A DNA stretch of 26,518 nt from a virus. Below the pieces are notes generated by a model. It did no database searches. It was given only the letters and a program-made list of their open reading frames with translations, and was not told the origin of the DNA. Below are positions 1 to 26,518 of the stretch, one piece after another; the first letter of the stretch is position 1; each line of letters starts with the position of its first letter. Both the position numbers and the translations under genes were made by a program. The stretch is from positions 1 through 26,518 of the IMG/VR virus record IMGVR_UViG_3300017719_000160; one strand, 5' to 3'.

Positions 1-1554
1 GCGGACACGCTCGATGGCGAGCAAGGCTCTTACTACTTCAGTCCGGTCAACTTTCCAAACCGAACTAATTTTGAGAACACCTTCAACAATTTAAGTGGTA
101 GTACTGGCAGCGGCGCGAACCTTAATACGACATTCGCAAACCAAAGGTCAGGATTCATCGACGTTTGGGGAGGTGTTGCGGGTAGCAACAACAAACCTCC
201 CGGCACAACTCACGTACAGGGTGTGCAGGTTAGGCATCAGACAGGCAACAATTATGGTTGGCAGATTGCTAGTCAGTACAGCCAGCTAGCTTTGTGGAAA
301 AGGACTGTTACTAACAATACCTTTGGTTCATGGGATCAGATTTGGACCGCAGGCACAGACGGCACAGGATCTGGCTTAGACGCCGATACTGTTGACAGTA
401 TTCAAGGTGCTTCATTGCTAAGAAGTGATGCTGCCGACAGTGTTACGGGTACACTTACTTTCCATTCCAATATTCGAAGAAACGATCACAACATCGGATA
501 CCTCGAAGGCGGGCACAACAACATCGGCAGCACTGCTGCTCAGACAAGCCCCATTTACACAATTGGATATAATTACAACCCATCCGCTACCACTCTTGGG
601 AACATGTACGGAATCGGTTTCACCGAAAGTGGCAACGCCTCGTTTATAACTAGCGTAAGTGCCTTGACTCAGGGCAGTTCTGGATGGGGGATGTACGTTG
701 CTTCTGCCGGAACTGCTCGGATCTTCCTTAACGGTGAAGACGGTATCATTCTTTCTACGGGGCAACATTACGCCGGAGGAAATCTTGTATGGAACGCAGG
801 CAACGACGGTTCCGGCTCTGGTCTTGATGCCGATACGCTTCACACGCTTGCGCCGAAGGGCACTGGAAATACAGGCGCTAACCAAATTCTACGGTCGAAC
901 TCAAATAGCTATTTCGTACACAACAACTGGATAGCGGTTGGTACGACAGGAATATATTCGGGCACAAACAGCGCGCACTTTTATCCCAATGGTTCATCTA
1001 CTTACGGCACTTGGCGGATCAACGGCGCAAGAGGCTCCTACACTGGCATCTGGCTCGATTACAGTAACGTCAACGTCGGGATGTACGACTCCGGCGGCAA
1101 TGGCGGTGATTACTCAACCAGTGCAACGGGCGGCTGGCATTACTACTACCACCGAGCCAATTCCTGTATGGGTGTTGGTGGGTCCAGCACATCAAGTGCT
1201 TATGGTTTGTATGAGCAACGTGGAGGTATCTACTCCACCAGCAATATCACCGCCTACTCTGATCGTCGCATCAAAGAAAATATTGTCCCTATCGACAACG
1301 CACTTGAAAAGGTTAATCAGCTTGAGGGGGTTTACTACACCCGTATAGATGACCCAGACAAAAAGCGCGAGATTGGCTTTATTGCTCAGGATGTAAACGA
1401 GGTCACTCCAGAGCTGGTGACCTACGCTGAGGACATAGACCAATACGGCGTTAAGTACCAGAACACAACAGCGCTTCTTGTTGAGGCAGTAAAAACACTT
1501 ACTCAGCAGGTCAAAGACCTACAGGCAGAAATAGAGGAGATGAAGAATGCCTAA
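1..1554 (+). CDS. Tail fibre/spike protein with C-terminal S74 self-cleaving chaperone domain (5' end missing)
   Basis: The reading frame is open from base 1, so the start lies upstream; 517 residues are visible. The body is Gly/Ser/Asn/Thr-rich beta-type fibre sequence with a recurring module GSGLDADT (about bases 367-390 and 814-837); the window opens on a related ADTLDG. The last 100 or so residues match the Peptidase_S74 intramolecular chaperone: SDRRIKENI, then EIGFIAQDVNE, and a C-terminal coiled coil. In this family the chaperone trimerises the fibre and then cuts itself off just before the Ser of SDRR. Here the Ser codon is 1258-1260 and the partner Lys codon 1273-1275, spaced S-x4-K as in phage endosialidases. 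Likely role: host-surface binding at the tail. The stop codon overlaps the next gene. Confidence 0.9.
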   Translation, partial: ADTLDGEQGSYYFSPVNFPNRTNFENTFNNLSGSTGSGANLNTTFANQRSGFIDVWGGVAGSNNKPPGTTHVQGVQVRHQTGNNYGWQIASQYSQLALWKRTVTNNTFGSWDQIWTAGTDGTGSGLDADTVDSIQGASLLRSDAADSVTGTLTFHSNIRRNDHNIGYLEGGHNNIGSTAAQTSPIYTIGYNYNPSATTLGNMYGIGFTESGNASFITSVSALTQGSSGWGMYVASAGTARIFLNGEDGIILSTGQHYAGGNLVWNAGNDGSGSGLDADTLHTLAPKGTGNTGANQILRSNSNSYFVHNNWIAVGTTGIYSGTNSAHFYPNGSSTYGTWRINGARGSYTGIWLDYSNVNVGMYDSGGNGGDYSTSATGGWHYYYHRANSCMGVGGSSTSSAYGLYEQRGGIYSTSNITAYSDRRIKENIVPIDNALEKVNQLEGVYYTRIDDPDKKREIGFIAQDVNEVTPELVTYAEDIDQYGVKYQNTTALLVEAVKTLTQQVKDLQAEIEEMKNA

Positions 1555-1729
1555 CGCACAAGTCATTACTTGGTATTCGGCTGACGCGAAGCCCACCGAC
1601 GAAGGTGAAGCTATGCAAGTCGACTACGATGACAACACGCAAGTCACTTTAACAGCGGACTCGGATGTCACATCGGAGCCTGCGTTTGTTCAATCAGTGC
1701 ATTCCGCACTCTTTCCTTCAGGAGATTAA
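1547..1729 (+). CDS. Small acidic hypothetical protein (60 aa)
   Basis: Family not recognised. The ATG overlaps the end of the S74 fibre gene by 8 bases and is preceded by GAGGAG, a good ribosome site, so translation is probably coupled. The protein is soluble and acidic, with no membrane segment. Its place between fibre and particle genes suggests a small virion or fibre accessory protein; this is inferred only from position. Confidence 0.7.
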   Translation: MPNAQVITWYSADAKPTDEGEAMQVDYDDNTQVTLTADSDVTSEPAFVQSVHSALFPSGD

Positions 1730-1732
1730 ATC

Positions 1733-2002
1733 ATGCCAGTAACATGGACAAAGCTAGAAACCTTTACCGGGACTCGCACAGAAACCAGCCCCAATCCCGA
1801 CAATCTGGAAGAGACTATTGATACCACGATTGACTGCCGCGATATTAAGGTCGAGTTCACTGATGGGACAGTAACTCACACGCGCATGGTTAACGTCTGT
1901 TATGACGCAGATGGCGACTATGACGACGCAGAAACAGACATACGAATAGGTCAAATGGCTGTCGGCGTCGAAAACAAGATCGCGGTAGGCGTAATTAGTT
2001 AG
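1733..2002 (+). CDS. Hypothetical particle-module protein (89 aa)
   Basis: Family not recognised. It starts with ATG 3 bases after the preceding stop, with AGGAG upstream in the end of that gene. The protein is acidic and Thr-rich with probable beta strands (an internal stretch VEFTDGTVTHTRMVNV) and one Asp-rich segment (DADGDYDDAETD) that could bind a divalent ion. Its stop shares a base with the GTG start of the next gene, pointing to one co-translated cluster. Confidence 0.72.
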   Translation: MPVTWTKLETFTGTRTETSPNPDNLEETIDTTIDCRDIKVEFTDGTVTHTRMVNVCYDADGDYDDAETDIRIGQMAVGVENKIAVGVIS

Positions 2003-2547
2003 TGGCTCTTCAGACCTCGGGTGCCATTAGTCTTAACCAGATTCACATAGAAGCTGGCGGGACTAGTGGCACTACAGTTTCTCTTAACGATAGCGACATA
2101 CGTTCGCTAGGAGGAGTAGCGTCCGGGGCTATTGATTTTGCGGACTTCTACGGCGCGAGTGCGGGTTGGACGCTGGTTCAGGGAGCAGCGGGCACGTCTA
2201 TTTTTGGCTATAGCGCGGGTCATGGCTCACAGACTGCGATTAGTGGCAGCAGTCTAACTCCTAACACCTTAAACGGAGCTACGATTAAAAGCCTTTATTA
2301 CGTTGAAGTCACTGTTAAGGGATCGACAACGCGCCAGTTATTTATGGTACTAGATGGAAATAGAGCGTCTAACTTTTTTGCGACAATTAGAGATACGCCG
2401 GGCAGTCTACCTAACCAGCCTTTAACTTCTGGTAACGCTACAAGGTCATACGTATCTCAATACAACTACACAAGCTATTCGTGGATTCTTCCGTCTACTC
2501 CCTCTAACTGGGACGGCTCTGGGTCATTTACGGTGACCTTCACATGA
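2002..2547 (+). CDS. Phage particle protein of the LQTSG...DFADFYGAS type
   Basis: GTG start, overlapping the previous TAG by one base. The first 55 residues follow a pattern I know from many environmental phage virion proteins: LQTSGAISLNQIHIEAGG, then SLNDSDIR, then a Phe/Tyr-Gly hinge ending DFADFYGAS. The remaining 125 residues are beta-rich and Ser/Thr/Gly-rich, and probably form a separate domain. In related phages the N-terminal module is thought to attach variable C-terminal domains to the particle or tail. The exact role is unknown. The stop overlaps the next ATG in an ATGA. Confidence 0.7.
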   Translation: MALQTSGAISLNQIHIEAGGTSGTTVSLNDSDIRSLGGVASGAIDFADFYGASAGWTLVQGAAGTSIFGYSAGHGSQTAISGSSLTPNTLNGATIKSLYYVEVTVKGSTTRQLFMVLDGNRASNFFATIRDTPGSLPNQPLTSGNATRSYVSQYNYTSYSWILPSTPSNWDGSGSFTVTFT

Positions 2548-3044
2548 TCACGTTTACGGTTATCACAGGTTTTACTGACGCTATGTTTGACGCATTGTAC
2601 GCAGACTGTAGTGCTGATATGAATGCAGGCAGCTACCCGTGGCATTTTTTCTCTATGTCTACAGAAGACGAAAAGAAAGCGCACCTTAAGACCACATTTA
2701 ATGAAGCGCCTTTTATGTTTACGGTAGATGAAGACGGGCATTATTTAATGCTTGCTGCTGGGGGCATAACAAACGGAGTGTTTGAGTGGTATTTAGGTTT
2801 GATTGGTCAGGACAGCGCCGGTAGCAAGTCGTGGTTGTATCGCGCCGATTATCAGGCTGCACGGAATTCTTTTTGGTCTAGCCAGAGCATCTCAGAGTGG
2901 CGCGTTGAGACTATGGGGTCAGGCACAGCGATGCACGATCACATGCTTTCTGCCAGAGAAGCGAACACTATACCGGGGACGTTTAGCTCTATCGATACGG
3001 AAGAAGGTCCGGTCAATCAAACGGAGTTGCGGTTTATAGTATGA
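2544..3044 (+). CDS. Hypothetical protein, 166 aa, possibly GNAT-like fold
   Basis: It starts at an ATGA overlap with the upstream gene and ends in another ATGA overlap with the next. There is no signal peptide or membrane helix. The middle (FMFTVDEDGHYLMLAAGGITNG...WYLGLIG) has an alternating strand pattern and the protein ends in the strand ELRFIV, faintly like an acetyltransferase fold. No acetyl-CoA binding motif is clear, so no function is assigned. Neighbours suggest a tail or particle-associated protein. Confidence 0.7.
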   Translation: MITFTVITGFTDAMFDALYADCSADMNAGSYPWHFFSMSTEDEKKAHLKTTFNEAPFMFTVDEDGHYLMLAAGGITNGVFEWYLGLIGQDSAGSKSWLYRADYQAARNSFWSSQSISEWRVETMGSGTAMHDHMLSAREANTIPGTFSSIDTEEGPVNQTELRFIV

Positions 3045-3712
3045 AGCGATTTTTGTTGCTGATATTAGTACCCAGCTTGGCTTTTGCACAAATTGAGCCT
3101 TCGCCGGAGATAGACCCAGTGCCCACGAGAGACGGCGAGTACGAACCGGACTTTGATGGCGATGGTGAAGATACAAATATTGAGGGCGATTTAAACACGT
3201 CGAACTCAAACAACGGTAATGTAAGCAAGACTTACAACGGTGCTGGCTCTAGGTCGATGCCGGTGTCAACGGCTATCAGCCCAAGCTTAATGAGCAGCGG
3301 GCAGCAGTCTTGTTTAAAGTCCCTGTCTGGCGGTCTACAGCTTATGTCTGTAGGCATATCGTCAGGCAAGTATGTGCAGGACGCAGAGTGTAACAGAAGG
3401 CTAAATGCAATAACGCTGTCAAACATGGGGATGAAGGTAGCCTCGGTCAGTTTGATGTGTCAGAACGCGCAGGTTTGGCGCGCTATGTTTATGTCTGCAA
3501 CGCCTTGCCCGATCATTAGAGGCGGCAGGTTGTTGGTTGGCAAGATGGCTTTGCTGGAAGTGAAGTCAAATCCAGAAATGTGGATACCAGATTACAAGGA
3601 AGATAAGGAGTTTTACGACGAACTACTAGCGGGGGGTAATAGTAATGAAGTTGAGGAATCTGACGCTAGTATTAGCGAGCGTTTCCGTACCACTAAACGC
3701 GGCGGAGATTGA
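3041..3712 (+). CDS. Exported protein with signal peptide, unknown function (223 aa)
   Basis: The N-terminus is a clear Sec signal peptide: Met-Lys-Arg, a hydrophobic core LLLILVPSLAF, and an A-x-A type cleavage site before Gln17. An acidic, disordered-looking segment follows (residues 17-60, with DFDGDGED), then a Cys-containing domain with four cysteines (QSCLK, AEC, MCQN, TPC) that could form disulfides in the periplasm. The ATG lies in an ATGA overlap with the upstream gene. Placed in the structural module, it may be a periplasmic partner in entry or lysis, or a virion protein. Its C-terminal tail overlaps the next gene by 68 bases. Confidence 0.75.
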   Translation: MKRFLLLILVPSLAFAQIEPSPEIDPVPTRDGEYEPDFDGDGEDTNIEGDLNTSNSNNGNVSKTYNGAGSRSMPVSTAISPSLMSSGQQSCLKSLSGGLQLMSVGISSGKYVQDAECNRRLNAITLSNMGMKVASVSLMCQNAQVWRAMFMSATPCPIIRGGRLLVGKMALLEVKSNPEMWIPDYKEDKEFYDELLAGGNSNEVEESDASISERFRTTKRGGD

Positions 3713-4496
3713 CGACCTAGTCAATACATCGCAGAGTATTAGAGATACTTTTGCTTACGGAATCAAAACGATTGCTGGCGGAGAAGCCTACGCGCTAGAC
3801 GGGCAGATAGCACCAAACATGGCTAAGAACGGCGGCCACATTTCAGAAGAGCAGCAGAACGCTTACAACGCAGCGGTTGCAGCTGTAGCAGCGGCTACCT
3901 ACTCTTACGACCCCGGCGCGGATCAGTACTTTCAGGATCAAACCGACCAAGCAATGGACACCGTGTCCCAAATGATCGATACGTACGTTGAGGCCGCGCA
4001 GCAAATTATTATGGTTGCCGAGGTTAATGAGCGAGCACAAGAAGCAGCATCTGCCCCCGATCAGCGAGAGGCTATGGAGCTGCAAGAGTTCATGGCGGCT
4101 AACGACGTAACTCTGCAAGACGAGGAGATCGAGGCTTATAACGACGCCTTGTCTAACACCGAGTCGGCAATACAAACAGCCGCTGCGTACATGGCGGTAG
4201 CAAATGACGACTCCCTTCTGGAGCAGGCAAACAGCATGGCTTATGACCTTCGGGTCACATATCAAGAAGCGGGTTCATCTTTCTTCGATGTGGCTACTCA
4301 AGCGTTATGGGTATCGTTTGACGACGGCGCAACGATACAAGGCTTGCAGCTAAACAATTACTTTGTTGACGCAGAGCAAGTGTTAACTCGCGCAGAGACT
4401 GAGGAGTTTTGGACAACTTCGCCTGAAGGCGGTTGCTGGTTCGGGTACAGCCCCGAGGAGCGTGGGCAGTGTGTAGGAGGCGGTAATGGCTCTTGA
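3645..4496 (+). CDS. Exported helical protein, unknown function (283 aa)
   Basis: The N-terminus is Met-Lys-x-Arg, then a hydrophobic core (LTLVLASVSVPL) ending at NAAE, a likely signal peptide. The mature part is Ala/Gln/Glu-rich and almost entirely helical, with long stretches suited to bundles or coiled coil. The last 35 residues carry two Cys (GGCWFG and GQCVGG). It begins inside the end of the preceding gene, with a run of G as ribosome site, a 68-base overlap in another frame. Two exported proteins in tandem suggest a shared role in the periplasm, but I do not recognise the family. Confidence 0.75.
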   Translation: MKLRNLTLVLASVSVPLNAAEIDDLVNTSQSIRDTFAYGIKTIAGGEAYALDGQIAPNMAKNGGHISEEQQNAYNAAVAAVAAATYSYDPGADQYFQDQTDQAMDTVSQMIDTYVEAAQQIIMVAEVNERAQEAASAPDQREAMELQEFMAANDVTLQDEEIEAYNDALSNTESAIQTAAAYMAVANDDSLLEQANSMAYDLRVTYQEAGSSFFDVATQALWVSFDDGATIQGLQLNNYFVDAEQVLTRAETEEFWTTSPEGGCWFGYSPEERGQCVGGGNGS

Positions 4497-5019
4497 AGAT
4501 ATTGAGGTAAACGTAGCCGGGACTTCTATCAAGGGGGTCTGGATAGCGATTGTATTTACTTTCGCTTCAACAATCGCCGGTGGCATATGGGCTGCATCGC
4601 AGTTTTTCTCTCAGTTAAATGAGCAGTCTGAAGCTGTGGCGTCGGCTACTGCCAAGGCTGATGCGTTAGTGGCTAGATTTGACGACTTGCGTGGGACTAA
4701 CTCAGAGCGTTTGCAGGCTATGGACGTTAGCTTATCGAACATGGAGCAGGCGCTTGGAACAGCTGACGTTGAAAATCTACAGGGAAAGCTGTCCGAGTTG
4801 GGTGCCAACTTGTCGCAGATCATGGATGCTCAGAAAGAGTTGCTCGACATAAGAGATAGAGTCAGTTCGGTAGAGAAGGTTTCCTCCGAAACAGAGCTAC
4901 GAGTCAGCGGGAAGTTAGAGTCTTTAAGTACCCTTGATGATAGGTTATCTAGGTTTGAGAGAGATATGGATGACCTTTGGACTGCGATAGATGCAACAAA
5001 TCCTCTAGGTGGCAACTAA
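4486..5019 (+). CDS. Membrane-anchored coiled-coil protein (177 aa)
   Basis: Residues about 16-40 (IKGVWIAIVFTFASTIAGGIWAA) form one membrane helix. The rest (45-170) is a long heptad-like coiled coil rich in Leu, Ser, Glu and Asp (LQAMDVSLSNMEQAL, LSTLDDRLSRFERDMDDLW). The start overlaps the previous stop by 11 bases. The layout, a short cytoplasmic N-terminus, one helix and a long rod, resembles spanin-like or membrane-tether proteins, but no lysis motif is present. It is the last gene before a promoter, so it ends the first particle operon. Confidence 0.78.
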   Translation: MALEDIEVNVAGTSIKGVWIAIVFTFASTIAGGIWAASQFFSQLNEQSEAVASATAKADALVARFDDLRGTNSERLQAMDVSLSNMEQALGTADVENLQGKLSELGANLSQIMDAQKELLDIRDRVSSVEKVSSETELRVSGKLESLSTLDDRLSRFERDMDDLWTAIDATNPLGGN

Positions 5020-5026
5020 TAGTTGC
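5012..5026. repeat. Perfect 6-bp inverted repeat at the end of the coiled-coil gene
   Basis: GCAACT and AGTTGC are separated by AAT. It overlaps the stop codon at 5017-5019 and the start of the -35 box of the promoter that follows, and contains one CTAAT half-site. It could be a weak stem-loop or an extra regulator contact. Confidence 0.45.
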
Positions 5027-5050
5027 AAAAATTAGCACAGCTAATAAAAT
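5023..5050 (+). promoter_or_regulatory. Predicted sigma-70 promoter overlapping an ATTAG-N5-CTAAT operator
   Basis: TTGCAA (5023-5028), 16-bp spacer, TAAAAT (5045-5050). The palindrome at 5031-5045 fills the spacer. It would drive the gene at 5087 and those after it. A bound protein at the palindrome would block RNA polymerase. Confidence 0.5.
5031..5045. promoter_or_regulatory. Operator site A (ATTAGCACAGCTAAT)
   Basis: One of six copies of ATTAG-N5-CTAAT. Its 15 bases are identical to site C at 17210. It lies 41 bp upstream of the ATG at 5087, within the only clear intergenic gap of the left arm. Confidence 0.7.
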
Positions 5051-5086
5051 AGCTGGGAGATGTTTTTCCCCTATAGGAGTTAGCAA

Positions 5087-5329
5087 ATGACTGAGGATGT
5101 TAAAGTCCAGACCGTAACCATCGACGATGTCGAGTATTCAATCGCCGATCTTTCTGACGAGGTAAAAGAGATGCTGTCACTACATGCTCAAGCAAATGAG
5201 ATGATGGTCGGCGCTCGTAGGCAGGCCGTGATCCACGAAGTGTCAGTCACAAACCTCGCTTCCCTAATCAGCCAGCGAGTGAAAAGTGAAACCAGTGACA
5301 ACGAAACCGAGGTCATCGAGGCCGAATGA
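5087..5329 (+). CDS. Small tail-accessory-type protein, DUF6447-like (80 aa)
   Basis: The opening VTIDDVEYSIADLSDEVKEML matches the pattern of small phage proteins of the DUF6447 type (a short strand pair, then helix: I-D-D-x-E-Y-x-[FI]-x-D-L-S-x-E). The rest is one helix with an acidic tail. The ATG has a good ribosome site (TAGGAG, 7 bases upstream) and follows the promoter with operator A. Function is unknown; in other phages such genes sit among tail genes. Confidence 0.75.
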   Translation: MTEDVKVQTVTIDDVEYSIADLSDEVKEMLSLHAQANEMMVGARRQAVIHEVSVTNLASLISQRVKSETSDNETEVIEAE

Positions 5330-5528
5330 TTCAATAGACCGCTATTGGGAAGCTATCAATAGGATCGCATCCCACGAGGCCATGTGCGAAGAAAGGTCCA
5401 AGACGATATTTAATCGCTTGGACCGTATCGACGTTTCTCTAGAAACTATGAACAAACGGATGTTCACTCTAGGGGTGATGCTATTGGGCGGTATGGCAGG
5501 GCTTATTGTCACCTTGCTTATAAAGTGA
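5286..5528 (+). CDS. XhlA/holin-like membrane protein (80 aa)
   Basis: The N-terminal 55 residues are a charged helix (ERSKTIFNRLDRIDVSLETMNKRM), followed by a C-terminal membrane helix (FTLGVMLLGGMAGLIVTLLI) and a final Lys. This is the topology of XhlA/haemolysin-type phage proteins that support holin action or membrane association. The predicted start is GTG at 5286, overlapping the previous gene by 44 bases; GTG at 5295 is also possible. Neither has a strong ribosome site, so coupling is likely. No endolysin gene is next to it, so a lysis role remains unproven. Confidence 0.68.
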   Translation: MKPVTTKPRSSRPNDSIDRYWEAINRIASHEAMCEERSKTIFNRLDRIDVSLETMNKRMFTLGVMLLGGMAGLIVTLLIK

Positions 5529-5535
5529 GGTAGCT

Positions 5536-7239
5536 ATGGCGTATTTTAAGCGCGACAGATTTAGTGGTACTGCACCGGGCGTGTCACCGCGTCTCTTATC
5601 TGAGCAGTTTGCCCAGATAGCCGAGAACATTGATTTTGAGTCAGGCCGTTTACAACCCGTAACAACGGATGCTGACGCATTTACCCTTAGCAACAGCCAA
5701 AGACGCTCTATTTTCTTCTACCGCGATACCAATTGGTTGCAGTGGAATGACGATGGAGTGTCCGTGGTCGAGGGTCCAATACCGGCTGATACATTAGACC
5801 GTCTGTACTGGACCGGGGAAGACTACCCACGTATGGGCACTGCTTCTACAATTGTGGCTGGCGCTAGCTACCCGGCTGCAAGCTACAGGCTAGGTGTTCC
5901 AGCCCCTGCAACTGCCCCCATAATAAGTAAAACCGGTACTGCCGACGACACACAAACGCCTGACGATGTAGCGTACGTTTATACGTTCGTCACTGCTTTC
6001 GGAGAAGAAGGTCCGCCTAGCCCCGCAAGTAACGTATTAGAGCGTACTGATACTGAGACCGTCACTATTCCAATGCCCTCTAATCAGCACCCAAGTGGTA
6101 ACTACAACTTGGGTACGGGCGCTAAAAAACGTATCTACCGCTCAAATACAGGTAGCACCAACACAACTTTTCAGTTCGTCGCGGAGGTGTCTTTTGCCAC
6201 AACAACGTATGATGACAGCTCTGAATCCTTTGCTTTGGGTGAAGTACTTCCTAGCGGCACTTGGATTGGTCCGCCAGATGACGACACAAGCTTGTACCCT
6301 AATGGTCCACTTTCCGGTCTTATCGCTGTTGCTAACGGCGTTTTTGCTGGTTTCTCTGGAAAGAGACTGTGCCTCAGCGAGCCTTTTTTGCCCCACGCAT
6401 GGCCCATCGACTACAGAATAACCCTTGAAGAAGACATCGTAGCAATAGGCTCCGTGACTAACGGAGTCGTTGCCCTGACTGATGGCGCTCCTTATTTTGT
6501 TACAGGCGTTGACCCCAGTGCGATGACAGCAGTCAAGCTCGACATCGCTCAGGCTTGCGTGAACAGCAGAAGTGTCGTCGACATGGGTGAGTACTTGCTG
6601 TACGCAGGGCCAGACGGCTTAGTTGCCGTGTCTGGAGGTGATGGCGAAGTCGTTACCAATGGCCTGATCTCTGTAAAACAATGGAACGCTGACTTTAACC
6701 CGACAACGCTTAGGGCTTTCCGCCACGAGAACACATACGTTGCTTTCTGGAATGGCGGCGGATTTGTGTACGATCCAAGGGGGGAAGAGGCTACGCTTTC
6801 TAACCTTAGCTATACGGGCGAGGTGCGCGGTGGATACATGCACCCCAAGGACGGTGAGCTGTACATAATTATTGGTAATAAGATCAAAAAGTACCGTGGT
6901 GGTACAACTAATAAGACTTTAAAATGGAAGTCGAAACAGTACGTCACACCTAAACCAGTAAGTATGGGGTGGGTGTCGGTTCACGCTCAGGACTATCCAG
7001 TCACTGTGCGAGTTTGGGCCGATGGGGTGCAAATCGCTGTTTACTCGCTTTCATATTCAAACAACGCGTACACGCAGTCAGTGACTGTTCCGTCCGGCGC
7101 TTCGTCGGGCACGTTACGCGAGCCTATTATGAGATTGCCTGCTGTTGTAGGCCAAGTCTGGGAGGTAGAAGTAGAAGGTGCTGTGGATATCGATGAGGTC
7201 TGTCTCGCCCAAAGTATGGACGAGATAGCAGCCCTATGA
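5536..7239 (+). CDS. Virion structural protein, probable beta-propeller tail nozzle/hub type (567 aa)
   Basis: Strong ribosome site (GAGGTAGCT-ATG). The N-terminal 30 residues (FSGTAPGVSPRLLSEQFAQIAENIDFESGRLQP) resemble the opening of phage nozzle and stabilisation proteins, which begin with a peptide of the type 'x-P-x-x-[LV]-x-x-x-A-x-x-A-x-N'. A fibronectin-like stretch follows (about 130-230), then repeated four-strand blade patterns (LIAVANGVFAGFSGKRLCLSEP, VVALTDGAPYFVTGVDPS, YLLYAGPDGLVAVSGGDGEVVT). These suggest a propeller like P22 gp10 or T7 gp12; that comparison rests on fold pattern, not on close identity. The stop overlaps the ATG of the giant tail gene in ATGA. It probably sits at the tail and binds the next gene's product. 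Confidence 0.72.
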   Translation: MAYFKRDRFSGTAPGVSPRLLSEQFAQIAENIDFESGRLQPVTTDADAFTLSNSQRRSIFFYRDTNWLQWNDDGVSVVEGPIPADTLDRLYWTGEDYPRMGTASTIVAGASYPAASYRLGVPAPATAPIISKTGTADDTQTPDDVAYVYTFVTAFGEEGPPSPASNVLERTDTETVTIPMPSNQHPSGNYNLGTGAKKRIYRSNTGSTNTTFQFVAEVSFATTTYDDSSESFALGEVLPSGTWIGPPDDDTSLYPNGPLSGLIAVANGVFAGFSGKRLCLSEPFLPHAWPIDYRITLEEDIVAIGSVTNGVVALTDGAPYFVTGVDPSAMTAVKLDIAQACVNSRSVVDMGEYLLYAGPDGLVAVSGGDGEVVTNGLISVKQWNADFNPTTLRAFRHENTYVAFWNGGGFVYDPRGEEATLSNLSYTGEVRGGYMHPKDGELYIIIGNKIKKYRGGTTNKTLKWKSKQYVTPKPVSMGWVSVHAQDYPVTVRVWADGVQIAVYSLSYSNNAYTQSVTVPSGASSGTLREPIMRLPAVVGQVWEVEVEGAVDIDEVCLAQSMDEIAAL

Positions 7240-10200
7240 CTGTGCGGACAATTAAACCGACGAAGGTTCCGGGGATACCCAAACCGCCTTCGGACGTTTC
7301 CATACAGTTAAGGAGGTATCTTGATAGTCTTTCTGAAGCACTTGAAATTAGGTTGGGAAGAAGGGGCGATGTACGCGACCGTGCTATTACCCTTCGTGAG
7401 CTTATTGATTCAGGTCTTGCCGTTGATTTAGCTAGCAATCCCTTTAATCCTAGTAACCCAGGCGGTGATTTTAACGCTAACCCCAATCCGGGGTCTGGCG
7501 ATGTAGAAGACCCAACAGCTCCCACAGGCGTTACTGGCGCGGGCGGGTACGCCGTTGCTCAGATATATTGGGATCTTCCGACGTATCGCGGACACTCTTT
7601 CACTGAGATATGGCGCTTCGATGCTGACACAATTGGTGACGCAATACTTGTCGGAGTCAGCTCCGGTATTTCCTTCGTAGATCCAATTGGCGCAGGGCTT
7701 ACTCGGTACTATTGGCTTCGGCACGTTAATACTAACTCAGTTCCGGGGCCGTACCACGCGTCGTCCGGCTTAGAAATTGCTACTGCTACAGACGTTGAAC
7801 GCATAATCGATATTATTACGGGCGCTATCACTGAGTCCGAGTTAGCCGCCGCGTTAAGCACTAGGATTGACTTAATTGACTCGGCTGCGGACGTAGCAGG
7901 CTCTGTTGCAGCACAAGTAGCTGCGGAAGCAAATGCCCGTGCTTCGGCCATAGGTGCTGAGGCCGTGGCGCGTGGTCTCGCTATTACTAGCGCGATAGAT
8001 CAAGAGGTTATAGACAGGAATGGCGCTATTTCTAGCTCTGTTGCGGCGGAGGTAGTCAATCGAGGAACAGCGATAAGCACTGCCGTTAGCGCAGAATCTA
8101 CTGCTCGTGCGAGCGCGATAACTGCTGAAGCAGCTGCTAGAGCGACGGCTATTACAAATGCTTCTAATACTTTGCAGAGCCAGCTAAACGATATTGTCGG
8201 AGTGGCAGCCTATTCTGGGTCAACTACTTATGCTGTTGACGACTTAGTTACCTACAACGGGTCTCTCTACAAAGCTCTGCAAAGCTCTACGAACAACCTG
8301 CCTACTAATACAACATACTGGGAATTGATAGGCGACTACGACAGTCTAGCGGATGTCGTGTCAGCCAACTCCGCGTCTATTACATCTCTGAATACAGTGA
8401 GTAGCTCTTCATCTTCGGCTGCCGCACAAGCGATCGCGGGGCTGCAGTCTACTGTTAACGACGCAAATACCGGGCTACCAGCTACGCGGTCGCTACTTGT
8501 AAACAGTTACTCTACTACTGCAGACATGAACTCCGCGATTACTACAGCTACGACTGGGTTGGTCGCGTCTACTACACTAAATGACTATGTCACTAGCTCT
8601 CACTTAACAACGAACTACTCGACGTCATCAGATATGACGTCGGCGATTAGTACGGCTACTCAGTCGCTCGTTTCAAATACGGCTTTATCAACAGCGCTTT
8701 CGCCGTACGCAACTACGGCTACACTGACTACTGATTACTTGACGGCGACTGACACTAACAACGCGATATCTACCGCTACCACTGGGCTAGCGGCAACTAC
8801 AGACCTTAATAACTATGTTACCTCTTCGCACCTAACGAATAATTACCTTACTTCGACGGGCGTAACCGGGGCGATTACGCAGGCAACCCAAAACCTTGTA
8901 GCGTCATCCACGCTTGACGACTATGTTACTGACAGCGCGCTAACTTCTAGTCTTAGTCCATACGTGACAACCTCCACGCTCACGACTAATTACCTGACCG
9001 AAACAGAGACAACTAGTGCGATATCCTCGGCGACTCAAAGCCTAGTATCCAATACTGATTTATCAACAGAGCTAAGCGACTACGCGACAACGGCTACTCT
9101 GACAAACGATTACCTAACTGCAACAGATACTAACAGCGCGATATCTACTGCTACACAGAACTTAGTGTCAAACACTACGCTAGCCGCTTATGCCACGAAC
9201 GCTACGTTAACTAATGACTATTACACGCAGACCGATACTGACTCGGCAATCTCTACAGCTACGCAGAGCCTTGTGTCCACAACAGACCTGACAACCGCTC
9301 TATCACCATATGCAACAACGTCCACGCTTACTAATAATTACTACACGAGCACAGAAGCGGACTCTGCAATTTCGCAAGCGACGCAGAACTTAGTGTCAAA
9401 TACTGCGCTGAATGGGTACGTTACAAATAGCACACTGACAAATAGCTATTACACAATTACTGAGGCGGATTCTGCTATAAGCTCCGCTACGCAGAACTTA
9501 GTTTCAACTACCGACCTTAGTACCGCGCTAAACCCCTATGTTCAGAACTCTACGCTAACCAACAGCTACTACACAATTACAGAAGCCGACGCTGCGATTA
9601 GCTCGGCTACACAGAGTTTGGTGTCGACCTCAACGCTTGCCGATGAGTTGGTTGACTACGTTTCAGACAGTGAGCTAGACACTACGCTTGACGACTACAC
9701 GACTACATCAACGCTGACAAACAACTACTACACCCGCACTCAGGCGGACAGCGCAATTAGCACAGCAACACAGAGCCTCGCGTCCACAACAGATTTGACA
9801 AACGCGCTGGGTAGCTACGTTACGACGAGTACACTTACCAATGGTTACTACACAAGCACTGAAGCTGATAGTGCAATTAGTAATGCAACACAGAGTCTGG
9901 TTTCAACCACTGGCCTAAACACCGCGCTTGGCGCGTACCCCACGACCTCTTATCTGACTACGAACTATCTAACTGAAACGGAAACAGATAGCGCAATCAG
10001 CACGGCGACTCAGAACCTTGTCTCAAACACAGGCTTAGCGACAGAGCTTGCGGATTATGCGACTAACGCCACGTTGACTAACAGCTACTTGACCTCGACG
10101 GAGACTACTTCTGCAATATCTCAGGCGACTCAGAACCTCGTGTCTCAGACGGATCTTGCTGATGATCTTGGTGATTACGCTACTACTGCGACCCTGACTA

Positions 10201-11921
10201 ACAACTATTTAACAGAGACAGAGACGAACAGCGCTATCAGCACAGCGACCCAAAGTCTCGTTTCGACTACCGATCTAAGTAATTCGTTGGGCGGCTACGT
10301 AACAAACAGCACACTTACCAACAACTATTACACTCAGACCGATACCGACTCGGCGATCTCTACAGCTACTCAGAACCTTGTGTCTACATCAGGGTTAAAC
10401 ACGGCGCTAGGTAGCTACACTACAACGTCTAACCTGACGACTAACTATTACACGAAGACACAGGCTGACTCCGCGATTTCCCAAGCCACCACGACTCTTG
10501 TTTCAACTACTGCTTTAGACACCGCGTTGGATGACTACGTTACTGACACGGATCAGACAACCGCTTTGTCTGCGTACGCGACTACTGCGACGTTGCAGAA
10601 CGACTACTCAACCACAACCGACATGAACTCGGCTATTAGTAGTGCTACTACAAGTCTGGTTTCGACCTCTGATTTAGGTGACTACGCTACGACGGCTGCC
10701 GTGCAACAGAACTTCTTTTCCAAGGCGGAGGGAGAAGATCTGGAGGCGCAGTACACAGTAAAGGTAGATCTAAATGGAGCTGTGGCGGGCTTTGGGTTAG
10801 CGTCTACGACTACGGCTTCGGGCAATATAGTCAGTGAGTTTGTTGTTAACGCAGACCGCTTTGCTTTGCTTGGTAGTGCTTCCGACACAGGTAACCCCAC
10901 CGTTCCGTTTTCTGTTATTACAAGCGCTACTACTATTAACGGCGAGTCTGTGCCTGCCGGTGTGTATATCGCAGATGGGTTTATAAAGAATGGCACCATC
11001 ACCAATGCAAAGATAGGTGACGCTGCGATTGATAACGCTAAGATTGCCAGCTTGTCCGCAGATAAGATAACTGCGGGCACGATAAGCACTAATCGTCTTA
11101 ATATTGATAGCACTACTCTTACGTCGGACCCCAATACTGGCGCGCTTCAGGTAAACGCTATACAAGCTAATCAGATAACTTCTGGAAGCATCAGCGCAAG
11201 TATCATGACCGGCACCACTGTTTACGCCGATAACTTAGTGGGCGACGTTGCTGTTCTTCTGCCTTTCAGATCAACGTCAAGCGTTTCATTTCGCGGCTCA
11301 AGCGCGTCTGGTGGTGGTACGGTAGTAGTTACTACTCAGCAGCTTCCGGCTACAACACACTCTACTAATGGGCATACGCCTTTTGCCTCGATCACTGGGT
11401 GGTATGACTCGACGTCGAACAAGACCTATAGATTCCGGCTGTACATGCAAAACGCCTCAGGCACCTCAGCTTCGTTGGGGGCAGCCACGTACGCTTTTAA
11501 CTACGGAGGCTCAACGTGGGTAAAGTTTGCTGGTGACAAAAGAAGTTTAGTCTCTGCTGGAGCAACGCTTACGGCGACTGGCAAGTCCCACACAGCTACG
11601 ACGGTTTACTACGATACTAGTGGCAATTACACGCAGGTGTTTTACACCATCTCCAGTGGAGCGGCGTTTGCTACAGGCAACGTGATTTCAGTGGGCGCAT
11701 CCAGCGCATACCAGCTGGTTGGGGAAACGCGCTTTAAAGCCAACACAAATCTTTACGCTCAGTTTGCGGTAAGCGGTTCTCTTTCAAACAAAACGCTAGG
11801 GGCAGTAAACATGAAACTGGAGGTCACTAGGTACGGGGCTTCTGGTATTTATGACTCCGACAACTCTACTGCAAGCGATGTTATACACGAGGTCTCCGGC
11901 TTTATTATGGGAGCTAGATGA
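7236..11921 (+). CDS. Giant J-like tail tip/fibre protein with FN3, CBM5/12-like, repeat array and DUF1983 regions (1561 aa)
   Basis: Order of parts: N-terminal domain (1-65); Asn/Pro/Gly linker (66-90); fibronectin III-like domain (about 90-185); Ala-rich helical segment with 14-16-residue repeats such as ARASAI (200-310); a carbohydrate-binding CBM5/12-like patch YSGSTTYAVDDLVTYNGSLYK with YWELIGDY (321-368); 17 tandem repeats (437-1135); a lambda gpJ-type DUF1983 region with AQYTVKVDLNGAVAGFGLAS and VNADRFALL (about 1165-1290); and a beta-rich C-terminal domain. In gpJ relatives this region forms the central tail fibre that recognises the host. ATGA overlaps join it to both neighbours. Codon choice is very Thr/Ser/Ala-biased within the repeats. 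Confidence 0.85.
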   Translation: MTVRTIKPTKVPGIPKPPSDVSIQLRRYLDSLSEALEIRLGRRGDVRDRAITLRELIDSGLAVDLASNPFNPSNPGGDFNANPNPGSGDVEDPTAPTGVTGAGGYAVAQIYWDLPTYRGHSFTEIWRFDADTIGDAILVGVSSGISFVDPIGAGLTRYYWLRHVNTNSVPGPYHASSGLEIATATDVERIIDIITGAITESELAAALSTRIDLIDSAADVAGSVAAQVAAEANARASAIGAEAVARGLAITSAIDQEVIDRNGAISSSVAAEVVNRGTAISTAVSAESTARASAITAEAAARATAITNASNTLQSQLNDIVGVAAYSGSTTYAVDDLVTYNGSLYKALQSSTNNLPTNTTYWELIGDYDSLADVVSANSASITSLNTVSSSSSSAAAQAIAGLQSTVNDANTGLPATRSLLVNSYSTTADMNSAITTATTGLVASTTLNDYVTSSHLTTNYSTSSDMTSAISTATQSLVSNTALSTALSPYATTATLTTDYLTATDTNNAISTATTGLAATTDLNNYVTSSHLTNNYLTSTGVTGAITQATQNLVASSTLDDYVTDSALTSSLSPYVTTSTLTTNYLTETETTSAISSATQSLVSNTDLSTELSDYATTATLTNDYLTATDTNSAISTATQNLVSNTTLAAYATNATLTNDYYTQTDTDSAISTATQSLVSTTDLTTALSPYATTSTLTNNYYTSTEADSAISQATQNLVSNTALNGYVTNSTLTNSYYTITEADSAISSATQNLVSTTDLSTALNPYVQNSTLTNSYYTITEADAAISSATQSLVSTSTLADELVDYVSDSELDTTLDDYTTTSTLTNNYYTRTQADSAISTATQSLASTTDLTNALGSYVTTSTLTNGYYTSTEADSAISNATQSLVSTTGLNTALGAYPTTSYLTTNYLTETETDSAISTATQNLVSNTGLATELADYATNATLTNSYLTSTETTSAISQATQNLVSQTDLADDLGDYATTATLTNNYLTETETNSAISTATQSLVSTTDLSNSLGGYVTNSTLTNNYYTQTDTDSAISTATQNLVSTSGLNTALGSYTTTSNLTTNYYTKTQADSAISQATTTLVSTTALDTALDDYVTDTDQTTALSAYATTATLQNDYSTTTDMNSAISSATTSLVSTSDLGDYATTAAVQQNFFSKAEGEDLEAQYTVKVDLNGAVAGFGLASTTTASGNIVSEFVVNADRFALLGSASDTGNPTVPFSVITSATTINGESVPAGVYIADGFIKNGTITNAKIGDAAIDNAKIASLSADKITAGTISTNRLNIDSTTLTSDPNTGALQVNAIQANQITSGSISASIMTGTTVYADNLVGDVAVLLPFRSTSSVSFRGSSASGGGTVVVTTQQLPATTHSTNGHTPFASITGWYDSTSNKTYRFRLYMQNASGTSASLGAATYAFNYGGSTWVKFAGDKRSLVSAGATLTATGKSHTATTVYYDTSGNYTQVFYTISSGAAFATGNVISVGASSAYQLVGETRFKANTNLYAQFAVSGSLSNKTLGAVNMKLEVTRYGASGIYDSDNSTASDVIHEVSGFIMGAR
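8544..10640 (+). repeat. In-frame tandem array: 17 units of 36/40/49/53 codons inside the giant tail gene
   Basis: Each unit reads roughly (S/T/Q)ATQ(S/N)LVS-x-T-x-L...Y-x-T-x-(S/A)TLTN-(N/S)Y(Y/L)T-x-(T/S)(E/D)-x-x-SAIS. Unit lengths in order are 36, 40, 36, 49, 40, 36, 40, 36, 40, 53, 40 (six times) and 53, total 699 codons. A partial 18th unit follows. The 40-residue form has 4 extra residues after the conserved Leu; the 49 and 53 forms have 13 more. The DNA copies differ at many silent sites, so the array is not a recent duplication. Confidence 0.9.
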
Positions 11922-12271
11922 TGCAGATGTACGTTCAGTGGGACCATGAAAATGAGACCATTATATTTGGCCCGCAAGGGGCTAAAGGCGAAGGCGATAA
12001 CTGGTATCCGTACAATGATAGCGGTGAAATTGAGAATCCTAGAACCCAGTCCCGACGCTACGTTTATGTAGAAGAGGTGGGGTCTATTATCGGTGTGGTT
12101 GAGGGGTCTTCAGAGCGGACGTGGTCGCAGGCACGGCAGGACGGCTACGGGGGTTTGGAAGATCAGCTTGATAGATTGTGGCACGACATAGACGCGGGCA
12201 CGTTAGATAAAACAGGCAGTTTCTATGTGTCGATAAAAACTGTTAAGGACAACAATCCAAAACCAGAGTAG
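11918..12271 (+). CDS. Tail-accessory protein with QLDxLWHDID motif (117 aa)
   Basis: ATG in an ATGA overlap with the giant tail gene, with GGGAG upstream. The C-terminal half follows a motif common at the end of phage tail proteins: Y-G-G-L-E-D-QLDRLWHDIDAGTLDKTGSFYVSIKTVK, ending NPKP. In other phages this element is found in proteins next to tail fibres, including fibre-assembly types. The N-terminal half (residues 1-70) is beta-rich. The position directly after the tail tip gene supports a tail-assembly or fibre role, but the biochemistry is unknown. Confidence 0.72.
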   Translation: MMQMYVQWDHENETIIFGPQGAKGEGDNWYPYNDSGEIENPRTQSRRYVYVEEVGSIIGVVEGSSERTWSQARQDGYGGLEDQLDRLWHDIDAGTLDKTGSFYVSIKTVKDNNPKPE

Positions 12272-12283
12272 GGGGAATAAGCA

Positions 12284-12355
12284 ATGCATAATGGCCAACC
12301 ATGCATAAACCAGAAGCCAAAGGGTAGTAAGAGGAAGAAAAAGAAGTATAATTAG
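12284..12355 (+). CDS. Very small lysine-rich ORF (23 codons)
   Basis: ATG at 12284 with a strong ribosome site (AGGGGGAAT, about 7 bases upstream), 12 bases after the previous stop, ending in TAG at 12353-12355. The product is MHNGQPCINQKPKGSKRKKKKYN in two parts: a neutral head with one Cys, and a tail in which 9 of the last 12 residues are basic or aromatic (KGSKRKKKKYN). It could bind nucleic acid. Its stop codon lies inside operator B. Translation is plausible but unproven. Confidence 0.5.
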   Translation: MHNGQPCINQKPKGSKRKKKKYN

Positions 12356-12365
12356 TTGAACTAAT
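12351..12365. promoter_or_regulatory. Operator site B (ATTAGTTGAACTAAT)
   Basis: Second + strand copy of the ATTAG-N5-CTAAT palindrome, 23 bp upstream of the ATG at 12389. TATAAT at 12347-12352 overlaps its left half and could be a -10 box, though no good -35 was seen. It should control the DUF3310 and helix-turn-helix genes. Confidence 0.68.
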
Positions 12366-12388
12366 ATAAGTCAGGAAGATAAAGCTGT

Positions 12389-12607
12389 ATGGATGCAGTT
12401 AACAACCCGCCGCACTATAAGACTGGCGACATTGAATGCATAGATGCAATCAAAGCGTCTATGTCTTCTGAGCAATTCATCGGTTATCTCAAAGGCAACG
12501 TAGAAAAATACGTATGGCGTATGTCATACAAAGGCCGTCCGGTCGAGGATTTGCGTAAGGCTCGCTGGTATCTAGAAAGATTATTAGAGGAGCTAGTAGA
12601 TGACTGA
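12389..12607 (+). CDS. DUF3310 protein, T7 gp1.7-related (72 aa)
   Basis: The whole protein follows the DUF3310 pattern: VNNPPHYKTGDIECIDAI, then F-I-GYLKGNVEKYVWRM, then G-x-P-x-EDLRKARWYLERLL. The family includes T7 gp1.7, reported as a nucleotide kinase; small stand-alone members occur in many phages and their activity is not settled. It probably acts in nucleotide supply. It overlaps the next gene by 8 bases. Being on the left-arm strand but with its own operator, it may be expressed separately from the tail genes. Confidence 0.88.
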   Translation: MDAVNNPPHYKTGDIECIDAIKASMSSEQFIGYLKGNVEKYVWRMSYKGRPVEDLRKARWYLERLLEELVDD

Positions 12608-12821
12608 GTGGATGTTAAATAAGTACGGGCCTTTTATGGACGTCAGCGAGCTTGCGGACGTGCTTAAAATCCAACGGACTACACTGTACAACCAGCTATA
12701 CCAAGACAAGGTTTCCATACCTTATGTGAAGCGGGGAAAGAAGTATTTGTTTCCTACTACAGAGGTCGTTGCTCACATGGAAGCCGGGCTTCGTAGGCAG
12801 TCGACAGCGCTTGTGGACTAA
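12600..12821 (+). CDS. AlpA/Xis-like helix-turn-helix DNA-binding protein, excisionase candidate (73 aa)
   Basis: The central 50 residues read as a winged helix-turn-helix of the HTH_17 (MerR/AlpA/excisionase) type: FMDVSELADVLKIQRTTLYNQL, then the wing SIPYVKRGKKYLFPTTEVVAHM. Proteins of this type are often excisionases or small activators placed beside an integrase. The gene overlaps DUF3310 by 8 bases at its start, with GAGGAG upstream. Its last 65 bases overlap the end of the integrase gene on the other strand. A directional partner for the integrase is the best guess; a transcription factor remains possible. Confidence 0.75.
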   Translation: MTEWMLNKYGPFMDVSELADVLKIQRTTLYNQLYQDKVSIPYVKRGKKYLFPTTEVVAHMEAGLRRQSTALVD

Positions 12822-13803
12822 GCTGAGTATACCGCTTTAAACTAGTCCACGTTTTGTGACCACTTATCGCAGCAACCTCCGGGATAGTCATTCCTTTTTC
12901 AAACATCCGACTAATTGCCTCATGTCGTAGGTCATGAAATCGCAAGTCGTCGATGTTTGCCTTCTTAGTTAGTTTAGCGAATTTATCGCTAACACTGGTC
13001 GCGAGGAGAACGTCCTCAAACACCCTACCACCCTGCTTACTTTGCTGCTTTTCACGTAGGAGCGCCTCTCTTGACACCGGTAATAGTGGTATCAGCTGGT
13101 CGTTTCCCGCCTTTTGCTTCGGGTCTTTTCGGTTACGGATGAGCAACGTACCACGGTCGAAGTCCACGTCTGCCCATTCAAGAGCGTGTATTTCTGCTTG
13201 CCGCATGCCTGTTTCGACTGCTATGCGAATCATTGGAGCGATCCAGCTCTTACTTGCCAGACGGAGCAGGGTTTCTAGTTCGTTGTTCGTGGGTCGTCGT
13301 CCACGTTTCCTGCTGCCTTGGATCATATCTAGCTGGGACATGACACCCATTGCTGAGCGCACAGGGTTATCTTTTATGGGTGCATTCCAAAGTGTGCGTG
13401 ACACATCTATAGCTTGCGCAAAGTAGGTGAGTTCTTGGTTAAGAGTGGAGGGGGCTATTTCTCCGGCACGCTGTTTTGCGTAGGATAAAATGAAAGCAGG
13501 AGTAAGGTCGGAAAGACGCACATGCCCGACTCTTCTAGCCGTGCTTCTTACGGTTGCTAGTTTACTTTTACCGAAGGGTTTGACTCCGTGAATTTCGGCG
13601 ATGTACCGGCGAAATAATGAATCAAGATTTGTGATACGTGCTTCACGGTCCGAGAGCCACGATCCGTTGTTCATTGCGGCTTCAGTTTGTAAGCCCCATT
13701 CTTTAGCAGCTGTGATTGATGCGAAGGTACGGTGTTCGGGTTTGAATCCTGCTTTGCGTACGCGTGCTACATATAACCCGCGCTTTTTTGTTATTGAGGC
13801 CAA
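12757..13803 (-). CDS. int: Tyrosine-family site-specific integrase (348 aa)
   Basis: Full-length phage integrase. Residues 1-45 resemble an arm-binding N-terminal domain (KRGLYVARVRKAGFK...F-x-x-x-x-x-A-x-x-W), 55-150 the core-binding SAM-like domain, and 170-335 the catalytic domain. Catalytic residues are in place: R201 (ETGMRQAEIHALEW), K226 in the beta-hairpin, H290-x2-R293 (HDLRH), H316 (GHKTW) and Y325 (KRYTQL). It breaks and joins DNA between phage and host attachment sites. The start appears to be TTG at 13803, with GGAG 6 bases upstream; the frame has no ATG or GTG between there and the preceding stop. The candidate attP core lies 71 bp upstream of this start. Confidence 0.95.
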   Translation of the reverse strand: MASITKKRGLYVARVRKAGFKPEHRTFASITAAKEWGLQTEAAMNNGSWLSDREARITNLDSLFRRYIAEIHGVKPFGKSKLATVRSTARRVGHVRLSDLTPAFILSYAKQRAGEIAPSTLNQELTYFAQAIDVSRTLWNAPIKDNPVRSAMGVMSQLDMIQGSRKRGRRPTNNELETLLRLASKSWIAPMIRIAVETGMRQAEIHALEWADVDFDRGTLLIRNRKDPKQKAGNDQLIPLLPVSREALLREKQQSKQGGRVFEDVLLATSVSDKFAKLTKKANIDDLRFHDLRHEAISRMFEKGMTIPEVAAISGHKTWTSLKRYTQLSPQALSTAYEARLPCEQRPL

Positions 13804-13804
13804 G

Positions 13805-13996
13805 TGTCGCTCCAGTGTCGCCAGAGCAAATCTTACTCGATTAACTGCATGTTTTTCAACGATATTTACTGATTGGCGGAGAGAGAGGGATTTTCTCCGT
13901 TCGCAGGCACGATACTATTAAAATCAACACTTTAGTACACTTTGTAGGCTCGCTAAGTCACTGATAGTTCATTTTGTTTGGTATTGAACTGTCGCC
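13805..13996. repeat. TGTCGCY direct repeats flanking attP core, possible integrase arm sites
   Basis: TGTCGCT at 13805-13811, TGTCGCC at 13816-13822 and TGTCGCC at 13990-13996 lie on both sides of the core. The first two are 11 bp apart, one helical turn. The eight-base form TGTCGCCA is shared by the second and third copies. CACTTT also occurs twice at about 13928-13943. This spacing fits arm-type sites, but the elements are short. Confidence 0.4.
13874..13892 (-). other. attP: Candidate attP core: identical to the 3' end of a tRNA-Ser gene
   Basis: On the + strand this is TGGCGGAGAGAGAGGGATT. On the - strand it reads AATCCCTCTCTCTCCGCCA: the last bases of a T loop, the 3' T-stem strand CCCTC, the acceptor strand TCTCTCC, the discriminator G and CCA. 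The match to a typical bacterial tRNA-Ser 3' end stops where the rest of the T loop (TTCG) should follow, so this is not a tRNA gene. Integration here would rebuild the 3' end of the host tRNA gene. The position next to int is the usual one. Confidence 0.8.
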
Positions 13997-14001
13997 AAAC
14001 G

Positions 14002-14367
14002 TCACTTAAGGGTAGGGCGTATCGTTAGAGAGCCATCTTTGTTGACAGTAGCTACCCACCGTTTAGACAAGTCTATTGAGACCTTTGTACGTTTGCCTGT
14101 GGGGAAGGATAAGTATTGCGGGTATTCAGCAAAGTCTGCTGTGGGGTCGATTTCTTTCGGGTCAACGCCCAGAAAATTAGCGAGCTTTACTACGGCAGGA
14201 GCGTTTAGTTCGGTTATTTGATTCAGGTATTGAGCTAGCGCGCCTTGCGTCCAGCCTAGTTTCTTTGCGGCTTCTGTCTGCGTTAGTCCTATTTCAGACT
14301 TTCTTAGGTCCCAAATCTTTCGCAGGTTGTTAGCAGCCACTGAAGATTCCTTCTTCTTCGTGGTCAT
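14002..14367 (-). CDS. XRE/Cro-CI-type helix-turn-helix repressor (121 aa)
   Basis: Residues 13-75 form an XRE helix-turn-helix: NNLRKIWDLRKSEIGLTQTEAAKKLG, WTQGALAQYLNQ, then LNAPAVVKLANFLGVDPKEIDP. The turn and recognition helix lie around 29-50. The C-terminal 45 residues are short and beta-rich (RTKVSIDLSKRWVATVNKDGSLTIRP), with no LexA/CI-type protease domain. It is the last gene of the - strand operon, overlaps the nuclease gene by 38 bases and lies next to int/attP, a usual place for a lysogeny regulator. It is the best candidate to bind the six ATTAG-N5-CTAAT sites; operator C heads its operon, which would make it self-regulated. Confidence 0.88.
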   Translation of the reverse strand: MTTKKKESSVAANNLRKIWDLRKSEIGLTQTEAAKKLGWTQGALAQYLNQITELNAPAVVKLANFLGVDPKEIDPTADFAEYPQYLSFPTGKRTKVSIDLSKRWVATVNKDGSLTIRPTLK

Positions 14368-14764
14368 AGTCTTTACTCAAGCAAACGCGTTCTATCCAAG
14401 TGGCAATTTCTTTATTGCTAAGCGTTCGCTTTATGAACTGGGTTTTCGTTAAAGGGTAGTTCCAACGCTTATTTATCAAAACAACCGAACCTAACGGCGA
14501 TCCTATAACTACAGCTACCCGTTTGTCTAGGCTAAACATGCGATCGAGCCAGAGTTTTTGAGGTTCAGAGAGCGTTGTTTTTACAAAAGTAGAGTCTCGT
14601 TTTGGTAACTCTTTAACGTATTTGTACTCAACAAAGAGGCAGCAGGCAGGGCCAGCATAGAAAGCATCTGGAACCCCACCTGCATAGGTGTCATTTATCT
14701 TCCAACGAAATACGCTGTCGGATATCTGACGATGCACGGCTCTTACGAAACCGTGCTCATTCAT
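14330..14764 (-). CDS. PD-(D/E)XK nuclease, VRR-NUC/junction-resolvase-like (144 aa)
   Basis: The nuclease core is visible: GGVPDAFYAG with Asp33, then CCLFVEYKYV with Glu46 and Lys48, the D...E-x-K metal site, and a later helix with Gln69 (SEPQKLWLDRM), the Gln common in VRR-NUC and related families. The length suits a small phage nuclease acting on branched or flapped DNA during replication or packaging. The start is 3 bases after the previous stop without a strong ribosome site, so translation is probably coupled. Whether it cuts Holliday junctions or other structures cannot be read from sequence. Confidence 0.78.
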   Translation of the reverse strand: MNEHGFVRAVHRQISDSVFRWKINDTYAGGVPDAFYAGPACCLFVEYKYVKELPKRDSTFVKTTLSEPQKLWLDRMFSLDKRVAVVIGSPLGSVVLINKRWNYPLTKTQFIKRTLSNKEIATWIERVCLSKDYDHEEEGIFSGC

Positions 14765-14767
14765 AGA

Positions 14768-15454
14768 TCAGCCAGAGAACTGATCAAATAGCCCTTCGGC
14801 AACTTTGTAGTCCTCTTCCGTTGACCACCCAACCCACTCAACGTCGAGGTTCATGAACTGTTGACCAGTCCGGGACTCAACGGGTTGTGACTTGAGACGC
14901 CATAAGCTGCTGAAACGATCACCGCCTTTGCTGGCGATTTGTGTGTTCCAACTGCGCGAGACGCGTAGCTTTGAGCTGGTGAAGTCCATAATGATCGGAT
15001 GGGATACATCACCGGTCTTAGGGTCTTTGAGCAACAAGATGTGTTGGTGAGTATCTTTGATTTCATACTCAGCTGGCTTTTCCTGAGCAGCTACTGCTGC
15101 CTCAGCGTCTGCTTGGCTTGTAAAGTTACCAAGCAAGCCACCACCTGCATCCATGCTACGCCATACAACATACTCAACTTTGAACTTGAGGCTGAGGGCG
15201 TATAGCTCTTCACCGTAGATTTCGCTACTGATGCTGTTAATGAAGTGGCCGACATCTGCGCCTTCGATGTGCTTAGGCGAATACTTGTCGACTTCGGGAG
15301 ACATTTTCTGCAGCAACTTAATACGTGGTATTGCTATGGCGTTACCTACGTCTTCGTTACCGCGACCAGTGCCCTGTGCTGCACGCACGTGTGCTGGTAC
15401 GTCTGTTGCTACTAGAGAAAATGATTCTTTAACTGCTACTGCTGATTTAGGCAT
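14768..15454 (-). CDS. Conserved phage replication-module protein, possibly ssDNA-binding (228 aa)
   Basis: The pattern is known from many phages with a Pol A replication set: a flexible N-terminus, IPRIKLLQKMSPEV, then a GADVGHFINSISSEIYGEEL strand run, VEYVVWRSMDAGGGLLGNF, and a C-terminal part with LRVSRSWNTQI and SSLWRLKSQP. The acidic C-terminal tail (STEEDYKVAEGLFDQFSG) is reminiscent of single-strand binding proteins. Functional labels for this family vary, so ssDNA binding is an inference from fold pattern and neighbours. Ribosome site AAGGAT precedes the ATG. Confidence 0.65.
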   Translation of the reverse strand: MPKSAVAVKESFSLVATDVPAHVRAAQGTGRGNEDVGNAIAIPRIKLLQKMSPEVDKYSPKHIEGADVGHFINSISSEIYGEELYALSLKFKVEYVVWRSMDAGGGLLGNFTSQADAEAAVAAQEKPAEYEIKDTHQHILLLKDPKTGDVSHPIIMDFTSSKLRVSRSWNTQIASKGGDRFSSLWRLKSQPVESRTGQQFMNLDVEWVGWSTEEDYKVAEGLFDQFSG

Positions 15455-15464
15455 AACTTGATCC

Positions 15465-15830
15465 TTATAGTTTGCGCATATTTAGTTTGCGAACGGTTCG
15501 TGGCTGCAGGCCGGGGACACTCTCGCCAAGCTTGAGTATCTCTTTGTATGCAGTACTACTTGGTCTGCGTTGAAGAAGACTGAAATCTGTGGTCTCAATA
15601 ATGTGAGCGTAGAATTCATCCCAGTCAGTTACATCTGGGACTGTGTCTTCGTTGATGGACACGGAGGCTTTGTCATTAGCGGTGCGTGACAGCCCCTGTG
15701 CGTCCAACTCTTTTAGCAAGATAGTTTCGTTACCACGAAGCTGCTCTTGATATTCTTTAACTTGCGCATTTAGCTCATCGATACATGTTTTGATGGTTAC
15801 GCGTTGCTCAATTAGTTCATTAATATTCAT
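15465..15830 (-). CDS. Conserved hypothetical phage protein with N-terminal coiled coil (121 aa)
   Basis: The first 50 residues form a coiled coil (LIEQRVTIKTCIDELNAQVKEYQEQL). The second half carries a pattern seen in many phage proteins beside helicases: VPDVTDWDEFYAHI, FSLLQRRPSSTAYKE, then VPGLQP and a basic end (RTVRKLNMRKL). Function is not known. It starts in a 4-base ATGA overlap with the helicase gene and ends 10 bases before the next gene, so the three are almost surely made together. Confidence 0.78.
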   Translation of the reverse strand: MNINELIEQRVTIKTCIDELNAQVKEYQEQLRGNETILLKELDAQGLSRTANDKASVSINEDTVPDVTDWDEFYAHIIETTDFSLLQRRPSSTAYKEILKLGESVPGLQPRTVRKLNMRKL

Positions 15831-17179
15831 GCTGATTTCCTGTGTGCTGTTGTTTGGTTAAGTATTCCTAGTAACTCGTCCATTCGGCCTAGTTTGGTTT
15901 CTAGCTTGTCGTAAACTTCTGGCTCCCACGTGTTCTGTGCGGCAATTCGTACGACTTCTGTGCGTTGGGTTTGACCCGCGCGATAGATGCGTCTGTTGAA
16001 CTGCTGGTAATGCTCAGCGTTGTACGTGGGGGACGCCCAGATCACTGTTGTTGCTTTGGTCATGGTGAGGCCATGTCCTGCAGACTGCGGGTGGGCGAAT
16101 ACAACTTGAAGCTGCCCCGCCTGCATGCGGTCAACAATGTCTTTGCGTTTGTGTGCGGCTGTGGAGCCATCGATCACGCCGTACTTAATCGACAGCTTTT
16201 CGGCAAGCTCGACCAGATGGTCTCGCTCGTGTTTCCAGTTAAATGCGACTAGGGAGTGTTTACGTTCTTGCACTAGCTGCATTACTAAGTCGTAGCGCTC
16301 AGCGTGTATACCCTGTGCGTTACCATTCTCGTCATAGATAGCGCCAGTACATAGCTGCAGAAGCTTTTTAACTTTGGCTCCGGCGTGTACAGCATTAATA
16401 GTTCCTTTTGCTGTATACAGTACGCTGTCGTCTGCTAGCGTTTTGTAGGCGTCCATAGTCTTTTGGTTAAGGTCTACAAAGCGCGTTGATATAACTTGCT
16501 TTGGCATTGATATGCAGTCTTCTAGAGCAAAGCGTATGTTGATGTCGAAGAGAGCAGAGGCAACTATTTCCTGTGCGTCTGGTCGATCTATCCATACGTT
16601 TGCAAACCCGTTGAATTGCGGTTGGCATACTGCGCTACGAAACCCATAGAACCGCTTACCTAGGCGCTCACCGTCGTCTACTAAGAAGGTGGGGTGCCAT
16701 ACGTCTAGGATAGTGTTGCTGTTGGGTGTACCTGACATTGCGACTCTGTAATCAAACTCGCGCATAATCTTTGCTACATTCTTTGAACGCTGGCTGCTTG
16801 CGTTTTTGAACGCAGTAAACTCATCGATGCAGATAGTGTTGAACGGTTCGAGGTAGCCGGGATTTTGCGCAAGCCATTTGACTGCGTCGTGATTGGTTAT
16901 AACGATGTCAGTTTCTTCATCAAACGCTTTTGTTCGATTCTTAGCATACGCAACTGAGTACGTGAGCTGTGGTGCAAACTTACGTATGTCGTCGCCCCAT
17001 GACGCTTCTAGGATAGAGAGCGGAGCGAGCACAAGCATACGCCCGTTGCCGAAACCTCGCTTAACAAACGCATCTATTACGCTGCGCGTTTTGCCAGTAC
17101 CGGGGTCAGAGGTAACAAGTACACCGGGTTTGCTAAGGATAAAGTCGGTGGTTGTAGTTTGATGTTTGAATGGTTTCAT
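15827..17179 (-). CDS. SNF2/UvsW-type superfamily 2 DNA helicase (450 aa)
   Basis: Helicase motifs in order from the chosen start: Q-like FKHQ near residue 4; Walker A DPGTGKT (25-31); Ia VLAPLSIL (50-57); DEAH-type Walker B CIDEFTAFKN with D119-E120; motif III SGTP (149-152); and C-terminal motifs IV-VI with VVFAHPQSAGHGLTMTKA and QQFNRRIYRAGQ. It is an ATP-driven translocase, probably for fork remodelling or recombination like T4 UvsW. A longer frame opens at 17281, but the ATG at 17179 puts the protein start at the usual distance before Walker A and leaves room for promoter and operator C upstream, so I chose it. Confidence 0.93.
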   Translation of the reverse strand: MKPFKHQTTTTDFILSKPGVLVTSDPGTGKTRSVIDAFVKRGFGNGRMLVLAPLSILEASWGDDIRKFAPQLTYSVAYAKNRTKAFDEETDIVITNHDAVKWLAQNPGYLEPFNTICIDEFTAFKNASSQRSKNVAKIMREFDYRVAMSGTPNSNTILDVWHPTFLVDDGERLGKRFYGFRSAVCQPQFNGFANVWIDRPDAQEIVASALFDINIRFALEDCISMPKQVISTRFVDLNQKTMDAYKTLADDSVLYTAKGTINAVHAGAKVKKLLQLCTGAIYDENGNAQGIHAERYDLVMQLVQERKHSLVAFNWKHERDHLVELAEKLSIKYGVIDGSTAAHKRKDIVDRMQAGQLQVVFAHPQSAGHGLTMTKATTVIWASPTYNAEHYQQFNRRIYRAGQTQRTEVVRIAAQNTWEPEVYDKLETKLGRMDELLGILNQTTAHRKSA

Positions 17180-17207
17180 AGTCCTAATGGCACCTTTCTG
17201 TCTAAGA

Positions 17208-17237
17208 ATATTAGCACAGCTAATATTAATGTTGCAA
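17208..17237 (-). promoter_or_regulatory. Predicted sigma-70 promoter overlapping operator C
   Basis: Read on the - strand: TTGCAA (17237-17232), 18-bp spacer, TAATAT (17213-17208). The palindrome fills the spacer and the -10 box. The -35 lies in the last codons of the GP88-like gene. It would start the helicase to repressor operon. Confidence 0.5.
17210..17224. promoter_or_regulatory. Operator site C (ATTAGCACAGCTAAT)
   Basis: The same 15 bases as site A, and here the palindrome extends to 9 bp per arm (AATATTAGC / GCTAATATT with ACA between). It ends 30 bp upstream of the helicase ATG. Confidence 0.75.
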
Positions 17238-17912
17238 AAAATTAATGGCTTTGTTGCTAGTCCAGCACATCGCGCAATCACCGCAGCTGAGCTTGATGCC
17301 TCTTTGCTCAGGGCAGATCAGGCCAGTGTGCCGCTCACTCTCTGAAGCAATGACGTTGGCTTGCAGGTTCATGGGTGCTGTGAATCGTGAGTCGGAGAAC
17401 CTAACGTAGCAATTGTCCATTGTGTTCATCCGGGTAATGGCTTCACCAATCTCGGACTGTGGATCGTGGTGCGTGTACCCCCATACATGAAGCATGTCCC
17501 AGCCAACAACGTAGTCATTCCAGAAGTTGACATAGTCAGTGCTAAAGAAGTCGCCTAGTACGTGCAGCCTGATTGCTAGTGGTTGGCCTTTCCATATGTG
17601 CTTGTTAATTAAATTGCTAATGTTTTCTTCTAGATAGGTGAGGAACATAGGGTGTGTATGGTCGTAACGTGCAGCAAACGGCATGTTGTTACCGTAGCAC
17701 GTGTCCCACTGGTCGCAGTCGGCAGGGCAGGTAGTGCGTTCTTCGAGCGTCAGGCTGTAGATAGCAGCGTTTTTCCAAGCGCCTGTAGTAACTTTACTGC
17801 CTAGCTTTTTGTTGTTTCCGCCGGGTTTTAGCATTGTCACTGACGGTTCCTTTACGCTTTTTAGGTAGCGCGTTCGTGTGCGGCGCTGCTTCACGTGCAA
17901 CAATGTCTTCAT
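17226..17912 (-). CDS. GP88-like cysteine-rich phage protein (228 aa)
   Basis: The layout recalls the GP88 family first named from mycobacteriophages: NKKLGSKV near the N-terminus, SLTLEERTTCPADC with C62-x3-C66-x5-C72 and CYGNNMPFAAR, a strongly conserved-looking RLHVLGDFFSTDYV (115-128), GYTHHDP, and a C-terminal cluster C200-x9-C210-x2-C213-x2-C216. The eight Cys suggest metal or Fe-S binding, and the overall plan resembles phage radical-SAM-like proteins, but the canonical Cx3Cx2C is absent. The activity is unknown. The ATG at 17912 has a strong ribosome site (CAGGAGAG); the overlap of 119 bases with the upstream gene is unusual. Confidence 0.78.
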   Translation of the reverse strand: MKTLLHVKQRRTRTRYLKSVKEPSVTMLKPGGNNKKLGSKVTTGAWKNAAIYSLTLEERTTCPADCDQWDTCYGNNMPFAARYDHTHPMFLTYLEENISNLINKHIWKGQPLAIRLHVLGDFFSTDYVNFWNDYVVGWDMLHVWGYTHHDPQSEIGEAITRMNTMDNCYVRFSDSRFTAPMNLQANVIASESERHTGLICPEQRGIKLSCGDCAMCWTSNKAINFLQH

Positions 17913-18078
17913 ATATTTCTCTCCTGATATGCGTCTTTTCTTCTTTAGGTACTTTGGTTACTAGGCGGACATCTGCTACTTTGAGTTTGTATGTCGTCCA
18001 ATACAGGGCTTCTGGCGGGTCTGTCACAATCGTGAACTGGATCAACGACTTGTTTTTCCGTTCGTGCCACATTTGCAT
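17794..18078 (-). CDS. Hypothetical basic protein (94 aa)
   Basis: Family not recognised. The ribosome site AAAGGA lies 8 bases before the ATG. The first 65 residues look like a compact alpha/beta domain (LIQFTIVTDPPEALYWTTYKLKVADVRLV), and the last 30 are Lys/Arg-rich (KKRKGTVSD...TRRKQQKARQ), possibly nucleic-acid binding. The basic tail is encoded in the stretch shared with the start of the GP88-like gene, so it may partly reflect that overlap. Confidence 0.58.
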   Translation of the reverse strand: MQMWHERKNKSLIQFTIVTDPPEALYWTTYKLKVADVRLVTKVPKEEKTHIRREIYEDIVAREAAPHTNALPKKRKGTVSDNAKTRRKQQKARQ

Positions 18079-18151
18079 CTCGGTTTTCCTTTACTTTTTT
18101 TATCCAAATAACAAGTTCGACTACAGTAAGTAGGCGAAGTAAAAAGGTCAT
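17945..18151 (-). CDS. Possible small membrane protein (68 aa)
   Basis: It has one of the best ribosome sites of the region (AAGGAG, 7 bases before ATG) and an ATGA coupling with the gene upstream. Residues 2-17 (TFLLRLLTVVELVIWI) form a short membrane or amphipathic helix followed by a charged stretch. The second half overlaps the 94-aa gene in another frame and looks non-natural (Pro, Ser, Arg-rich), so either the product is real with a fortuitous tail or the site is a relic. Confidence 0.45.
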   Translation of the reverse strand: MTFLLRLLTVVELVIWIKKVKENRDANVARTEKQVVDPVHDCDRPARSPVLDDIQTQSSRCPPSNQST

Positions 18152-18339
18152 GTAACTTCTCCTTGGGCCGTGATTTGTTGGTTAAGTCGTTTGATTTGAA
18201 CGAGAAGATCTTCTAGTTGGAACTCATCAAACGGTTTGCCGTTAGCGTCAGCTTCCATTGCTAAAACGTCATACACGACATCTTCGGTAATGCCGCCAAG
18301 TAGAAGGCTCGTGGCCCGTTGTTCATGTTCATGGTTCAT
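18148..18339 (-). CDS. Small acidic hypothetical protein (63 aa)
   Basis: Strong ribosome site (GGAGG, 7 bases before ATG), the first gene after the terminator on this strand. The protein is soluble, acidic and helical (EFQLEDLLVQIKRLNQQI), and its stop overlaps the next ATG. Family not recognised. Being first after a terminator, it must have its own promoter or depend on read-through; no clear promoter was seen in the 90 bp upstream. Confidence 0.65.
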   Translation of the reverse strand: MNHEHEQRATSLLLGGITEDVVYDVLAMEADANGKPFDEFQLEDLLVQIKRLNQQITAQGEVT

Positions 18340-18356
18340 GTGTAACCTCCAGATAT

Positions 18357-18391
18357 AAAAAAGCCCCAGTAGGCCACTAATCTACTGGGGC
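18357..18391 (-). terminator. Rho-independent terminator after the Cas4-like nuclease gene
   Basis: Stem GCCCCAGTAG / CTACTGGGGC (10 bp, perfect) with a 9-base loop, followed on the - strand by six T. It lies 40 bp after the nuclease stop and should end or attenuate the right-hand transcript. Confidence 0.88.
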
Positions 18392-18400
18392 AACCGGACT

Positions 18401-18424
18401 CTAAGTTAGGGGAGACCAACTTAG
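18401..18424. repeat. 7-bp inverted repeat before the terminator
   Basis: CTAAGTT and AACTTAG with a 10-base loop, lying between the nuclease stop and the terminator stem. It is a possible accessory hairpin or RNA-stability element. Confidence 0.4.
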
Positions 18425-18431
18425 TGAGGGA

Positions 18432-19199
18432 TTAGGTAACTCCCCATTGACACGCAGCTGGCTCGTCGTCTGTTGCGTTTTTGAACGAGCACCAGCGACA
18501 AGCTTGCTTGCTGGGTGTTGGGGCAAAGTCTTCACACGTTGTCATAGTAATGGCGCGTTTGTGAAAACCGGGGGCGAACTGCATAGCGTCAGCTCGTGTG
18601 TATGATTTTGTTGTTGTTTCGCCTTTGTCGAGATACCACAACTCTGTTTGTACAAACTCTAGGTGTGGATAGCGAAAGAACGTAGCGATTGCATACAGTA
18701 GGCACTGTTGAGAGTGCGCTATTTCGTTACCAAACTTTTTGCCGGTCTTGTAGTCGATAACGCGTGCGCTAGTTTCGCTTTCGTTTACTAACGCATCTAG
18801 TTTTATGCGTGCCCAAGTATCTGCACCCATCCATCCGACAGGTGCCCACTCTAGGTTAAAGCCCCATTCACCTTCTAGTTCGACTTTTGCGTCGATGTAA
18901 AGCTGACGAAGCTCTTCAAATTGTGATTTGAACTTTTCTAGAGAGGGAGGGAAGTCACCTATTTCGCCGTTTACGTAACCTTCGGCTTCGTTGTGGATGT
19001 CTGTACCGCGCGCAGCTGCTGGGCTAGACGGTTCTTGCACTCGTCTGACGCGCTGGATATAAGTACGGTAAGGGCAGTCTTCAAATACTTTAAGAGCTGA
19101 GTAGGACCATGCTCGTACTGGTCCTAGTGCAGTAGGTACTTCAAAAGCCTTTTTAATATCAGGCCGTTCACTTTGTGTAAGATCCATATTCCGAATCAT
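18432..19199 (-). CDS. Cas4/RecB-like PD-(D/E)XK exonuclease with Fe-S cluster cysteines (255 aa)
   Basis: PDDEXK_1-type nuclease: WSYSALKVFEDCPYR (residue C42), ARGTDIHNEAE with H69, ARIKLDAL with D135, then VIDYKTGKK with D149 and K151, and Gln164/165 before LLYA. Four Cys, C42 and C234-x2-C237-x12-C250, match the Fe-S cluster of Cas4 and AddB nucleases. In phages such proteins process DNA ends for recombination or replication; no CRISPR array or cas1/cas2 is present. The ATG at 19199 is preceded directly by AGG; ATG at 19187 is an alternative start. Operator D lies 15 bp upstream. Confidence 0.88.
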   Translation of the reverse strand: MIRNMDLTQSERPDIKKAFEVPTALGPVRAWSYSALKVFEDCPYRTYIQRVRRVQEPSSPAAARGTDIHNEAEGYVNGEIGDFPPSLEKFKSQFEELRQLYIDAKVELEGEWGFNLEWAPVGWMGADTWARIKLDALVNESETSARVIDYKTGKKFGNEIAHSQQCLLYAIATFFRYPHLEFVQTELWYLDKGETTTKSYTRADAMQFAPGFHKRAITMTTCEDFAPTPSKQACRWCSFKNATDDEPAACQWGVT

Positions 19200-19213
19200 C
19201 CTGCTTCGTTGTT

Positions 19214-19228
19214 ATTAGTATAGCTAAT
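19214..19228. promoter_or_regulatory. Operator site D (ATTAGTATAGCTAAT) with overlapping promoter
   Basis: On the - strand TTGCGG (19244-19239), 16-bp spacer, TATACT (19222-19217) form a likely promoter whose -10 is inside the palindrome. It lies in the 33-bp gap before the Cas4-like nuclease gene. Confidence 0.68.
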
Positions 19229-19232
19229 AGAT

Positions 19233-21740
19233 CTAAGCCCGCAAGAGCTTTCTATCTTCGTCCCCGAAGTGCGCATCTATTATCTGTTGCAATTCAGTCT
19301 CGCCGATGTTCCATTTTGTTTCGATGCCTCGTACAACAGATTTGTTTGGATTTGCTTTGTTAGCAAATGGGCGTTTACGCGTAGGCTCTAACCCGTGTCG
19401 TTGCAGCCGTTTAATAAATTCACGTTGGCTAAGGCGTGGGTTTTGTTCTGTCTGTATGTGAAACACAGTACGTAAATGCTCAGTAGGTAGTATGATGTAG
19501 GGGTCATTTGCTTCTGCTACCCAGTTTTTAACGAATCGTTGTGCTGTCATGATCTCATTAGCAAAGGCTACAGTGCCTGTGTTGATGTCGAGTATGCCTG
19601 TGAAGTAATCAAGATCTCCTTCGGTAATAGCTTTGCAGAACTCTTCAAACACAGACATCCCAACGCTTCGCATTTGTTCTTTGGCGCGGTTATCAATAGG
19701 CACATGGATGAATCGTTCTTCGTATTTGAAGGTATTTAGTACACCAGCAAAGAGTCGTAGCTCGTGGTCCATGTTGTACAGCTTGTCTGGCAAGTTGGGG
19801 TGCGCGTCAAGAAGCTTAGTGTCTTGCCGGGGTGCTATGTTGTAACGACGGTCGCCCGTATCAATTTTGACTGCATCAATTCTGTTGGTGAAGAACAAGA
19901 AGTTGCAGTAGCTTTCTATTTGTACGCTGTTACTACGCATAGCGCGTATTGATATATTCTTTTCTGCGATCCAGTTTTTAAGTTTGTCAGCAATCTTACT
20001 GGTGCCTGTCTTAGCTGATCCCATGTGAAATTCGTCGACTACTAAGAACAGCGCGTTACGCATAAACAAGTTGAACTGCTCTTCAATGGACTCAAGTGCG
20101 CGCATGGGCGCTTGTTGTTCTGTAAACAGGGGCTTGATGACAGTGTTGTAGAACAAGCCTTTGCCTGTACCTTGTGTGCCGCTTAGTACCCAGCTCGTCT
20201 TAGTCTTTTGTCTTGTTTGATAGATGTAAGCCATCCAGTTAATAAAGCGCTCAAACTCTTCTTGGCCGTTACCAAGAATGTGATCTAACAAGAGGTATAT
20301 ATTGGGGGTCAGGTCTTGAAGATTTCTCGCGTGACCAAACTCTAATGGTTGCTCAGGGTCTTCTGAATTGAGCATGTATTTGCTGCGTGTATACGTATTG
20401 ACGTAGTAAGGCACTTGTTTGAGGTTTACTGCTACGTCGTCTTTGGTTGGGTCAAAGATGATACGTGCGTCTGGGACAAAGTCTGGTGCAGCTCGCCCGT
20501 GACTCAACATGAATGACTCGATACTGGTTCTGCTTGTTTGGGTAAGCGGGTAGTCATTAGTAAACTGGTTGAGGTTTGGGTCGAACACACCGTTGAAGTA
20601 CATGTCTGTGTGGTAGTCACGCAATACAACTGGGTAAGCTGTTTTACCAATGTCTTTCATCTCTTCTTCAAATAGTTCAAAGATCCCTTTGTAGAAGTCT
20701 GGGTCAGCTTTTTCTATTTCAAAGAGAGGTTCATCTTTGAAGTTGTACATGTAGATGGGGCGTTCAGCGTTGAAGAAGTAAGCTGCACTGTCACCATTGT
20801 TAATGTTGCAACGAACAAAAGGGAAAGAGTAGCTGTCTACAACGGTGATATGCATTCTATCTGGGTTTGTTAGTACGTCTTTGACCTCGTTATCAATAGT
20901 CATTGACTGCACTTTCCCATTTTTTCGTTTCATGCCTGCGTCAACGCGGAGATCATCTTTCTGCTTGATGGATTGCTGATGAATAATCTCTGGGTGGATC
21001 GAACCCATTTCTGCAGCTAGGTCGACTGTTGCATTGCCTCGGGTAATAAGAATTGTCCGATCATCGTCGCTAATAAATGGGTTGCTTGTTGGATCATCAA
21101 AAGTTGGTGTTGATATAAAAACAAGCTTGGAGTTGTCAGCTAACGACACGTCTAACGGGTATTTGAGAGACTGCCCATTAGAGCTAAGTTCTATCTGCGG
21201 CATAAACAGATCAGATGATAAGTTAACGTGTTGAAGCCAAAGCTTTATAGACTTAGGTGGCATTGGAACAGTAAGAAGCATGAAGATGTGCAGCGAGACT
21301 TTGTCTCCTTTCATGCCAAGCGAAGCAGAGGCTTGCGAAATGTAAGATACGTCGTGGAATGCCGGGGGTAGTGAGTTGATTACTTGTTCAGTAAGAGACT
21401 CAACAACGGCAGCAGAGAGTTGCTTGCTTGGTAGTGCTCTGTTTAGTTTGATGCCGTCAACGTCAAGTACAAGTAAGCCGTTTAACGCATTGCGTTCTGT
21501 TTGTCCTTTGCGGCTTTCTTTAACAAGGTCACGTTTGAGTGCGCCTTTGAGCATGCAATGGCCAAGTGCGCCGTGGTGTTGCATTAGTGAGTAAAGGTCA
21601 TCGAGTCCGGCTTGATCAACAGTGATCTTGTGTTCGTGGCTCGTGACTTCTTTGACGTAAGGATAGGGTGTAACTTTTGCTTTTGAGTAGTGTTTAGTGA
21701 GACGGAGGCCATTGGCCGCCTCTAAGAACGTAACGCGCAT
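19233..21740 (-). CDS. Primase-helicase fusion: AEP-type primase and SF3/DUF5906 helicase (835 aa)
   Basis: N-terminal archaeo-eukaryotic primase-like part: GLLVLDVDGIKL with D93 and D95 as metal ligands, then VSLHIFM (S149-x-H151), the usual hD-x-D and S-x-H motifs. A linker region follows (about 280-480). The C-terminal superfamily 3 helicase has Walker A GTQGTGKG (521-528), Walker B ALFLVVDEFH (D569, E570), motif C NFLFFTNRIDAV (N619) and Arg finger-like GDRRY (R631). It should make primers and unwind DNA at the phage origin. The ATG has a strong GGAGGG site. It lies between the csrA-like gene and the nuclease. Confidence 0.92.
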   Translation of the reverse strand: MRVTFLEAANGLRLTKHYSKAKVTPYPYVKEVTSHEHKITVDQAGLDDLYSLMQHHGALGHCMLKGALKRDLVKESRKGQTERNALNGLLVLDVDGIKLNRALPSKQLSAAVVESLTEQVINSLPPAFHDVSYISQASASLGMKGDKVSLHIFMLLTVPMPPKSIKLWLQHVNLSSDLFMPQIELSSNGQSLKYPLDVSLADNSKLVFISTPTFDDPTSNPFISDDDRTILITRGNATVDLAAEMGSIHPEIIHQQSIKQKDDLRVDAGMKRKNGKVQSMTIDNEVKDVLTNPDRMHITVVDSYSFPFVRCNINNGDSAAYFFNAERPIYMYNFKDEPLFEIEKADPDFYKGIFELFEEEMKDIGKTAYPVVLRDYHTDMYFNGVFDPNLNQFTNDYPLTQTSRTSIESFMLSHGRAAPDFVPDARIIFDPTKDDVAVNLKQVPYYVNTYTRSKYMLNSEDPEQPLEFGHARNLQDLTPNIYLLLDHILGNGQEEFERFINWMAYIYQTRQKTKTSWVLSGTQGTGKGLFYNTVIKPLFTEQQAPMRALESIEEQFNLFMRNALFLVVDEFHMGSAKTGTSKIADKLKNWIAEKNISIRAMRSNSVQIESYCNFLFFTNRIDAVKIDTGDRRYNIAPRQDTKLLDAHPNLPDKLYNMDHELRLFAGVLNTFKYEERFIHVPIDNRAKEQMRSVGMSVFEEFCKAITEGDLDYFTGILDINTGTVAFANEIMTAQRFVKNWVAEANDPYIILPTEHLRTVFHIQTEQNPRLSQREFIKRLQRHGLEPTRKRPFANKANPNKSVVRGIETKWNIGETELQQIIDAHFGDEDRKLLRA

Positions 21741-21753
21741 AGATCCCTCCGTT

Positions 21754-21768
21754 AATAGCGCAACTAAT
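21754..21768. promoter_or_regulatory. Operator site E (AATAGCGCAACTAAT, one mismatch)
   Basis: Differs from ATTAG-N5-CTAAT at one base of the left arm. It lies 13 bp before the primase-helicase ATG and overlaps the stop codon of the csrA-like gene. No clear sigma-70 boxes were seen here. Confidence 0.58.
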
Positions 21769-21784
21769 AATCTGAGTTATTAGT
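21763..21784. repeat. 8-bp inverted repeat sharing a half-site with operator E
   Basis: ACTAATAA and TTATTAGT with a 6-base loop. It uses the same CTAAT half-site as operator E, in the opposite pairing, so three half-sites lie within 31 bp. Confidence 0.5.
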
Positions 21785-21961
21785 CTCTGACTCCTTGCTA
21801 TAAATTTCGTCGCGATCTATTTTTATTTCCGTGTCTGCGACAAACGCTAGTGTTACCGAATTTCGGTCCACTTTGTGTACTTCCAAACTGACTAAGACTT
21901 CACCATCTTTGTGGATGGTTACCCCTTGTTTTATCTTTCTTGACAGGACCAGTCTTGACAT
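21764..21961 (-). CDS. csrA: CsrA-like RNA-binding translational regulator (65 aa)
   Basis: The protein has the CsrA/RsmA length and pattern: LVLSRKIKQGVTIHKDGEVLVSLEVHKVDRNSVTLAFVADTEIKIDRDEIY. Compared with Escherichia coli CsrA it keeps the start strand L-x-L-[ST]-R, the five-strand spacing and the R-[DE]-E-I-Y end, whose Arg contacts the GGA motif of target RNA. CsrA dimers bind GGA in mRNA leaders to block or enhance translation. Two residues are inserted at the N-terminus and the C-terminal tail is polar. The gene starts 2 bases after the polymerase stop with no clear ribosome site, so it is probably coupled to it. It may tune phage genes or take over the host Csr system. Confidence 0.85.
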   Translation of the reverse strand: MSRLVLSRKIKQGVTIHKDGEVLVSLEVHKVDRNSVTLAFVADTEIKIDRDEIYSKESETNNSDY

Positions 21962-21963
21962 AG

Positions 21964-23778
21964 TTATTTACTATATACGGTGTCGTAACCACCTTCTGCA
22001 GCTAAAGGAAGATCAGGTGCCCACTCGGGAGCAATGCAAAGATCGTCAATGATCGAATCCATTGTAGCATCAGGGTGGGTATTAGCTGCAATAATAATCA
22101 CTTCGTCATGTACAGTTAATGCGACTCGTGAGTCCGGCATTTTTGCTTGTAGCCGTAACATGCTGTCTGTAATCACTATTCTAGATAGAGCCTGTATTAA
22201 ATTTTCTGTGATACGTCCGCCGTAGGTGTATTCTTTTTTACCTTTTGAGGTATAGACGTAACCACCTGTCGCTTCAGGCGACAGGTCTGTGTACGAAAGA
22301 GACATTCCGTTCGGCAGCCGGAATCCGTTTCTTTCAATAGTAAAGAACGGACCGTACGTCATTCCGTAGTTTTCAGGGTGCAAAGTAAGTTGCAACATGT
22401 TTTGGAGTTTGGTCCACAAGTTAGCTATGCCGTTATAGGTGGTTCGATACTTGGTGACAATCTCCAAAGCCTGTTCTGTTGTGAAGTCTTGCGGTGGACC
22501 CATTGCCCCTGACTTCAGTGTGGCTTGGAACTTGTTGTGCCCCATGCCATAGCCAAGGCCAAGAATTGCTGTCTTTCCTACAAAGCGCTCAGTAGGATCT
22601 TTCTTTTTGTCGATGGGTCGCTCGTATATAACGCTTGCGAAGTTTGAATAGATGTCGTCGCCACGCGCGAACTGTGAAATCAGATCAGTTTGATCGGCAA
22701 CATAAGCAAGCATGCGTGCTTCGATGTTTGATAGGTCAGCTACGTAAACGAGGTGGTCTTTTGGGGCGACTAAACACTTTCTTAGTTCACCTCCACGTGG
22801 AAGGTTCTGCATGTTAAGTTTTTCTGTGCCACCAAACCTACCTGTGTGCGCGGCGTAGTACCGTAAAGGCGCTGGAATGCGGTTGTCATCTAATGCGGCA
22901 TCCAAGAAGCGCTGCGCTCTTGTCTCTGTAAGACGAGACTTCACTGCTTCTCGTGCTTGCCATATGTCGTTGTGTTCTGGGTACATAGCAACCATCTGTT
23001 TCCAGCCAGCGTCGTTTTTGCCAAAAGCAGGTATGTTTTTGCCTGTTGCTGGGCTGCGTTTAGTAGGTGGTTCTATGTCAATAGAACGGAGGTACTCTAC
23101 AAATTTGTCATTAGACCCAAGTATCTTGGGGCATACGCCTGCTGCTTCTATCTTTGTTACACGGTTGTTGGTTTCTGATTCTAGGTACGTGGTTAGTCGT
23201 TCACGGTCTATCTCTATGATTGGATCTACAAACATGCGTGTAGTGAGATCAATTAGATCTAGCTCGGTTTTTGGGTATGTTGGTTCTAGTTCTTTCCAAA
23301 TAGCATAGGTCAAGTCTGTATCTTGTATGCAATAGCCACCGAGTTCTTCGTCTTGCTCGGGCGTCAGATCGTAGCAACCCTTGGAATTTACCAGTTCCTC
23401 TCCTTTTCGCATTGTTTCGTCATCTGGGAACATGCGCATAGCTACGTACTTTAACGCTGAGGACTGTCCGGGGAACTTACCTCTCGCCATAGCAGCAGTG
23501 TCTATGAAGTACTTGGGGAAGTATCCGTAGTGTTGAGTGAGAATGTATGCGTCGAACGGGGTGTTATGGGCGATGAGCCGGACTTCGTTCCAGTCTATGT
23601 CAGCAAGCTCTTCGTCTACCTCGTCCGCAGAAAACCACATGGTGTCACAATCGTCGTATTTGATTCCTACGCCTTGGACTTTGAACAAAGGATGCTTGAT
23701 GTACTCCATTGTGGTGAGTTTGGTTAATGAGACTTTTGAGTCGTAGTAAGTCTCAAAGTCGAGCGTTATATCAGTCAA
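21964..23778 (-). CDS. polA: Family A DNA polymerase with 3'-5' exonuclease domain (604 aa from TTG)
   Basis: Exonuclease motifs: LDFETYY (D7, E9), AHNTPFDAYIL (D76), YCIQDTDLTY (D153). Polymerase motifs: A VADLSNIEARML (D348), B RFVGKTAILGLGYG (R398, K402, YG 410-411) and C TVHDEVI (HDE 557-559). It replicates phage DNA. A longer frame begins with ATG at 23829, but that ATG has no ribosome site, whereas TTG at 23778 follows AAAGGAGCGCAC with ideal spacing and places LDFETYY at residue 6, as in relatives. I therefore prefer TTG. The start overlaps the upstream gene by 8 bases. Confidence 0.95.
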   Translation of the reverse strand: MTDITLDFETYYDSKVSLTKLTTMEYIKHPLFKVQGVGIKYDDCDTMWFSADEVDEELADIDWNEVRLIAHNTPFDAYILTQHYGYFPKYFIDTAAMARGKFPGQSSALKYVAMRMFPDDETMRKGEELVNSKGCYDLTPEQDEELGGYCIQDTDLTYAIWKELEPTYPKTELDLIDLTTRMFVDPIIEIDRERLTTYLESETNNRVTKIEAAGVCPKILGSNDKFVEYLRSIDIEPPTKRSPATGKNIPAFGKNDAGWKQMVAMYPEHNDIWQAREAVKSRLTETRAQRFLDAALDDNRIPAPLRYYAAHTGRFGGTEKLNMQNLPRGGELRKCLVAPKDHLVYVADLSNIEARMLAYVADQTDLISQFARGDDIYSNFASVIYERPIDKKKDPTERFVGKTAILGLGYGMGHNKFQATLKSGAMGPPQDFTTEQALEIVTKYRTTYNGIANLWTKLQNMLQLTLHPENYGMTYGPFFTIERNGFRLPNGMSLSYTDLSPEATGGYVYTSKGKKEYTYGGRITENLIQALSRIVITDSMLRLQAKMPDSRVALTVHDEVIIIAANTHPDATMDSIIDDLCIAPEWAPDLPLAAEGGYDTVYSK

Positions 23779-23965
23779 GTGCGCTCCTTTTATATATTCT
23801 TGGCTTAACGATTTCCAAAGGTGGTTCATCGTTTAAGCGCAGGATAGCGACTCTGAAGTCTTTAAGTACGCAAACTTCTTCGCCGAATCTGTCAGCCATT
23901 TTCTGGGCTGCTTCTAAAGCAATTACAAGATCAGTAACGAACTCTTTATCGGCTGGACTAAACAT
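23771..23965 (-). CDS. Small hypothetical protein (64 aa)
   Basis: I start it at ATG 23965, which has AAGGAGAGCC directly upstream; the frame opens farther up to 24097, but that part lies on another gene and lacks a ribosome site. The protein is helix then strand (ADKEFVTDLVIALEAAQKMADRFGEEVCVL...RVAILRL). Function unknown. It overlaps the neighbours by 8 bases on each side. Confidence 0.68.
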   Translation of the reverse strand: MFSPADKEFVTDLVIALEAAQKMADRFGEEVCVLKDFRVAILRLNDEPPLEIVKPRIYKRSALD

Positions 23966-24143
23966 GGCTCTCCTTGTCTTGTTTGACGACGGTGAACTTC
24001 GCATAAGCGGGTTTAAACTGTCTCTCGTTTGAGTTGTATTGTTTAACCTCGCCGCCTTTAGCAAGAAATTTTTTGACATCGTCTTGTAGCTCGTCACGCA
24101 TCTTCTTCCGTATTTTGTTTTCTGAGATTAGGCCAATGCTCAT
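23958..24143 (-). CDS. Small hypothetical protein with FLAKGGEVKQY motif (61 aa)
   Basis: Ribosome site AGAGGT, 7 bases before ATG. The segment DDVKKFLAKGGEVKQYNSNER, followed by a basic C-terminus (KPAYAKFTVVKQDK), is a pattern I know from small phage replication-region proteins (x-FLAxGGxVxxy), sometimes seen near DNA-binding or nucleotide genes; its function is not known. It overlaps the previous gene by 50 bases and the next by 8. Confidence 0.65.
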   Translation of the reverse strand: MSIGLISENKIRKKMRDELQDDVKKFLAKGGEVKQYNSNERQFKPAYAKFTVVKQDKESHV

Positions 24144-24432
24144 TAAATACCTCTAATCCTCCAGCGAGTGGAGCGGTCCAAGTAAAGTAAATCCAGTCTA
24201 TGTTGTTGCGACGGCATACTTGCAGCAGTGAAACATATGCAAAGCTCAAACCGTCTTCCACAATGAGGCGTTCAAAGTGCACGCTGTCTTCGGCGGGCAC
24301 TTGTTTCCATGCGGAGGGTGTTTCGAGGTTGGTGTAATCAGCAATAGCGGCCCAGTCCCTAGATTGAATGTGACGAGGGTTTAAGACTATGTGCTGGCCT
24401 AGGCAATTTTTAAAAGGGGATATCGGATTCAT
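24094..24432 (-). CDS. Hypothetical protein (112 aa)
   Basis: Mixed alpha/beta protein with no signal or membrane helix: LGQHIVLNPRHIQSRDWAAIADY near the start and NIDWIYFTWTAPLAGGLEVF near the end. It has some likeness to DUF5983-type proteins, which I cannot confirm. It overlaps the 71-aa gene before it by 23 bases and the 61-aa gene after it by 50, so it belongs to the same small-gene operon. Confidence 0.6.
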   Translation of the reverse strand: MNPISPFKNCLGQHIVLNPRHIQSRDWAAIADYTNLETPSAWKQVPAEDSVHFERLIVEDGLSFAYVSLLQVCRRNNIDWIYFTWTAPLAGGLEVFNEHWPNLRKQNTEEDA

Positions 24433-24625
24433 CTGTAAGCTGTCGCCTCCTACTTTCTGCTTCTATGTGGGCATAGATATCACCTTCTAAGTGGTGATAT
24501 CGAGACCGCAGTTCCTCTGCTATCTCTGGTTTACGTGACTCTACCCACACTCTTACGAATCGATCGAACTCAAAGTTACTTGGGGTGCTGTTGGTTAGCT
24601 CGATGTATTCTTCTGCGTCTTTCAT
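24410..24625 (-). CDS. Small protein ending in an SSB-like tip (71 aa)
   Basis: Strong ribosome site (GGAGG, 6 bases before ATG) right after operator F, so it is first in its operon. It is a charged helical protein (VRVWVESRKPEIAEELRSRYHHLEGDIYAHIEAESRRRQ) with the C-terminus TDESDIPF. That is close to the DDDIPF tip by which bacterial SSB recruits exonuclease I, RecO, PriA and other partners. No OB fold is present. The tip could mimic SSB. The last 23 bases overlap the next gene, which may constrain this end. Confidence 0.68.
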   Translation of the reverse strand: MKDAEEYIELTNSTPSNFEFDRFVRVWVESRKPEIAEELRSRYHHLEGDIYAHIEAESRRRQLTDESDIPF

Positions 24626-24638
24626 GTGACCTCCTTAC

Positions 24639-24665
24639 ATTAGCCGGACTAATATTAAATGTAAA
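24639..24665 (-). promoter_or_regulatory. Operator site F (ATTAGCCGGACTAAT, 24639-24653) with overlapping promoter
   Basis: On the - strand TTTACA (24665-24660), 17-bp spacer, TAATGT (24642-24637); the palindrome fills the spacer and reaches into the -10. It lies 14 bp before the ATG of the SSB-tip gene and 2 bp after the upstream stop. Confidence 0.62.
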
Positions 24666-25749
24666 CAGTAGTCCCTACTGGCGCTTCTAGTGTCCTGTTC
24701 GTCGACACCCATAAAGAGGGGGATGCGACTGTTTGGGCTATTTGTGACCAATCTTCGTCGTGTAGTTCTAGGTCGGTAAGAACGACTACGACTTCTGAAT
24801 CGTGGTTAACTTGTTTGAATAGTGGAGAGAGTATTGTTCCGCCACCGCCTTTGATTTCTAGATCCGTGAGTCGTGCTCCTTGGTCTAGTGTGAAAGAGTC
24901 AGTGACTTGAGTGTCACCTATAATTACTTGAATGGATTCAGGCTCTACTTGAGCGAGCACAGCGTCAAGTTCGGAAGCGAACTGTTGGAAATATTTTGTG
25001 GTACTGCCACTACTGTCTATAACTACGGTGACTGGTCCGCATCCTTCGTTGTACATACTAGGTAGATACTCATCTTCGCTGATGTATGCGCGGTTGGGTT
25101 TGCGCCAGCTGTAGTCATCACTGGCTAGGTTAGTAAAGAAAGGCCAGAGCACTGTGCGCCAATCTACTTTGGGGCTGATGATCTCGCTGATAAAAGCAGC
25201 AATGCTTCCTGGCAGCTTGCCGCGTTGTTTTGCTACTTCAGCAGCCTCGGTGGTTGCCATTTGCCAGTCGGATTCCATAGCTGCATTGGATTTACCGGCT
25301 ACTGTACCTTGACCTGCATCGAGTACTTTGCCCCACGCACAGGGCTTGGGTGGTTCGTCAGCAATGCGGTTGTATATCTCCTCGGCAGTGAGACCGTTGA
25401 ACTGTTTGTCGATAAGCCCACCGTCAGGAAGGATAAAACCACAATCAATGAGGTGACCATTGATAGCGTAGTCACATGCGGAGTTCCAGATCTTAGCGTC
25501 ACGGTCCTGTCTCCGTGTCATGTGGTTGAACACACAGTGCATGACTTCGTGTGCAATGAGACCCTTGAGCTGCGGTGAGCTAAGCTTGCTGATATAGGAC
25601 GGAGCGTAGATAAGACGTTGGCCATCCGTGGCTGCAGTCTTTATATCGTCGTCAGCAACAGGCTTGAGCCTGATGGCCAGCGTCCCAAAGAACGGCTGGT
25701 CCATCAGTAATGCAGTACGGGCTTTGAGCAGTAAGCTCTCTGCAGACAT
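24655..25749 (-). CDS. DUF2201-type protein: HExxH metallopeptidase-like domain plus VWA-like domain (364 aa)
   Basis: Residues 60-80 carry LIAHEVMHCVFNH, an HExxHxxxxH zinc motif (H67, E68, H71, H76). The C-terminal half is a von Willebrand A-like domain: VTVVIDSSGST with the metal site D245-x-S247-x-S249, GGGGT about 50 residues later, and VVVLTDLEL. This pair is the DUF2201/VWA-metallopeptidase family, often encoded beside a MoxR-type AAA ATPase. With such an ATPase it may act as a chaperone or remodelling machine; in phages the role is unsettled. Ribosome site GGGGAA; the gene starts 1 base after the upstream stop. Confidence 0.87.
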   Translation of the reverse strand: MSAESLLLKARTALLMDQPFFGTLAIRLKPVADDDIKTAATDGQRLIYAPSYISKLSSPQLKGLIAHEVMHCVFNHMTRRQDRDAKIWNSACDYAINGHLIDCGFILPDGGLIDKQFNGLTAEEIYNRIADEPPKPCAWGKVLDAGQGTVAGKSNAAMESDWQMATTEAAEVAKQRGKLPGSIAAFISEIISPKVDWRTVLWPFFTNLASDDYSWRKPNRAYISEDEYLPSMYNEGCGPVTVVIDSSGSTTKYFQQFASELDAVLAQVEPESIQVIIGDTQVTDSFTLDQGARLTDLEIKGGGGTILSPLFKQVNHDSEVVVVLTDLELHDEDWSQIAQTVASPSLWVSTNRTLEAPVGTTVYI

Positions 25750-25750
25750 A

Positions 25751-26452
25751 TTAATTCCCCATTAGTTTGGCGGTTAGTACTACTTTGTTGATGGCTGTGT
25801 CATCGAAGTTGATGTCTTCTTTGATTTGCTGAGCTTTCTGTATACGAGTGACTTTGGTGTGTAACTCGTTGATCTTGTCTTGAGGTACAAACGACTCACC
25901 AGCTGGCCATGCTTGCAAGAACTGCTTGAGCGTGGTGCACGAGTCAAGAAGGCTATCGATTGTGGCGTGGTAGTTTGAGCGTGACATTTTGTAGTCTTGG
26001 TAGCGTTTCTCATACTTGTTAAGTATTTCAACTACACGTGCTCGTTCCATAGAGTCATCAATTGTACTGATAGGTACTTCTGCATGTTGTGAAGAAGAGT
26101 ACATAAGGACGGATCGGTTAAGGTCGACAGTGGTCCGATGTCCGTTAGCATCGTTTCTTGGTTCAAGGATAAAGGTAATCCTGTTTACCTTTGTTTCAGA
26201 TGGTGAGCTAAAACCAAAAGCGGGTTTCATTTCTTGGTTGTAAGACCATGTACTGCGTGCTTTTGGAATCGTGTCAAAGCTTTGTTCAACTGCGCTAAGC
26301 GTAGCTTGAGCGCTGCTTTGCAACACAGAGTCAACCATAGAGTTGATGTCTGCAGTTGCAAACTGTGGTTCGGGGGTGCTCACATCAAACGGTTGCATTG
26401 CATTGCGTCTGATTGTTGAGCGTAAGTCGTTTGACATGCGTACGGAGGCCAT
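25751..26452 (-). CDS. Hypothetical phage protein in the VWA operon (233 aa)
   Basis: Family not recognised. Residues 1-60 are Ser/Gln-rich and likely disordered, 85-130 contain strands (NRITFILEPRNDANGHRTTVDL), and the second half is helical with coiled-coil tendency (EILNKYEKRYQDYKMSRSNYHATIDSLLDSC). It lies between the partial gene at the right edge and the VWA gene, separated by 1 and 10 bases, with a ribosome site AAGGAG. Its partner genes suggest that it works with the VWA-metallopeptidase protein. Confidence 0.7.
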   Translation of the reverse strand: MASVRMSNDLRSTIRRNAMQPFDVSTPEPQFATADINSMVDSVLQSSAQATLSAVEQSFDTIPKARSTWSYNQEMKPAFGFSSPSETKVNRITFILEPRNDANGHRTTVDLNRSVLMYSSSQHAEVPISTIDDSMERARVVEILNKYEKRYQDYKMSRSNYHATIDSLLDSCTTLKQFLQAWPAGESFVPQDKINELHTKVTRIQKAQQIKEDINFDDTAINKVVLTAKLMGN

Positions 26453-26462
26453 TTAATTCTCC

Positions 26463-26518
26463 TTACAGCAAGACTGCTGCGTTGTCTGCGGTCCACTTAG
26501 TGAAGCAGTCAAGAGTGA
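26463..26518 (-). CDS. Partial gene, last 18 codons only
   Basis: One frame is open to the window edge and ends in TAA at 26463-26465, giving the C-terminal peptide LDCFTKWTADNAAVLL. The ribosome site of the next gene follows at once, as expected for an operon. In comparable phage loci a MoxR-type AAA ATPase comes before the VWA gene cluster; nothing visible here tests that. Confidence 0.5.
   Translation of the reverse strand, partial: TLDCFTKWTADNAAVLL

Follow-up and report, generated by a model that had tools for sequence, protein, structure and literature searches.

Elements that target tRNA genes with a tyrosine integrase, such as those catalogued in Islander (PMC4383910), carry a core identical to the 3′ end of a tRNA gene, keep the integrase adjacent to that core, and restore their target upon integration; a tRNA-directed attP is ordinary, and its mechanism is already known. 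In marine metagenomic phages, uncultured contigs with an integrase and a tRNA fragment have been matched to hosts through stretches of 36–46 bp, with phylum- or class-level host assignment expected from attP–tRNA matching alone (PMC3861242), and short att matches have been called not discriminative (PMC5831537). At the regulatory level, the promoter of the KplE1 integrase gene intS overlaps the att region, and autoregulation has been shown (PMC2951348).

Here, we describe a locus of this kind in a 26.5-kb IMG/VR virus record (IMGVR_UViG_3300017719_000160, 26,518 nucleotides, analyzed whole and hereafter called the window). By primase, the nearest annotated phages are Pseudomonas phages KPP25/phiR18 and Aeromonas phage phiA008, which share primase, polymerase, helicase, exonuclease, and gp34-like genes with the window at roughly 30–38% identity, phiA008 also having a similar gene order. 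However, profile searches up to an E-value of 10 revealed no integrase in the KPP25/phiA008 phages, whereas the window has a putative attP, an integrase, and helix-turn-helix (HTH) genes at the point where its two gene arms (replication and virion) join. No near-identical phage was found by megablast among 50,697 GenBank phage records, and genus-level membership with KPP25 (Kochitakasuvirus) or phiA008 was rejected for lack of a megablast match, the window phage being a distant relative rather than a member. The features of the junction are as follows:

12600–12821, plus strand: HTH_17 (AlpA/excisionase-like) protein (Pfam HTH_17, 1.7e-8; weak PHROG excisionase match)
12757–13803, minus strand: tyrosine integrase, 348 aa, TTG start (Pfam Phage_integrase, 8e-24; PHROG integrase, 3e-44)
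13802–13812, minus strand: right arm-type repeat 2, GAGCGACACTT, a putative binding site overlapping the integrase start codon
13813–13823, minus strand: right arm-type repeat 1, TGGCGACACTG, a putative binding site
13874–13892, minus strand: proposed attP core (20 bp, to 13893, if the host has A57), an exact single match to tRNA-Ser 3′ ends
13877–13899, minus strand: putative crossover region, with half-site CGGAGAAA, the 7-bp spacer ATCCCTC, and half-site TCTCTCCG, tentatively assigned from sequence
13987–13997, minus strand: left arm-type repeat, TGGCGACAGTT, a putative binding site
14002–14367, minus strand: HTH_3 regulator, candidate repressor (Pfam HTH_3, 7.5e-12)

To the right of the core, the HTH_3 regulator is followed by a replication operon (gp34-like protein, SNF2 helicase, exonuclease, primase, and family A polymerase), and to the left, past the integrase, lie the HTH_17 protein, fibres, and an internal virion protein. 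The integrase adjoining the core has the complete tyrosine recombinase set of R, H-x-x-R, H, and Y, and these residues (R201, H290, R293, H316, and Y325) are invariant in 11 relatives. The HTH_17 gene is convergent with the integrase gene, and its product is a candidate directionality factor. The HTH_3 gene overlaps the preceding gene and closes the replication operon beside attP; unlike in lambda-like switches, this repressor-like gene is not divergent. Elsewhere in the window (7236–11921), a fibre-like protein of 1561 aa contains a motif like TTATLTNNYLTETETNSAISTATQSLVS repeated many times.

The preliminary description had read 19 bases at this locus as the 3′ end of a tRNA-Ser, and the comparison with chromosomal tRNA-Ser genes bears this out: AATCCCTCTCTCTCCGCCA corresponds to nucleotides 58–76, comprising the last three T-loop bases, the 3′ strand of the T stem, the 3′ acceptor strand, G73, and CCA, and among the chromosomal loci read, 33 of 34 copies form the exact 3′ end of a tRNA-Ser called by ARAGORN. 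In the window, it occurs exactly once, with no other copy even at three mismatches. Together with the preceding A, it becomes a 20-mer that matches tRNA-Ser genes of the A57 type (TTCAAATCCC). The two half-sites of the putative crossover region are complementary at seven of eight bases, and its left flank, GGAGA, is kept in most close relatives; the crossover would fall in the T-loop/T-stem part of the core. The core lies 70 bp upstream of the integrase and in the same orientation, such that integration would rebuild the tRNA gene with the integrase downstream. This is the orientation that had been claimed as restoring the host tRNA gene, and it agrees with distant chromosomal relatives, in most of which the integrase likewise stands just downstream of a tRNA gene.

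The element is also conserved together with the integrase. Eight IMG/VR integrases are 71–84% identical to that of the window, and all seven whose stretch includes the upstream region (71–83% identity) have the exact core 5′ of the integrase, the two starts being 90–91 bp apart, as in the window. A 59-kb relative has the window's gene order, 66–94% protein identity, and a single copy of the core. Among more distant integrases (36–60% identity), many have an identical core upstream and some have altered but tRNA-like ends, and the core label is clustered on the integrase tree (6 changes, versus 18.4 when shuffled); no tRNA-Ser core was found upstream of the related phage integrases at L079, L080, L084, L085, L105, and L112 or at L090, L093, L095, L099, and L103. 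The 20-mer itself occurs in 29 viral (IMG/VR) stretches, 14 of which carry the window's integrase type. Ten of the remaining stretches were read, and in these the closest long open reading frame encodes another type of tyrosine integrase, often on the opposite strand with its end adjoining the core, which indicates that more than one kind of integrase uses the tRNA-Ser end. In seven viral stretches (L002, L010, L011, L014, L016, L026, and L028), the 20-mer, mostly preceded by GGGTTC, lies beside such an opposite-strand integrase, an arrangement that we read from sequence as one target reused by another integrase type with another geometry.

Beyond the core, two copies of a direct repeat occur at an 11-bp period just ahead of the integrase start, and a third copy stands to the left of the core. 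The variable bases of this repeat differ among relatives (GGGACA, GTGACA, GGTACA, TGACGCA, or TGTCGAA), and within each phage, the left and right copies agree in them. The left–right match score was 70, compared with a permuted mean of 59.8 and a maximum of 68 (5000 permutations), a result that kinship among the phages may inflate. Shuffle tests of the 11-bp repeat at single loci were mostly not significant, with only the joint left–right test convincing. Matching variable bases on the two sides would be the behavior expected of integrase arm sites. One right copy overlaps the integrase start codon, thus making autoregulation of the integrase possible: as in KplE1 (PMC2951348), the att repeats reach the integrase start, and from the sequence, self-repression is plausible in the window phage.

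Thus, we consider it highly probable that the 19–20-bp element is an attP core that the adjoining tyrosine integrase recombines with the 3′ end of a host tRNA-Ser gene. The integrase would bind arm-type repeats, one to the left of the core and two to its right, and exchange strands with the tRNA gene end, with the phage supplying tRNA nucleotides 57/58 to 76. At attL, the tRNA gene would be rebuilt and the integrase would follow it closely, reading the same way, attR would be marked by a displaced 3′ tRNA fragment, and excision may be helped by the HTH_17 protein; by this route, the window phage would form lysogens. The core, the integrase, their arrangement, and their conservation are read directly from the sequences, and the attL geometry is that of distant chromosomal relatives only. 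In gammaproteobacterial chromosomes, integrases of about 35% identity mostly follow an intact tRNA gene, with the geometry proposed for attL of the window phage; the tRNA gene has the same orientation in 11 of 15 loci checked, and these genes are of the Met, Arg, Val, Pro, Leu, Lys, and Phe types. In one genome (L180–L182, G251 contig 57), two elements in succession are delimited by three direct repeats of a tRNA-Met 3′ end, and only the first element has an integrase of the window's family; this repeat-bounded island of a distant relative has the layout expected of attL and attR.

Phage genes on both sides and a single core copy, found likewise in the 59-kb relative, indicate that the sequenced form is attP rather than an integrated end, and the earlier claim of a non-integrated molecule is upheld to this extent. 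An internal junction of tandemly integrated prophages would look alike, since it too would show phage genes flanking one core, and the contig is a linear fragment: in a check of circularity, as the preliminary description had proposed, neither the window nor the 59-kb relative showed a terminal repeat. However, the seven close relatives and the 14 contigs with the window's integrase type all have a phage-type left flank, with no tRNA body ahead of the core and no host DNA seen, such that we regard a tandem junction as improbable, and even there the site would still be an attP-type core.

Two further readings would detach the core from present-day integration. It could be a relic, if the integrase had abandoned it or the phage had stopped forming lysogens, and it is consistent with this that no close-clade lysogen was found in the genomes scanned and that the KPP25 and phiA008 relatives are without an integrase. 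Yet the core, the catalytic residues, and the arm repeats are intact and conserved across integrases of 71–84% identity, and the arm repeats change together, which leaves a relic quite unlikely. Still less credible, and in our view nearly negligible, is a chance match or the remnant of a tRNA gene with no tie to integration. The match is admittedly short (19 bp), and some phages do carry tRNA genes (L004, L009, and L024), but shuffled sequences yielded only 0.01 expected matches, even at three mismatches, the element has a fixed place beside the integrase in all close relatives, and there the 3′ end is present alone, never the tRNA body; ARAGORN found no tRNA gene in the window.

The core had further been proposed to identify the host directly, and this did not hold. 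The exact 19-mer is present in 146 of 398 Pseudomonadota genomes (37%), it ends tRNA-Ser genes with four anticodons (GCT, GGA, CGA, and TGA), and other integrases use the same end. With over a third of the sampled genomes sharing it, the core alone names no host, host assignment from it was rejected, and it gives a phylum-level hint at best. The GGGTTC-extended A57 form, found in 4 of 369 gammaproteobacterial genomes and always in tRNA-Ser GCT, could help to focus the search should the host tRNA carry A57, a base at the edge of the identity. A search for prophages that share the core as attL/attR beside a similar integrase had been suggested as well; neither a pattern-limited scan of 84,980 species genomes nor the 369 gammaproteobacterial genomes yielded one of the close clade, and no close-clade integrase was found in the orders of the four genomes with the extended form (57, 2, and 1 genomes searched), with patterns and sampling limiting these searches. 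The genome-wide integrase scan returned only a Pseudomonas relative at 34% identity and a partial match at 43%. In this, the window differs from the elements catalogued in Islander (PMC4383910), as lysogen ends of its clade were not found in the genomes scanned, and from the marine metagenomic phages (PMC3861242), as its match spans only 19–20 bp. Separately, one bacterial genome (L171) has the 19-mer with no recognized tRNA gene around it, possibly the attR of another element.

The occurrence of a 19-bp tRNA-Ser core in 37% of sampled Pseudomonadota genomes provides a base rate, and short attP–tRNA matches alone are therefore unfit for host assignment. For the phages themselves, it is minor news that distant relatives of KPP25 and phiA008 carry an integration module, which defines a testable attP/integrase pair. 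We think it likely that these phages are an uncultured, temperate group, distantly related to KPP25 and phiA008, in which no integrase was found, with an attP–integrase–regulator block at the replication/virion junction that inserts into tRNA-Ser and has arm sites co-varying within each phage. The module thus makes a temperate lifestyle likely for these uncultured phages, although their closest annotated relatives gave no integrase match.
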